In this document: positions 1-64,000 of the stretch, one piece after another
How positions within the stretch are numbered: position 1 is the stretch's first letter
Layout: the number at the start of each line of letters is the position of its first letter
NCBI GenBank assembly: GCA_009646425.1
Contig: WJBW01000004.1
Span: 1 to 64,000, forward strand
Reading direction: 5' to 3'
From: Burkholderiales bacterium LSUCC0115
GTDB lineage: Bacteria; Pseudomonadota; Gammaproteobacteria; Burkholderiales; Burkholderiaceae_A
DNA: 64,000 nt
Notes under the pieces: model-generated
What the model saw: the letters and a program-made list of their open reading frames with translations, nothing else
What the model was told of the DNA's origin: nothing
The model's database searches: none
Made by a program: the position numbers and the translations under genes

Positions 1-248
1 CCAAGGAAGAGGGTGGCCGTCACACGCCGTTCTTTAACAACTACCGTCCTCAGTTTTATTTCCGTACGACTGACGTGACGGGTTCCATCGAGCTGCCTTC
101 GGGCACCGAGATGGTGATGCCTGGTGACAACGTGAAGATGACTGTGACGCTGATTGCGCCCATCGCCATGGAGCAAGGCCTGCGCTTTGCAATCCGTGAG
201 GGTGGCCGTACCGTCGGCGCCGGCGTCGTCGCAAAAGTACTGGATTAA
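1..248 (+). CDS. tuf: Elongation factor Tu, C-terminal part (5' truncated by window edge)
   Basis: The first 248 bases encode the last 81 residues of EF-Tu, the GTPase that delivers aminoacyl-tRNA to the ribosome. The frame opens with [11 protein letters not shown], continues with [14 protein letters not shown] and ends with [15 protein letters not shown], which is the conserved domain III of bacterial EF-Tu. The G domain and domain II lie outside the window. The gene is followed 91 bp later by rpsJ, the classic str/S10 junction. The frame has no interruption. Confidence 0.97.
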
Positions 249-260
249 TGTTCTGCCCAG

Positions 261-288
261 GCGGCTAACGAATCCCGACGTTAGCCGC
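261..288. other. Perfect inverted repeat between tuf and rpsJ
   Basis: The arms GCGGCTAACG (261-270) and CGTTAGCCGC (279-288) are exact reverse complements around an 8-nt loop, so RNA from either strand would fold into a 10-bp hairpin. There is no T tract directly after it, only scattered Ts, so it is not a convincing intrinsic terminator. It could be an mRNA-processing or partial-termination site that lowers read-through from tuf into the S10 genes. Confidence 0.6.
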
Positions 289-339
289 TGACTGTTTACT
301 TCGGGCCTTGTTCTTTATTCGTTCTTTTCGGAGTCATCC

Positions 340-648
340 ATGCAACAAAAAATTCGCATTCGCCTCAAAGCTTTCGATTACAAGTTGATCGATCAGTCCG
401 CCCTCGAAATCGTAGAGACTGCCAAGCGCACAGGCGCCGTGGTTCGTGGACCGGTTCCCCTGCCCACTCGGTTTCGTCGTTTTGACATCCTGCGCAGTCC
501 GCACGTCAACAAAACGTCCCGTGACCAGTTCGAGCTGCGGACCCATCAGCGTCTGATGGACATCGTGGACCCCACGGAGAAGACTGTTGACGCCCTGATG
601 AAACTGGATCTCCCAGCCGGCGTCGACGTGGAAATCAAGCTGCAGTAG
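340..648 (+). CDS. rpsJ: 30S ribosomal protein S10
   Basis: S10 is a 30S head protein and, as NusE, also takes part in transcription antitermination. The 102-residue product starts [18 protein letters not shown] and has the expected family length (103 in E. coli). A GGAG ribosome-binding site ends about 6 bases before the ATG. It follows tuf and precedes rplC across a 117-bp gap that is unusually wide for this operon and holds a promoter candidate. Confidence 0.98.
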
Positions 649-653
649 GGCAC

Positions 654-683
654 TTGCAACAAAAAGTAAAACAGATTTATAAT
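654..683 (+). promoter_or_regulatory. Candidate sigma-70 promoter ahead of rplC
   Basis: TTGCAA at 654-659 and a perfect TATAAT at 678-683 are separated by 18 bp. This fits a housekeeping promoter reading into rplC and lies just after the rpsJ stop codon. It would give a transcript with a leader of about 75 nt. This is a motif match only; no start-site data are available. Confidence 0.6.
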
Positions 684-687
684 TGAG

Positions 688-760
688 GGCTTTTCTAGCC
701 GGATTGTCGGCAAGAAGCCTATTATTAACAGCCCTGGCCAATCGTAGCCAGGATCGGAGA
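688..760 (+). promoter_or_regulatory. Structured leader of rplC mRNA
   Basis: Between the promoter candidate and rplC the RNA can form two hairpins. The first is imperfect: GGCTT (689-693) pairs with AAGCC (715-719), and GCCG pairs with CGGC inside it. The second is perfect, CCTGGC (733-738) with GCCAGG (747-752) around an 8-nt loop. The second hairpin ends 3-4 bases before the GGAGA ribosome-binding site at 756-760, so it could affect translation of rplC. In E. coli the S10 operon is controlled through a leader bound by L4; whether this leader has that role is inference. Confidence 0.4.
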
Positions 761-765
761 AGAAG

Positions 766-1416
766 ATGAGCCTTGGACTACTCGGTCGCAAGGTTGGCAT
801 GACCCGCATCTTCACGGAAGACGGTGACACAGTTCCCGTAACCGTGATTGACGTGTCAGACAACCGTGTCACCCAACTCAAGTCTAACGAGACGGACGGC
901 TACTGCGCCGTTCAGGTTGCTTACGGCACCAAGCGGGCCTCCCGCGTCACCAAACCTGCCGCTGGGCATTTCGCCAAGGCCGGCGTTCAGGCCGGTGAGA
1001 TCCTGCGTGAATTTCCAGTGTCTGCGGATCAACTGGCCAACCTGTCGGCCGGTCAGACCCTGTCTGTCGACCTGTTTGCTGCCGGTCAAAAGGTGGACGT
1101 CACTGGAACGACCCAAGGTAAAGGGTTTACCGGCACCATCAAGCGCCATAACTTCGCCTCCCAGCGAGCTTCCCACGGTAACTCGCGGTCGCACAATGTG
1201 CCCGGTTCCATCGGTATGGCCCAGGACCCCGGTCGTGTCTTCCCCGGTAAGCGCATGCCTGGCCATGACGGCCACGTTCGTCGCACCATTCAGAACCTTG
1301 AGGTAGCCCGTGTTGATGTTGACCGTCAGCTGGTCCTGATCAAGGGCGCCGTCCCCGGATCCAAGGGTGGCCACCTCATTATTCGCCCCGCCATTCGCGC
1401 GGGCGCTCAGTCATAA
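766..1416 (+). CDS. rplC: 50S ribosomal protein L3
   Basis: L3 binds 23S rRNA early in 50S assembly near the peptidyl-transferase centre. The 216-residue product begins [16 protein letters not shown] and contains the conserved glycine-rich loop [13 protein letters not shown] followed by [38 protein letters not shown] ribosome-binding site precedes the ATG by 5 bases. It is co-directional with rplD, 12 bp downstream. Confidence 0.98.
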
Positions 1417-1428
1417 GGGGGCGCGGAC

Positions 1429-2049
1429 ATGGAACTCACGCTCTTAAACGACGCAGGCCAAGCGGCTGGTACTGTTCAGGCCACTGACATCGTCTTCAAT
1501 CGGGATTTCAACGAGCCTCTGATTCACCAGGTCGTTGTGGCCTATCAGGCCAATGCTCGCAGTGGCAATCGCAAGCAGAAGGACCGCTCCGAAATCAACA
1601 AGTCAACTCGCAAGCCCTGGCGCCAAAAAGGCACGGGTCGTGCTCGTGTTGGCCGCGCTTCCAGCCCTCTGTGGCGCGGAGGTGGCAAGGTATTTCCGAA
1701 TTCCCCGGACGAGAACTTCAGCCACAAGGTCAACAAGAAAATGTACCGCGCCGGTGTGCGGGCCATTCTCTCTCAGCTCGCTCGCGAAGGCCGTCTGGCC
1801 ATCGTTGAAAAGTTCGAGGTTGAGGCCCCCAAGACCAAGCTGGTCGCTGACAAGCTCAAGCAGATGGGAATGGAGTCGGTCCTGCTGATCACGGACAACC
1901 TGGACGAGTCCCTGTACCTGGCCTCTCGCAACCTCCAGAGCATTGCTGTCCTGGAGCCAGAGGCCGCAGATCCGGTATCGCTGGTTTATTTCGACAAGGT
2001 TCTAATGACCCGCGCCGCTTTGGCCCGTTTTGAGGAGATGCTGTCATGA
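1429..2049 (+). CDS. rplD: 50S ribosomal protein L4
   Basis: L4 is a 50S protein with a long loop lining the exit tunnel; in E. coli it also represses its own operon. The 206-residue product carries the basic loop [19 protein letters not shown] and the typical [12 protein letters not shown] motif at about residues 58-90. The stop codon overlaps the rplW start in an ATGA arrangement, which implies translational coupling. Confidence 0.98.
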
Positions 2050-2345
2050 ATCAAGAGCGTCTGCTTAAGGTCCTGTTGTCGCCGATCATCTCTGAAAAGA
2101 GCACCCAGATCGGTGAGCAGAACAACCAAGTCGCCTTCCGCGTGACCCCCGATGCCACCAAGCCTGAGATCAAGGCAGCCGTTGAACTGCTATTCAAAGT
2201 TCGTGTGGCCGAGGTCAAGGTTTTGAACGTCAAAGGCAAGGCCAAGCGTCACGGCAAGACCGCCGGTCGTCGTCGCGACACTCGCAAGGCTTATGTCTGC
2301 CTCGCTGAGGGCCAGGAAATTAACTTCGGTGGGGAGGCTGCATAA
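2046..2345 (+). CDS. rplW: 50S ribosomal protein L23
   Basis: L23 sits at the tunnel exit and docks trigger factor and SRP. The 99-residue product shows the family pattern: [11 protein letters not shown] near the N-terminus, the [19 protein letters not shown] loop and a C-terminal GQEINF strand. It overlaps rplD by 4 bp and is followed after 2 bp by rplB. Confidence 0.97.
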
Positions 2346-2347
2346 CC

Positions 2348-3178
2348 ATGCCTATCGTTAAACTCAAACCAACCTCCGCTGGTCAGCGGGCTGTTGTCAA
2401 AGTGGTGCACCCACACCTCTACAAGGGTCGCCCGCTCGACTCTCTGACTGAATCTCAGTCCAAGACAGCCGGACGCAACAACAACGGCCGTATCACTACC
2501 CGTCACCGTGGTGGTGGTCACAAGCAGCAGTACCGCATCATTGATTTTCGTCGCAACAAAGACGGGATCGCTGCCAAGGTCGAGCGCATCGAGTACGACC
2601 CCAACCGCAGCGCCCACATTGCTTTGCTTTGCTATGCAGACGGTGAGCGGCGCTACATCATCGCCCCGAAGGGTGTTGAGGTGGGAGCCGAACTGATGAG
2701 CGGGTCCGAGGCTCCCATCAAGCCCGGTAACACGCTGCCTATCCGTAACATCCCAGTGGGTTCCACCATTCACTGCGTTGAACTCCTCCCCGGCAAGGGC
2801 GCACAGATTGTTCGCGCTGCTGGTGGAAGTGCCCAGCTGTTGGCCAGAGAGGGCACCTACGCGCAGGTCCGCCTGCGCTCCGGCGAGATCCGTCGTGTGC
2901 ACATCGAGTGCCGCGCGACCCTGGGTGAGGTGAGCAACACCGAGAACAACCTGCGCCAATTAGGTAAAGCAGGTGCAACTCGTTGGCGTGGTGTGCGTCC
3001 GACCGTTCGCGGCGTGGCGATGAACCCGATTGACCACCCACACGGTGGTGGTGAAGGTCGTACCGGCGAGGCTCGTGAGCCAGTGAGCCCGTGGGGTACA
3101 CCAACCAAGGGTTACAAGACACGTCGAAACAAACGCACCAATTCCATGATTGTGACCAGCCGTCACAAGCGGAAATAA
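2348..3178 (+). CDS. rplB: 50S ribosomal protein L2
   Basis: L2 is a core 23S-binding protein required for subunit association and peptidyl-transferase activity. The 276-residue product has the expected length. It contains [19 protein letters not shown] near residues 42-60, the conserved [18 protein letters not shown] segment near 222-239 with the functionally important histidine, and a basic tail ending VTSRHKRK. Confidence 0.98.
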
Positions 3179-3197
3179 GGGTAGAGGGAATTAGCAC

Positions 3198-3473
3198 ATG
3201 GCACGTTCAGCAAAAAAAGGCCCCTTCGTTGACGACCATCTCTACAAGAAAGTAGAGATCACCGTTGAGTCGAAGGACAAGCGTCCCATCAAAACCTGGT
3301 CGCGTCGTTCGACCATCCTGCCCGAATTCGTCGGCTTGACGATCGCCGTTCACAACGGCCGCCAGCATGTGCCGGTTTATGTGACCGACAACATGGTGGG
3401 CCATAAGCTCGGCGAATTTGCCCTCACCCGCACCTTCAAAGGGCACGCGGCTGACAAGAAGGCCAAGAAGTAA
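3198..3473 (+). CDS. rpsS: 30S ribosomal protein S19
   Basis: S19 is located in the 30S head, where it contacts S13 and the A-site tRNA region. The 91-residue product starts [18 protein letters not shown] and contains [23 protein letters not shown] and [17 protein letters not shown], the family signatures. Length and position between rplB and rplV are standard. Confidence 0.98.
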
Positions 3474-3506
3474 TAGGCCATCGGACCGGACCAAGGACTA
3501 GACATT

Positions 3507-3836
3507 ATGGAAACTTCAGCAAAACTCAGAGGCGTCAGGCTCTCGGCTCAAAAAGGCCGATTGGTGGCAGATCTCATTCGCGGCAAATCAGTTGAGCAAG
3601 CCCTCAACACGCTGACTTTTACGCCCAAAAAGGCGGCGGTCATCGTCAAGAAGGTGCTTGAGTCGGCGATCGCCAATGCTGAGCACAACGATGGCGCAGA
3701 CATCGATGAGCTCAAGGTCAAGACGATTACCGTTGAGCGTGGCACCAAGCTACGTCGGTTCTCCGCGCGGGCCAAGGGCCGCGGCGTCAGAATCGAAAAG
3801 CCAACCTGCCATATCAGCATTACCGTCGGAAATTAA
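3507..3836 (+). CDS. rplV: 50S ribosomal protein L22
   Basis: L22 contributes a beta-hairpin to the nascent-chain tunnel. The 109-residue product includes the N-terminal [20 protein letters not shown] and the hairpin region near residues 84-102 with [20 protein letters not shown]. No unusual insertions are seen in the hairpin, where macrolide-resistance changes often occur. It is followed 9 bp later by rpsC. Confidence 0.97.
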
Positions 3837-3845
3837 GGAAGAGCG

Positions 3846-4658
3846 ATGGGACAAAAAGTTCACCCCACAGGATTTCGCCTCGCGGTCTCGCGCAACTGGT
3901 CATCGCGTTGGTTTGCCAACCCTCGCGATTTCGGCAAGATGCTCAACGAGGACATCAAGGTTCGCGACTTCCTCAAGCGCAAGCTCAAGAGCGCCGCAGT
4001 TGGTCGCGTACTGATCGAGCGGCCCGCCAAGAATGCCAAGATCACAATTTTCAGCGCACGTCCTGGCGTGGTTATCGGTAAAAAAGGCGAGGACATCGAG
4101 GCGCTCAAAACCCAGCTGTCCGCCATGATGGGCGTGCCTGTGCACGTCAACATCGAAGAGATTCGCAAGCCCGAAGTGGATGCCCAGCTGATTGCTGAGA
4201 GCATTACCCAGCAGCTCGAAAAGCGCATTATGTTCCGTCGGGCCATGAAGCGTGCCATGCAAAATGCCATGCGCCTGGGTGCTCAGGGCATCAAGATCAT
4301 GAGCTCAGGCCGACTCAACGGTGCAGAGATTGCTCGTACCGAGTGGTACCGTGAGGGACGCGTTCCCCTTCATACCCTGCGGGCCGACATCGACTACGGC
4401 TTTGCCGAGGCAGTCACCACCTACGGCATCATCGGAGTGAAAGTCTGGGTCTACAAGGGCGACACCCTTGGTCGTGGTGACGCGCCAGCCGTTGCTGCCC
4501 AGGAACCTGCCGGCGTTGAGCCCGAGAAGAAGCCTCGTCGTGCGCCAGCCAAGCGGACCAAACCTGAGGGTGAGGCCGCCGAGGCCAAGCCAGCGGTTAA
4601 GCGCGTTCGTAAAGTCACTGCAGCGGCCGCCGAAGGCGACCAGTCTGCATCCTCATAG
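3846..4658 (+). CDS. rpsC: 30S ribosomal protein S3 with extended C-terminal tail
   Basis: S3 lines the mRNA entry channel and contributes to helicase activity. The 270-residue product has the N-terminal [12 protein letters not shown], the KH-domain [12 protein letters not shown] loop and the [31 protein letters not shown] motif. It is about 37 residues longer than E. coli S3 because of a tail from about residue 215 that is rich in Ala, Lys, Arg and Glu. Long S3 tails of this kind occur in other betaproteobacteria, so this is probably genuine and not a frameshift. Confidence 0.97.
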
Positions 4659-4675
4659 TCAAAGGCGGATTTATC

Positions 4676-5092
4676 ATGCTGCAACCTTCACGTCGCAAAT
4701 ATCGGAAAGAACAGAAAGGCCGCAACACCGGCCTGGCGACCCGTGGCACGGCTGTCTCGTTTGGCGAGTACGGCCTGAAAGCCACTGCCCGTGGTCGACT
4801 GACCTCTCGCCAGATCGAGGCTGCCCGTCGAGCCATGACCCGTCACATCAAGCGGGGTGGCCGTATCTGGATTCGGATTTTTCCGGACAAGCCCATCTCC
4901 AAAAAGCCTGCTGAAGTTCGTATGGGTAACGGTAAAGGCAACGTCGAGTACTACGTCGCTGAGATTCAACCCGGCAAGATGCTCTATGAGATGGACGGGG
5001 TTGATGAAATCTTGGCCCGTGAGGCATTTCGTCTGGCCGCGGCAAAACTGCCCCTGTCTACCACCTTCGTGGTCCGCCAGGTTGGCCGCTAG
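4676..5092 (+). CDS. rplP: 50S ribosomal protein L16
   Basis: L16 organises the A-site tRNA binding region of the 50S subunit. The 138-residue product starts [17 protein letters not shown] and contains [30 protein letters not shown] and [20 protein letters not shown]. This matches the family over its full length. It lies 17 bp after rpsC and 17 bp before rpmC. Confidence 0.98.
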
Positions 5093-5109
5093 TTAACAAA
5101 GGATCAGAG

Positions 5110-5301
5110 ATGAAAGCATCCGAACTACGCGCCAAGTCTGAGGCCGAGCTCTCCACAGAGCTCGAGTCCCTGCTTCGCGCCCATTTCAACCTGCGCATGC
5201 AGCACGGCACCCAGCAGCTCGCCAACACCGCCCAGCTTGGCGCGGTGAAACGTGACATTGCTCGGGTCAAGACGCTCATTCGTGAAAGGAAGTCTGCATG
5301 A
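5110..5301 (+). CDS. rpmC: 50S ribosomal protein L29
   Basis: L29 is a small helical protein near the tunnel exit next to L23. The 63-residue product [22 protein letters not shown]...[18 protein letters not shown] has the expected length and coiled-coil-like composition. Its last codons overlap the rpsQ start by 4 bp (ATGA), which suggests coupled translation. Confidence 0.97.
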
Positions 5302-5564
5302 GCCAGAACCAATCCCTTACCCGGACCCTGGTGGGTCGTGTGGTCAGCGACAAGATGCAAAAAACAGTGACCGTCTTGGTGGAGCGTCGCATTCAGCACC
5401 CGGTCTATGGCAAGTTTATTGGCCAGTCCAAGAAGTACCACGCCCACATTGAGCTGGACGGTGTCGGTATGGGTGACACGGTCGAGATTGCCGAGACCCG
5501 GCCCATCTCCAAGACCAAATCTTGGATGGTGACCAAGCTGGTCTCTAAGGCGGTGGTGGTCTAA
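5298..5564 (+). CDS. rpsQ: 30S ribosomal protein S17
   Basis: S17 is an OB-fold protein that binds 16S rRNA early in assembly. The 88-residue product contains [21 protein letters not shown] and the [30 protein letters not shown] signature. It is the last gene of the S10 block here: a 214-bp non-coding stretch with a promoter candidate separates it from rplN. Confidence 0.97.
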
Positions 5565-5582
5565 GGCTCAACCCCGCAAGCC

Positions 5583-5611
5583 TTGCAAGCCTTCAATAAC
5601 TGTTATACAAT
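5583..5611 (+). promoter_or_regulatory. Candidate sigma-70 promoter for the spc gene block
   Basis: TTGCAA (5583-5588) and TACAAT (5606-5611) are spaced by exactly 17 bp. They lie 18 bp after the rpsQ stop codon and upstream of a leader of roughly 160 nt before rplN. The same -35 hexamer, TTGCAA, occurs in the candidate promoter before rplC. Transcription of rplN onward from its own promoter would match the separate spc operon known in E. coli. Confidence 0.65.
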
Positions 5612-5617
5612 TTAAGG

Positions 5618-5778
5618 CTTTCTTGGCGTAGTACCCATCTTCTCCAACGCCTGAGCAACTGCCGCGGCAGCTGCCTAGATCGACGGAGCCCAATACTGCT
5701 GACACAGAGGTCGTGTCAGCAAGTTGGGGAGTAGGTTTCCAAATTGTTGTGTAGTCCGTTTATTGGGAATGACGAATC
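5618..5778 (+). promoter_or_regulatory. Structured untranslated leader upstream of rplN
   Basis: This leader has no open reading frame of note. It contains the palindrome CTGCCGCGGCAG (5659-5670), which overlaps a second palindrome GGCAGCTGCC (5666-5675), so the two would compete. Further on there is a perfect 9-bp hairpin, TGCTGACAC (5697-5705) with GTGTCAGCA (5713-5721). The RNA could carry a ribosomal-protein autoregulatory site, but I do not recognise a known leader family. In E. coli the spc operon is controlled by S8 at a site further downstream. Confidence 0.4.
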
Positions 5779-6147
5779 ATGATTCAGATGCAATCGCGTC
5801 TGGACGTGGCCGATAACACTGGTGCCCGTTCAGTCATGTGTATCAAGGTCCTCGGTGGATCCAAGCGCCGCTATGCTGGCATTGGCGACATCATCAAGGT
5901 CTCCATCAAAGACGCTGCCCCCCGGGGACGCGTGAAGAAGGGTGAGATCTACAACGCCGTTGTGGTTCGCACCGCCAAAGGCGTTCGCCGTCCTGACGGA
6001 TCCCTTGTGAAGTTCGACGGCAATGCCGCCGTCTTGCTGAATACCAAATTAGAGCCCATCGGCACCCGTATTTTTGGGCCGGTGACGCGTGAACTGCGTA
6101 ACGAGAAATTCATGAAGATTGTCTCGCTCGCCCCCGAAGTGATTTAA
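5779..6147 (+). CDS. rplN: 50S ribosomal protein L14
   Basis: L14 lies at the subunit interface, where it contacts 16S helix 14 and binds RsfS. The 122-residue product [37 protein letters not shown] is typical over its whole length and ends [12 protein letters not shown]. It is the first gene after the long leader and opens the spc-type block. Confidence 0.98.
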
Positions 6148-6182
6148 GCAAGCTACAAAAAGATTCAAAAGGCGGATCCACT

Positions 6183-6518
6183 ATGAAAAAGATTCGAAAG
6201 GGCGATGAGGTCATCGTCATCACAGGTCGGGACAAGGGCAAGCGCGGTCTTGTTCTGCGTCGCGTAGACGAACAGCACTTGGTCGTTGAGGGCGTGAACC
6301 TCGCCAAGAAGCATCAGCGTCCAAATCCCATGAAGGGCGACCAAGGCGGGATCGTCGACAAGGCCATGCCCATCGACCAGTCCAACGTCGCCATCTACAA
6401 CCCCAAGACTCAAAAAGCCGACCGGGTTGCAGTTCAGGTCAACGAAGATGGCAGCAAGGTTCGTGTCTATGCCTCTTCCAAAGAACCTCTACCGGCCAGC
6501 GCTGCCGCTGCTGCATAA
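6183..6518 (+). CDS. rplX: 50S ribosomal protein L24
   Basis: L24 is an assembly initiator for the 50S subunit with a KOW fold. The 111-residue product contains [23 protein letters not shown] at the N-terminus, which is the KOW motif, and [21 protein letters not shown] in the middle. The C-terminus ends in an alanine-rich tail. The gene is followed after 9 bp by rplE. Confidence 0.97.
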
Positions 6519-6527
6519 GGAATTGAC

Positions 6528-7067
6528 ATGTCTCGCATGCTAGAAATCTACCGTGATCAGGTCGCACCAGCCTTGATGGCCAAGTTTGGCTACAAGTCAA
6601 AAATGGAAGTGCCTCGCCTGACCAAAATCACTCTGAACATGGGCCTCGGTGAGGCCGTTTCTGACAAGAAGGTCATCGAGGCTGCCGTGGCCGACCTGAC
6701 CAAGATTGCTGGTCAGAAACCAGTTGTGACCAAGGCCCGTAAGGCCATCGCGGGCTTCAAGATCCGTGAAGGCTATCCCATCGGTTGCATGGTCACGCTT
6801 CGCGGCGCACGCATGTTTGAGTTCCTCGATCGCTTTGTGACCGTGGCGCTTCCCCGTGTTCGTGACTTTCGCGGTATTTCGGGCAAGTCCTTCGATGGCC
6901 GTGGTAACTACAACATCGGCGTCAAAGAACAGATCATCTTCCCCGAGATCGAATACGACAAGGTTGATGCCGTCCGTGGCCTGAACATCAGCGTCACCAC
7001 CACCGCCAAGACCGACGCAGAGGCCAAGGCCCTGTTGGCCGGCTTTAAGTTCCCCTTCAAGAATTAA
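6528..7067 (+). CDS. rplE: 50S ribosomal protein L5
   Basis: L5 binds 5S rRNA in the central protuberance. The 179-residue product has the family length and contains [44 protein letters not shown] and the C-terminal [20 protein letters not shown]. It is followed by rpsN after 19 bp. Confidence 0.98.
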
Positions 7068-7086
7068 CTGAACAGGACCATCTCAA

Positions 7087-7392
7087 ATGGCAAAACTGTC
7101 AATGATCAACCGCGAGAAAAAGCGCGAAGCCTTGGTCAAGAAATACGCCGCGAAGCGGGCCGCCCTCTTCGCCATCATTCAGGACCAGTCAAAGTCCGAA
7201 GAGGAGCGTTACGAGGCCCGCCTTGCGCTCCAGAAGCTGCCCCGTAACTCCAGCCCAGTTCGCCAGCGTAACCGTTGCCAACTGACCGGTCGTCCTCGTG
7301 GCACCTATCGTTTGTTTGGGCTGGGCCGCATGAAGATTCGTGAAGCCGCCTTCCGCGGTGAAATTCCTGGCCTTACCAAGGCCAGCTGGTAA
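7087..7392 (+). CDS. rpsN: 30S ribosomal protein S14 (long, zinc-free type)
   Basis: S14 is a 30S head protein. The 101-residue product is the long form; the C-terminal [40 protein letters not shown] lacks the paired CxxC motifs of the short zinc-binding version. Only one cysteine is present in the conserved core, so this copy should not need zinc, unlike the L36 protein encoded further along. Confidence 0.97.
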
Positions 7393-7434
7393 ATCCGATT
7401 TATTTAGAAGCTTGAAAGAAAAGGGTTCTCATCC

Positions 7435-7830
7435 ATGAGCATGAACGATCCCATCGCCGACATGTTCACCCGCATTCGCAACGCGCAGCGGGTGGAGAAG
7501 CGGTCGGTACAAATGCCGTCCTCGAAGATCAAGGTGGCGATTGCCACCCTGTTGAAAGACGAGGGCTACATTGATGGCTATGCTGTACGCCAAGAAGGTC
7601 CCAAGGCCGATCTGGAGATCAGCCTGAAGTACCACGCTGGCCGTCCAGTCATCGAACGCATTGAGCGGGTCTCCAAGCCCGGCCTGCGTGTCTATCGTGA
7701 CCGCACCAGCATCCCCAATGTGATGAACGGTCTCGGTGTGGCCATCGTCTCCACCTCTCGGGGCCTCATGACCGATCGCAAAGCACGTGCCTCTGGCATT
7801 GGCGGCGAAGTCATTGGCATCGTGGCGTAA
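7435..7830 (+). CDS. rpsH: 30S ribosomal protein S8
   Basis: S8 binds helix 21 of 16S rRNA and in E. coli represses the spc operon. The 131-residue product has [18 protein letters not shown] at the N-terminus and ends [26 protein letters not shown], the conserved rRNA-binding C-terminal domain. It is 12 bp upstream of rplF. Confidence 0.98.
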
Positions 7831-7842
7831 GGGGGCGTAATC

Positions 7843-8376
7843 ATGTCAAGAATCGCAAAATACCCCGTCAAATTGCCCGCAGGCGTTGAGGCAAACGTGG
7901 CCATGGATGCCATCACGGTCAAGGGCCCCCTGGGTACCCTGCAGCAGCCCCTCGATGGCTCGGTCAAATTGGTGGTCAACAACGGTGAGATCAGCTTCGA
8001 AGTGGCCGACGAGACCCGTCATGCCAAGGCGATGAGCGGTACGCTTCGGGCCCTGGTCAACAACATGGTCACCGGCGTGTCCAAAGGCTTCGAGAAGAAG
8101 CTCTCCTTGGTGGGCGTGGGTTACAAGGCCGCCGCTCAAGGCAAGAGCCTGAATCTGGCGCTGGGTTTCTCTCACCCTGTGGACTACGCCCTGCCTGAGG
8201 GCATCAAGGCTGAGACCCCAACTCCGACCGAGATCATCATTAAGGGTATTGATCGACAGCGGGTTGGTCAGGTGGCCGCCGAAGTTCGAGCCTATCGTCC
8301 CCCCGAGCCATACAAGGGCAAGGGTGTTCGCTATGTCGACGAGGTTGTGATCATCAAAGAGACCAAGAAGAAGTAA
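7843..8376 (+). CDS. rplF: 50S ribosomal protein L6
   Basis: L6 binds near the factor-binding site of the 50S subunit. The 177-residue protein contains the two related domains of the family and the signature [16 protein letters not shown] near the C-terminus. The last residues are a lysine run, ETKKK. A 48-bp spacer separates it from rplR. Confidence 0.98.
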
Positions 8377-8424
8377 CTCGGTCACCTCGAACAAACCATA
8401 TTTCCAGAATCAAGGACAAGATCC

Positions 8425-8790
8425 ATGGACAAGACAAAAGCAAGGCTGCGCAGAGCACGTCAGACTCGGGCCAAGATCCGTGAACTGCGCATGCATCGTC
8501 TGTCGGTACATCGCACCAACCTGCACATTTACGCCACCATCCTTGACCCCAATGGCGACAAGGTCCTGGTGAGCGCATCGACCGTTGAGGCCGAGATTCG
8601 TACCCAACTGGCCGGCCAGTCCGGCAAAGGCGGAAACGCCTCAGCCGCCGCACTGGTGGGCAAACGGGTTGCTGAGAAGGCCAAGGCCGCTGGTATCACC
8701 ACGGTTGCCTTTGACCGCGCAGGTTTTCGTTATCACGGCCGTGTGAAGGCCCTGGCAGAGGCTGCTCGCGAGAGCGGGCTGCAGTTCTAA
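8425..8790 (+). CDS. rplR: 50S ribosomal protein L18
   Basis: L18 binds 5S rRNA with L5. The 121-residue product starts [21 protein letters not shown] with a basic N-terminus and ends [26 protein letters not shown], the conserved family ending. It is followed after 16 bp by rpsE. Confidence 0.98.
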
Positions 8791-8806
8791 GACCAAAGGA
8801 ATCGCA

Positions 8807-9325
8807 ATGGCAAAAATGCAAGCACGTGTGAACACCGAAGATCGTGATGACGGTCTGAAGGAAAAGATGATTGCGGTCAACCGGGTCAGCAAGACCGTAA
8901 AGGGTGGTCGTATTTTGGGCTTCGCCGCTCTGACGGTTGTCGGCGACGGCGACGGCAGCATCGGCATGGGCAAGGGCAAGTCCCGTGAGGTACCGGTGGC
9001 CGTCCAGAAAGCTATGGATGAAGCTCGCCGAAAGATGGTCCGTGTTTCGCTGAAGGGCGGCACTTTCCATCACACGGTGACCGGCAAGCACGGCGCCTCC
9101 ACTGTCTTGATCTCGCCCGCGGCCAAGGGTACCGGCATCATCGCCGGCGGCCCCATGCGCGCGATCTTCGAGGTCATGGGCGTCACCGACGTTGTCGCCA
9201 AGAGCCTTGGTTCGACCAATCCCTACAACATGGTCCGCGCCACTATTAATGGCCTCAAGCGTATGCAGACTCCTTCCGAGATTGCAAACAAGCGCGGCCT
9301 GTCAATTGAGCAGATTCTGAATTAA
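8807..9325 (+). CDS. rpsE: 30S ribosomal protein S5
   Basis: S5 sits at the mRNA entry site and affects decoding fidelity. The 172-residue product contains [35 protein letters not shown], which is the double-stranded RNA-binding domain, and the C-terminal [26 protein letters not shown]. The start is chosen at MAKMQARVN, directly after a GGAA-type ribosome-binding site. Confidence 0.98.
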
Positions 9326-9335
9326 GGCACAAGCC

Positions 9336-9515
9336 ATGGACAAGAAAACCGTTACCGTCAAACTGGTCCGCAGCCCCATCGGGACTCGCAGTGACCACCG
9401 TGCCACCGTTCTGGGCCTGGGTCTGAAGAAGATCAATCAGACGCGTGTTCTTGAGGACACTCCGGCCGTCCGCGGCATGATTACCAAGGTCCAGTACCTG
9501 GTCCAAATCGTTTAA
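9336..9515 (+). CDS. rpmD: 50S ribosomal protein L30
   Basis: This short frame encodes 59 residues beginning [25 protein letters not shown] and continuing [24 protein letters not shown]. That is L30, a small 50S protein found between rpsE and rplO in nearly all spc operons. Length (59 in E. coli) and position fit exactly. It begins 10 bp after the rpsE stop. Confidence 0.97.
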
Positions 9516-9524
9516 GGGTTTGAA

Positions 9525-10025
9525 ATGAAAGACTCCATGCGTTTGAATACGATTGCACCGGCCGAAGGTGCAAAACACCCCAAAAAGCGGGTCGGTCGCG
9601 GCATTGGCTCAGGTCTTGGTAAGACCGCAGGTCGTGGACACAAGGGTCAGAAATCGCGCTCCGGCGGTTTCCACAAGGTTGGCTTCGAAGGCGGCCAGAT
9701 GCCCATGCATCGTCGCCTGCCCAAGCGCGGCTTTACAGCACCCTTTGGCAAATTTGTCGAACAGGTTCGCCTGTCCGACATCGAGCGGATGCCCATCGAC
9801 GAGATCGACATGCTGGCACTCAAACAGGCTGGCGTGATCTCCGAGTTGGCCAGAGCTGCCAAGGTCATTCTGTCTGGCAAGCTGTCACGCAAGGTCACGG
9901 TTCGTGGTCTCGGTGTCACGGCCGGTGCCAAGGCTGCCATCGAGGCGGTTGGCGGTCAGGTCATCGCCCCCGAGGTCGTCGAGAAAGTCCGCAAGCTACC
10001 TCCCAAGAACAAGCCTGCGGCCTAA
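9525..10025 (+). CDS. rplO: 50S ribosomal protein L15
   Basis: L15 is a late-assembly 50S protein with a glycine- and arginine-rich N-terminal extension. The product contains [40 protein letters not shown] and is 166 residues from the ATG at 9525. An in-frame ATG at 9537 would give the more typical MRLNT start, but the AAGGG ribosome-binding site at 9514-9518 is correctly spaced for the first ATG. The gene precedes secY by 25 bp. Confidence 0.97.
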
Positions 10026-10050
10026 GGCCTAGCCCTCATTCTGGATCAAG

Positions 10051-11355
10051 ATGCTACCCAAGACCGATAAATTTGTAGACCTGCGCAAGCGCCTGGTATT
10101 TCTGGTGCTCGCTCTGGTCGTTTATCGTCTGGGTGCTCACATTCCCGTGCCCGGCATCGACTCGGTCGAGCTGGCCAAGCTCTTTCAGTCTCAGTCAGGC
10201 GGCATCCTTGGCATGTTCAACATGTTCTCGGGTGGCGCACTGTCTCGGTTTACCGTTTTCGCCTTGGGCATCATGCCGTACATCTCGGCATCGATCATCA
10301 TGCAGCTGGCCAGTGTTTTGTCTCCCCAGCTAGAGGCCCTCAAAAAAGAAGGCGAGGCGGGTCGTCGAAAAATCACCCAGTACACCCGTTATGGCACCGT
10401 CTTTCTTGCCATCGTCCAGGCCATTGGTATTTCGGTCGCCTTAGAGTCTCAGCCGGGCCTGGTCGTTGACCCAGGGCTGGTCTTCCGCTTCACCACGGTG
10501 GTCTCACTGGTGACAGGAACCATGTTCCTCATGTGGCTGGGTGAACAGATTACCGAGCGCGGACTGGGCAACGGCATTTCCATCATCATCTTCGCCGGCA
10601 TTGTGGCCGGCCTGCCGACTGCGCTTGGTGGACTGTTTGAGTTGGTTCGCACCGGCTCCCTCTCCGCCATCGCGTTGCTCTTTATCATTGCACTGGTTGT
10701 ACTGGTGACGGCCTTTGTGATTTTCGTTGAGAAGGGTCAGCGCCGCATCCTGGTGAACTATGCCAAGCGTCAAGTCGGCAACAAGATTTTCCAGGGACAG
10801 ACCTCTCACCTCCCGCTCAAGCTGAACATGGCTGGCGTGATTCCGCCTATCTTTGCCTCCAGCATCATCCTGTTCCCAGCGACGCTGTCTTCTTGGTTCA
10901 GCTCGGGCTCCGAGGGCATGCGCTGGCTGTCTGATTTGTCAGCCGCCCTCAGCCCTGGCCAACCCTTACACATGGCTCTCTACGCAGCTGCCATCATCTT
11001 TTTCTGTTTCTTCTACACGGCGCTGGTCTTTAACAGCAAAGAAACAGCAGACAACTTGAAAAAGAGCGGCGCCTTGATCCCTGGCATTCGTCCCGGCGAC
11101 CAGACCGCCAAATACATCGACAAGATCCTGATGCGCCTGACTTTGGTCGGGGCCCTCTACATCACCATCGTCTGTCTGATCCCAGAGGCTTTGGTTATGA
11201 AGTGGAATGTGCCCTTCTATTTTGGCGGCACCTCTCTGCTCATCATTTGCGTGGTCACCATGGATTTCATGGCTCAGGTGCAGTCCTACATCATGTCTCA
11301 GCAGTACGAGAGTCTTCTCAAGAAGTCCAATTTCAAGGGAGGCTTCGGTCAGTAA
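10051..11355 (+). CDS. secY: Preprotein translocase channel subunit SecY
   Basis: SecY is the ten-helix inner-membrane channel for Sec-dependent export and membrane insertion. The 434-residue product has [11 protein letters not shown] after helix 1, the plug region with [32 protein letters not shown], and the cytoplasmic-loop motif [14 protein letters not shown] used for SecA and ribosome contact. It lies at the end of the spc block, as usual. Its stop codon overlaps the infA start (TAATG). Confidence 0.98.
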
Positions 11356-11573
11356 TGGCAAAAGACGACGCCATCCAGATGCAGGGCGAGATCATTGAGA
11401 ATCTCCCCAACGCGACCTTCCGAGTCAAACTCGAAAACGGTCACGTTGTGCTGGGGCACATCTCCGGAAAAATGCGCATGCATTACATCCGAATCCTGCC
11501 TGGTGACAAAGTCACGGTAGAACTCACGCCCTACGATTTATCGCGGGCCCGAATTGTTTTCAGAGCGAAGTAA
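11355..11573 (+). CDS. infA: Translation initiation factor IF-1
   Basis: IF-1 occupies the 30S A site during initiation. The reading frame from the ATG at 11355 gives exactly 72 residues, [20 protein letters not shown] through [21 protein letters not shown], the standard S1/OB-fold protein. The start overlaps the secY stop by one base. The same frame is open further upstream into secY, but those codons are not part of the protein. Confidence 0.97.
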
Positions 11574-11594
11574 AAAGGAACCAAAGGATCCATC

Positions 11595-11708
11595 ATGAAA
11601 GTTCTCGCATCGGTACGGCGCATCTGCCGCAACTGCAAGATCATTAAGCGACATGGTGTCGTGCGTGTTATCTGCACCGACCCTCGTCATAAGCAGCGTC
11701 AAGGTTAA
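11595..11708 (+). CDS. rpmJ: 50S ribosomal protein L36 (zinc-binding form)
   Basis: This 37-residue product begins [17 protein letters not shown] and has the zinc-ribbon pattern Cys-x2-Cys-x12-Cys-x4-His (residues 11, 14, 27, 32). That identifies the zinc-containing L36. It lies between infA and rpsM, the conserved location. The TAA stop at 11706-11708 is followed by a GGAG ribosome-binding site for rpsM. Confidence 0.96.
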
Positions 11709-11723
11709 AGAAGGAGCGTTTGA

Positions 11724-12092
11724 ATGGCTCGTATTGCCGGCATCAATATTCCCAGCCACCAGCACACTGACGTTGGTCTGACCGCCATTTATGGTGTTGG
11801 ACGTCCGCGTGCCCGCCTGATCTGTGAGGCTGCTGGGGTTCCAGTCACCAAAAAGGTCAAAGATCTGACCGACGATGAGCTCGAGCGTCTGCGTAACGAG
11901 GTGGGTAAATTCACCACCGAAGGTGACCTTCGCCGTGAGATCTCCATGTCGATCAAGCGACTGATGGACCTGGGCTGTTACCGGGGCATGCGTCATCGCA
12001 AGGGCCTGCCGGTCCGTGGTCAGCGCACCAGAACCAATGCCCGTACCCGCAAGGGTCCCCGTAAGGGCAGCATCACTCTGAAGAAAGGCTAA
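11724..12092 (+). CDS. rpsM: 30S ribosomal protein S13
   Basis: S13 contacts the 50S subunit and P-site tRNA from the 30S head. The 122-residue product begins [26 protein letters not shown] and ends with the basic tail RTKTNAR-like [18 protein letters not shown]. It opens the alpha-operon block, followed 9 bp later by rpsK. Confidence 0.98.
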
Positions 12093-12101
12093 GGAATCAC
12101 C

Positions 12102-12497
12102 ATGGCTAAGGTTCAAGCTTCTCAGCGCACCCGCAAGAAAGTTCGCAAGAACGTCAGCGACGCTGTCGCTCACATTCACGCCTCGTTTAACAACACCATC
12201 ATCACCATCACTGACCGCCAGGGCAACACCCTGTCTTGGGCTACGTCCGGTGGCGCTGGCTTCAAAGGTAGCCGTAAGAGCACGCCTTTTGCAGCACAGG
12301 TGGCTGCCGAGGCAGCAGGCCGCGTGGCGGTTGAGTGTGGCGTCAAAAACATTGAGGTTCGCATCAAGGGTCCAGGCCCTGGTCGTGAGTCGACCGTTCG
12401 GGCCCTCAATGCCTTGGGCATTCGTGTCACCCAGATTTCTGATGTGACGCCTGTTCCCCACAACGGCTGCCGTCCTCCCAAGCGTCGCCGTATTTAA
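12102..12497 (+). CDS. rpsK: 30S ribosomal protein S11
   Basis: S11 is a platform protein of the 30S subunit. The 131-residue product contains [19 protein letters not shown] and [17 protein letters not shown], and ends [15 protein letters not shown], all conserved. It is immediately followed by an intrinsic terminator, which is unusual within the alpha operon. Confidence 0.98.
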
Positions 12498-12504
12498 TTT
12501 GGTG

Positions 12505-12530
12505 GCACCGGCTTCTTGCCGGTGCTTTTT
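12505..12530 (+). terminator. Intrinsic terminator between rpsK and rpsD
   Basis: GCACCGGC (12505-12512) and GCCGGTGC (12518-12525) form a perfect 8-bp GC-rich hairpin with a 5-nt loop, followed directly by TTTTT (12526-12530). This is a textbook Rho-independent terminator. Because rpsD, rpoA and rplQ follow on the same strand without an obvious promoter, it may act as an attenuator or partial terminator. Confidence 0.85.
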
Positions 12531-12541
12531 CTAAGTCCACC

Positions 12542-12587
12542 GTCCTGGTTCTCTAGGACACTTCGCCAACCACGGGAAATGGTGGCG
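12542..12587 (+). promoter_or_regulatory. Structured leader of rpsD
   Basis: Between the terminator and rpsD the RNA can form GTCCT/AGGAC (12542-12546 with 12555-12559) and a stronger hairpin, CGCC-a-ACCA (12564-12572) with TGGTGGCG (12580-12587), which is 8 bp with one bulged A. The second hairpin ends just before the GAAAGGA ribosome-binding site. S4, the rpsD product, is the known repressor of the E. coli alpha operon, so an S4-responsive element here is plausible but unproven. Confidence 0.4.
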
Positions 12588-12607
12588 GCTTTCGAAAGGA
12601 ATTCGAA

Positions 12608-13231
12608 GTGGCACGTTACGTAGGTCCTCGTTGTAAATTGTCGCGCCGTGAAGGCACCGACCTCGGTCTGAAGAGCGCCCGCCGCTCTCTAGAGTCCAAA
12701 TGTAAACAAGACAGCAAGCCTGGTCAGCATGGCCGCACCTCGGGTGCTCGCACGTCCGACTACGGCAAACAGCTGCGCGAGAAGCAAAAGGTCAAGCGCA
12801 TCTACGGCATGTTGGAGCGCCAGTTCCGCCGCTACTTTGCCCAGGCTTCTAGCAAGAAGGGCAATACTGGCGTGAGCCTGCTGCAGATCCTGGAGTCCCG
12901 GTTGGACAACGTGGTCTATCGCATGGGGTTTGGTTCGACCCGCGCCGAGGCCCGTCAGCTGGTGTCTCACAAGGCCGTTCTGCTCAATGGTCGCGTCTGC
13001 AATATCCCTTCGGCTCAAGTCAAGCCCAACGATGTCGTGACCATTGCCGAGAAATCTCGTGGCCAGGCTCGTATCGTCGCCTCACTTGAACTGGCTGAAC
13101 AAAACGGACTGCCAGGCTGGATTTCTGTGGACTCCAAGAAAATGGAAGGCGTCTACAAGCAGCTGCCCGACCGTACCGACTTGTCTGCTGAAATCAACGA
13201 GAGCCTGATCGTCGAGTTGTACTCACGATAA
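12608..13231 (+). CDS. rpsD: 30S ribosomal protein S4
   Basis: S4 initiates assembly of the 30S body. The 207-residue product starts at a GTG codon: the reading [19 protein letters not shown] matches the universal S4 N-terminus, and GAAAGGA lies 7 bases upstream. It contains KPGQHG and [18 protein letters not shown] near residues 44-75, and the S4 RNA-binding domain with [34 protein letters not shown]. It is followed by rpoA after 41 bp. Confidence 0.98.
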
Positions 13232-13272
13232 GTCTCGGACCGTCTGATCACGCAACACGACCAAGGATTGTT

Positions 13273-14247
13273 ATGCTGAATGCCTTTCTAAAGCCCCGCA
13301 TTATTGAAGTCGAACCCACGGGCACCAACACGGCCAAGATTGTGATGGAGCCGTTCGAGCGTGGGTTTGGCCACACACTTGGCAACGCCCTGCGCCGCGT
13401 TCTGCTGTCCTCTATGGAAGGGTATGCCCCCACCGAGGTTCAGATTGCTGGTGTGGTTCACGAGTACTCCACTATGGAGGGTGTTCAAGAGGACGTGGTG
13501 GACCTGCTGCTCAACCTCAAGGGCATCGTCTTCCGCCTTGAAGGTCGAGCCGATGTGCTCCTGTCTCTGCGAAAGCAGGGCACAGGCCCGGTGACTGCAG
13601 CTGATTTTGAGCTGCCGCATGATGTGACCATCCTCAACCCAGAGCATGTCATTGCCAACCTGTCGGACGACGTCCGCCTCGAACTTCAGGTACGAGTAGA
13701 AAAGGGTCGTGGTTATGTGCCCGGCACCATGCGCAACCTGGGTGAGGAAAACACCCGTTCGATCGGTCGCATTGTTCTCGATGCGTCTTTCTCCCCCATT
13801 CGTCGCGTTAGCTACCTGGTCGAGAGTGCCCGTGTCGAACAGCGTACCGACCTTGATCGTCTGGTCATCGAAGTCGAGACCAATGGGGTCATCGAACCGG
13901 AGGATGCCGTCCGTCAGGCCGCCCGTATTCTCGTCGAGCAGCTCTCGGTCTTTGCCGCTCTCGAGGGCGGAGAGCCGATCGCTGAGGCCAGCCGCTCAGC
14001 CGCTGTCGACCCCATGCTCATGCGCCCTGTCGACGATCTGGAACTCACCGTCCGATCGGCTAACTGCTTGAAGGCCGAGAGCATTTATTACATTGGCGAC
14101 CTGATTCAACGCACCGAGAACGAGCTGCTCAAGACCCCCAACCTTGGCCGCAAGTCTCTCAATGAAATCAAAGAAGTCCTCGCCTCGCGCGGTCTGACCT
14201 TGGGCATGAAGCTCGAGAACTGGCCACCCGCAGGCATGGATCGATAA
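13273..14247 (+). CDS. rpoA: RNA polymerase alpha subunit
   Basis: Alpha nucleates RNA polymerase assembly through its N-terminal domain and contacts UP elements and activators through its C-terminal domain. The 324-residue product has the NTD with [29 protein letters not shown] and the CTD from about residue 250 with [48 protein letters not shown]. Length is standard. It sits between rpsD and rplQ. Confidence 0.98.
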
Positions 14248-14268
14248 GAGTTAGATAGGAGAAAACCC

Positions 14269-14661
14269 ATGCGTCACCGTCATGGCCTTCGTAAGCTGAA
14301 CCGTACTTCGTCCCACCGTGCTGCCATGTTTCGCAATATGGCCAATGCCCTGCTAAGACATGAAGCCATTAAGACAACCCTGCCAAAGGCCAAGGAACTG
14401 CGGAAGGTGGTGGAGCCCTTGATCACCATGGGCAAGTCCCCTACGCTGGCCAACAAGCGCCTGGCCTTTAACCGCCTGCGTGACCGTGAGATCGTGGTCA
14501 AGCTTTTTGCTGAGATCGGGCCTCGTTACGCCAGCCGTCCTGGTGGCTACTGCCGCATTCTGAAGTGGGGCTTCCGTCAAGGAGACAACGCACCCATGGC
14601 ACTCATGGAGCTGGTGGATCGTCCTGAGACATCAGACGTTGTGGAGACCGACGGTCAGTAG
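14269..14661 (+). CDS. rplQ: 50S ribosomal protein L17
   Basis: L17 is located near the tunnel exit. The 130-residue product starts [32 protein letters not shown] and contains [34 protein letters not shown]. It is the last gene of the ribosomal block. A bidirectional terminator follows within 25-55 bp. Confidence 0.98.
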
Positions 14662-14684
14662 TGAGCCGGCCCGCGGTGCCCACT

Positions 14685-14717
14685 AAAAACCTCGTCCGCT
14701 CAGGACGGGGTTTTTTT
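14685..14717. terminator. Bidirectional terminator between rplQ and hemB
   Basis: AAAAACCTCGTCC (14685-14697) pairs with GGACGGGGTTTTT (14703-14715) around a 5-nt loop, with one G-U pair. The run of seven Ts at 14711-14717 serves plus-strand transcripts leaving rplQ, and the A run at 14685-14689 serves minus-strand transcripts leaving hemB. The two genes converge here, so one hairpin can end both operons. Confidence 0.88.
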
Positions 14718-14731
14718 ATGCCGGTTCCCGG

Positions 14732-15778
<1,047 letters not shown>

Positions 15779-15806
15779 TCATTGAACTTGTCTCATTATC
15801 GACCGT

Positions 15807-16574
15807 CTACTTAACAGACGTTTCGTCTCCCGCTTCTCCTCCCTGAGCGGGTGCCTCCTCGATAGGCCTCTTGTCCGGCAGCTGGTCTGCCGGTTTTTTT
15901 TGGGCCTCCGGGATCGCGGTGGTCAGCCCGAGCCACAGGCTAATTCTGGCCAACACAGGGTCTCTGCCGGTCTTCTTAAGCCCTGAAAACACCGACAGGC
16001 TCACGGGTCCCCACTTCGATTGACGAGCCGCCAGAATGGCCTGGACCTCTGACACGGTCTTTTGCTGTTGTTGTCGAGTCAGTTTGTCGGCCTTGGTGAG
16101 CAGCAGGTGAATGGGGCGCATCCGCCTGGCAAACCAGTCAAGCATCTGAAGATCCAGCGGACCCAAAGGGTGGCGGATATCGGTGACCAGTATGAGTCCG
16201 ACGAGGCTGTCTCGGGTGTCCAGGTATCTGGCGAGCTGTTGCTGCCACTGCGCCTGTGTCTGCTTGTCGACTGAGGCGTACCCATAGCCCGGCAGGTCCA
16301 CCAGGCGTCCCACCTCTTGCTCCTTGTAGATCAGGCTGAAGAGATTGATCAGCCGGGTTCGGCCGGGGGTCTTACTGGCAAAGGCCAGTCGCTTTCGCTG
16401 GCACAGCACATTGAGGGCCGTACTCTTGCCGGCGTTAGACCGACCAGCAATGGCGACCTCGGGAATCTGGGCTCGGGGGAGGTCTGAGACCTTGGCGCCA
16501 CTCTGAAGGAACTGAACTTGCGAAATCCAGGTGTCCAGTGCGGGAAGGGCGGAAGAGTCGGTGGAATCGGGCAT
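15807..16574 (-). CDS. engB: Ribosome-biogenesis GTP-binding protein EngB/YihA/YsxC
   Basis: EngB is a TRAFAC-class GTPase needed for late 50S assembly. The 255-residue product has G1 GRSNAGKS at residues 44-51, the switch I threonine in KTPGRT (about 68-73), G3 DLPGYGYA (93-100) and G4 TKADKL (160-165). The last 40-45 residues are a charged, low-complexity tail rich in Pro, Glu and Ala, longer than in E. coli. The gene is divergent from the cytochrome c4 gene and lies 64 bp upstream of hemB on the same strand. Confidence 0.95.
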   Translation of the reverse strand: MPDSTDSSALPALDTWISQVQFLQSGAKVSDLPRAQIPEVAIAGRSNAGKSTALNVLCQRKRLAFASKTPGRTRLINLFSLIYKEQEVGRLVDLPGYGYASVDKQTQAQWQQQLARYLDTRDSLVGLILVTDIRHPLGPLDLQMLDWFARRMRPIHLLLTKADKLTRQQQQKTVSEVQAILAARQSKWGPVSLSVFSGLKKTGRDPVLARISLWLGLTTAIPEAQKKPADQLPDKRPIEEAPAQGGEAGDETSVK

Positions 16575-16660
16575 GAATGATTTAAACTGTGGGGGATTTC
16601 GCTGGCCGGATGATCGGTTTTCGATACGCGAAGTCCGAGTCCCCTAGGAGAATCCTGAAG

Positions 16661-17347
16661 ATGAAGTCTGACACGAATTTCTTTGTTCGATCTGTCCGCC
16701 TGGGCCTCATGGCCAGCTTGGTCGCGGCACCCATCGCCATCCATGCTGCAGCGCCCGCGTCTGCGCCCTCTGTTGCGCCGGCCGGCCCAAAGGTCGACCT
16801 ACAAAAAGGTGCATCGATCGCCGGTCAAGTCTGCGTCGGATGCCACGCCGTCGATGGCAACAGCACCGTGCCTGACTTCCCCATTCTGGCGGGTCAGCAT
16901 GCGGCCTATCTGTCTAAGCAGCTGCACAACTTTCAAGTCAAGCCCAATGCCAAGAAGGCTGAGCGTGAGAACGCGGTTATGGCCGGCTTTGCAGCAGCCC
17001 TGTCGGAAGACGACATTCGGAATGTGTCGGCCTTCTATGCATCCCAAGCCATCAAGCCGTCTTATGCCCAGAAGAAAGACGTGCTGACCCTGGGCCAGAC
17101 GATCTACAGGGCCGGTGTTCCCGCTCGCGGGATCCCCGCTTGTGTCGGCTGTCACGCCCCCAATGGCGCCGGCATTCCCGCTCAATACCCCCGACTCTCG
17201 GGTCAATACGCTCAGTACACCAAGTCGCAGCTCGCTGCGTTCAAGTCCGGTGCCCGGGCCAACAGCGCACAAATGAACAAGATCTCTGCGCAGCTGACCG
17301 ACCAGGAGATGGAAGCTCTTGCAGAGTACATTGCAGGACTCCGATAA
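16661..17347 (+). CDS. Diheme cytochrome c4
   Basis: Cytochrome c4 is a periplasmic diheme protein that passes electrons toward terminal oxidases. The start is set at the ATG at 16661 (MKSDTNFFVRSVRLGLMASLVAAP), which gives a clean signal peptide and has an AGGAG site 11 bases upstream; the frame is open 24 codons further but those do not fit a signal peptide. Two CxxCH heme sites lie at residues 58-62 (CVGCH) and 161-165 (CVGCH), one per half of the 228-residue protein, as expected for c4. The ResB/CcsB maturation genes follow directly. Confidence 0.93.
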   Translation: MKSDTNFFVRSVRLGLMASLVAAPIAIHAAAPASAPSVAPAGPKVDLQKGASIAGQVCVGCHAVDGNSTVPDFPILAGQHAAYLSKQLHNFQVKPNAKKAERENAVMAGFAAALSEDDIRNVSAFYASQAIKPSYAQKKDVLTLGQTIYRAGVPARGIPACVGCHAPNGAGIPAQYPRLSGQYAQYTKSQLAAFKSGARANSAQMNKISAQLTDQEMEALAEYIAGLR

Positions 17348-19442
17348 GGAGTCCCAGGTCGATGCATCCGGCGTATACCGAGCATCGACCACCGGCCTAG
17401 AGCTCCAGCGCGGCAGCAGGCTGCTGAAGGAGAGCGTCGAGCTGCTCTCCTCGATGCGGTTTGCTATCTCCGCTTTGTCGATTGTCGGCATCGCGAGTGC
17501 CATTGGCACCATCGTCCCGCAAAACTCGCCGCCGATTAATTACGTCAATCAGTTTGGCGCTTTCTGGGCCGAAGTCTTCACCTGGTTCGATGTTTTCCGG
17601 GTCTACAACGCACCTTGGTTTCTGATCGTCATGGTGCTGATGCTGACTTCTACCAGTCTTTGCTTGATCCGAAACACACCACGCATGCTCAAGGACATGC
17701 GGGTCTGGCGGGAAAAGGTCAGAGATGCCGGCTTTGCTGCTTTTCCTTATCGCCAGCAGTTCGAACTGGCCCGAGCCGATCAGGCCGAGGACAAAATCCA
17801 AGAGATTGCCAAAGCCTTAACCCAGCAGGGTTATCGCGTCAAGGCGCTTGAGTCCCAGGCCGGTCTGCCGCGACTGGTCGCCAAAAAGGGCGCCAGCAAT
17901 CGGCTGGGCTACATCGCGGCGCATCTGGCGATTGTGGTGATCTCGCTTGGGGGCCTGCTGGATTCTGAGGTGCCCACCAAGATGGCAGTCTGGTGGTGGG
18001 ACAAGGCGCCGGTGGTGCTGGCCAATCTCACTGGCGACCAGGTCCCTGATTCCGCCCGTCTACCTCAGTCCACACCAACCTATCGCGCCAACCTGCTCAT
18101 TCCCGAGGGCCAGCGCTCTGACCTGGCTGTGATCAACCAGCCCAAGGGGGCCTTGCTGGTAGACCTGCCCTTTGAACTCGAGCTCAAACAGTTTCGGATT
18201 GAGTACTACAACACTGGCATGCCCAAGCTCTTTGCCAGTGATGTGGTTTTGAAAGACAAGGAGACGGGCCAAACCAAGTCAGCCGTCATCGAGGTCAACC
18301 GGCCCCTGATCCACAAAGGCATTGCCATTTACCAGTCAAGCTTTGACGACGGTGGATCCAAGCTCAAATTATTGGCTCACCCGCTGAGTGGACCGGTTCA
18401 AAAGCCGCTGCCCATTGAGTTGGGTGTTGGCCAGTCGCTGGCACTCAAGAATGCAACTCAGACTCTGAACCTGGAGATCTCGGGGTTCAAGGCCATCAAC
18501 GTTGAGAACTTGGCAGCTACTGGCCAGCAGGAGACCGACGCCTTTCAGAAAAATGTCGCCTCCGTGCTCTCGCCAGCCGCCAACGCTGGCAAGACCACAT
18601 CATTGACCAACGTTGGTGCTGCTTTTCAATACAAGCTGCGGGACGCTGCTGGTCAGGCCAGGGAATTCCATGTCTACATGCTGCCGGTCGAGTTGGAGGG
18701 CAGTCGTGTTTTTCTGGCAGGCGTTCGAAACTCACCAGATGAGTCCTTTCGTTATCTGAGAATTCCTGCCGACGAGAAGGACTCGCTCGAGACATTTCTT
18801 CATTTAAGGGCTTCCATGGACAGCCCCAGTATTCGGGCCAGAGCCGCGCAGGCCTTTGCAGCGTCTGCGGCCCCGGCTCCCATGCAAAAAGCCTTGGCCG
18901 ACAGCGCTCAGAAGGCGTTGGACGCCTTGGCCTCCAACGGCCTGGTGGGACTTGCAAACATCCTCGAGCAGACGGTGCAAGCCTCAGAGCGTGAGCGGGC
19001 GGCAGATGTGGTGGTCCGCATGCTGACGGGTGCCTTCTGGGAGGTCTTGCAACAGTCTCGCGTGTCTCGTGGTTTGCCCAGACAGCCGCTCAATGAAGCC
19101 AATCAGGCTTTTGCTCAGAGGGCCCTCAATGCCTACAGCGACGCCAAGCTCTTCGACGCGCCGCTGCTCATTACCATGACCGACTTCACCGAGGTGAAGG
19201 CCTCGGTCTTTCAGGTCACCCGCTCCCCAGGAAAGACCACGGTCTATCTAGGCTGTTTGTTGCTCACCTTTGGTGTTTTCGCCATGCTCTATGTCAGGGA
19301 ACGTCGTTTCTGGGTGTGGGTCAAACAGCCATCGGATGCCTCTGGTCAGACCAGCGTACTCATGGCGGCGTCCACGCCGAGACACTCTTTAGATTTTGAT
19401 CGAGAGTTTGAGGAACTGAGTCAACGCCTGGCTCGGGCCTAA
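17319..19442 (+). CDS. resB: Cytochrome c biogenesis protein ResB (Ccs1)
   Basis: ResB forms, with CcsB/ResC, the system II synthetase that moves heme across the membrane and attaches it to apocytochromes. The 707-residue product has hydrophobic segments near residues 45-70 (MRFAISALSIVGIASAIGTIVPQ), 105-125 and 195-210, a large periplasmic region, and a final helix near 640-655 before a basic RERRFWVW motif. No ATG fits; TTG at 17319 or 17331 inside the end of the cytochrome gene is the likely start, so translation would be coupled. The next gene starts 15 bp downstream. Confidence 0.93.
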   Translation: MQSTLQDSDKESQVDASGVYRASTTGLELQRGSRLLKESVELLSSMRFAISALSIVGIASAIGTIVPQNSPPINYVNQFGAFWAEVFTWFDVFRVYNAPWFLIVMVLMLTSTSLCLIRNTPRMLKDMRVWREKVRDAGFAAFPYRQQFELARADQAEDKIQEIAKALTQQGYRVKALESQAGLPRLVAKKGASNRLGYIAAHLAIVVISLGGLLDSEVPTKMAVWWWDKAPVVLANLTGDQVPDSARLPQSTPTYRANLLIPEGQRSDLAVINQPKGALLVDLPFELELKQFRIEYYNTGMPKLFASDVVLKDKETGQTKSAVIEVNRPLIHKGIAIYQSSFDDGGSKLKLLAHPLSGPVQKPLPIELGVGQSLALKNATQTLNLEISGFKAINVENLAATGQQETDAFQKNVASVLSPAANAGKTTSLTNVGAAFQYKLRDAAGQAREFHVYMLPVELEGSRVFLAGVRNSPDESFRYLRIPADEKDSLETFLHLRASMDSPSIRARAAQAFAASAAPAPMQKALADSAQKALDALASNGLVGLANILEQTVQASERERAADVVVRMLTGAFWEVLQQSRVSRGLPRQPLNEANQAFAQRALNAYSDAKLFDAPLLITMTDFTEVKASVFQVTRSPGKTTVYLGCLLLTFGVFAMLYVRERRFWVWVKQPSDASGQTSVLMAASTPRHSLDFDREFEELSQRLARA

Positions 19443-19457
19443 TCATTGGAGATCGAC

Positions 19458-20777
19458 ATGACGGTTTCAACTTCAGCAGCATTCAGTCAAGCCAGCCTTC
19501 AGCGAGTGGGGGGCGGCCGTTTGGACTGGCGTGACTTGCTGTTTGCGCTGGTACTGGCGGCTGGCGCCTGGTTTGCCACCGGTCGGTACAGCCAGTTTAT
19601 GGATATCTATGAGCTGGTCATCCTCTGGGCCTGTCTCCCGGGTCTTTTGTTTGTGGGCTGGCTCTGGCCAGCCATGCGTTGGTACACGCTCGGTTGCGGG
19701 TTGTTGGCCTTGGCAGGCATTGGCAGTTATGGCGGTCAGCTGGCCAACGCGGAGCAGTCCTTTTTGTTGAAATACCTGCTGTCTTCGCAGTCGGCCGTGC
19801 TCTGGATGTGTGCCTTGTACGCACTAGGCTGCCTGTCGTATTGGGCTGGGCTGCTCGCCCGTGGGGCGACCGCCCTCTGGGCTGGATCAGTCCTGACCTG
19901 GGCCGCCTCGGTGATGGGCATGGTCGGATTGTTGGTTCGTTGGTATGAGTCCTATCTGATCTCGCCCGATGTCGGTCACATTCCCGTGAGCAACCTCTAT
20001 GAGGTCTTCATTCTGTTCTCGCTGCTCACCGCCTTGTTTTACTTGTTTTACGAGCGTCGGTATCAGACCCGAAGCCTAGGCGCTTTTGTCACGCTGGTGA
20101 TTGTTGCAGCCGTCGGCTTTCTACTCTGGTACACCGCGACCCGGTCGGCTCACGAGATCCAGCCCTTGGTGCCTGCGCTCCAGTCTTGGTGGATGAAGAT
20201 TCATGTGCCTGCCAATTTTGTTGGCTACGGCACGTTCTCGATTGCGGCCATGGTGGCCTTTGCCTACCTGGTCAAATCGAACGCCGAGACCAAGAGCAAG
20301 GCAGCGCTTATCCCGCTGTTTGTGCTGGGTGTGTTGCTGTGTGCCGAGCCTCTGGTCTTCCGACGCTCAGGCCTTCCTGACTACTGGGCGATTTATTTCG
20401 GTATTTCGGCGGCGGCCGTAGCCGGCATCTTGGTGGCTCGCCGCAGGATTGCAGAGGTGCTGCCCTCTCTCGAAATCCTCGATGACATTCAGTACCGCGC
20501 GATCGCCATTGGCTTTGCCTTTTTCACGGTGGCCACCATCCTGGGGGCTCTCTGGGCAGCAGAAGCCTGGGGCACCTACTGGCAATGGGATCCCAAAGAA
20601 ACCTGGGCCCTCATCGTCTGGCTTAACTATGCCGCCTGGCTGCACCTTCGCCTCATGAAGGGATTGCGTGGCCAGTTTGCTGCTTACTGGTCCTTGGTGG
20701 GCTTGCTGATTACCGGCTTCGCATTCTTGGGGGTCAACATGTTCCTCTCAGGCCTGCACTCTTACGGGCAGCTCTAG
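19458..20777 (+). CDS. ccsB: Cytochrome c biogenesis protein CcsB/ResC (CcsA-type heme handling protein)
   Basis: This polytopic membrane protein presents heme to apocytochromes together with ResB. The ATG at 19458 is preceded by GGAGA with 5-base spacing; a TTG four codons upstream is less likely. The 439-residue product carries the tryptophan-rich heme-binding WWD motif near residues 375-385 in WGTYWQWDPKETWALIVW and ends in a hydrophobic segment. About eight to ten membrane segments can be seen. It abuts msrP without a gap. Confidence 0.94.
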   Translation: MTVSTSAAFSQASLQRVGGGRLDWRDLLFALVLAAGAWFATGRYSQFMDIYELVILWACLPGLLFVGWLWPAMRWYTLGCGLLALAGIGSYGGQLANAEQSFLLKYLLSSQSAVLWMCALYALGCLSYWAGLLARGATALWAGSVLTWAASVMGMVGLLVRWYESYLISPDVGHIPVSNLYEVFILFSLLTALFYLFYERRYQTRSLGAFVTLVIVAAVGFLLWYTATRSAHEIQPLVPALQSWWMKIHVPANFVGYGTFSIAAMVAFAYLVKSNAETKSKAALIPLFVLGVLLCAEPLVFRRSGLPDYWAIYFGISAAAVAGILVARRRIAEVLPSLEILDDIQYRAIAIGFAFFTVATILGALWAAEAWGTYWQWDPKETWALIVWLNYAAWLHLRLMKGLRGQFAAYWSLVGLLITGFAFLGVNMFLSGLHSYGQL

Positions 20778-21761
20778 ATGAAGATTCGGGCTTCAGATAT
20801 CACGCCCGAATCGGTTTTCAAGGGGCGCCGTCAGCTGCTCGGTGCAGCCTCGGCCCTGACGGCCGTCGGCTCGGGCCTGTTATCGACTCCTGGCGTTGCG
20901 GGTCCGGTCAAAGCCAAGGATCCCCGGCAGCAGGCTCGCCTGGCTGAACCCACCCAGGCCCTGCGCTATACGCCTTGGCCTGGCATGCCCAACGAGCGGC
21001 TCACGCCGATCCACGATGTCACCGGCTACAACAACTTTTATGAGTTCGGGACCGACAAGGCCGATCCGCAGAGACACGCGCCAGGCCGACTGGTCGTCAG
21101 GCCCTACCAGCTCAGCATTGAAGGCCTGGTCGCCAAGCCGCAGGTTCTGGGCATCGACGACCTGATCGCCCAAGGCGGCTTGGAGGAGAGGATCTATCGT
21201 CTGCGCTGCGTGGAGGGCTGGTCCATGGTCATTCCCTGGGTTGGCTTTAGCCTGAGCAGGCTCATTCAAAAGGCCCAGCCACTTGGCTCAGCCAAATACG
21301 TTGAATTCGTGAGTCTCGCGGACAAGTCGGCCATGCCAGGACTGTCGTCTCGGGTCCTGGATTGGCCCTATCGTGAAGGACTTCGCCTGGACGAGGCCAT
21401 GCACCCGCTGACCACGCTGGCCGTTGGTCTGTATGGCAAAACCCTGCCCGCTCAGAATGGGGCACCGATTCGGCTTGTGGTCCCATGGAAATACGGCTTT
21501 AAGAGTGCCAAGTCGATCGTAAGCATTCGCCTGGTTGACCGTCAGCCAACGCCAAGCTGGGTCCAGGCAGCCCCTCATGAGTACGGTTTTTACTCAAACG
21601 TCAATCCCAGCGTGCCTCACCGTCGCTGGTCACAGGCTACCGAGCGTCGAATTGGTGAGGATGGACTGCTCTCTCCCAGGCGGCCAACGCTGCCCTTCAA
21701 TGGGTACGCAGATCAGGTGGCTCAGCTCTACACCGGCATGGACCTGCGACAGTATTACTGA
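20778..21761 (+). CDS. msrP: Protein-methionine-sulfoxide reductase catalytic subunit MsrP (YedY)
   Basis: MsrP is a periplasmic molybdopterin enzyme that repairs oxidised methionine in envelope proteins. The 327-residue product begins with a Tat signal: [17 protein letters not shown] at residues 16-32. The molybdenum-ligating cysteine lies in [15 protein letters not shown] near residue 146. The motif [13 protein letters not shown] near residues 83-95 is typical of YedY. The ATG follows the ccsB stop codon directly, so it is probably translated from the same mRNA. MsrQ is encoded next. Confidence 0.95.
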
Positions 21762-21767
21762 TCTGGC

Positions 21768-22373
21768 ATGGGGGCATCCTTGTCACTCTGGGCGGTGGGG
21801 CCACTCGTAGAACTTACCATTCGCCTGGCCCTGGATGCTTTGGGAGCCAACCCACAGGAGGAGATCCTGCGGGGCCTCGGTCGACAGACGCTGGTCATCC
21901 TGTGTTTTGTGCTCGCCATGCCAGCCTTGGCGCGGCGTTACCCTCAAACCGGACTGCGCCAGCTCGTCCAATACCGACGGGCGATGGGGCTCTGGGCCTT
22001 TGCCTATGCCTGCGTTCACCTGTTGGCTTATCTTCAGTTCGAGCATGATATGGCCTGGTCTGCCATCTGGGGGGACCTCTGGCGCAGACCTTTTGTGACG
22101 GTGGGACTACTGTGCCTCTTGGCCATGACCCTCTTGGCCGCGACCTCTAATCGATGGAGTATGCGTTGGCTCGGGCAACGGTGGAAGGTCTTACACCGAC
22201 TCAGCTGGGCCATCGTTCTATTGGGGATTGTTCACTATGCCCTGCACAAGGCAGGCAAGAACGATTTCACGCAACCGATCGTGTTTTTGGTGATCTGGTC
22301 TGGATTGTTGCTGATGCGACTCAAGCCGAGCTGGTTGGTCCAGTCTCGGCAGAAGGCCAGTCCAACACCTTAG
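21768..22373 (+). CDS. msrQ: Heme-binding membrane subunit MsrQ (YedZ)
   Basis: MsrQ is the inner-membrane b-heme protein that supplies electrons from the quinone pool or flavin reductase to MsrP. The 201-residue protein has about six hydrophobic segments typical of the ferric-reductase-like family and conserved histidines within YACVHLLAYL and LGIVHYALH. It follows msrP after 6 bp. Its last codons overlap the convergent lysA stop by 4 bp. Confidence 0.93.
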   Translation: MGASLSLWAVGPLVELTIRLALDALGANPQEEILRGLGRQTLVILCFVLAMPALARRYPQTGLRQLVQYRRAMGLWAFAYACVHLLAYLQFEHDMAWSAIWGDLWRRPFVTVGLLCLLAMTLLAATSNRWSMRWLGQRWKVLHRLSWAIVLLGIVHYALHKAGKNDFTQPIVFLVIWSGLLLMRLKPSWLVQSRQKASPTP

Positions 22374-23686
22374 AGCCTCTCGGCTGAGACCAGGTCCTCA
22401 TAGGTTTCCCGGCGTCTGATGAGCCTCGGGGGGGCATCGGGTTCGATCATGACCTCTGCGGGCCGAGGTCGCGAATTGTAGTTTGAGGCCATCGAGGATC
22501 CATAGGCACCAGCCGAGGCCAGAATGACCAGATCGCCCTCGCGAAGACTCAGCTGTCGCTGACGTCCAAGCCAGTCGCCACTCTCGCAGACTGGTCCGAC
22601 GACGTCCCAGCTGCGGGCCGACTCAGTAGCATCCTGACGGACCGGCAAGATCTCATGCCAGGCCTCGTACAGACTGGGCCGCATAAGATCGTTCATGGCG
22701 GCGTCGATAATCGCAAAGCTGGTGGCCTCTGGAGAACTCTGCGGCTTGAGAGCAACCACTCGACTCAGAAGAACACCGGCGGCGCCAACGATGGCTCTGC
22801 CAAATTCAAAGATCAGCTTTGGTACGGGCCGGCCCCGAGCACTGGCCCATGCCTGAACCTTGCCCACCAGGGCCTGCATGAGGGCCTCAGGCGAGGGGGG
22901 GGTTTCGTCGTGATAACAGATGCCCAATCCGCCACCGAGATCGATGTGATCAATCTGAATGCCCTGGGCCTCCAGGACCTCCACAAAGGTCAAGACACGG
23001 TCGGCAGCATCCAGAAATGGAGAGAGTTCGGTGATCTGAGAGCCGATGTGGCAGTCGACCCCAATGATTTGAAGGTGAGACAAGTCCTTGGCTTGACGAT
23101 AGCCCTGCAAGGCCTGATCAATGGGCAGGCCAAACTTGTTGGATTTCAGACCAGTCGAAATATAAGGGTGTGTTTTGGCGTCAATGTCAGGATTGACACG
23201 CAGCGAGACTCGGGCCCGAGAGTTGAGGGTCGCGGCGATTTGGTTAAGCCTGAGCATCTCCGAGAGGCTCTCAAGGTTGATGCAGCCGACGCCGGCCTCG
23301 AGCGCCTCGCGTAGTTCAGCATCGGTCTTACCCACGCCCGAGAAGACCATCTTTCTGGCCTCTCCGCCTGCAGCCAAGACGCGTTTCATTTCTCCGGTGG
23401 AGACGATGTCAAACCCAGCCCCCAGGGCCGCCAATTCAGAGAGGATTGATAGATTGGGGTTGGCCTTGACCGCATACAGAATGTCCACATTGGCCCCAAG
23501 GGACTCACAGGCTGTGGCAAAGGCTTGATAGGCCGAGCGAAGGGCCCTGGCGCTGTAGATGTAGCAGGGTGTCTGGAATTGGCTGGCGAGTTCGGTCAGG
23601 CTGTGCTGCTCGCAGTGCAATTCACCTTGCCGCCAGGCAAAGGCCTCCGGCAGCATGGGGTAGTTCGTGGCGTGGGAGCGGGTCAC
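22370..23686 (-). CDS. lysA: Diaminopimelate decarboxylase
   Basis: LysA is a PLP enzyme that converts meso-diaminopimelate to lysine. The 438-residue product has the PLP lysine in YAVKANPNLSIL (about residues 70-81), the HIGSQI motif, the glycine-rich GGGLGI phosphate site and the substrate cysteine in GPVCESGDWLG near residue 365. The start is a GTG at 23686, supported by an AGGAGG site 5 bases upstream and a GTGA overlap with the lptM stop. It forms an operon with lptM. Confidence 0.96.
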   Translation of the reverse strand: MTRSHATNYPMLPEAFAWRQGELHCEQHSLTELASQFQTPCYIYSARALRSAYQAFATACESLGANVDILYAVKANPNLSILSELAALGAGFDIVSTGEMKRVLAAGGEARKMVFSGVGKTDAELREALEAGVGCINLESLSEMLRLNQIAATLNSRARVSLRVNPDIDAKTHPYISTGLKSNKFGLPIDQALQGYRQAKDLSHLQIIGVDCHIGSQITELSPFLDAADRVLTFVEVLEAQGIQIDHIDLGGGLGICYHDETPPSPEALMQALVGKVQAWASARGRPVPKLIFEFGRAIVGAAGVLLSRVVALKPQSSPEATSFAIIDAAMNDLMRPSLYEAWHEILPVRQDATESARSWDVVGPVCESGDWLGRQRQLSLREGDLVILASAGAYGSSMASNYNSRPRPAEVMIEPDAPPRLIRRRETYEDLVSAERL

Positions 23687-23913
23687 CGGACCTCCTGCGA
23701 CTGGCTGACTTCGCCACCAGGTGAAAATTGCGGCTTGGGCAGAAAGAGAGGGCCTTTCTGACCGCAGCCCGCCAGCATCAGCGTGAGCATCAGGACAGAG
23801 AGTCCGAGCGCCTTAAACCGGGGGCCCGCGGTGTCTGTTTTGTCCCTAGGACTGGTCCGGGAAGCCTCGGCCTCCAGCCGAAGTGATGGACAATGATGGT
23901 CAGACGTTTTCAT
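23683..23913 (-). CDS. lptM: LPS translocon maturation lipoprotein LptM (YifL)
   Basis: LptM is a small outer-membrane lipoprotein that helps LptD fold and form its disulfides. The 76-residue product has the lipobox LMLAGC with Cys50 and the family hallmark GCGQKGPLFLPK right after it. Only about 26 residues remain after the lipidated cysteine. The segment before the hydrophobic stretch is unusually long, about 35 residues, and no closer start codon with a basic n-region was found. It overlaps lysA by 4 bp and is divergent from cyaY by 12 bp. Confidence 0.8.
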   Translation of the reverse strand: MKTSDHHCPSLRLEAEASRTSPRDKTDTAGPRFKALGLSVLMLTLMLAGCGQKGPLFLPKPQFSPGGEVSQSQEVR

Positions 23914-23925
23914 GATGGTGGGAGT

Positions 23926-24270
23926 ATGACGGAAACCGAGTACCTTGAAAAAATTGAGTCTGCCTTTGCCTGGATCGAGGCGCAGGTGGATGGCTGGAAC
24001 CAGTCTTATGACATGGTGATTGAGACAGGCCGTCACGGTCCCGTGCTGGAGACCGAGTTTGAGTCGGGGCAAAAGATCATTACCAATGCCCAAGCGCCCA
24101 CCCAGCAACTCTGGATGGCCTCTCAGTATGGTGCGCATCATTTCGTACTCACCACAGAGGGCTGGCTGGATACTCGGGGCGCTGGCCTTTTTGAGCAGGT
24201 CTTCGCCTCGCATGCCAGTCGATTGGCGTCTGTGGATTGCGCCCCCAAGGGCCGAACCGAGGACTTCTAG
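23926..24270 (+). CDS. cyaY: Iron-sulfur assembly regulator CyaY (bacterial frataxin)
   Basis: CyaY binds iron and modulates IscS-dependent Fe-S cluster assembly. The 114-residue product from ATG 23926 begins MTETEYLEKIESAFAWIEAQVD, continues with ETEFESGQKIITNAQAPTQQLWMASQYGAHHF, and has an acidic first helix as in other frataxins. An in-frame upstream ATG at 23893 would add 11 residues but lies inside lptM. The gene stands alone between divergent lptM and convergent PBP1A. Confidence 0.92.
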   Translation: MTETEYLEKIESAFAWIEAQVDGWNQSYDMVIETGRHGPVLETEFESGQKIITNAQAPTQQLWMASQYGAHHFVLTTEGWLDTRGAGLFEQVFASHASRLASVDCAPKGRTEDF

Positions 24271-24291
24271 TCGAGACTACCTAGCCGGCGA

Positions 24292-26529
24292 CTAAGGATT
24301 GTCGACACCGAGAGAGGGCACGCCAACTCCTGGCGCATTGTCTGGCACGTAGTATTCGCTGCCAATTTTGAGAAGCCCTGCTGGCGGGTTCACAAACTGT
24401 TGTGGCGTTTTTTTCAGGGCTTCGGCCATGAAGGACATCCAGATGGGAAGGGCGAGTCCACCACCTGTCTCGCGTTCGCCGAGTGATCGCGGCTGGTCGT
24501 AACCCACCCATGCAACACCGGCTAATTTGGGCTGATAGCCCGCAAACCAGGCATCCTGCGCATCGTTGGTGGTACCGGTCTTACCGGCCAGGTCTGTTCG
24601 TCCCAGCTGAAGGGCTTTGCGGCCTGTTCCGTTTTTGACAACCCCTTGCAGAAGGTTGTGCATCAGGTAGGCGTAGCGCTCGTCCAGGACCCGGGGCGCG
24701 TCATCACCCGCCTTGGCTGGCTCCGTCCGACTGACCAGAGCGCCCCGCTCGTCGACCACGCGATCGATGAAGTAGGGGGTGACGCGAAACCCTCCGTTGG
24801 CAAAGGCCGCATAGGCGGTAGCCATTTGAAGAGGGGTCACACTGCCCGCACCAAGGGCCAAGGTGAGATAGGGCGGGTTGCGCTCTGCCTCGAATCCGAA
24901 GCGGGACAAATAGTTTTGGGCATATTTGGCCCCGACTGCATGCAGCAATCGAATCGAGACCATGTTTTTGGACTTGGCCAGGGCATCCCGAATGGTCATG
25001 GGCCCCTCATACGTGCCATCGTAGTTCTTCGGGTCCCAGACTTGTCCACCGGTCTGTCCAGGGTCGAAGTTGACGGGCGCATCGTTGACGATGCTGCTGG
25101 CCGAGAACCCTTTTTCCAGTGCCGCTGAGTAGACGAACGGTTTGATGGTCGAACCAGGCTGGCGATAAGCCTGGGTGACGTGATTGAATTTGTTTTGGCG
25201 AAAGTCGAAGCCGCCGACCAGCGCCCGGAGGGCTCCTGTATCCGTTTGAATGGCGACGAAGGCACCCTCCACCTCCGGAATCTGCGTCATCTCCCAGCGC
25301 TCTGCGTCTAGCCGATGGATCCGGACAACAGCGCCCGGTCGAATCTTGAGGGCAGGCAGGGCGCTTGCCGACAGCCCCTTGGAGGCGAATTTCAGGCCGT
25401 CTCCTTGAATGTCAAAGGTCTTGCCCTGGCCGCGCATGACTCGAACCAGGCCTTCCTTGACGTCAACCACGACCGCTGTCAGCAGGCCATCGCTGTCGGG
25501 CCTATCGGCCAGGGTGTCCTCGACCAGGTCCTCGAGTTCTGCAGCATTTTTGGGTAGGGAGACAAAAGCCTCGGGGCCGCGCCAACCCTGCCGTCGATCA
25601 AAGTCAATCAGACCCGAGCGCATGGCGTTTTGGGCGGCTCTTTGCTCGCTGGCCCGAATGGTCGTGAAAACGGTCAGGCCCCGGCTGTAGGCGTCCTCAG
25701 GGAATTGGGCGACGATTTGTTGGCGCACCATCTCAGCCAGGTAAGGAGCGGAGACGGCATAGTCTTCGCTGCGGCCAACCACCTTTAACTCTTCTCGACT
25801 CGCCTGGTTGAATTGGGCATTACTGATCAGGCGCAGCTTGTGCATACGGCCCAAGACATACTGTTGTCTGGCCTGGGCCCGCCGAGGGTTGACCACTGGG
25901 TTATAGCTGGAGGGCGCTTTGGGCAAGCCTGCCAACATCGCCGATTCCGCGATGCTCAGGCGACCGATGGGCTTTCCGAAATAAATCTGCGCTGCCGAGG
26001 CGAATCCGTAGGCCCTGCGTCCCAGGTAGATCTGGTTGATGTAGAGCTCCAGGATTTGGTCCTTGGTCAGTTTTCGCTCAATCTCAAACGCCAGCAAGAC
26101 CTCGTAGATTTTTCGGGTGAAGGTTTTTTCGGTCGACAGGTAGAAGTTGCGAGCCACCTGCATGGTGATGGTGCTGGCACCCTGGGCCTTGCTGCCAGCC
26201 AAAAGGTTGGCAAACACCGATCGCGCAATGCCCGCAGGGTCGATGCCGGCATGCTGGTAAAACTGATCGTCTTCGGCTGCCAGAATGGCGTGAATGAGAG
26301 ACTTGGGCACTTCGGATATCCGGACGACGCTGCGTCGCTCCTCACCGAATTCGCCAATCAGGACCCCATCTGCGGTCATGATGCGCAGCGGCACCTTGGG
26401 CCGATAGTCCGCCAAAGCGGTGACCTCTGGCAGCCGAGGGGTGGCCAAGGCGATGACCAGCAGGCTGATGCCGAGCAGGCCAAGACAAGACCAAAACCCC
26501 AGGAGCATGAAACGAATCAACAGACGCAT
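24292..26529 (-). CDS. mrcA: Penicillin-binding protein 1A (bifunctional transglycosylase/transpeptidase)
   Basis: PBP1A polymerises and cross-links peptidoglycan in the periplasm. The 745-residue protein starts at ATG 26529 with a single membrane anchor (MRLLIRFMLLGFWSCLGLLG). The GT51 domain shows AAEDDQFYQHAGID near residues 85-98 and GASTITMQVARNFYL. The transpeptidase domain has the serine in GSTIKPF, SKN in KSKNMVS, and KTGTT near residue 650. An OB-like insert separates the two catalytic domains. It is divergent from aroK with only 35 bp between starts. Confidence 0.95.
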   Translation of the reverse strand: MRLLIRFMLLGFWSCLGLLGISLLVIALATPRLPEVTALADYRPKVPLRIMTADGVLIGEFGEERRSVVRISEVPKSLIHAILAAEDDQFYQHAGIDPAGIARSVFANLLAGSKAQGASTITMQVARNFYLSTEKTFTRKIYEVLLAFEIERKLTKDQILELYINQIYLGRRAYGFASAAQIYFGKPIGRLSIAESAMLAGLPKAPSSYNPVVNPRRAQARQQYVLGRMHKLRLISNAQFNQASREELKVVGRSEDYAVSAPYLAEMVRQQIVAQFPEDAYSRGLTVFTTIRASEQRAAQNAMRSGLIDFDRRQGWRGPEAFVSLPKNAAELEDLVEDTLADRPDSDGLLTAVVVDVKEGLVRVMRGQGKTFDIQGDGLKFASKGLSASALPALKIRPGAVVRIHRLDAERWEMTQIPEVEGAFVAIQTDTGALRALVGGFDFRQNKFNHVTQAYRQPGSTIKPFVYSAALEKGFSASSIVNDAPVNFDPGQTGGQVWDPKNYDGTYEGPMTIRDALAKSKNMVSIRLLHAVGAKYAQNYLSRFGFEAERNPPYLTLALGAGSVTPLQMATAYAAFANGGFRVTPYFIDRVVDERGALVSRTEPAKAGDDAPRVLDERYAYLMHNLLQGVVKNGTGRKALQLGRTDLAGKTGTTNDAQDAWFAGYQPKLAGVAWVGYDQPRSLGERETGGGLALPIWMSFMAEALKKTPQQFVNPPAGLLKIGSEYYVPDNAPGVGVPSLGVDNP

Positions 26530-26564
26530 AACGACCAAGTGTATCGCCTGCTAGACTGATTTCG

Positions 26565-27152
26565 ATGAATGGCCAGCCAAAAAGAAATATCGTTCTCATC
26601 GGCCTGATGGGCGCCGGCAAGACCACGATTGGCCGCAGATTGGCGCAACGCATTCAATGGCCGCTGGTGGACACAGACCAAGTGATTGAGTCTCGCTGTG
26701 GGACCTCTGTGGCAACCATCTTTGAGGTGGAGGGTGAGGAGGGCTTCCGTCGCAGAGAATCCAAGGTCCTGGCGGAGATCATGTCCCAGCCTGGGCAGAT
26801 TGTCACAACTGGCGGCGGCGCACCGATTCAGCCGGTGAACCGGCCAGTGATTGCCCAAGGGTATGTGGTCTATTTGCATGCCCAGCCTCGGCAGCTCTGG
26901 CAGCGTCTGCGTCAGGACACCAGCCGACCGTTGCTGACCCAATCTCAAGACCCAAAGGCGACGCTGGAGGCGCTTTACCAATCGCGGGACCCCGTTTATC
27001 GTGATCTGGCCTCGGTGGTGGTGCCCAGCAGTCAGGGGTCGCCCAGTCAGGTGGTGAGTCAGGTCATTGACCACCTTCTAGCCGACGGCCTCATCTCACA
27101 TGCTTTCGAAGACGCTCAACATGACTCAGACGCCACAACACCCTCTCGATAA
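26565..27152 (+). CDS. aroK: Shikimate kinase
   Basis: AroK phosphorylates shikimate at the 3-hydroxyl using ATP in aromatic amino-acid synthesis. The 195-residue product has a P-loop GLMGAGKTT (13-21), the shikimate-binding DTDQVIE near residues 33-39, the FRRRES segment near 61-66, and the VTTGGGAPIQ loop near residue 80. The gene order aroK-aroB is conserved in proteobacteria. Confidence 0.96.
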   Translation: MNGQPKRNIVLIGLMGAGKTTIGRRLAQRIQWPLVDTDQVIESRCGTSVATIFEVEGEEGFRRRESKVLAEIMSQPGQIVTTGGGAPIQPVNRPVIAQGYVVYLHAQPRQLWQRLRQDTSRPLLTQSQDPKATLEALYQSRDPVYRDLASVVVPSSQGSPSQVVSQVIDHLLADGLISHAFEDAQHDSDATTPSR

Positions 27153-27180
27153 GACGGTTGCAGGAACCGGTCCACACCAC

Positions 27181-28290
27181 ATGCACGCTACGGTTCAGGT
27201 GGGCCTGGCAGATCGCAGCTACCCCATTTGGATCGGCGAGGGCCTGCTCGGTCAGCCCGATATCTGGCGCGATGCACTCAGGCCCGGCCGGCCCGGCCGG
27301 GTGGTCGTGGTGTCCAATGAGGTGGTCATGCCCCTCTATGGCCAGCGGGTGCTCGATGCCCTCGGGTCATTGGGTTGTCAGACCTCGCAGGTGGTCTTGC
27401 CTGATGGCGAGTCTCACAAGGACATGGCGAGCCTGATGAAGATTTTTGATCATCTGATGTCAGAGCATGTAGACCGCTCTGCCACGGTAGTCGCCCTTGG
27501 AGGCGGGGTCATTGGGGATATGGCAGGCTTTGCCGCGGCCTGTTATCAGAGAGGCATTGATTTTGTCCAGGTGCCCACCACCTTGCTGTCTCAGGTCGAC
27601 TCCTCGGTTGGGGGCAAGACGGCGATCAATCACCCGCTGGGCAAGAACATGATTGGGGCGTTCTACCAACCCAGGGCTGTGATCATTGATATGACGGTTC
27701 TCAAGACCCTGCCCCCGAGAGAGGTGTCAGCAGGACTTGCGGAAATCATCAAGTACGGTTGCATCCTAGACGCCGACTTTTTCAATTGGCTTGAGGCCAA
27801 TATGCAGGCCTTGATGGCTGGCGATGCCGACGCGCTGGCCTATGCGATCCAAAAGTCTTGCCAGATCAAAGCCCAGGTGGTGGCCGCTGACGAACGGGAG
27901 TCCTCGGGTCAGAGGGCCCTTTTGAACTTTGGGCACACGTTTGGTCATGCCATCGAGGCTGGCATGGGCTACGGTGCTTGGCTTCATGGTGAGGCAGTCG
28001 GCTGCGGCATGGCTATGGCAGCGCTTTTGTCTTGTCAGTTGGGCCAACTCGATGTGCCGTCGTTCAAACGGGTGGTGGCACTCATCGATCGAGCCGGTTT
28101 GCCTCTTCAGCCCCCCGCTTGGCCAGCCCAGGCGTATCTAGACTGGATGGCCCACGATAAAAAATCTGCCGCCGGCGCCATTCGTTACATCCTGCTCAAA
28201 GGGCTCGGCCAGTCCGAGCTCAGACCGGTTGAGGATGCACTCGTGCGGCTGGCCATCGAGGCCTCCCAAAAAGGACTGGCTTCGGCGTGA
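27181..28290 (+). CDS. aroB: 3-dehydroquinate synthase
   Basis: AroB is an NAD- and metal-dependent enzyme that converts DAHP to 3-dehydroquinate. From ATG 27181 the product has 369 residues, the usual size, and starts MHATVQVGLADRSYPIWIG. In-frame ATGs at 27100 and 27121 would add 27 or 20 residues and overlap aroK; they do not match the family N-terminus. Visible motifs are PDGESHKDM, LGGGVIGDMAGFAAACYQRGI, PTTLLSQVDSSVGGKTAINHP and the metal-ligand histidines in NFGHTFGHAIE and LHGEAV. Confidence 0.94.
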   Translation: MHATVQVGLADRSYPIWIGEGLLGQPDIWRDALRPGRPGRVVVVSNEVVMPLYGQRVLDALGSLGCQTSQVVLPDGESHKDMASLMKIFDHLMSEHVDRSATVVALGGGVIGDMAGFAAACYQRGIDFVQVPTTLLSQVDSSVGGKTAINHPLGKNMIGAFYQPRAVIIDMTVLKTLPPREVSAGLAEIIKYGCILDADFFNWLEANMQALMAGDADALAYAIQKSCQIKAQVVAADERESSGQRALLNFGHTFGHAIEAGMGYGAWLHGEAVGCGMAMAALLSCQLGQLDVPSFKRVVALIDRAGLPLQPPAWPAQAYLDWMAHDKKSAAGAIRYILLKGLGQSELRPVEDALVRLAIEASQKGLASA

Positions 28291-29447
28291 GCGGTTCTGA
28301 GCGAAGTGGTCCTGTGGTGGCTCGGTTTGCGGCCCAGGCCCATCGCAGCAGAGGTCGTCTGCACTCGGAGCCAGAGCCCATTGGTCGATCGGCCTTTCAA
28401 CGGGACCGAGACCGAATCGTTCATTCAACGGCGTTTCGAAAGCTACTCTACAAGACCCAGGTCTTCGTCAACCACGAGGGGGATCTCTTCCGGACGCGTC
28501 TTACGCACAGCCTGGAGGTGGCCCAGATTGCCCGATCGGTGGCTCGTCGCCTTCGTCTGGACGAGGAGCTCACCGAGGCCATCTGCCTGGCGCATGATCT
28601 CGGGCACACACCGTTCGGGCATGCGGGACAGCACGCCCTGAATCAAGCGCTCAGAGAGACGACGGCCGGCCAAAGCGGTTTTGAGCACAACCTGCAGAGC
28701 TTGCGGGTGGTGGATCGATTGGAGCAACGCTACGCCAACTTTGATGGCCTTAACCTGACATTCGAGACCCGGGAGGGCATCTTGAAACACTGCTCAGCCT
28801 CTCTGGCCTGCGAGTTGGGGGAGGTGGCCCAACGGTTCATCAAAGGGGAGTCTCCCAGTCTGGAGGCGCAGCTGGCCAATGTGGCCGATGAGGTGGCCTA
28901 CAACCATCATGACCTCGACGATGGCCTTCGCTCTGGGCTCTTGGTGTTTGAGGAGGTCATCGAGCAGCCGCTGGTGGCGCCCCATGTCCGGCGTCTGCAG
29001 CAGACCCATCCCCAACTGTCCCGCCACCGTCTGATGGCCGAGGTGATTCGCGGCATGATCAATGAGCAGGTTGATGACCTGACCCTGACCACCGAGCAGC
29101 GACTGACCAGTCGAGGCATTGAGGACGATCGAGATGTCCGCCAGCAGGCGGAGGCATTGGTGGCTTTTTCGTCCGAGATGGGCCAGCAGGTGCTCGACCT
29201 CAAACGGTTTTTGCGCCAGCGGCTGTATCGCCACCCGCGCGTGTTGGACATGACCGACGTGGCGGAGAGGGTCATTCAGGATTTGTTTGGTTGGCTGATG
29301 AGCGAACCGATGGACGCCGATGACCAGCGCTCCCCCCATCGTCGTGCGGCTGATGAGATTGCCGGCATGACCGATCGGTATGCGGCGCTCACCCACGCCA
29401 CAGTCTTTCCTGGCCGGGCGTGCTGGCCCTCTCCGATCGGGCAGTGA
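28287..29447 (+). CDS. dgt: Deoxyguanosinetriphosphate triphosphohydrolase-like protein
   Basis: This HD-domain protein is expected to hydrolyse dGTP to deoxyguanosine and tripolyphosphate. The 386-residue product shows the HD-family metal residues as His74 (RLTHSLEVAQ) and His103-Asp104 (AHDLGHTPFGHAG), and DEVAYNHHDLDDGLR near residue 200. It starts with GTG overlapping the aroB stop (GTGA), so it belongs to the aroK-aroB transcript. Confidence 0.93.
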   Translation: MSGSERSGPVVARFAAQAHRSRGRLHSEPEPIGRSAFQRDRDRIVHSTAFRKLLYKTQVFVNHEGDLFRTRLTHSLEVAQIARSVARRLRLDEELTEAICLAHDLGHTPFGHAGQHALNQALRETTAGQSGFEHNLQSLRVVDRLEQRYANFDGLNLTFETREGILKHCSASLACELGEVAQRFIKGESPSLEAQLANVADEVAYNHHDLDDGLRSGLLVFEEVIEQPLVAPHVRRLQQTHPQLSRHRLMAEVIRGMINEQVDDLTLTTEQRLTSRGIEDDRDVRQQAEALVAFSSEMGQQVLDLKRFLRQRLYRHPRVLDMTDVAERVIQDLFGWLMSEPMDADDQRSPHRRAADEIAGMTDRYAALTHATVFPGRACWPSPIGQ

Positions 29448-29471
29448 GGCCTGGGACCGGTAGGGTAACGG

Positions 29472-30170
29472 ATGCGAAGAGCCAGGGCCATTTCAACCGG
29501 CCGAAGCTATCACCTGATGCAAAAGGGTCATGGTGGGCATGCCTTCTGCCTCGATGCACAAGACCGGCAGACCTATCTGGACCTTTTTCTGGAGGCGGCG
29601 CAGGGCTATGGACTGCTGGTCCATGCCTGGTCCTGTACAGACCGAGAGGCCCATTGGCTGGTGACGCCCCAACGGGTCTCCGCGGTCGCAGAGGTGATGC
29701 AGCAACTGGGGCGGCGGTATGTCCCTCTTTTCAACCGTCGGTGGTCCCGTAAGGGAACGCCATTTGATGGCCGCTATCGGAGCTATTGGGTTGAGGTCGA
29801 TGCCTTTGGCCTGTGTGTAGCCCGCTACATCGACGGGCAGGCTCAGCGCATGGGTCTGGTTGGTTTGGCAGTGGATTGGCCTTGGTCGAGTGCTGGCATT
29901 TGGGCAGGGCAACAGCCACCCATTGGGGGGCCGGTTCGGGAGCTGGCCAGCTACTGGCGGCTTGGAAACACCCCTTTTGAGCGGGAGCAGGCCTACCAGC
30001 GGTTGCTACAGGAGCCTCTGGAGGAGCCAGTATTGGCCGAGATTCAGCGCGGTCTGGCCCAAGGCCGGCCCATGCTGTCTGCTCAGTGCTGGGCCAGCTG
30101 CCCGTCTGGGTTTGTTCAGCAGTGGATGCTTCGCCCAAGGGGGCGTCCCCGAAGACAGCCGACCCCCTAA
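29472..30170 (+). CDS. RAYT/IS200-like transposase-related protein with degenerate HUH motif
   Basis: The N-terminal 140 residues match the Y1 transposase pattern of REP-associated tyrosine transposases: YHLMQKGHGGHAFC, DRQTYLDLFLEAA, LLVHAW, FDGRYRSYWVEVD and RYIDGQAQRMGLV...WPWSS. The metal-binding motif normally reading NHVH appears as R-E-A-H (58-61), so the first HUH histidine is Glu59; the nucleophile candidate Tyr119 remains. The usual NPVRAGLV segment is altered to GQAQRMGLV. No terminal repeats or target duplications were seen. It lies 24 bp after dgt and upstream of gltB. A domesticated DNA-binding protein is more likely than an active transposase. Confidence 0.7.
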   Translation: MRRARAISTGRSYHLMQKGHGGHAFCLDAQDRQTYLDLFLEAAQGYGLLVHAWSCTDREAHWLVTPQRVSAVAEVMQQLGRRYVPLFNRRWSRKGTPFDGRYRSYWVEVDAFGLCVARYIDGQAQRMGLVGLAVDWPWSSAGIWAGQQPPIGGPVRELASYWRLGNTPFEREQAYQRLLQEPLEEPVLAEIQRGLAQGRPMLSAQCWASCPSGFVQQWMLRPRGRPRRQPTP

Positions 30171-30207
30171 TGAGGTGTCCCTAATAAAATCACTGTTCTC
30201 TCTTGTC

Positions 30208-30236
30208 TTGTATAAAAATTGTTCTGACCCTATTAA
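30208..30236 (+). promoter_or_regulatory. Weak candidate promoter upstream of gltB
   Basis: TTGTAT (30208-30213) and TATTAA (30231-30236) are spaced by 17 bp in an AT-rich stretch that stands out from the surrounding GC-rich sequence. An alternative -10, TATAAA, lies at 30211-30216 without a good -35. The transcript would carry a leader of about 60 nt before gltB. Confidence 0.4.
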
Positions 30237-30285
30237 AAAACCTGTTTTGAAGGGGTTTTAGAGGCGTTTTGGCGTACCAAAACCC
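30237..30285 (+). promoter_or_regulatory. Leader of gltB with alternative pairings
   Basis: The segment GTTTTGG (30266-30272) pairs perfectly with CCAAAAC (30277-30283) around CGTA. The upstream block GGGTTTT (30253-30259) can instead pair with AAAACCC (30279-30285), or its GGTTTT with AAAACC (30237-30242). These pairings cannot all form together, which resembles an attenuator or a protein-binding leader. Alternatively GTTTTGGCGTACCAAAAC may be a DNA operator. The function is unknown. Confidence 0.4.
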
Positions 30286-30301
30286 AATGGCTTGAGGGAC
30301 A

Positions 30302-35038
<4,737 letters not shown>

Positions 35039-35080
35039 GCTCAACCAAGTCGATCCAACGAACATTTAACAGGACAGAAC

Positions 35081-36547
35081 ATGGGAAAAATCACTGGATT
35101 TATGGAACTCGAGAGGCTGGAAGAGGGCTATGAGGATCCCAGCCAGCGGCTCAAGCACTACAAAGAGTTTGTCATTGGACTCAGCCCGGAGCAGGCCCAT
35201 CAGCAGGCGGCTCGATGCATGGACTGTGGCATTCCTTTTTGTAACAACGGCTGCCCAGTCAACAACATCATTCCGGACTTCAACGACCTGGTCTACAGAG
35301 ACCAGTGGCGAGAGGCCTTGGACACGCTGCATTCGACCAACAATTTTCCAGAGTTCACCGGGCGCATATGCCCAGCCCCCTGTGAGGCTGCTTGTACGCT
35401 GAACTTCAACAGCGAAGCCGTTGGCATCAAATCGATTGAGCACGCCATCATCGACCGAGGCTGGGCCGAGGGCTGGGTTCAACCCCAGCCGCCCCATCAC
35501 AAGACAGGCAAGCGGGTTGCCGTGATTGGATCTGGCCCCGCAGGCCTGGCCGCTGCGCAGCAACTGGCCCGTGCTGGCCATGAAGTCACGGTCTTCGAGA
35601 AAAACGATCGCATTGGTGGACTTCTGCGTTACGGCATTCCCGACTTCAAGATGGAGAAGCATCACATTGACCGTCGTGTTGACCAGATGAAGGTTGAGGG
35701 CGTTTTGTTCAAGACCAGCACCCTGGTGGCCGATCTACCGGCCGACACCAAGGTCACCAACTGGGCCAGTCAGACCGTGAGCCCAGAGGCCCTCATGGCC
35801 GAGTTCGATGCTGTGTTGCTGACGGGGGGGGCCGAGCAGCCTCGTGATCTCCCGGTGCCAGGCCGAGAGCTGGCCGGCGTTCATTTTGCGATGGAATTTC
35901 TGCCCATGCAGAACAAGGTCAATGCCGGTGACAGCTTTCCTGGGCAGATTCGTGCGGACGGCAAGCACGTGGTGGTCATTGGCGGTGGTGACACCGGTTC
36001 CGACTGCGTGGGAACCAGCAACCGGCATGGCGCCAAGAGCGTGACACAGTTTGAGCTCATGCCCATGCCCCCAGAGCATGAGAACAAGGCCATGACGTGG
36101 CCGTACTGGCCAACCAAGCTGAGGACATCGAGCAGTCACGAGGAGGGTTGTGAGCGTGAGTTCGCCATTGCCACCAAGGAATTCGTCGGTGAAAACGGTC
36201 GGGTGACAGGTCTCAAGGCCGTTCAGATTGAGATGAAGGATGGCAAGCTCCAAGAGGTGCCTGGCACGGAACGGGTCTTCCAGGCCGACCTGGTGTTGCT
36301 GGCCATGGGCTTTGTATCCCCGATTGGCTCCGTGCTGGAGGCCTTTGGGGTGGACCGTGATCAGCGGGGGAACGCCAAGTCTCCGACTGAGGGCAGCAAG
36401 GCCTACGGGACCAACGTGGCCAAAGTCTTCTCAGCCGGTGACATGCGTCGCGGACAGTCCCTGGTGGTGTGGGCCATTCGCGAGGGCCGTCAGGCTGCGC
36501 ACGCGATCGATCAGTTCCTCATGGGATCGTCCAGTCTGCCTCGATAG
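35081..36547 (+). CDS. gltD: Glutamate synthase (NADPH) small subunit
   Basis: GltD takes electrons from NADPH through FAD and Fe-S centres to GltB. The 488-residue product has the N-terminal cysteine cluster [15 protein letters not shown] (46-60) and CPAPCEAAC near residue 101, the FAD site [11 protein letters not shown] near 150 and the NADPH site GGGDTGSDC near 305. The glycine-aspartate motif [22 protein letters not shown] closes the FAD domain. It lies 42 bp after gltB in one operon. Confidence 0.97.
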
Positions 36548-36596
36548 CAGATAGCAGGCCGGCAGAGAAACTTTTTCCGGGAAGGGTTATCGAACG

Positions 36597-37226
36597 ATGA
36601 TGAACCTCTCCCGCCCGCTGTCATGTCTCCGTGTGATCCTGACGACCGTTTTGCTGTGGTCTGGTCTCTCGTTGGCACTGTCGGGCGTCCAGGCGGCCGA
36701 ACAAGACCAGGCCCATCTCGTTCGGGCCATGAAAACGCCTGGGGCCGTCATCATGATTCGGCATGCCCAGACCGAGCCTGGCATTGGCGACCCAGACCAT
36801 TTCCGCCTGGCTGACTGTTCTACTCAGCGCAACCTGTCCCAAGAGGGACGTCAGCGGTCGGTGCGACTGGGCCAGTGGTTCTCCAGTCAGGGCCTCAAGC
36901 CTCAGCGGGTCTTCAGCAGCCAATGGTGCCGATGCTTAGAGACGGCCAGACTCGCTTTCTCAAGCCAAGCGGTCGTTCAACCTTTTCCAGCTCTGAATTC
37001 CTTTTTCCAGGGGCATGGGGACCGACAGGCCCAGTTGCGTGAAGCCCGTTCGTATGCCGCCACTCGACTTCAACGGGGGGAGACTGGCTTTGAGGTCTGG
37101 GTGACCCATCAGGTGACCATTTCTGCTCTGACGGGCGTCTATCTGGACATGGGCGAACTGGTAGTGGCGATGCCAGATCAGTCTGGGCAGTTTCGAGTGT
37201 TGGCGCAGGGGCGCTTGGCCGATTAG
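36597..37226 (+). CDS. Secreted histidine phosphatase family protein
   Basis: The 209-residue product has a signal peptide of about 35 residues (start [21 protein letters not shown]; likely cleavage after VQA-AEQ). It then shows the phosphatase core with the RHG-type motif [14 protein letters not shown] near residues 58-71, [15 protein letters not shown], and a second histidine in [14 protein letters not shown]. This makes it a periplasmic phosphatase of the histidine phosphatase superfamily, clade 1. The substrate is unknown. It overlaps the convergent uvrA stop by 4 bp. Confidence 0.82.
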
Positions 37227-40141
37227 CGGGCGGGCTTGAGCAGGCGCCCCAGGTATCGGCCGGTATGACTGGCCTCTACCGTGCAAATCGCCTCTGGTGC
37301 TCCACAAGCCACCACCTGACCTCCACCTTGGCCCCCCTCAGGCCCAAGGTCAATGATCCAGTCGGCTGTCTTGATGACATCCAGGTTGTGTTCAATGATG
37401 ATCACCGTATTGCCTTGATCTCTCAGTCTGAACAGCACGCGAAGCAGCAAGTCAATGTCCTGGAAGTGCAGCCCTGTGGTGGGTTCATCCAGAACGTACA
37501 GCGTTCTACCTGTATCTCGCTTGGCCAGTTCGCAGGCCAGCTTGATGCGCTGAGCTTCGCCTCCTGACAAGGTGGTGGCGCTCTGTCCCAGTCGAATGTA
37601 GCCGAGTCCCACTTCGCGCAGCATGTCTAGCCGTCGGGCTAGGTTCGGGACCGCCGAGAAGAATGCCAAGGCATCCTCCACCGTCAGGTCCAAGACCTCG
37701 GAGATGTTCTTGCCTCGATAGCGGACGTCGAGGGTCTCGCGGTTATAGCGCAGACCATGGCAGAGGTCACACGGCACATAGAGGTCAGGCAGAAAGTGCA
37801 TCTCTACCTTGACCAGCCCATCACCCTGACAGGCCTCGCATCGACCGCCTTTGACGTTGAAAGAGAAACGGCCCGAATCGTAGCCCCGCTCGCGAGCCAT
37901 GGCTGAACCGGCAAACAATTCACGAATGGTGGTGAACAGTCCTGTGTAGGTGGCTGGGTTGCTTCGCGGTGTTCTGCCAATGGGACTCTGGTCTACATCA
38001 ATGAGTCGATCGAAGGCCTCGAGGCCCTCGATGGACTCGTGAGGGGCGGGTTTGGCTTGGGCGCCATTGAGCTGACTGGCCGCAGCAGCGACCAGCGTGT
38101 CATTGATCAAGGTGGACTTGCCACTCCCAGATACACCGGTGACACAGACGAGGCAGCCGACTGGTATGTCGACCTGGTCAATCCGCAGGTTGTGACCCCT
38201 GGCGCCGCAGATACGCAGCCACCGGCCATCTGGGGCCCGACGCTTTGAGGGCACGGCAATCGCGAGCCGACCACTCAGATAGGCGCCGGTGAGGGACTTT
38301 GGGTGAGCCATGACCTCTTGGGGTGAGCCCTGGGCGATGATCTCGCCACCTTGGGTGCCGGCGCCCGGTCCCATATCAACGACATAGTCCGCTGTCCGAA
38401 TGGCGTCCTCATCATGCTCCACCACAATCACGGCGTTGCCGAGGTCTCGAAGGTGTCGAAGGGTGCCCAGTAGCCGGTCGTTGTCTCTCTGGTGCAGGCC
38501 GATCGAGGGCTCGTCCAATACATACATCACGCCCGAGAGTCCCGCGCCAATCTGGCTGGCCAGGCGAATGCGTTGCGATTCCCCACCGGAGAGTCCGGTC
38601 GCTGCTCGATCGAGGCTGAGATAAGCCAGCCCGACGTTGATGAGAAAGCCCAGCCGACTGCGCACCTCGGCCAGCAGCCTCTCGGCTACTGCCTGCCGTC
38701 CACCTTTGAGTTCGAGCCGCGTGAGGGCGCGGTCCGCTGCATCAAGGGGCATGGCCAAGAGTTCTGGTAGTCGCAGACAGGCCTCGCCGTCTCCCAGGCG
38801 AACGGCTCTGGCCAGGGGTCCGAGTCGAGAGCCGTTGCAGTCGGGGCACGGTCGGCGACGTCTGAATCGACCGATCTCTTCTCTGACGGCCTGGTTGTCG
38901 GTCTCCCGCCAGCGCCTGGCCAGGTTAGGAATGATGCCCTCGAAGGGCTGCTGCTTGACCGTGGGCTTTCCGCGTTCAGCGGGAAAGGTCAGGCTCACTG
39001 GCGCATCACCAGACCCGTAGAGTAGGAGGTCTTTCTGGGCCTCGGTCAGATCCTCGAAGGGCTCATCCACCGAGAAGCCGGCATGTTGTGCAAGGCTCTG
39101 GATCAACGCCCAGGCGAAGGGGTTTCTAGCGTCCCATCCAACGATGGCGCCTGAGGCCAGAGACAGGTGTGGAAAGGCCACCACCAGCTCCGGATCAAAA
39201 AAGTCCTGTTCTCCCAGGCCGTCGCAGCTGGGGCAGGCGCCGGCTGGCGCATTGAAGCTGAACTGGGTCGGTTCCAGGTCTTTGATGGAAAAGCCGCAGT
39301 GCGGACAGGCCAGGCGCTGGGAGAGCGTTTGCTCTGTCTGCCCAGTGGCGTCTGAAGCCCTTTGGGCCGTCTCGTTGGCTTCTGGCTCAACGCAGACCAC
39401 GGCCTTGTCCTGGCCGACCCGCATGGCCGTCTCCAGTGACTCGGCCAGCCGCTGACGAAAGGCCTCTTGTTCATGGGATGCCTGTCTCACGCGGACTCGG
39501 TCGATCACGACCTGAACCTCCTGGGCTTGATCGGTAAGGCTGGGCAATGGGTCGTCCAGACGATGCTCGACCCAATCAGATGAAGGCCCTCGCAGCCGAA
39601 CCCGAGTAAAACCCTGGGCTCGCAGGCCATCGAGAAGGCTCGTCAGACCATCAAGAGGGACCCCGGCCATGGGTGCCAGCAGAATGAGTTTTGTCTGGCT
39701 GGGCAGTCTCATCAGCCCGTCAACCATTTCGGTCAGGCTCTGGCCGGCCAGGCTCATCTCAGGGTGATTGGGACAGTGCGCCGTACCGGCTCTTGCGAAG
39801 AGCAGCCTCAGGTAGTCCAGGATCTCGGTCACGGTTCCGACGGTGGATCGGGGGTTGTGATTACCGGCCTTTTGTTCAATGGCAATGGCTGGTGAGAGGC
39901 CCTCGATCAGGTCCACGTCTGGTCGAGACATCAGCTCAAGAAACTGCCTGGCATAGGCCGACAGCGATTCCACATACCGTCGCTGGCCTTCGGCATACAG
40001 CGTGTCAAAGGCCAGAGATGACTTGCCCGACCCTGAGAGCCCTGTGATGACGACCAATTGGTCGCGGGGCAGATCCAGGTTCAGGTTCTTCAGGTTGTGG
40101 GTCCGGGCGCCTCGAACCCGGATCAATCGATTCTCAGTCAT
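37223..40141 (-). CDS. uvrA: Excinuclease ABC subunit A
   Basis: UvrA is the damage-sensing ATPase of nucleotide excision repair. The 972-residue product has two ABC modules: Walker [11 protein letters not shown] near residues 34-43 and [10 protein letters not shown] near residue 660, signatures [11 protein letters not shown] and [11 protein letters not shown], and zinc-finger cysteines in CPHCGFSI...CPSCDGLG and [17 protein letters not shown]...CDLCHG. It is about 30 residues longer than in E. coli, partly through a Gln/Thr-rich segment before the first zinc finger. I saw no LexA-type dyad in the 38-bp gap to the divergent transporter gene. Confidence 0.97.
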
Positions 40142-40179
40142 CGCATTCGAAAAAGGTCAATCAACTACTATATCGAACG

Positions 40180-41424
40180 ATGTCTTCCCACGCGAACAAC
40201 CGAATTGCTTTCACGCCCCAGGAGCGTTCAGCCAGCCTCTCGCTGTCCTTCGTCATCGGCCTGAGGATGCTGGGACTGTTTCTGATGCTCCCGGTGATGG
40301 CCCTGGGGGCTCAGCAACTCCAGGGAGGAGACGATCCCCGACTGATTGGTCTGGCCCTGGGCATCTACGGACTCACCCAAGCCCTTTTGCAGCTGCCATT
40401 TGGGATGGCCTCTGACCGGCTTGGCCGGCGCCGTGTCATTGTCTTTGGATTGTTGATCTTCGCGATTGGCAGTTTTCTGGCGGCCAGCGCCGAGTCTGTC
40501 TTGGTCCTGATCATTGGTCGTGCCCTTCAGGGTGCAGGGGCGGTGTCGGCGGCCGTGAGCGCTTTTTTGGCCGACAGAACTCGAGAGGTGGTTCGAACCA
40601 GAGCCATGGCTATGGTGGGAGGGGCCATCGGGCTGGCTTTTGCAGTGTCCTTGGTGGCGGCCCCATTGCTCTTTGGCGCGATTGGTCTGTCGGGCTTGCT
40701 GGGACTCACTGGTGTTTTGGCCCTGGCGGCCTGTCTGGTGGTGATGCGTGTTCCCGAGGAGCCCATGAGCCAGGGTGTTCAGCCACAGCAGCCTGACGCG
40801 GCTGCACCCCTTCGATCGGGTTGGTCTTTGTTCTTTGACGGCCAGCTGGGCCGCCTCAACCTGGGCATCTTCGCCATGATGGCGGTTCAGACGGCCATGT
40901 TCGTGGCCATTCCACTGGGTTTGCAAGGTTTTGGCCTGCAGACCAGCAGCCACTGGCAGGTCTATCTACCCATGTTGCTGTTGGCCTTTGTGGCCATGAT
41001 CCCGTTGATTTTCTGGGCTGAAAAACGAGGCCGTTTTCGCCCCATCTTTTTGGTGGGCATTGGCATTCTGATGGCCGGAGAAGTGGTCTTTTTGCAGGCC
41101 GATCAGTTTCCCGGATGGATGGTGGCCATTTGGCTCTTTATGTTCGGCTTTAACCTGATGGAGGCCTTGTTGCCGTCTTGGGTGTCGCGATCCGCGCCAT
41201 CACGTCAGCGCGGCCTGGCCATGGGTCTTTACAACACCGCCCAATCACTGGGATTGTTCGTCGGGGGCTTGGCGGGTGGTCTGGCAGCCAAGGCTTTTGG
41301 CCTCACCGGCATCTTCCTCTTCTGCCTGGTCATCCTGTCGATTTGGGGCATGATGTCGCTTGGTCTTGTCGAAATCGGGGCGCGCTCTGCCAGCCGCTCG
41401 GCCGATCATCCGACTGGGGGATAG
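40180..41424 (+). CDS. MFS transporter
   Basis: The 414-residue protein has 12 probable membrane segments and the MFS motif [17 protein letters not shown], in the loop after helix 2, with a second related loop around residue 280. The N-terminal half resembles YajR-type drug/metabolite exporters ([29 protein letters not shown]), but the extra C-terminal soluble domain of E. coli YajR is absent. Substrate unknown. It is placed between divergent uvrA and co-directional ssb. Confidence 0.85.
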
Positions 41425-41481
41425 CGCCAAACCCGTTCGATTTCTAGGGTAGGGACCCTTTTACTTCATGGAGTGTGTGTC

Positions 41482-41961
41482 ATGGCATCTGTAAACAAAG
41501 TCATTTTGCTGGGCAATCTGGGTCGAGACCCTGAGGTCCGCTATTCGCCCGATGGTGGCGCCATCGCCAATGTCTCAATTGCCACCACCTCGCGATACAA
41601 AGACAAGTCCAGCGGGGATATGCGTGAGGACACCGAGTGGCATCGAGTCGTATTTTTTGGGCGTCTGGCCGAGATTGCCGGCGAATACCTCAAAAAGGGC
41701 CGTCCGGTTTATGTAGAGGGTCGCCTGCGCACTCGCAAATGGCAAGACCAGGCTGGTCAAGAGAAATACACCACCGAAATCGTGGCCGATCAGATGCAGC
41801 TGCTGGGCGGACGTGATGGCGGCGGCTCGAGTGGCGGGCCATCTGGACTATCCGGGCCATCCGATGACCCGGGGATGCCGACCACTTCTGGCGGCGGGGC
41901 CAAGCCTGGCGCCGCCAAATCATCGGGTTTTGACGACCTGGATGATGACATTCCTTTTTAA
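41482..41961 (+). CDS. ssb: Single-stranded DNA-binding protein
   Basis: SSB coats single-stranded DNA and recruits repair and replication partners. The ATG at 41482 gives a 159-residue protein starting [26 protein letters not shown], with a GGAG site 8 bases upstream; the GTG three codons earlier is less likely. The OB fold covers about residues 1-112, then a Gly/Ser/Pro linker leads to the acidic tip DDLDDDIPF used for protein contacts. A strong terminator follows about 58 bp after the stop. Confidence 0.97.
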
Positions 41962-42018
41962 GCCGATGGCGCCCTGTCACAGGGGCGAAACCCAGTAAAA
42001 TGGGCCCATGTCGGAAAC

Positions 42019-42047
42019 AGCGCCGCATTCCGCGGCGCTTTGTTTTT
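42019..42047 (+). terminator. Intrinsic terminator after ssb
   Basis: AGCGCCGC (42019-42026) and GCGGCGCT (42032-42039) form a perfect 8-bp GC-rich hairpin with a 5-nt loop, followed by a T-rich stretch TTTGTTTTT (42039-42047). It lies 58 bp after the ssb stop codon. Its position also shows that the next gene starts further downstream than its longest open frame would allow. Confidence 0.88.
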
Positions 42048-42076
42048 CTGACCCATTGATGGCGAAAGGCTGTGCG

Positions 42077-42682
42077 GTGAAACGCTACTTTGTCACGGGA
42101 TTGCTGATTTGGGTGCCCATTGGCATTACCGCCTGGGTCATCAACATGATTGTGACCACCCTCGACGGGGTGGTGCCGATCGGCCTGCGCCCGGAGGCGC
42201 TGTTTGGGGTTCAAATCCCTGGCTTCGGTGTTCTGGCCGTGGCCCTGCTGGTCCTGTTCACGGGACTCTTGGGTGCCAACCTGATTGGCCGCAGACTGGT
42301 TCAGGTCTGGGAGGCTTTATTGGCCAGAATTCCCCTGGTTCGATCGATCTACTCGTCGGTCAAGCAGGTGAGCGACACCATTCTGGCGCCCAATGGTCAG
42401 GCCTTCCGGCAGGCGGTCCTCGTGCAGTACCCCAGGCTGGGCATGCACACCATTGCCTTCGTCACGGGGTCCCCGGGTGGCGAAGTGAGCCAGGTGTTGG
42501 GCTCTGACTATGTCAGCGTGTACGTCCCGACCACGCCCAATCCGACCTCAGGCTTTTTCCTCATGCTGCCCAAATCCGACGTCATCCCTTTGTCGATGCC
42601 GGTTGATGCAGCACTTCGTTACGTGGTCTCCATGGGCACCGTCCCACCATCAGGTCAGGCCGGCCCCAAATCCAACTTCTAA
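42077..42682 (+). CDS. DUF502 family membrane protein
   Basis: The protein begins [26 protein letters not shown] from a GTG at 42077 with AAAGG about 7 bases upstream; this matches the usual DUF502 N-terminus. An ATG at 42008 lies in frame but falls before the ssb terminator and is rejected; ATG 42059 is possible. The 201 residues include two membrane helices (about 4-26 and 54-76), then a soluble domain with [30 protein letters not shown] and [19 protein letters not shown]. The function of the family is not established. It sits 11 bp before aspS, a linkage common in Burkholderiales. Confidence 0.88.
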
Positions 42683-42693
42683 GCAGGATCCTC

Positions 42694-44490
42694 ATGCGTA
42701 CTCATTTCTCAGGCAGTCTTTCCACCGAGGTACTCGATCAGACCGTCACCCTGTGTGGCTGGGTTCATCGTCGACGCGATCATGGCGGCGTTATTTTTAT
42801 CGATCTGCGGGACCGAGAGGGCATTGCCCAGGTGGTCTGCGACCCGGATCGGCCCGAGGTCTTTGCAACAGCCGAATCACTTCGCAATGAGTTTTGCGTT
42901 CGGATTGTGGGACGGGTTCGGCGCAGACCCGAGGGCACGGTGAACCAGAACCTTGCGAGTGGCGCTGTCGAGATTCTGGCCACCGAGCTCGAGGTGCTCA
43001 ACCCATCGGTTACGCCGGCGTTTCAGCTGGATGATGAAAACCTCTCCGAGACCACTCGTCTGACTCATCGGGTCCTGGATCTTCGTCGTCCACAGATGCA
43101 GCACAACTTGATGCTCCGATACCGTGTCGCCATGGCAATTCGTCGGTATCTGGATGCCCAAGGATTTGTGGACATTGAGACACCCATGCTGACCAAGTCC
43201 ACGCCAGAGGGCGCACGAGATTATCTTGTGCCATCTCGAGTGCATGCCGGCGAGTTCTTTGCTCTGCCCCAGTCCCCTCAGCTCTTCAAGCAACTCCTCA
43301 TGGTGGCCGGGTTTGATCGCTATTATCAGATCACCAAATGCTTCCGCGATGAAGACCTTCGAGCAGATCGTCAGCCGGAATTCACCCAGGTCGACTGCGA
43401 AACCTCCTTCCTGAATGAGCACGAGATTCGTGCACTGTTTGAGGAGATGATTCGCCAGGTCTTTGCGGACAACCTTCAGGTCAAGCTCCCTGAGGTGTTT
43501 CCCACCATGACCTATGCGCAGGCCATGCAAGACTATGGCTCGGACAAGCCGGATCTGAGAATCGATCTGCGTCTGACCGAGCTCACACCAGTCATGAAAG
43601 ACGTGGAGTTCAAAGTCTTTTCAGAGCCTGCAAATGCCAAGAACGGCCGTGTGGTGGCGCTTCGAGTCCCCGGTGGTGCGGCCATGAGCCGGGGAGAGAT
43701 CGACGCGTACACCGAGTTTGTGAAGATCTATGGTGCCAAGGGGCTCGCCTGGATCAAGATCAATGACTTGGCCGCTGGCCGCGATGGCCTGCAGTCACCG
43801 ATCGTCAAGAACATTCACGATGCTGCCTTGCAGGCCATCCTGACCCTGACGCAGGCTGCTTCCGGTGACATCTTGTTCTTCGGGGCTGACAAGGCCAAGG
43901 TCGTTAACGATGCGATTGGAGCCCTGCGCCTGAAAATTGGCCTGAGTGACTTCGCCAAGGCCAACGGTCTGTTCAAGCCCGGATGGCAGCCACTCTGGGT
44001 GGTTGATTTCCCGATGTTTGAGTTTGATGAAGAAAACCAGCGCTGGGCCGCGGTTCATCACCCCTTCACGGCTCCCAAGGATGGCCATGAGGACCTGATG
44101 GACTCCGATCCTGGCGCCTGCCTGGCCAAGGCTTATGACATGGTGCTCAACGGCTGGGAGCTTGGCGGCGGATCTGTTCGTATCCACCGCGAGGAAGTCC
44201 AGTCGAAAGTCTTCCGGGCATTGAACATCGGGCCAGAAGAGGCGCAGGCCAAGTTCGGTTTCCTACTAGATGCTCTTCGGTATGGTGCGCCACCCCATGG
44301 CGGCCTGGCCTTTGGCCTGGATCGACTCGTCACCCTGATGACGGGTGCTGAGTCCATTCGAGATGTGATTGCGTTCCCCAAGACCCAGAGGGCTCAGTGT
44401 CTGCTGACACAGGCACCATCGCCGGCCGACGAGAAGCAGCTTCGTGAGCTGCACATTCGTCTGCGTGAAGCTCCCAAAGTTATGGCATGA
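42694..44490 (+). CDS. aspS: Aspartyl-tRNA synthetase
   Basis: AspS charges tRNA-Asp; bacterial forms of this type sometimes also charge tRNA-Asn. The 598-residue product has the OB anticodon-binding domain ([26 protein letters not shown]), class II motif 2 ([20 protein letters not shown]), a GAD insertion domain in the middle, and motif 3 ([16 protein letters not shown]). Length is typical of the bacterial type. It overlaps the next gene by 4 bp (ATGA). Confidence 0.97.
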
Positions 44491-45164
44491 CCCATCGCAT
44501 CCTGCCGATCGATTACTGGCAGGCTCTGGTCTACGCACCAGTGACTGCCTTGATCGGCATGGCAGTGGCCTGGCATGAGAACCCCACGGTTGCCCCGGAG
44601 TTATTGAGCCTGACTGCCCTGCAGGCGTCGGTCGTGATGGTCTTGCAGGTCTGGCTGGTCAGTCGCCCTTGGGCCATGCTCGCCTGGTTTGACCGGTCTC
44701 CAGTCCTGATTCGGATGGCTCTCTTGACGGGGTATGGGGCCGCCTTGGTCAACCTCACCGTCTTGCTCATTGGCCAGCGCCTGGAGACCTCCGGTCTGAG
44801 CGTGGGCTTGGTAGCTGGCCTGGCCCTGGCCTGTTATGACCAGTGGCGCTTGTGGCCAAGTCCAACAGAGCGACAGGTCCAGACCATGATGGCCGGGCTC
44901 TACATGGCCTGTGTTGTGTTGCCCTTCTGTGGTCTGATGCAATGGGTGCCGACTGCTGCTGTCTGGGCGTGTGCCGCTGCCATTCCCGCCTGGAAGGCGG
45001 GCCAGCTCGCCCACCTGCAGACACATCAGCCGCATGTGCAAGCGGCAGTCAAGGCCAACGATTGGATTCGTCTACTGTTATTGGCTGCTCTGGTGACCCT
45101 GCTGACGCTCTTGTTGTTCAGCCTGATGGTGTCCACTCTGTTTGGCCAGAGAACCAACGTCTAG
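44487..45164 (+). CDS. Unrecognised integral membrane protein
   Basis: I do not recognise this family. The 225-residue product has six or seven hydrophobic segments, for example around residues 9-27, 43-60, 73-95, 103-118, 130-150, 155-172 and 192-218. It lacks a signal peptide and obvious catalytic motifs; the few polar residues include a loop [13 protein letters not shown]. The ATGA overlap with aspS and the 12-bp gap to the Nudix-EEP gene suggest co-translation with both. Codon use resembles its neighbours, so it is probably a resident gene. Confidence 0.7.
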
Positions 45165-45176
45165 CGTCAATCTGGC

Positions 45177-46412
45177 ATGAAGCCCACCAAGATACCCATC
45201 TCTGTTCTGGTGGTCATTCACGATGGGCAGGGACAGGTGCTGCTCATCGAGAGGGCGGACAAACCTGGCTTCTGGCAATCCGTGACGGGCAGCCTGGATC
45301 AGGAATCGGAACCGCCGGTGCAGGCCGCTCGGCGGGAGCTCCAAGAGGAAACGGGATTCGTCTGCCCCCAACAGGACTGGCTGGATTGGCAGCAGACCCA
45401 GCGTTACGAGATTTTTCCCCATTGGCGACATCGCTATGCCCCCGGTGTGACCCACAACACAGAGCATGTTTTTTCTGTTCGAGTGCCACCCGGTGCCCAA
45501 CCGGCCCTATCGGCCAGAGAGCATGTGCGCTATGAGTGGCTGTCATGGCAACAGGCGGTTGAGAGGTGTTTCTCATGGACCAATGTGTTGGCCATCGAGC
45601 AACTCGCGCATCGCCTGGGTTGGTCACGGTTGGCATCCCCTGAGCTGCTCACGGTTGCCAGTTACAACATCCACAAAGGTCGTTCCAGCGGCTTTCTGGG
45701 CTGGAGGCGGCGGCTGGTCATTCATGAGATGGCCCAGGCCTTGGGCAGCATGGCAGCCGAATTGGTCTTTCTTCAGGAGGTGCAGGGGCGCAACGATCGC
45801 GCAGCCTTGCGACATGCACACTGGCCCATAGAGTCTCAGCATGATCTTCTCTCGAATGGATACCATCAGTCGGCCTATCGACCAGCGGCACACTACCTGC
45901 ACGGCCACCACGGCAATGCCTTGCTGTCTCAGTTCCCGATTCTCACCGTTCAGGCCAAAGATTTCTCGGACCACGCCCTTGAGAAGCGGTCGGTCTTGCA
46001 TGCAGTGGTGCGGTATGGCTCAGAGGCCCTCTACCTGTTTGTGGTGCATTTTGGTTTGTTGCACCAGAGTCGTCTGCGACAGTTCTCGCATCTGGTCCGC
46101 TGGATCGAGCAGGCCGTGCCGGCCTCCGCACCGCTCATCGTCGCAGGCGACTTCAATGACTGGCGGCGACAACTGCCGCTGGCTGCCTTTCAGGCGCTGG
46201 GTCTGGAAGAGATCTCTGGCCGGCCGGTTGGTCGAACGGGGTACAGACGCCCGGACCGTACCTTTCCGAGTTTCATGCCGATACTGCCCATGGATCGAAT
46301 GTTCACCAGAGGATTTGAGCTGGTGGGCTCACGCCGCGGCGGTGGCGGGCCCCGATGGGCCAGCCTCTCCGATCACTTGCCTTTGCTCGCCCAGTTGCGT
46401 CGTCGACCATGA
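45177..46412 (+). CDS. Fusion: NudB-like Nudix hydrolase plus endonuclease/exonuclease/phosphatase domain
   Basis: The 411-residue protein joins two enzymes. Residues 1-150 are a Nudix domain with WQSVTGSLDQE...REELQEETGF-type box at 38-61, closest in style to NudB, which removes pyrophosphate from dihydroneopterin triphosphate in folate synthesis. Residues 158-411 are an EEP-fold phosphoesterase with SYNIHKG (162-168), LQEVQ, the VAGDFNDW motif and SDHLPL near the C-terminus. The link is about 10 residues and no frameshift is seen. In many relatives these are separate neighbouring genes. The stop overlaps the clsB start (ATGA). Confidence 0.85.
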   Translation: MKPTKIPISVLVVIHDGQGQVLLIERADKPGFWQSVTGSLDQESEPPVQAARRELQEETGFVCPQQDWLDWQQTQRYEIFPHWRHRYAPGVTHNTEHVFSVRVPPGAQPALSAREHVRYEWLSWQQAVERCFSWTNVLAIEQLAHRLGWSRLASPELLTVASYNIHKGRSSGFLGWRRRLVIHEMAQALGSMAAELVFLQEVQGRNDRAALRHAHWPIESQHDLLSNGYHQSAYRPAAHYLHGHHGNALLSQFPILTVQAKDFSDHALEKRSVLHAVVRYGSEALYLFVVHFGLLHQSRLRQFSHLVRWIEQAVPASAPLIVAGDFNDWRRQLPLAAFQALGLEEISGRPVGRTGYRRPDRTFPSFMPILPMDRMFTRGFELVGSRRGGGGPRWASLSDHLPLLAQLRRRP

Positions 46413-47620
46413 ACCGTCAGCCGTCGCTTCTGGTCAATGGCCAGCAGTACTTTGCGCGGCTTGTTGAAGACATCCACCAGGCCACCGATCAGGTCTACCT
46501 AGAGACTTATTTGCTCTCAGCCGACCAGGAGACCGAACCGGTTTTGGCGGCTCTAGAGCGGGCTGCTGCTCGAGGGGTTCGCGTCATGATCGTAGTCGAC
46601 GGGTTTGGCGGTCGAACTGGCCTAGCAGTGCTAGAACACCGTTGGCAGGCCGCCGGCATCGAATGGCGAGCCTTTCGTCCCGGCGTCCGTCTTTTCTCCC
46701 CCCAGTCCTGGCGTCGTCTCCATCGGAAGTTGGTCTTGATCGACCAACAGATCTTGTACATCGGGGGCATTAACCTCATTGGCGACCATGTGGACCTTCA
46801 CCATGGCCCACTCCCAGCGCCGCGATTTGATCTGGCGGTTCGGACAGAATCGCCCCCTGTGTGTGGCCAAGCCCTCCGCCTGGCTCAATCCACCTGGCGG
46901 CGCCTGAGTTGGTCGAATTGGCTGCGGTCTCCATTAAAAGACCAGCAGCTCAGAGCGTTTTGGCGAAGCCTTCGGCCGATGCTTCGTCGACGCTGGCAGT
47001 CGACGTTATCAGCAGACCGCCGACAGATCAGACTCTTGCTGAGAGACAACCTACGGCATCGTCACACCATCGAGCGCGCCTATCACCAAGCCCTTCGCAA
47101 GGCCAGGCACGAGGTGGTCATGGCGATGGCCTACTTCCTTCCGACGCGTTCGTTGCGGGCCGCCCTGGTTCAAGCGGCCCGATCGGGTGTTCGTGTCAGA
47201 TTGCTCATTCAAGGACGTGTGGAATATTGGTGGGCTCATTGGGCGCAGCAGGCTCTCGTGAGTGAGCTCATAGACGAGGGCATTGAAATCTATGAATACC
47301 GCAGAAGCTTCCTGCATGCCAAGGCCCTCTGCGTGGACGACTGGGTCACCATTGGGTCTTCCAACATTGACCCGTTCTCACTCATGCTCTCACTCGAGGC
47401 CAACCTGGTCATTGAGCAGCCTCGCTTCGCTCACAAGCTTCGCGATGTGTTGAACCAGGCGATTGCTGAGGGTGCTGAGCAGCTCCCGTCACCAAGACTT
47501 CGGTACCGAGGGGCGCGCGGCTCGCTTCAGCGCGCCCTGCATCAGATGGCCATGGCCATGGCCCTGGTGGGGCTGCGAATGTTCATTGCCATCAGTCGCA
47601 GAGCGCACGTCATTGGATAA
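46409..47620 (+). CDS. clsB: Cardiolipin synthase B-type phospholipase D family protein
   Basis: ClsB-type enzymes join phospholipids to make cardiolipin at the inner membrane. The 403-residue product has two HKD motifs: His105-Lys107-Asp112 (HRKLVLIDQQILYIGGIN) and His303-Lys305-Asp310 (HAKALCVDDWVTIGSSN). The start is the ATG at 46409, overlapping the preceding stop; an upstream in-frame start would lie inside the EEP domain. In E. coli the clsB homologue ybhO also follows an EEP gene, ybhP, which supports the assignment. Confidence 0.9.
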   Translation: MNRQPSLLVNGQQYFARLVEDIHQATDQVYLETYLLSADQETEPVLAALERAAARGVRVMIVVDGFGGRTGLAVLEHRWQAAGIEWRAFRPGVRLFSPQSWRRLHRKLVLIDQQILYIGGINLIGDHVDLHHGPLPAPRFDLAVRTESPPVCGQALRLAQSTWRRLSWSNWLRSPLKDQQLRAFWRSLRPMLRRRWQSTLSADRRQIRLLLRDNLRHRHTIERAYHQALRKARHEVVMAMAYFLPTRSLRAALVQAARSGVRVRLLIQGRVEYWWAHWAQQALVSELIDEGIEIYEYRRSFLHAKALCVDDWVTIGSSNIDPFSLMLSLEANLVIEQPRFAHKLRDVLNQAIAEGAEQLPSPRLRYRGARGSLQRALHQMAMAMALVGLRMFIAISRRAHVIG

Positions 47621-48497
47621 ATCGGTAACGGTCTATGGCGTGGATTTCAGCAGTGCCCCCTGCCGAAAAAAGCCCATCGCTGTCGCGGTGGGTCGACTCA
47701 GTCTTGGTCTTGATGGTCGAGCGATCGTTGAGATAGACGGACTCGAGTGGCTAGAAACCTTGCCTGCGTTCTCTGATTTTCTGAATCGCCCCGGCCCTTG
47801 GCTCGGTGGTTTCGATCTGCCCTTTGGGCAACCCAGGAGCCTGCTGACGCATTACGGCTGGCCCCTGCACTGGGATGCCTTTGTCGACTTTTTCTGTCAG
47901 ACCCCACGGGAGAGCTTGCGCGATTGCTTTCGACAGTGGTGCAACGCCAGACCTGTCGGACAGAAGTTCGCCTGGCGTCAGGCGGACAAGCCGGCTGGAT
48001 CCAGTCCGGCGATGCGATGGACCAATCCTCCAGTCGCTTGGATGATGCAGGCCGGCATCGGGCGGATGAAGGCCGCCGGCCTGGTCTTTCCAGCCCATCG
48101 TTATCCGGGGTCAGCCTGGACAGCCGATGGCGACTTGGCGGCTGATCAGACCGAGGCCCGACTGGCCTTAGAGGCCTATCCGGGTTTTACGGCTCGACAA
48201 GTCACACGGGCCTCTTACAAGTCAGACAACCCGGGTCAGCAGACCGCCGACCGAGAGATGGCCAGGCGCCGGATTGTTGAGGCAATGCTCTCGGGAGAGG
48301 CGGGGCTGACGGTGGCTTGTCGCGTCGCTGAGCCATTGCGCGACTGCATGATTTCGGAGCCCCGCGGGGACGCATTGGACGCTGTGATCTGCGCACTGCA
48401 GGCAGCCCAGGCAGCTGTGCAGCCCAGGTTTGGCCTGCCCGATGACTTGGATCCACTGGAGGGGTGGATCGCAACGGTCCCGCCCCCCAGCGGTTAG
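47613..48497 (+). CDS. DUF429 family protein
   Basis: From TTG 47613 the product has 294 residues and begins with KSVTVYGVDFSSAPCRKKP, the N-terminal DUF429 signature with an RNase-H-like first strand and acidic residue (GVDFSS). Further conserved parts are GGFDLPFGQPR, FRQWCNARP, HRYPGSAWTADG and EAYPGF. The family is uncharacterised; an RNase-H-like fold is suspected. The long upstream extension of this frame runs through clsB and is not real. The start overlaps clsB by 8 bp and the ribosome-binding site is weak. Confidence 0.8.
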   Translation: MDKSVTVYGVDFSSAPCRKKPIAVAVGRLSLGLDGRAIVEIDGLEWLETLPAFSDFLNRPGPWLGGFDLPFGQPRSLLTHYGWPLHWDAFVDFFCQTPRESLRDCFRQWCNARPVGQKFAWRQADKPAGSSPAMRWTNPPVAWMMQAGIGRMKAAGLVFPAHRYPGSAWTADGDLAADQTEARLALEAYPGFTARQVTRASYKSDNPGQQTADREMARRRIVEAMLSGEAGLTVACRVAEPLRDCMISEPRGDALDAVICALQAAQAAVQPRFGLPDDLDPLEGWIATVPPPSG

Positions 48498-48511
48498 CAC
48501 CGAACTGGTGC
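48497..48511. promoter_or_regulatory. NtrC-like enhancer dyad
   Basis: GCACCGAACTGGTGC fits the NtrC consensus GCAC-N7-GTGC, with five-base arms GCACC and GGTGC. It begins at the last base of the DUF429 stop codon and its centre is about 150 bp upstream of the predicted sigma-54 transcription start, a usual enhancer distance. A half-site GCACCA lies at 48548-48553. Confidence 0.65.
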
Positions 48512-48626
48512 GACTGGATCCGGTTTGGGCGAAGCCAGCCCTCGGGCGCACCAAAACAGTTCTTTTTCGGGTTGGTGAAGGTATCGGAGGCAGCCTCTGG
48601 GGGCCCTCTGGCTGGAAAAATGAGAT

Positions 48627-48642
48627 TGGCATGCTTTCTGCA
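48627..48642 (+). promoter_or_regulatory. Sigma-54 promoter of the cyanate operon
   Basis: TGGCATG-CTTT-CTGCA matches the sigma-54 consensus TGGCACG-N4-TTGCW in all but two positions, and the invariant GG (48628-48629) and GC (48640-48641) are exactly 10 bp apart. The predicted start is near 48653, leaving about 25 nt before the ATG at 48678 and its GGAG site. Together with the NtrC-like dyad upstream it indicates induction on nitrogen limitation. Confidence 0.75.
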
Positions 48643-48677
48643 TTAGTCGGTTGTCTGTTCCTCAACCGGAGTGAATC

Positions 48678-50051
48678 ATGTCTATCTTTTCAAACCCGTT
48701 TAATCACAAGATCTCTCTTCACTCTCGCTGCTCGTGTGGCCAGCACACCAGCGAAGCCGAGCACATTGCTGCCGAGAGCCGAGCACTGGCCCAGCAAGAA
48801 GAAGCGTTAACCGGCCGAGTGGTCGAACAAGGCATCCTTCGCGCCTTGTTTCCGAATGACGAACTCCGCCGTCGCTTTCTGAAGGCAGTGGGGACTCCGA
48901 CTGCGATGGCTGCAGTCTCTAGTCTCTTTCCAATGGCCATGGCCAAGGAAGCCTTTGCAGCCGCACCTGGCAAGCTGGAAAAGACCAAGCTGAAGGTCGG
49001 TTTCATTCCCATCACCTGCGCAACGCCGATCATCATGGCGCACCCGATGGGCTTTTACAGCAAGCAGGGTCTCGATGTAGAGGTGGTCAAGACTGCTGGC
49101 TGGGCGGTGGTGAGGGACAAGGCCCTGAACAAGGAATATGACGCTGCCCACATGCTGTCGCCGATGCCATTGGCCATTAGCCTTGGGGCCGGTGCTGCAC
49201 CCCAGCCCTACACTATGCCGGCCGTTGAGAACATCAACGGACAAGCCATTACCCTGGCCATGAAGCACAAGGACAAACGCGACCCGAAGTCTTGGAAGGG
49301 CTTTAAGTTTGCCGTGCCGTTCGACTACTCCATGCACAACTACCTGCTGCGGTACTACGTTGCAGAGTACGGCCTGGATCCCGACACCGATATCCAGATT
49401 CGGGTGGTTCCACCGCCCGAGATGGTGGCCAACCTGCGGGCTGGCAACATCGACGGATTCCTGGCGCCCGATCCGGTCAACCAGCGGGCGGTCTATGACG
49501 GAGTGGGGTTCATTCACATTCTCTCCAAAGAGATCTGGGACGGTCACCCCTGTTGTGCCTTCGCGGCCAGCAAGGAGTTTGTGACCACCATGCCCAACAC
49601 CTATGGCGCCCTGCTGAGAGCCATTATTCAGGCCACCGCCTATGCCCGTAAGCCTGAGAACCGAAAGGAAATCGCAGCGGCGATCGCACCTCGGAATTAC
49701 CTGAACCAGCCTGTGACGGTGGTGGAGCAGATCCTCACCGGCACGTTCGCCGATGGCCTGGGCAATGTGAAGAAGGTGCCAGATCGGATTGACTTTGACC
49801 CCTTCCCCTGGGAGTCCTTTGCGGTCTGGATCCTGACGCAGATGCAGCGCTGGGGTCAGATCAAGGGTGAGGTGGACTATCAGAAAGTCGCCAAAGAGGT
49901 CTTCCTGGCCACTGACGCGGCCCGTCTGATGAAAGAGGCTGGCCTCACGCCGCCATCGTCGAGCAGCAAGACCTTCTCGGTCATGGGCAAGCCGTTTGAT
50001 CCGACCAAGGCAGCGGCCTACGCCAAGAGCTTCAAGATCGGACGGGTTTGA
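48678..50051 (+). CDS. cynA: Cyanate/nitrate-type ABC transporter, Tat-exported substrate-binding protein
   Basis: This 457-residue protein belongs to the NrtA/CmpA substrate-binding family for nitrate, bicarbonate or cyanate. Linkage to cyanase favours cyanate. The body shows KVGFIPITCATPIIMAHPMGFYSKQGLDVEVVKTAGWAVVRDKAL and DPVNQRAVYDGVGF. Its N-terminus is unusual: a 63-residue region with a Cys18-Ser-Cys20-Gly motif (CSCGQHTSEAEH) precedes a Tat motif RRRFLK at 64-69 and a hydrophobic stretch. Export as a folded protein is therefore likely. The gene is first in the operon. Confidence 0.85.
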   Translation: MSIFSNPFNHKISLHSRCSCGQHTSEAEHIAAESRALAQQEEALTGRVVEQGILRALFPNDELRRRFLKAVGTPTAMAAVSSLFPMAMAKEAFAAAPGKLEKTKLKVGFIPITCATPIIMAHPMGFYSKQGLDVEVVKTAGWAVVRDKALNKEYDAAHMLSPMPLAISLGAGAAPQPYTMPAVENINGQAITLAMKHKDKRDPKSWKGFKFAVPFDYSMHNYLLRYYVAEYGLDPDTDIQIRVVPPPEMVANLRAGNIDGFLAPDPVNQRAVYDGVGFIHILSKEIWDGHPCCAFAASKEFVTTMPNTYGALLRAIIQATAYARKPENRKEIAAAIAPRNYLNQPVTVVEQILTGTFADGLGNVKKVPDRIDFDPFPWESFAVWILTQMQRWGQIKGEVDYQKVAKEVFLATDAARLMKEAGLTPPSSSSKTFSVMGKPFDPTKAAAYAKSFKIGRV

Positions 50052-50053
50052 TC

Positions 50054-50896
50054 ATGAAGGCCTCTCTAACCCTCAGAGCTGCCGTTCTATCGGTGTTGAT
50101 CCTGGTCACGTTCCTGGTGGCCTGGCACATTGCCACCATGCCGGTGTCATCGGCCCAGGTGGTCAACGATGACTATGCTCGGCTGGTTGGGGGGGCCGCA
50201 GCCTCTGGTCAACAGTCTGCCTTTCCTCGGCCGGCCGATCTTGGTCAAAAGCTGGTCGAGGCTTTGTCCGATCCGTTCTATGACAACGGGCCCAACGACA
50301 AGGGCATCGGCATTCAGCTGGGCTACTCCGTGGGCCGAGTGGCCCTGGGCTTTGGGGCGGCTGCCTTGTTGGCAATCCCCCTGGGCTTTCTGATTGGAAT
50401 GTCACCGTTGGTGATGCGGGCCCTGGACCCCTTCATTCAGGTGCTCAAGCCTATTTCCCCGCTGGCCTGGATGCCGCTGGCCTTGTTCACCTTGAAGGAC
50501 AGCAACGTCTCGGCGGTTTTTGTGATCTTCATCTGTTCGGTCTGGCCCATGCTCATGAACACGGCCTTCGGCGTGTCGGCGGTTCGCAAGGATTGGCTCG
50601 ATGTCGCCAAGACCTTGGAGCTCAACCCGGTTCGCAAAGCATTGTTTGTGGTGCTGCCGGCAGCCGCGCCAACGATCATGACTGGCATGCGGATCTCCAT
50701 CGGGATTGCCTGGTTGGTGATCGTCGCAGCCGAGATGCTGGTTGGAGGCACGGGCATCGGCTACTTCGTCTGGAACGAGTGGAACAACCTGTCGATCTCC
50801 AACATTCTGGTGGCCGTCTTGGCCATTGGTCTGGTCGGCATGCTGCTCGACACCCTTTTTGCCCGGCTCCAGAAAGCCCTGACTTACAAGGATTGA
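50054..50896 (+). CDS. cynB: Cyanate/nitrate-type ABC transporter permease
   Basis: The 280-residue permease has a first helix at about 8-28, a periplasmic loop and five further membrane segments. The EAA-type coupling loop reads DVAKTLELNPVRKALFVVLPAAAPTIMTGMRISIGIAW at about 180-217, typical of the NrtB/SsuC/TauC group. The ATG at 50054 follows the cynA stop by 2 bp; an overlapping TTG six bases upstream is less likely. It forms the channel with the ATPase encoded 4 bp downstream. Confidence 0.9.
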   Translation: MKASLTLRAAVLSVLILVTFLVAWHIATMPVSSAQVVNDDYARLVGGAAASGQQSAFPRPADLGQKLVEALSDPFYDNGPNDKGIGIQLGYSVGRVALGFGAAALLAIPLGFLIGMSPLVMRALDPFIQVLKPISPLAWMPLALFTLKDSNVSAVFVIFICSVWPMLMNTAFGVSAVRKDWLDVAKTLELNPVRKALFVVLPAAAPTIMTGMRISIGIAWLVIVAAEMLVGGTGIGYFVWNEWNNLSISNILVAVLAIGLVGMLLDTLFARLQKALTYKD

Positions 50897-50900
50897 TGCC

Positions 50901-51773
50901 ATGAGTTTTCTTAAAGTCGACCAGCTGAAAAAAATCTATCCCATGCGCTCGGGCGGTGAAACCGTGGTCTTCGAAGGCGTGAACTTTGGAATTGAAAAAG
51001 GCGAGTTTGTCTGCATCATTGGCCACTCAGGCTGCGGTAAGACGACCATTCTGAATGTCCTGGCGGGGCTGGAGAGCCAGTCTGCTGGTCAGGTGTTTAT
51101 GGATGGCCGGGAGGTGGCGGGTCCCAGCCTAGACCGAGGAGTGGTCTTTCAGACCCACGCCCTCATGCCTTGGCTAACCGTCAAAGCGAATGTGGCCTTT
51201 GCCGTTCGATCCCGGTACCCAGACTGGTCCAAGGCCCAGGTCGATGAGCATGCCATGCGGTATATCGAGATGGTTCATCTAAAGGGCGCTGAGGACAAGA
51301 GGCCCTCAGAGCTCTCTGGTGGCATGAAGCAGCGCGTTGGCATCGCCCGAGCCTTCTCCATTCAACCCAAGATGCTTCTGCTCGACGAGCCCTTCGGCGC
51401 TCTCGATGCCCTGACCAGAGGCAGCATTCAGGACGAGCTGCTTCAGATTGTTCAGCAGACGGGGCAGACCGTCTTCATGATCACGCACGATGTCGACGAG
51501 GCCATCTTTCTGGCCGACAAGATCATGCTGATGTCCAACGGACCACAGGCCGTGATTGCCGAGGTGGTGGTCAACACCCTGCCACGAGACCGCCGCCGTG
51601 CCACGTTGCACCATCAACCGCAGTACTACCCCATTCGTAACCATCTGGTGGATTTCTTGGTGAATCGGGCCAAGGCCATTTCAGTTGGTCAGGAGAAAAA
51701 GCCCACAAGCCCACGCATGGTGAGCCCTGGCCTCTCCACTTCGTCCATGTCCTCTGTCAACACGCTTAACTAA
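50901..51773 (+). CDS. cynD: Cyanate/nitrate-type ABC transporter ATP-binding protein
   Basis: The 290-residue ATPase has Walker A GHSGCGKTT (41-49), the Q-loop in VVFQTHALMPW, signature LSGGMKQRVGIARA near residue 137, Walker B MLLLDEPFGALDA and the H-loop in MITHDVDEA. This is the NrtD/TauB group. It powers import through the adjacent permease. The gene ends 13 bp before the cyanase gene, which has its own AAAAGGAG site. Confidence 0.92.
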   Translation: MSFLKVDQLKKIYPMRSGGETVVFEGVNFGIEKGEFVCIIGHSGCGKTTILNVLAGLESQSAGQVFMDGREVAGPSLDRGVVFQTHALMPWLTVKANVAFAVRSRYPDWSKAQVDEHAMRYIEMVHLKGAEDKRPSELSGGMKQRVGIARAFSIQPKMLLLDEPFGALDALTRGSIQDELLQIVQQTGQTVFMITHDVDEAIFLADKIMLMSNGPQAVIAEVVVNTLPRDRRRATLHHQPQYYPIRNHLVDFLVNRAKAISVGQEKKPTSPRMVSPGLSTSSMSSVNTLN

Positions 51774-51786
51774 AAAGGAGTTTGTT

Positions 51787-52251
51787 ATGGCTGCAGCCAC
51801 CAAAAGTCTGACCCGCGAAGAAGTCACCGACATGATCATGGCCACCAAGATTCAAAAGCGAATCAAATGGGCCGATGTCGCCCCCAAGTTGAAACTCTCA
51901 AAAGAATGGGTGACTGCGGCCTGCCTGGGGCAGATGGCCCTGACCAACGCGCAGGCCAAGACGGTGGCCAAGATTTTCGGGCTACCGGCCGAGGCCGTCC
52001 CCGTCTTAGAAGCAGTTCCCTACAAAGGGTCTCTGCCGACCGCCGTGCCAACCGACCCATTGATTTATCGCTTCTATGAACTCATCTCGGTCTATGGCAC
52101 CACCTTCAAGGAATTGATCCACGAGGAGTTTGGTGACGGCATCATGAGTGCGATCGACTTCAAAATGGACATGCAGCGCCAGAATGATCCCAACGGTGAC
52201 CGCGTTCAAATTGTGATGTCAGGTAAGTTTTTGCCTTACAAGACCTATTAA
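51787..52251 (+). CDS. cynS: Cyanase (cyanate hydratase)
   Basis: Cyanase converts cyanate and bicarbonate to ammonia and carbon dioxide. The 154-residue product is close to the 156-residue E. coli enzyme and keeps the active-site residues Arg95, Glu98 (PLIYRFYELISVYG) and Ser121 (GDGIMSAIDFKMDM). The N-terminal 80 residues form the helix-turn-helix-like domain. No cynR regulator or cynT carbonic anhydrase gene lies beside it, in contrast to the E. coli cyn operon. The ammonia formed could feed GltBD via glutamine synthetase. Confidence 0.97.
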   Translation: MAAATKSLTREEVTDMIMATKIQKRIKWADVAPKLKLSKEWVTAACLGQMALTNAQAKTVAKIFGLPAEAVPVLEAVPYKGSLPTAVPTDPLIYRFYELISVYGTTFKELIHEEFGDGIMSAIDFKMDMQRQNDPNGDRVQIVMSGKFLPYKTY

Positions 52252-52261
52252 GCCTCACCCC

Positions 52262-52296
52262 GCCTCCCCGCTCTGCTTGATGCTGGGCAGGGAGGC
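52262..52296 (+). terminator. Possible transcription stop after cynS
   Basis: GCCTCCC (52262-52268) and GGGAGGC (52290-52296) are reverse complements around a 21-nt loop, with a competing inner CTGC/GCAG pair. There is no T tract, so termination would have to be Rho-dependent or incomplete. The gene that follows is on the same strand 64 bp later. Confidence 0.3.
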
Positions 52297-52359
52297 CGGT
52301 ACCGAGCGCGTTTGCAGTGAGGGGCCCGCCGCCCACCAGCCAACGCCTACAATGGCGCC

Positions 52360-54180
52360 ATGCGACACCACAGCTCGGCCCAAGAATTCGATCCTCAGCA
52401 GGCCTCTAAATTCCCGCCACCGATGGGGGCCCCAAAGGGCAGCTGGGCCGTCATCAAAACCCTTCTACCTTATCTGCTGGCCTATCGGCTGCGCATCGCC
52501 ATTGCCCTGACGGCGCTGCTGGCCGCCAAGCTCGCCAACCTCGGCGTGCCCATCATTCTGAAGGGGATTGTTGACCACCTCACACTCTCTGGTGCAATCG
52601 CCCTCTCTGTGCCCATCGGCCTGATCCTTGGGTACGGCCTGATGCGCCTGGCCTCCACCGCCTTCACGGAGCTGCGAGAGGTGGTCTTTGCCCGTGTCAC
52701 CCAGGGAGCCGTGCGGGACATCTCCAAACGAGTCTTTGAACATCTGCACAGCCTGTCGCTGCGTTTCCACTTGGAGCGGCAAACCGGTGGCCTGACCCGG
52801 GACATTGAGCGAGGCTCCCGAGGGGTCTCGACGCTGGTGAACTTCACGCTCTATAGCATCGTGCCCACCGCCGTGGAGGTGCTGCTGGTGACGGCCTGGC
52901 TGGCCTGGCAGTACCCACCGATCTTTGCCATCATCACCTTGTCGGCCCTGTTGCTCTACGCGGTCTACACCATTGCTGTGACGGAATGGCGTACCCATTT
53001 TCGTCGTCAGATGAACGACCTGGACTCCAAGGCCAATGCCAAGGCCATTGATTCGTTGCTGAATTACGAGACTGTGAAGTACTTCAACAACGAAGCCTTT
53101 GAGGCCAATCGGTACGATCAGAGTCTGCTGCGTTGGCAGGAGGCTGCGATCAAAAGCCAAGTCTCCCTGTCTGTCCTCAACGTTGGCCAGTCTCTCATTA
53201 TTGCGATCGCGGTCTCCCTCATGGTCTGGCAGGCCACGGTTGGAGTGGTGGAAGGCCGGATGACCCTTGGTGACCTGGTCTTGGTCAATGCCTTCATGAT
53301 CCAGCTCTACATCCCGCTTAATTTCCTGGGGGTGCTGTACCGGGAGGTCAAGCAGAGCATCATCGATATGGAGCGTTTGTTCGGATTGTTGGTGGTTCAC
53401 CGGGAAGTCGCAGACAAGTCCGACGCGCAGGACTTGCAAGTGCGAGACGGTGAGATCCGATTCGAACACCTTCATTTTTCATACGACGGCCGCCGGCCGA
53501 TCTTCCAAGACCTGAGTTTTGTCTGTCCTGCAGGAAAAACCACGGCGGTCGTTGGGTCGTCAGGCGCGGGGAAGAGCACGCTGTCTCGGCTCCTCTATCG
53601 GTTCTACGATCCGCAGTCTGGTCGAATTCTGATCGACGGGCAGGACATCGTGGATGTTCGCCAGACCTCCTTAAGGCGCAGCATTGGCATCGTGCCGCAG
53701 GACACCGTGCTCTTCAATGACACCTTGGCCTACAACATTCGATACGGCCGGCCCGATGCCAGTGAGCAAGAGATCTTGGCTGTGGCACAGGCGGCTCACT
53801 TGGGGGAGCTGTTGGCCAAACTGCCAGATGGTCTTCAGACCATGGTGGGTGAGCGGGGCCTGAAGCTCTCAGGTGGTGAAAAGCAGCGGGTGGCGATTGC
53901 CCGTGCTCTGTTGAAACGTCCCGCCATCATGGTCTTTGATGAGGCGACCTCCTCACTGGACTCCCAGTCCGAACGCGCCATTCAGGCAGAGATTCGAGAG
54001 GTTTCTCGCGGACGAACCACCCTGGTGATTGCCCATCGGCTGTCCACCATCGTCGATGCGGACAACATCCTGGTCCTTGAGTCTGGACGTCTGGTAGAAC
54101 AGGGGCAGCACCGAGATCTCCTGGCTGCCGGGGGACGGTATGCGGAGCTCTGGGCGCTCCAGGCTCGTCAGGCCCAGTAG
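52360..54180 (+). CDS. Atm1/HMT1-type ABC exporter (fused permease and ATPase)
   Basis: This 606-residue half-transporter has about six membrane helices in residues 35-330 and an ATPase domain from about 360. Motifs are Walker A GSSGAGKST near 400, signature LSGGEKQRVAIARA near 505 and Walker B IMVFDEATSSLD near 527. The coupling segment SLLNYETVKYFNNEAFEANRYD is characteristic of the Atm1 group, which exports glutathione conjugates or metal complexes in bacteria. It would work as a homodimer. It lies between the cyanate and amino-acid transport operons; a functional link with either is not evident. Confidence 0.88.
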   Translation: MRHHSSAQEFDPQQASKFPPPMGAPKGSWAVIKTLLPYLLAYRLRIAIALTALLAAKLANLGVPIILKGIVDHLTLSGAIALSVPIGLILGYGLMRLASTAFTELREVVFARVTQGAVRDISKRVFEHLHSLSLRFHLERQTGGLTRDIERGSRGVSTLVNFTLYSIVPTAVEVLLVTAWLAWQYPPIFAIITLSALLLYAVYTIAVTEWRTHFRRQMNDLDSKANAKAIDSLLNYETVKYFNNEAFEANRYDQSLLRWQEAAIKSQVSLSVLNVGQSLIIAIAVSLMVWQATVGVVEGRMTLGDLVLVNAFMIQLYIPLNFLGVLYREVKQSIIDMERLFGLLVVHREVADKSDAQDLQVRDGEIRFEHLHFSYDGRRPIFQDLSFVCPAGKTTAVVGSSGAGKSTLSRLLYRFYDPQSGRILIDGQDIVDVRQTSLRRSIGIVPQDTVLFNDTLAYNIRYGRPDASEQEILAVAQAAHLGELLAKLPDGLQTMVGERGLKLSGGEKQRVAIARALLKRPAIMVFDEATSSLDSQSERAIQAEIREVSRGRTTLVIAHRLSTIVDADNILVLESGRLVEQGQHRDLLAAGGRYAELWALQARQAQ

Positions 54181-54262
54181 TCCCTTGACCGGCATGAGCG
54201 GCAGAACCTCCTAGGGTTTGCCCTTGCTTCGCCTGTGCTTTTGACCAAGGCCCATGGCCTTC

Positions 54263-54278
54263 GGGCACACTACTTGCT
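54263..54278 (+). promoter_or_regulatory. Sigma-54-like promoter of the amino-acid transport operon
   Basis: GGGCACA-CTAC-TTGCT matches the sigma-54 consensus TGGCACG-N4-TTGCW apart from the first T and the seventh base. The GG at 54264-54265 and GC at 54276-54277 are exactly 10 bp apart. The predicted start near 54288 is about 40 nt before the ATG at 54328. No full NtrC dyad was found upstream. Confidence 0.6.
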
Positions 54279-54327
54279 CTTATCAAAAGCGGTTGCTTTG
54301 TCTTTCACACTTCTGGAGGAGTGCCTC

Positions 54328-55356
54328 ATGTTGAAAAAATCACTTCTGAGCCTGGGCCTTGCGGCTGGCTTGGCTTTGTCGTCAACTTCTGCCTTTGCCG
54401 GTAAAACACTGGACAGCATCAAGCAAAAGGGCACCGTGTCCTGTGGCGTGAACGCGGGCCTTGGTGGTTTTGGTATTGCTGATAGCGCAGGCAAATGGAC
54501 TGGGTTTGACGTCGACTTCTGCCGTGCAGTGGCTGCAGCAGCCCTGGGTGACGCCAACAAGGTGCGTTACGTGCCCTTGAATGCTGCACAGCGCTTCACC
54601 GCATTGCAGTCTGGTGAAATCGACATCCTGTCTCGCAACACCACCTGGACCATGAGCCGTGACACCCAATTGGGTCTGAGTTTTGGCGCCACCACTTTCT
54701 ATGATGGCCAGGGTTTCCTGGTTCCCAAGAAACTCAATGTGAAGTCTGCTAAACAACTCAAGGGCGCCACGGTCTGTGTTCAGTCCGGCACGACCACCGA
54801 GAAGAATCTGGCTGACTACTTCCGCAGCAAAAAGATGAGCTACAAGCCAGTGGTCTATGAGGACCTCAAGGCCCTGATCGCCGCTTATGCAGAGGGACGT
54901 TGTGCGGTCTTCACCTCTGACGCTTCACAGCTGGCCGCCATTCGGGCCAACGACATGAAGAACCCCGCTGACCATGTGATCCTGCCTGAGATCATCAGCA
55001 AGGAGCCCCTGGGCCCCGTGGTTCGTCGTGGTGATGAAGACTGGGCGAAATTGGTCACCTGGACCCACTTCGCGATGCTGGCTGCTGAAGAGGCGGGCAT
55101 CACGTCAGCCAACGTCGACAGCAAGAAGTCAGAGACCCTGCCCGACATTCAGCGACTGCTGGGCCAGGCCAACAACGATTTCGGCAAGTCCATCGGTGTT
55201 GACGCGGCATGGGCTTATCGCGTGATCAAGCAGGTGGGCAACTACGGCGAAGTCTTCGAGCGCAATGTGGGTAAGAACACCCCCCTGAAACTCGACCGTG
55301 GTCAAAACGCACTCTGGACCAATGGCGGTCTGCAGTACGCACCACCCATCCGCTAA
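54328..55356 (+). CDS. aapJ: General L-amino acid ABC transporter, periplasmic binding protein
   Basis: This binding protein captures polar amino acids for the AapQMP transporter. The ATG at 54328 has a GGAGGAG site 6 bases upstream and starts a signal peptide MLKKSLLSLGLAAGLALSS with probable cleavage after SAFA (24). The upstream in-frame extension is not supported. The mature part shows KTLDSIKQKGTVSCGVNAGLGGFG, DVDFCRAVAAAALGD and GATVCVQSGTTTEKNLADYF, typical of AapJ. The protein has 342 residues. A stable hairpin follows the stop codon before the permease genes. Confidence 0.93.
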   Translation: MLKKSLLSLGLAAGLALSSTSAFAGKTLDSIKQKGTVSCGVNAGLGGFGIADSAGKWTGFDVDFCRAVAAAALGDANKVRYVPLNAAQRFTALQSGEIDILSRNTTWTMSRDTQLGLSFGATTFYDGQGFLVPKKLNVKSAKQLKGATVCVQSGTTTEKNLADYFRSKKMSYKPVVYEDLKALIAAYAEGRCAVFTSDASQLAAIRANDMKNPADHVILPEIISKEPLGPVVRRGDEDWAKLVTWTHFAMLAAEEAGITSANVDSKKSETLPDIQRLLGQANNDFGKSIGVDAAWAYRVIKQVGNYGEVFERNVGKNTPLKLDRGQNALWTNGGLQYAPPIR

Positions 55357-55378
55357 GCGCCAGGCTTTTATAGGCCAT

Positions 55379-55413
55379 GCTGTCAGCCTCGGACTTGGTC
55401 CAAGGCTGACAGC
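55379..55413 (+). other. Long intra-operon hairpin between aapJ and aapQ
   Basis: GCTGTCAGCCT (55379-55389) pairs perfectly with AGGCTGACAGC (55403-55413). Inside, GGAC (55391-55394) pairs with GTCC (55398-55401) around a 3-nt loop after one mismatch. The total is 15 bp. There is no T tract. Hairpins at this position commonly stabilise the upstream mRNA or end part of the transcripts so that the binding protein is made in excess over the permeases. Confidence 0.75.
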
Positions 55414-55423
55414 CCTCATCTGA

Positions 55424-56404
55424 ATGCCCAGTTTCTTTTCAAATCCCAAGTATCGAGCCCTGTTCTGGCAATTGATGCTAATGGCCCTGTTGGCCCTTGG
55501 CCTCTGGCTGCTGGTCGGCAACCTTCAGGCCAATCTGGCCAAGCGCGGCATTGAAATGGGATTTGGTTTTCTGTCGGGCCCGGCTGGCTTTGATATTGCC
55601 GAAAGGGCCATTGAATACTCGGCTGACAGCAGCTACTGGCGAGCCTACGCGGTCGGCATTCTGAACACCTTGCGTGTCGCCCTGCTGGGGATTGCCTTGT
55701 CCAGTCTGCTGGGCCTGTTGGTCGCCATCGGCAGCCTATCGGCCAATGTCCTGATCGCCGCGATCTCCCGAGGGTTTGTCGAAATCGTTCGAAATGTGCC
55801 TTTGCTGCTGCAGCTCTTTTTTTGGTACCTGAGCCTCACGGCCGCCCTGCCCGCCAACGACTCGCCCTTGTCTTTTGGATTTGGTTTTTTCCTGGACAAG
55901 GGCGGCTTTCACTTCCCCTGGTTTGAGGATGGCTGGTTCACCGCCTGGGTGGTCCCAGAGCCCGGTCCCTTTGGCCTGACTGGGGGCGCCAGTCTGTCAC
56001 CAGAATTTATGGCTTTGCTGGCTGGCCTGACCATCTACACCAGCGCCTTTATTGCCGAAGTGATTCGAGCGGGTGTTCTGTCGGTGCCCAAGGGCCAGTC
56101 TGAGGCGGCCAAGGCCCTGGGCCTGTCGGGCTGGCAGCAACTGCGATTGGTGATTCTGCCGCAGGCCCTTCGGGTCATCATCCCGCCCACCACCAATCAG
56201 TACCTCAACCTGACCAAGAACAGCAGCCTGGCGGTGGCCATCGGTTACCCAGAGTTGGTCAGTGTGGCGACGACCACTCTCAACCAGACGGGACATGCCG
56301 TGGAGGCCATCTCGATCCTCATGTTGGTCTACCTGACCATCTCCCTGCTGACTTCTTTCATCATGCATCGGTTTGAGCAGGCCACTCGCTTGAAGGAGCG
56401 TTGA
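55424..56404 (+). CDS. aapQ: General L-amino acid ABC transporter permease
   Basis: The 326-residue permease has an N-terminal helix and the HisM-type core with FVEIVRNVPLLLQLFFWYLSL near residue 123 and the coupling loop AKALGLSGWQQLRLVILPQALRVIIPP near 227-253. It carries a long periplasmic insertion (about 145-195), usual for AapQ. Its stop codon overlaps the start of aapM (TGATG). Confidence 0.93.
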   Translation: MPSFFSNPKYRALFWQLMLMALLALGLWLLVGNLQANLAKRGIEMGFGFLSGPAGFDIAERAIEYSADSSYWRAYAVGILNTLRVALLGIALSSLLGLLVAIGSLSANVLIAAISRGFVEIVRNVPLLLQLFFWYLSLTAALPANDSPLSFGFGFFLDKGGFHFPWFEDGWFTAWVVPEPGPFGLTGGASLSPEFMALLAGLTIYTSAFIAEVIRAGVLSVPKGQSEAAKALGLSGWQQLRLVILPQALRVIIPPTTNQYLNLTKNSSLAVAIGYPELVSVATTTLNQTGHAVEAISILMLVYLTISLLTSFIMHRFEQATRLKER

Positions 56405-57489
56405 TGTCGGCAGACCGATCGGTGATCCGCGCGTCGGCCCCAGCTGTTGGCTGGTGGGCGCCCCTTCGTCTGCTGTTCAAGGGTCGGCTGAACGCGGCCT
56501 TGTCTCTTTTGTCGGTCGCTGTACTCGCCTGGCTGGCGGTAACAGTGATTCCTTGGGGTGTGACCCATGCGGTCTTTGACAACAATCTAGAGGCCTGCCG
56601 GGCAGCGCGAGGCCAGGGCGCCTGCTGGGGTCTGATCGGTGAGAAATGGCGGCTGATTCTATTTGGCCGCTATCCCTTCGAGGAACTCTGGCGGCCCTTG
56701 GTAGCCAGCGTTCTGATGGTCATGGCCTGCCTGGTGATTGCCCGGCGTCAGTGGTGGAAACTTTGGATTCTGTTAGCCGCGGTTGGCGTGGTGGTCGCCT
56801 CGGTTCTATTAATGCTGGGCGGCTTTCTGGGTCTGACGCCAGTGCCCACGGAGCGGTTGGGTGGCCTATCCCTGACCCTCTTGTTGGCCATCATCGGAAA
56901 TCTGATGTCACTGCCGCTGGCCGTTGGCCTGGCACTGGGGCGTTGCTCCCATCTGCCCTTGATCCGCGTGGTCTGCTCGACTTTTGTCGAGGTGGTTCGA
57001 GGTGTCCCGCTGGTGACGGTCCTGTTCATGGCCAGTTTTATGTTTCCCTTGTTCCTGCCCAGTGGCATGAACCCGGATGTGCTGCTGCGTGTCGCGGTAG
57101 GCCTGACGATTTTTAGTGCGGCCTATCAGGCCGAGGTGATTCGAGGCGGTATTAACAGTGTGCCCAGGGGGCAGCTCGAGGCGGCCCAGTCCCTCGGGAT
57201 GGGCTATTGGCTGACCCAGGGCAAGGTGGTCCTGCCTCAGGCGTTTCGAGTCGTCGTGCCGCCTTTGGTGAACAGTTTTATCGCCCTGTTCAAAGACACC
57301 TCGTTGGTCACCATCGTCAGCCTGTTCGAGCTCTTTGGCAGCCTTCGATTGGCACTGGCTGACCCGGAGTGGCGGCCTTTCTATGTTGAGGGTTTCATCT
57401 TTGTTGCCCTGATCTATTGGGTCTTCTGTAGTGCCATGAGCAAGTATGCGCGAGGTCTGGAGCGCGACTTTGCTGTGGCTCGGCGCTAG
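56404..57489 (+). CDS. aapM: General L-amino acid ABC transporter permease
   Basis: The 361-residue permease pairs with AapQ. It has several hydrophobic segments in the N-terminal half (for example about 37-57, 97-115, 120-140), then the HisM core with TFVEVVRGVPLVTVLFM near 197 and AAQSLGMGYWLTQGKVVLPQAFRVVVPPLVN near 260-290. The start ATG at 56404 overlaps the aapQ stop. A 60-bp gap precedes aapP. Confidence 0.93.
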   Translation: MSADRSVIRASAPAVGWWAPLRLLFKGRLNAALSLLSVAVLAWLAVTVIPWGVTHAVFDNNLEACRAARGQGACWGLIGEKWRLILFGRYPFEELWRPLVASVLMVMACLVIARRQWWKLWILLAAVGVVVASVLLMLGGFLGLTPVPTERLGGLSLTLLLAIIGNLMSLPLAVGLALGRCSHLPLIRVVCSTFVEVVRGVPLVTVLFMASFMFPLFLPSGMNPDVLLRVAVGLTIFSAAYQAEVIRGGINSVPRGQLEAAQSLGMGYWLTQGKVVLPQAFRVVVPPLVNSFIALFKDTSLVTIVSLFELFGSLRLALADPEWRPFYVEGFIFVALIYWVFCSAMSKYARGLERDFAVARR

Positions 57490-57549
57490 TCATGTCTGGT
57501 GCCATGGACCTCCGATCGACAGAATTGAACACACTAAGAGGTGAGTGAG

Positions 57550-58284
57550 ATGTCCATCATTACCTTTGAGAAGGTCTCAAAGTGGTACGGCCAGTTTCAG
57601 GTTCTCAAGGACATTGATTTGTCGGTGGCCTCCGGCGAGCGGATCGTGGTCTGCGGACCATCGGGTAGCGGCAAGTCCACGCTGATTCGGTGTGTGAATG
57701 CACTGGAACCCTATCAAGCTGGGCGGCTGACAGTCTGTGGCACCCACCTGACAGATGACCTTAAGTCGATTCACCGGGTTCGCGAGCAGGTCGGGATGGT
57801 CTTTCAGAGCTTCAACCTGTTTCCACACCTAACGGTTCTGGACAACCTGACGCTCGCTCCCATCCATGTCCTGGGTGTTGACAAGGACCAGGCCGTTCAG
57901 ACTGCTATGGCTCAGCTAGAGCGGGTTCGAATTGCGGAGCAGGCCCAGAAGTACCCCGGGCAGTTGTCTGGCGGTCAGCAGCAGCGGGTGGCAATCGCCC
58001 GCACCCTGTGCATGTCGCCAAAGGTCTTGTTGTTTGATGAGCCCACCAGTGCCTTGGACCCCGAGATGGTCAAAGAGGTCTTGGATGTCATGGTCGAGTT
58101 GGCCCAACAGGGTTCGACCATGATCTGTGTGACCCACGAGATGGGATTTGCCCGAGAGGTGGCCGACCGAGTGATCTTCATGGATGCCGGCACCATCGTG
58201 GAACAGGGCGATCCAGACACTTTTTTTGGCTCACCCAAGCATCCACGGGCCATCGATTTCTTAAGCAAAATTCTCGCCCATTGA
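57550..58284 (+). CDS. aapP: Amino acid ABC transporter ATP-binding protein
   Basis: This 244-residue ATPase drives the AapQM permease pair. It shows Walker [13 protein letters not shown] near residue 36, signature [15 protein letters not shown] near 140, Walker [15 protein letters not shown] and the H-loop in CVTHEMGFA, the GlnQ/HisP group. The ATG at 57550 with a GAGG site about 8 bases upstream is preferred over a GTG three codons earlier. The dehydrogenase gene starts 25 bp downstream. Confidence 0.94.
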
Positions 58285-58309
58285 TCATTTATTGTTGAAA
58301 GGACGTTTG

Positions 58310-59380
58310 ATGTCTCGGTATCGCATTGCTGCCATTCCAGGCGATGGCATTGGTAAAGAAGTCATGCCTGAGGGCATTCGAGTGCTGGAGGCGGCCGCCA
58401 GTCGCTTTAACCTGACACTCGACTTCGATCATTTCGATTTTGCCTCTTGTGACTATTACCTGAAGCACGGGGACATGCTGCCGCCCGACTGGAAGGATCA
58501 GATTGGCGGTCATGATGCGATTTTTTATGGTGCGGTCGGCTGGCCGGCTACCGTGCCCGATCACGTCTCACTCTGGGGTTCGTTGCTGAAGTTTCGGCGC
58601 GAGTTCGACCAGTACGTCAACCTGCGCCCCGTTCGTTTGATGCCAGGTGTTCGCTCACCTCTGGCTGGTCGAGAGCCCGGCGACATCGATTTCTATGTGG
58701 TTCGCGAAAACACCGAGGGTGAATATTCATCGGTTGGTGGCGTCATGTTTGGTGGCACCGATCGAGAGGTGGTCATTCAAGAGACGGTGATGACCCGACA
58801 TGGCACAGACCGCGTCTTGCGGTTTGCCTATGAACTGGCCAACAAGAGACCCAAGAAACACCTGACGTCTGCCACCAAGAGCAATGGTATTGCGATCACC
58901 ATGCCATGGTGGGACCAGCGCGTCGAGACCATGTCCAAAGACTACCCGCAGGTCAAGACGGACAAGTATCACATCGACATCCTGACCGCTCACTTTGTCC
59001 AGCATCCGGACTGGTTTGATGTGGTGGTGGCCAGCAATCTATTCGGGGACATCCTGTCCGATTTGGGACCGGCGTGTACCGGGACCATCGGTATTGCGCC
59101 ATCGGGCAACCTGAACCCAGAGCGAAACTTCCCCTCTTTGTTTGAGCCAGTGCATGGATCAGCACCGGACATCGCTGGCAAGGGCGTTGCAAACCCCATC
59201 GGTCAGATTTGGTCGGGCGCCATGATGCTGGACTTCCTTGGGCACGCCGAGGCACATGATGCGATTCTGCGGGCCATCGAGCAGGTTTTACGCGATGGCC
59301 CCAAGACCCGTGACCTGGGTGGTCAGGCCGGCACAGTGGAGGTTGGCCAGGCGATTGCCAAAGCAGTGGCGACTGCATGA
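58310..59380 (+). CDS. ttuC: Tartrate/D-malate dehydrogenase (decarboxylating, TtuC/DmlA type)
   Basis: This NAD- and metal-dependent beta-decarboxylating dehydrogenase probably acts on tartrate or D-malate. From ATG 58310, with GAAAGGA 6 bases upstream, the product has 356 residues. It shows IAAIPGDGIGKEVMPEG at the N-terminus, the substrate segment VNLRPVRLMPGV, VRENTEGEYSSVGG, the metal-binding NLFGDILSDLGPACTGTIG and the nucleotide loop EPVHGSAPDIAGKGVANP. Isopropylmalate dehydrogenase is the nearest alternative, but the TtuC-type KHGDMLPPDWKDQI segment favours tartrate/malate. It overlaps the glycerate kinase gene by 4 bp. Confidence 0.85.
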   Translation: MSRYRIAAIPGDGIGKEVMPEGIRVLEAAASRFNLTLDFDHFDFASCDYYLKHGDMLPPDWKDQIGGHDAIFYGAVGWPATVPDHVSLWGSLLKFRREFDQYVNLRPVRLMPGVRSPLAGREPGDIDFYVVRENTEGEYSSVGGVMFGGTDREVVIQETVMTRHGTDRVLRFAYELANKRPKKHLTSATKSNGIAITMPWWDQRVETMSKDYPQVKTDKYHIDILTAHFVQHPDWFDVVVASNLFGDILSDLGPACTGTIGIAPSGNLNPERNFPSLFEPVHGSAPDIAGKGVANPIGQIWSGAMMLDFLGHAEAHDAILRAIEQVLRDGPKTRDLGGQAGTVEVGQAIAKAVATA

Positions 59381-60702
59381 CAGCCGTGCAGCCCGTCTTG
59401 GGGCGAACCCCCGAGCCTGATGCTGTGCTGGATCTGATGCGCCGGAGTTTTCAGGCGGCTGTGGCTGCTGCGGACCCGATCCAACTGCTGGCGCCTCATT
59501 TGCCCAGCCCACCGACCGGACGAACCTTGGTGGTCGGCGCGGGCAAGGCAGCCGCCAGCATGGCGGCGGCAGTGGAGGCGGCTTGGCCCGCTGACCGGCC
59601 CTTGTCTGGATTGGTCATCACTCGTTATGCCCATGGGCTTGCACTCGATCGAATCCGCTGCGTGGAAGCAGGGCATCCGGTTCCCGATCAGGCCGGTGAA
59701 AGCGCGGCTGTAGAGATTCGGAGCATGGTGGCCTCGCTGACGAAGCAAGACCAATTGATCGTTCTGGTCTCGGGCGGCGGTTCGAGCCTGCTGTCGCTGC
59801 CGGTTGCCGATGTGTCGATGGCCGATCTGAAAAAGTTGACAACAGACCTGCTGCGCTCGGGCGCACCCATCACCGACATGAACATTGTTCGCAAGCACCT
59901 GTCGCAGATTCAGGGCGGGCATCTTGCATTGGCCAGTCTTGCACCCGTCACGGCCTTGGTGATCTCAGATGTGGTGGGCGATGATCCCTCCTCGATTGCG
60001 TCGGGTCCTTGCAGCCCAGACCCATCGACCTACCGAGACGCGCTAGACGTTTTGGACCGCTGGTCTGTGACCCCGCCGACTTCCATTCGGGTCCATCTGC
60101 AAAAGGGTCTCCAGGGCGAGGTGGCCGAGACACCCAAGCCTGGGGATGCTCGTCTGTCTCATGTCACCACTCGCCTGGTTGCCACGGCTCAACAGAGTCT
60201 TCGAGCTGCGGGGGCTGTCTTTGCTGCTGCCGGTGTTCGACCCGTTCTCTTGGGTGACTCGGTGACGGGAGAGGCGCGGGATGTCGCCAGTGGTCTGGCT
60301 TCTTGGGTTCGAGACATCGCCCAAGACCGATCGAGCGATGTTCAGCGTCCCGTAGCCTTGATCTCTGGCGGCGAGTGCACCGTCACCGTTCGGGGAGAGG
60401 GTAAAGGGGGGCGTTGTTCCGAATATCTTCTCTCCATGGGGTTGGCAGTCGAGTCTCTTGGGGTGGCCGATCGGGTCTATGGTGTCGCCGCTGATACGGA
60501 TGGCATCGATGGCGCCAGTGAGGCAGCGGGTGCGTTGCTCACACCGACCAGCCTCGCACAGGCTCGAGCACTCGGCGTTCAGCCCATGCGAGCCTTGACG
60601 AGCAATGACGCCTTGGCGGTCTTTGAACCCCTCGGCCTCACCCTGGTGACCGGCCCAACGCGAACCAACGTCAACGACTATCGGGCGATTCTCGTACTAT
60701 GA
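59377..60702 (+). CDS. ttuD: Glycerate 2-kinase (MOFRL family, TtuD type)
   Basis: The enzyme phosphorylates D-glycerate to 2-phosphoglycerate, the entry of tartrate or glyoxylate carbon into glycolysis. The 441-residue product has VVGAGKAAASMAAAVEAAW near residue 50, the SGGGSSLL loop near 131, KHLSQIQGGHLA near 171, and the C-terminal MOFRL part with GGECTVTVRGEGKGGRCSEY near 329 and AADTDGIDGASEAAGA. The coupling to ttuC (ATGA) supports a joint pathway in which tartrate is converted to D-glycerate and then phosphorylated. Confidence 0.9.
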   Translation: MTAVQPVLGRTPEPDAVLDLMRRSFQAAVAAADPIQLLAPHLPSPPTGRTLVVGAGKAAASMAAAVEAAWPADRPLSGLVITRYAHGLALDRIRCVEAGHPVPDQAGESAAVEIRSMVASLTKQDQLIVLVSGGGSSLLSLPVADVSMADLKKLTTDLLRSGAPITDMNIVRKHLSQIQGGHLALASLAPVTALVISDVVGDDPSSIASGPCSPDPSTYRDALDVLDRWSVTPPTSIRVHLQKGLQGEVAETPKPGDARLSHVTTRLVATAQQSLRAAGAVFAAAGVRPVLLGDSVTGEARDVASGLASWVRDIAQDRSSDVQRPVALISGGECTVTVRGEGKGGRCSEYLLSMGLAVESLGVADRVYGVAADTDGIDGASEAAGALLTPTSLAQARALGVQPMRALTSNDALAVFEPLGLTLVTGPTRTNVNDYRAILVL

Positions 60703-60729
60703 AGGTCTCGCTAGCCTAAGAGGAACGCT

Positions 60730-61773
60730 GTGAACGACTTGGTCATTCCCAAACCAGACGACTGGCATTTGCACCTTCGGGACGGTCGGGCCATGGCCAG
60801 CGTGGTGGGTTATACGGCTCGATCATTTGGCCGAGCACTGGTCATGCCCAATCTGCGGCCGCCGGTTGTGAGCGTCGAGATGGCCTTGGCTTATCGCGAC
60901 CGTATTCTGAAGGCCCTGGGCCCAGCGGAGCAGGGCTTCAATCCATATATGGCGCTCTACCTGACTGATAACACCTCCGCTCAAGAGGTCAGACGGGCAG
61001 CCGAGACGCCAGAGGTCTTGGCCTACAAGTTGTACCCCGCTGGTGCTACCACCAACTCTGATAGCGGCGTCACCGATCTCTCACGTTGTCACGCCGCTCT
61101 AGAGGCCATGCAAGAGACCGGCATGGTCTTGTGTGTGCATGGTGAGGTCACCGATCATCAGGTGGATGTCTTTGATCGTGAGGCTCGATTCATTGAGGAT
61201 GTGCTGATTCCGCTGCGGGCCACGTTCCCAGGTCTGCGAATCGTCTTCGAGCACGTCACCACCAAAGAGGCAGCCGACTACGTGCGGCAGGCCGAGGGAT
61301 CCATTGCGGCCACCATTACCCCGCAACACCTTCTGTTTAATCGCAACAGCCTATTCAAAGGTGGATTGCGGCCTCACTACTATTGTCTTCCAGTGCTCAA
61401 GCGTGAGCCCCATCGCCAGGCGCTGCTCCAGGTCGCAACCAGTGGCTCCCCGCGGTTCTTTCTGGGAACCGATTCCGCGCCGCATTCAAAGGACGCCAAG
61501 GAGATGGACTGTGGCTGTGCGGGCTGTTTTAGCGCCCCACATGCCATGGCGTTATATGCCCAGGTATTCGATGGCCTTGGCTGCCTAGACCGCCTGGCTG
61601 ATTTCGCCTCGCGGTTTGGAGCGCAGTTCTACGGCTTGCCCGTCTCTGAGCAGACCATCACCCTGACTCGAGGCCAATCCACGATCGAGACCAGCTTGCC
61701 CTACGAGGACGGTGATGCTCAGATTGTGCCGTTGGCCGCAGGAGAACCACTGGGTTGGCAGTTGAGCCTATAA
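60730..61773 (+). CDS. pyrC: Dihydroorotase (class II)
   Basis: PyrC closes the dihydroorotate ring in pyrimidine synthesis. The 347-residue product begins at a GTG at 60730 with AGAGGA upstream. Binuclear zinc-site residues appear in DDWHLHLRDG (about 9-18), the carboxylated lysine in YKLYPAGATTNSDSGV (near 98-100), HGEVTDHQ, FEHVTT and the aspartate in FLGTDSAPHSKDAKE near 253. Length is that of the E. coli enzyme. The next gene overlaps its 3' end. Confidence 0.96.
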   Translation: MNDLVIPKPDDWHLHLRDGRAMASVVGYTARSFGRALVMPNLRPPVVSVEMALAYRDRILKALGPAEQGFNPYMALYLTDNTSAQEVRRAAETPEVLAYKLYPAGATTNSDSGVTDLSRCHAALEAMQETGMVLCVHGEVTDHQVDVFDREARFIEDVLIPLRATFPGLRIVFEHVTTKEAADYVRQAEGSIAATITPQHLLFNRNSLFKGGLRPHYYCLPVLKREPHRQALLQVATSGSPRFFLGTDSAPHSKDAKEMDCGCAGCFSAPHAMALYAQVFDGLGCLDRLADFASRFGAQFYGLPVSEQTITLTRGQSTIETSLPYEDGDAQIVPLAAGEPLGWQLSL

Positions 61774-62654
61774 ACCCCTGGCTGTCCGCCTTTGATGCGC
61801 AGGCCACGCAAGCCTGCCTCACATTCCCTCCAAAGGCTTTGCGTGAGTGGTTTGATGCGACGGCCCAGTCAAGAGGTCTTCGGACTGGGCATGGCGCGCC
61901 GCTCCATATGATTGACCAGTCCGAGTTGCCACTTGGACGCGCCTACGAAGCCCACATTGCCCAGACGGGTGGACTGCCCACCCGCGACAATCTCCATGAT
62001 CGGTTCAACGCGCTGGTCTGGTTGCACTTGCCCAGACTCAAGGCCCTGCTCAATGCGGTTCAGGCCCAAGAAATCAGTCGACATGGACACCGAAACAACC
62101 AGCGAGGGCCCTGGCGCGACTGGGCTACTTTGCTCGATGAGAGTGGTGTTGTGGTGCTGGCGCAGCAGGACGCGCAGGTCTTGCGAGACTGCTGGCGCGG
62201 ACACGACTGGCTTGGTTTGTTTTGGGAGCACAGATCGAAATGGCAGGCGTGGCAGGCCTGTCAGAAGGGGCAGGGGACAGATGGGCTGACGGTTCCCTGT
62301 GCCCCGCACGCCGAGGGTCCCGTCTGGTCGGTCTGGCCCGTGGGCCATGCCTTACTGGAGAAGGGTCAGAGACCTTACAAGGCCATCACTGCCCAGGCTT
62401 GGGTCTTGGAGGGCCGGACGGCCCCGCTGGATCCGATGGCAGATCCCGATGCGCTGGCTGACGATGGCTTCGACCGTTGGCGTCAGCTGGATCACCTGGC
62501 CAGCCAGTCTCTGTGTCTCAAGCAACAGGCCGAGACCGAGAGGCCGACGCGTCTGTGGCCATTGCCCATCATGGGCGTTCCTGGTTGGTGTCCTGACAAT
62601 CAAGAACAGACGTTCTACCAAGACCCTCAGGTCTTTCGTCCCGCACGCTCCTAG
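61755..62654 (+). CDS. DUF3025 family protein
   Basis: The 299-residue product matches the DUF3025 pattern: a central block PTRDNLHDRFNALVWLHLPRLKALLNAVQ near residues 73-101, the charged segment RHGHRNNQRGPWRDWATLLDESG near 108-130, and a C-terminal WPLPIMGVPGWCPDNQEQTFYQD. No function is established for the family; no signal peptide or membrane segment is seen. The start is a TTG at 61755 with GGAGAA 8 bases upstream, overlapping pyrC by 19 bp; no closer ATG exists. Linkage to pyrC is common in betaproteobacteria. Confidence 0.82.
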   Translation: MAVEPINPWLSAFDAQATQACLTFPPKALREWFDATAQSRGLRTGHGAPLHMIDQSELPLGRAYEAHIAQTGGLPTRDNLHDRFNALVWLHLPRLKALLNAVQAQEISRHGHRNNQRGPWRDWATLLDESGVVVLAQQDAQVLRDCWRGHDWLGLFWEHRSKWQAWQACQKGQGTDGLTVPCAPHAEGPVWSVWPVGHALLEKGQRPYKAITAQAWVLEGRTAPLDPMADPDALADDGFDRWRQLDHLASQSLCLKQQAETERPTRLWPLPIMGVPGWCPDNQEQTFYQDPQVFRPARS

Positions 62655-62726
62655 AGCGGCGCCTTGGCTGTGTCTTCCCATTCGGTGGGGTTCGGGGCAT
62701 GCGGCCTTGGCCCCTGGAGCGTTGGT

Positions 62727-62755
62727 TTTACGAGAGGACACTTTGCACCTATAGT
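62727..62755 (+). promoter_or_regulatory. Candidate promoter of rnpB
   Basis: TATAGT at 62750-62755 is a good -10 element placed 7-8 bp before the 5' end of the RNase P RNA. The -35 position 17 bp upstream reads TTTACG (62727-62732), a weak match. Position relative to the RNA, more than the -35 match, supports it. Confidence 0.5.
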
Positions 62756-62762
62756 GCAGGCA

Positions 62763-63130
62763 GGAAGTGGGCTGGACGATCGCTGCCAACGTGAGTTGGG
62801 AGAGGAAGGTCCGGACTCCGCAGGGTAGGGTGACGGCTAACGGCCGTACGCAGCAAGTGGGTTTCGGCCCACCCAAGGCGAGGAACAGGGCCACAGAGAC
62901 GAGTAATCAGCCGGCCAAGGGCATGGCTGAGGATGTGAAACGCGGTAACCTCCACCCGGAGCAACACCAAGTAGGCGCGCGAGAGGCTTGTCCTTGAAAA
63001 GGTGTCCCGCCTGATGCGCGCGGGTAGGTGGCTTGAGCCCATTAGCAATGATGGGCCTAGATGGATGATCGTCATAGGGCCGGCTTTTTGGTCGGCCCCG
63101 TAACAGAATCCGGCCTACAGGCCCACTTCC
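62763..63130 (+). ncRNA. rnpB: RNase P RNA (bacterial type A)
   Basis: RNase P RNA is the catalytic RNA that trims tRNA 5' ends. The two termini pair perfectly: GGAAGTGGGC (62763-62772) with GCCCACTTCC (63121-63130), forming P1. The conserved core follows at 62801-62818 (AGAGGAAGGTCCGGACTC) and at the 3' side ACAGAATCCGGCCTACAG (63103-63120), the P4-forming sequences. A -10 match TATAGT at 62750-62755 fits a start at about 62761-62763. The exact ends are approximate by a few bases. Confidence 0.93.
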
Positions 63131-63271
63131 GTTTTCTAGAGCAGCAATCTTTATAAATCACTTTATCTTGTGGTTTCTAGACCCTTGATTTTGCATGATT
63201 TATTTTTTGAATTCGGGTCGCAAAAACGCGCTAAGTGCTTGTTTCCAAAAGAAAAATCCCGCTCCTCTGGC

Positions 63272-63300
63272 TTGACCTTGTCCAGTCTTTTTCTTAAAGT
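63272..63300 (+). promoter_or_regulatory. Candidate promoter of the dcw cluster (mraZ)
   Basis: TTGACC (63272-63277) and TAAAGT (63295-63300) are spaced 17 bp. They lie about 90 bp before the mraZ start codon in the AT-rich stretch after rnpB (63131-63391), which has no gene. The -10 end overlaps the first of four MraZ boxes. Confidence 0.6.
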
Positions 63301-63333
63301 GGGAAATAGTGTGAAAAAGTGGAGAAAAGTGGG
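63299..63333 (+). promoter_or_regulatory. MraZ operator: four tandem GTGGG-type boxes
   Basis: GTGGG, GTGTG, GTGGA and GTGGG begin at 63299, 63309, 63319 and 63329, a strict 10-bp period with A-rich 5-bp spacers. MraZ is known to bind tandem repeats of this kind and repress its own promoter. The first box overlaps the -10 end and the rest cover the likely start site. Confidence 0.85.
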
Positions 63334-63391
63334 TTTTTAATCGGCCTGCTCTTGCTTCGCTTTTCAAGTGGACAAGGGGACGACTTCGATT

Positions 63392-63802
63392 ATGTACGCC
63401 GGCATTTCAGCACTCAATCTCGACACCAAGGGTCGGATGACGCTGCCTGCTCGTTATCGGGAGATGCTCCTGTCCCAGTCTGGTGGGCAGTTGGCCCTGA
63501 TTGAGAGTGACGACGGCTGCCTGCTGCTGATGCCCCACGACCGCTGGCTCTCCAAGGTGGGCCAGTTGTCGCCAGATGAGTCTGCAGATGAGCGTCGCCG
63601 CTTCTGGCTGGGTCTTAGTGATACACCCGAGATTGATACAGCGGGCCGAGTCCTGATCAATCCGGTTCTTCGTGAGGGCGCTGGCATCAGCCGTGAGGTC
63701 ATGCTCTTGGGTGTTGGCGAGCATTTTGAAATCTGGGATGCCAGCCGTCTGGCCGCTCACAAGGAGCAGGTCCGGGCGCGCAAGATGCGAGGGCCCGCGT
63801 GA
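63392..63802 (+). CDS. mraZ: Transcriptional regulator MraZ
   Basis: MraZ is the autorepressor of the division and cell-wall cluster. The ATG at 63392 gives 136 residues starting MYAGISALNLDTKGRMTLPARYRE; a GTG eight codons upstream is in frame but does not match the family N-terminus. The two AbrB-like half domains show DTKGR (11-15) and DTAGR (from residue 82). AAGGGG lies about 11 bases upstream. rsmH follows at once. Confidence 0.95.
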   Translation: MYAGISALNLDTKGRMTLPARYREMLLSQSGGQLALIESDDGCLLLMPHDRWLSKVGQLSPDESADERRRFWLGLSDTPEIDTAGRVLINPVLREGAGISREVMLLGVGEHFEIWDASRLAAHKEQVRARKMRGPA

Positions 63803-64000
63803 TTGTTGGCCGGCTCCGAACTCCCCCATATCACCGTCCTGCTCCAAGAGACCGTCGATGCCCTCGTCACTGATCCCCAGGGAGTCTATGTGGATGTGAC
63901 CTTTGGTCGCGGCGGGCACAGCGAGGCATTGCTGGCACGCCTTGGCCCCAAAGGCCGCTTAATCGCCTTGGATCGAGATCCTGCCGCTGCCCAACGAGCG
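63803..64000 (+). CDS. rsmH: 16S rRNA (cytosine1402-N4)-methyltransferase RsmH, N-terminal part (cut by window end)
   Basis: RsmH methylates C1402 in the 30S decoding centre using S-adenosylmethionine. The frame after mraZ reads [13 protein letters not shown]...[20 protein letters not shown]...LIALDRDP, the conserved N-terminus with the SAM-binding GRGGHS motif. No ATG is present; one of two consecutive TTG codons at 63803 and 63806 is the probable start. The remaining part of the gene lies beyond 64000. Confidence 0.92.

Follow-up and report, generated by a model that had tools for sequence, protein, structure and literature searches.

Loss of catalysis and a candidate operator in a gltB-linked RAYT family of Burkholderiales

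RAYTs are called domesticated transposases, but we know of no host function that has been demonstrated for any of them. In the E. coli RAYT, residues around beta-1, around beta-4 and at the C-terminal end make contact with the GTAG motif of the hairpin (PMC8266576). Loss of cleavage therefore need not abolish binding. RAYTs flanked by TIRs (TIRYTs) have ends that share the motif GGGGWSAS (PMC3733652). Our search of the open-access literature returned neither a gltB-linked RAYT nor a RAYT acting at a single host promoter.

Here we analyze a RAYT-like gene of Burkholderiales bacterium LSUCC0115 that lies upstream of gltB in a stretch of 64,000 nucleotides (the window). From sequence comparison, we consider it likely, at a rough probability of 0.7, that a domesticated and often catalytically dead RAYT binds an old transposon end as its operator and controls gltB.

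A RAYT family linked to gltB

The gene order at the locus is aroK-aroB-dgt-RAYT-gltB-gltD (Table 1), with names taken from translations and tblastn conservation. The RAYT ORF starts with ATG, ends 131 bp ahead of gltB and is probably co-transcribed with aroK-aroB-dgt. A second in-frame ATG of gltB, at 30338, may be its true start. At L003-L005 and L007-L016, which represent one genus and part of another within the window's family, there is no dgt between aroB and RAYT, so RAYT directly follows aroB.

Table 1. Coordinates of features at the RAYT-gltB locus in the window
Feature	Position	Strand	Basis
dgt-like dGTPase gene, 25 bp upstream of RAYT	28287..29447	+	ORF, synteny
gltB-linked RAYT-like protein, 232 aa, HUH broken	29472..30170	+	ORF, motifs, profile match, conservation, fold
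E59-A60-H61 codons, altered HUH motif	29646..29654	+	motif reading, family alignment
Y119-Q123 codons, former catalytic Tyr and metal-ligand Asn of Y---NP	29826..29840	+	alignment
LGNTPFER codons (164-171), signature of the gltB-linked family	29961..29984	+	profile, scan; missing in 19 non-gltB RAYTs
RGRP codons, conserved basic tail, putatively AT-hook-like	30138..30149	+	alignment
Site motif 1, GTGTCCC (CTGWCCC type)	30175..30181	+	intergenic alignment, motif counts
Site motif 2, CTGACCC	30224..30230	+	exact core in 21/21 of the window's family
gltB, glutamate synthase large subunit, presumed target gene	30302..35038	+	ORF, conservation
gltD, glutamate synthase small subunit	35081..36547	+	named from translation

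This is more than a chance ORF, since it is intact beside gltB in 20 of 25 other genomes of the window's family, always upstream and in the same orientation, its dN/dS is low, and its CAI (0.64) is like that of its neighbours (0.64-0.72). The full length noted in a preliminary description of the locus is shared by all 20 family members that carry the gene. In the other five genomes, gltB is at a contig edge (two), is not found (one) or follows dgt without RAYT (G024 and G025).

An AlphaFold model of the protein, computed from a 42-row alignment of the window and locus proteins, is confident (pLDDT 94, pTM 0.89) and agrees with the Y1/RAYT fold that had been read from the sequence. Its best structural match is 4ER8, the E. 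coli RAYT-REP complex (Foldseek E 1.6e-7; VIA Z 15.8, rmsd 2.5 over 158 residues), and the next entry has Z 9.6. Profile scores are lower than curated cut-offs: 13.4 of 23 bits for Pfam Y1_Tnp (E 0.088) and 22.5 of 80 bits for NCBIfam REP_Tyr_transpos (E 8.2e-5), which matches all 42 alignment rows at E <= 0.01. A Pfam search of the window's own genome did not report the RAYT, and a PDB sequence search with the protein returned no relative, whereas the fold search did find one.

The window protein is a RAYT by descent and fold, as seen from the match to 4ER8 and from intact orthologues at the same locus, and is nearest to the TIRYT type. As an enzyme of the RAYT / class 2 TnpA-Y1 group it falls short, with E59-A60-H61 in place of the HuH metal-binding motif and a disrupted Y---NP motif (Q123-A124 here, and F, W or A for the catalytic Tyr in relatives).

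A scan of GTDB genomes with GNTPF[ED]R, the most conserved peptide of the profile, found at least 583 relatives. The best 80 of these were nearly all from Burkholderiales, including Sphaerotilus, Roseateles, Ideonella, Duganella, Herbaspirillum, Polynucleobacter, Leptothrix, Janthinobacterium, Pararobbsia and other genera. In 79 of these 80, gltB was directly downstream; the exception, L094, had no gltB hit within its piece. Across an order-wide sample of 300 Burkholderiales genomes, the linkage held for most genomes with a gltB of at least 76% identity to the window's. It was absent from remoter families, some of which have aroB-dgt-gltB or aroK-aroB-gltB with no RAYT.

RAYT distances track gltB distances, with a Spearman coefficient of 0.60 over 85 loci and 0.84 within the window's family (permuted maximum 0.17), which argues for largely vertical inheritance. 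RAYT evolves faster than gltB, by about 3-4 fold in protein distance. These data indicate that the gltB-linked RAYTs are an ancient, orthologous, single-copy family of largely vertical descent. The gene is absent from some lineages that carry gltB (f10 genera, G024 and G025) and is therefore not essential there. Seven genomes without detectable gltB also lack a gltB-type RAYT: G294, G317, G402, G342, G406, G357 and G378 (three of f10 g12, two of f19 g146 and two of f4 g147); all seven belong to the held-out set described below. This joint loss could reflect single deletions of the linked pair.

Catalytic residues are lost repeatedly while the gene is retained

The HH/Y/N residues are intact in 75 of 144 aligned gltB-linked proteins, and the remainder carry many different replacements. 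On a tree built without the motif columns, a quick tree with many weak forks, a minimum of 15 changes between intact and broken states is required. The window's family groups as a single clade of 21 rows (SH-aLRT 99), every one of them broken. RAYTs of the same order that are unlinked to gltB are catalytically intact in 19 of 19 cases and lack the GNTPFER signature. Catalytic loss is therefore a feature of the gltB-linked family.

The preliminary description had reported a broken HUH motif in the window protein and proposed comparing homologues beside gltB. The broken motif is confirmed. E59-A60-H61 stands where RAYTs usually have NHxH, and Q123-A124 replaces the N-P of NPVR (Y---NP). Across the window's family, the first HUH His is E in 20/21 and the second His is kept in 20/21. 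The description had also pointed to the survival of Tyr119. Y119 is indeed present in the window, but it carries no functional weight, as this position is Y, F, W or A within the family. A surviving Y---Q active site (Y119/Q123) was ruled out by the closest sister, L002, in which residue 119 is F.

We calculated pairwise dN/dS by the Nei-Gojobori method, as had been proposed. Broken pairs gave 0.03-0.25 overall, and intact pairs fell in the same range. Among broken groups, values were 0.034-0.047 for L010/L011/L013, 0.08-0.14 for L018/L020/L021, 0.10-0.14 for the RL/W/Y group and 0.17-0.24 for the QQ/H/G group. The window and L002 gave 0.15, a rough value given a dS of 1.7. These ratios indicate that the RAYT gene is under purifying selection without its cleavage chemistry.

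A decaying pseudogene would also lose its catalytic motifs, would evolve faster than gltB and could go missing altogether, as seen here in G024 and G025. However, that explanation is contradicted by dN/dS well below 1, and the full-length ORFs and confident fold make it scarcely credible. The preliminary description had held that intact HUH homologues at this locus, together with signs of recent decay, would speak against domestication. Intact homologues are common at the locus in other families, but there are no signs of decay, and every member sampled from the window's family is broken.

It is also very unlikely that the gene belongs to a still mobile or REPtron-like element, kept by transposition, whose broken copies are passing casualties. 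HUH, Tyr and NP do survive in many gltB-linked relatives, and both element ends do so in some. Set against this are largely vertical descent, a single copy in a fixed position and one site per genome. For the broken clades, which are old and under purifying selection, mobility is largely contradicted.

A two-part site between RAYT and gltB

The DNA between RAYT and gltB has largely diverged within the window's family, but its alignment revealed two conserved blocks, motifs 1 and 2 (Table 1). Under a rule allowing at most one mismatch in total, a pair of CTGWCCC motifs 48-50 bp apart occurs at 62 of 139 loci, compared to 0.2 expected from dinucleotide shuffles. At least one exact core is found at 102 of 139 loci (4.5 in shuffles) and at 21/21 in the window's family; it is missing within 300 nt at 15/76 intact loci and 22/42 other broken loci.

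The motif points to a transposon end. Read on the opposite strand, CTGWCCCC becomes a form of GGGGWSAS, the motif that TIRYT ends share (PMC3733652). In several intact members the motif also recurs in inverted form, about 45 and 88 bp ahead of RAYT, and makes up a left end. The window's family has lost the left end and retained the right one, so the earlier statement that the gene has no flanking repeats was wrong: a relic of the right-end repeat lies 3' of it. One candidate left end in the window's family, GGGGTCAG in the aroB end of L010, L011 and L013, was not counted because it is absent from their relatives.

The window's genome has a single match to TGTCCC-N41-44-CTGACCC, at 30176-30230. 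Of the matches in the other genomes that were checked, the AT-rich ones lie at gltB; the rest are GC-rich and look like chance. No REP family was seen, in a genome-wide count that took in the CTGWCCC-type site only (one copy). Near RAYTs elsewhere in the order (L181-L198), CTGWCCC or GGGWCAG is often present, as expected of TIRYTs. Palindromic GGGGACAG/CTGWCCC units distant from gltB (G046:C1:3154314-3154390 and G403:C106:76502-76557) may be REP-like repeats that belong to other RAYTs.

A target in the gltB leader had been predicted, and the two-part CTGWCCC site found there supports this prediction. The particular hairpin that had been proposed (30237-30285) folds well in the window (z -2.7), yet it does not form in five related species, and we ruled it out as the target for this lack of conservation. 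What stands of the original idea of a domesticated protein that lost cleavage and kept hairpin binding is selection without catalysis, together with probable DNA binding.

At 86 loci outside the window's family, sequences anchored at motif 2 share TCCC.ATTAA...TTAA.T.GA.TCTGACCCCATTTATTT...TTG. The TTG is 12-13 nt past motif 2 in 73 of the 86, with a TA..CT block about 17 nt further. The presumed gltB promoter would adjoin the transposon end, with its -35 box next to the site in most families. In some members of the window's family, motif 2 itself appears to resemble a -35 box and the promoter is less clear. Scans of the window's gltB leader for sigma-70 promoters and terminators recognised nothing, and an Rfam search of the locus gave no match. 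An AT-rich stem between the motifs covaries outside the window's family (6.16 of 10 paired, null 5.47, 0/2000 permutations), a signal inflated by relatedness, which the test did not remove. Stem covariation was not detectable within the window's family, and no fold was supported for a hairpin in the window's own site. Directly ahead of the gltB ATG, AGGGACA (30295-30301) is the inverse of motif 1 (TGTCCCT); it may be chance, as L002 lacks it.

Genomes in which RAYT and gltB have parted show which of the two genes the site accompanies. In the f19 genomes G298, G274 and G221, gltB is now found after argJ, and RAYT has kept its position behind dgt; the exact pair precedes gltB, and there is none downstream of RAYT. 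In G080, G291, G077, G213 and G266, RAYT and gltB are about 1.5 to 45 kb apart and the site is just upstream of gltB. In dead lineages among the separated genomes, the site is a long inverted repeat, as in L158, where 25-nt arms (84% complementary) surround CTGTCCC/GGGACAG. L158 and L159 alone scored above every shuffle for generic inverted repeats, so the diverged f4 and f31 sites rest on alignment by eye.

The strict pair is absent from RAYT-less gltB genes of the clade (five f10 genomes, G024 and G025). At L176 and L177, the loci of G024 and G025, RAYT and motif 2 are gone and a conserved AT-rich block, CAAAAATAGTATATA, stays before gltB. A looser site rule counted 8/8 versus 1/13; we do not use its p-value because the rule was written after the cases had been seen.

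We held out 24 further genomes. The exact pattern occurred in four, each with RAYT beside it. Both held-out separated genomes, G337 (about 1.5 kb) and G335 (about 28 kb), have the site at gltB, and three RAYT-less gltB genes have no site. The linked f4 genome G399 matched neither rule. Overall, the site stays at gltB and not after RAYT in 10/10 separated genomes (two held-out), which perhaps represent four or more independent events in three families.

These data bear on two other explanations. The CTGWCCC site could be a promoter element or the site of an unrelated gltB regulator, with RAYT kept for another reason. NtrC and ArgR control gltBD in some Proteobacteria (PMC5343134), and the site hugs the promoter. 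We regard this as unlikely, because the motif equals the TIRYT end motif (PMC3733652), is present as an inverted left end at some intact RAYTs and is absent from the gltB genes of genomes without RAYT. Alternatively, RAYT could have another role on DNA or RNA, for instance in binding hairpins linked to replication or in controlling its own read-through transcript, and it would lie by gltB through old synteny only. The f19 RAYT remains with dgt rather than gltB, and in linked species the site falls in the 3' region of the RAYT transcript. However, every separated genome has the site at gltB rather than after RAYT, and genomes that lost gltB are also without RAYT, which makes this role quite unlikely.

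A putative regulator and its known relatives

Control of gltB by a domesticated RAYT would have arisen as follows. A TIR-type RAYT element may have inserted between dgt and gltB early in Burkholderiales and been domesticated in place, its right end being retained ahead of gltB. The protein would recognise the two-part site, either in double-stranded form or extruded as a hairpin, and would thereby tune gltBD transcription. The site is upstream of -35 in most lineages, so activation is favoured there. Binding would repress where motif 2 overlaps the -35 region, as it may in parts of the window's family.

Measured against what is expected of an exapted transposase regulator, the family shows loss of catalysis, purifying selection and a conserved candidate target at a host promoter. 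We also think it fairly probable that a Y1/HUH transposase became a dedicated, gene-specific transcription factor with its own transposon end as operator. It would act in trans where the genes have parted, would have lost catalysis repeatedly, and in some lineages its asymmetric end would have become a dyad-symmetric operator.

The window protein shares its fold with the E. coli RAYT / TnpA-REP (class 2 TnpA-Y1; PMC6006769, PMC8266576; 4ER8), and both are single-copy, chromosomal and presumed to bind hairpins. In contrast to that protein, it has lost HUH, Tyr (in relatives) and Asn, and has an extra C-terminal region with GNTPFER and RGRP. Its genome has one CTGWCCC-type site and no REP family was seen, with only that site counted. 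Like the TIRYT / TIRtron of Di Nocera and colleagues (2013, PMC3733652), the locus combines a RAYT with repeats sharing GGGGWSAS. In that paper, TIRYTs conserve HUH and Tyr, and the sections consulted make no gene-regulatory claim; the present locus has lost its left end and has its right end at a host promoter.

The family offers a defined candidate target, a natural series from intact to dead and a natural unlinking of site and protein, and these make a host role of domesticated RAYTs directly testable. If our reading is true, glutamate synthase, a hub of nitrogen assimilation, is controlled by an exapted transposase in a large bacterial order. These data suggest that many Burkholderiales have made a nitrogen-metabolism switch out of a transposon enzyme.

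TldRs derive from TnpB. They are catalytically inactive, RNA-guided regulators (PMC13418256) and are the nearest analogue in kind, as in both cases an IS200/IS605-type nuclease became a gene-specific regulator after catalysis was lost, a role that is putative here. The proteins are unrelated, and whereas TldR is guided by RNA, the gltB-linked RAYT would recognise its element's own DNA end. If true, the family would parallel the dead-TnpB regulators, which come from the partner gene in this transposon group.
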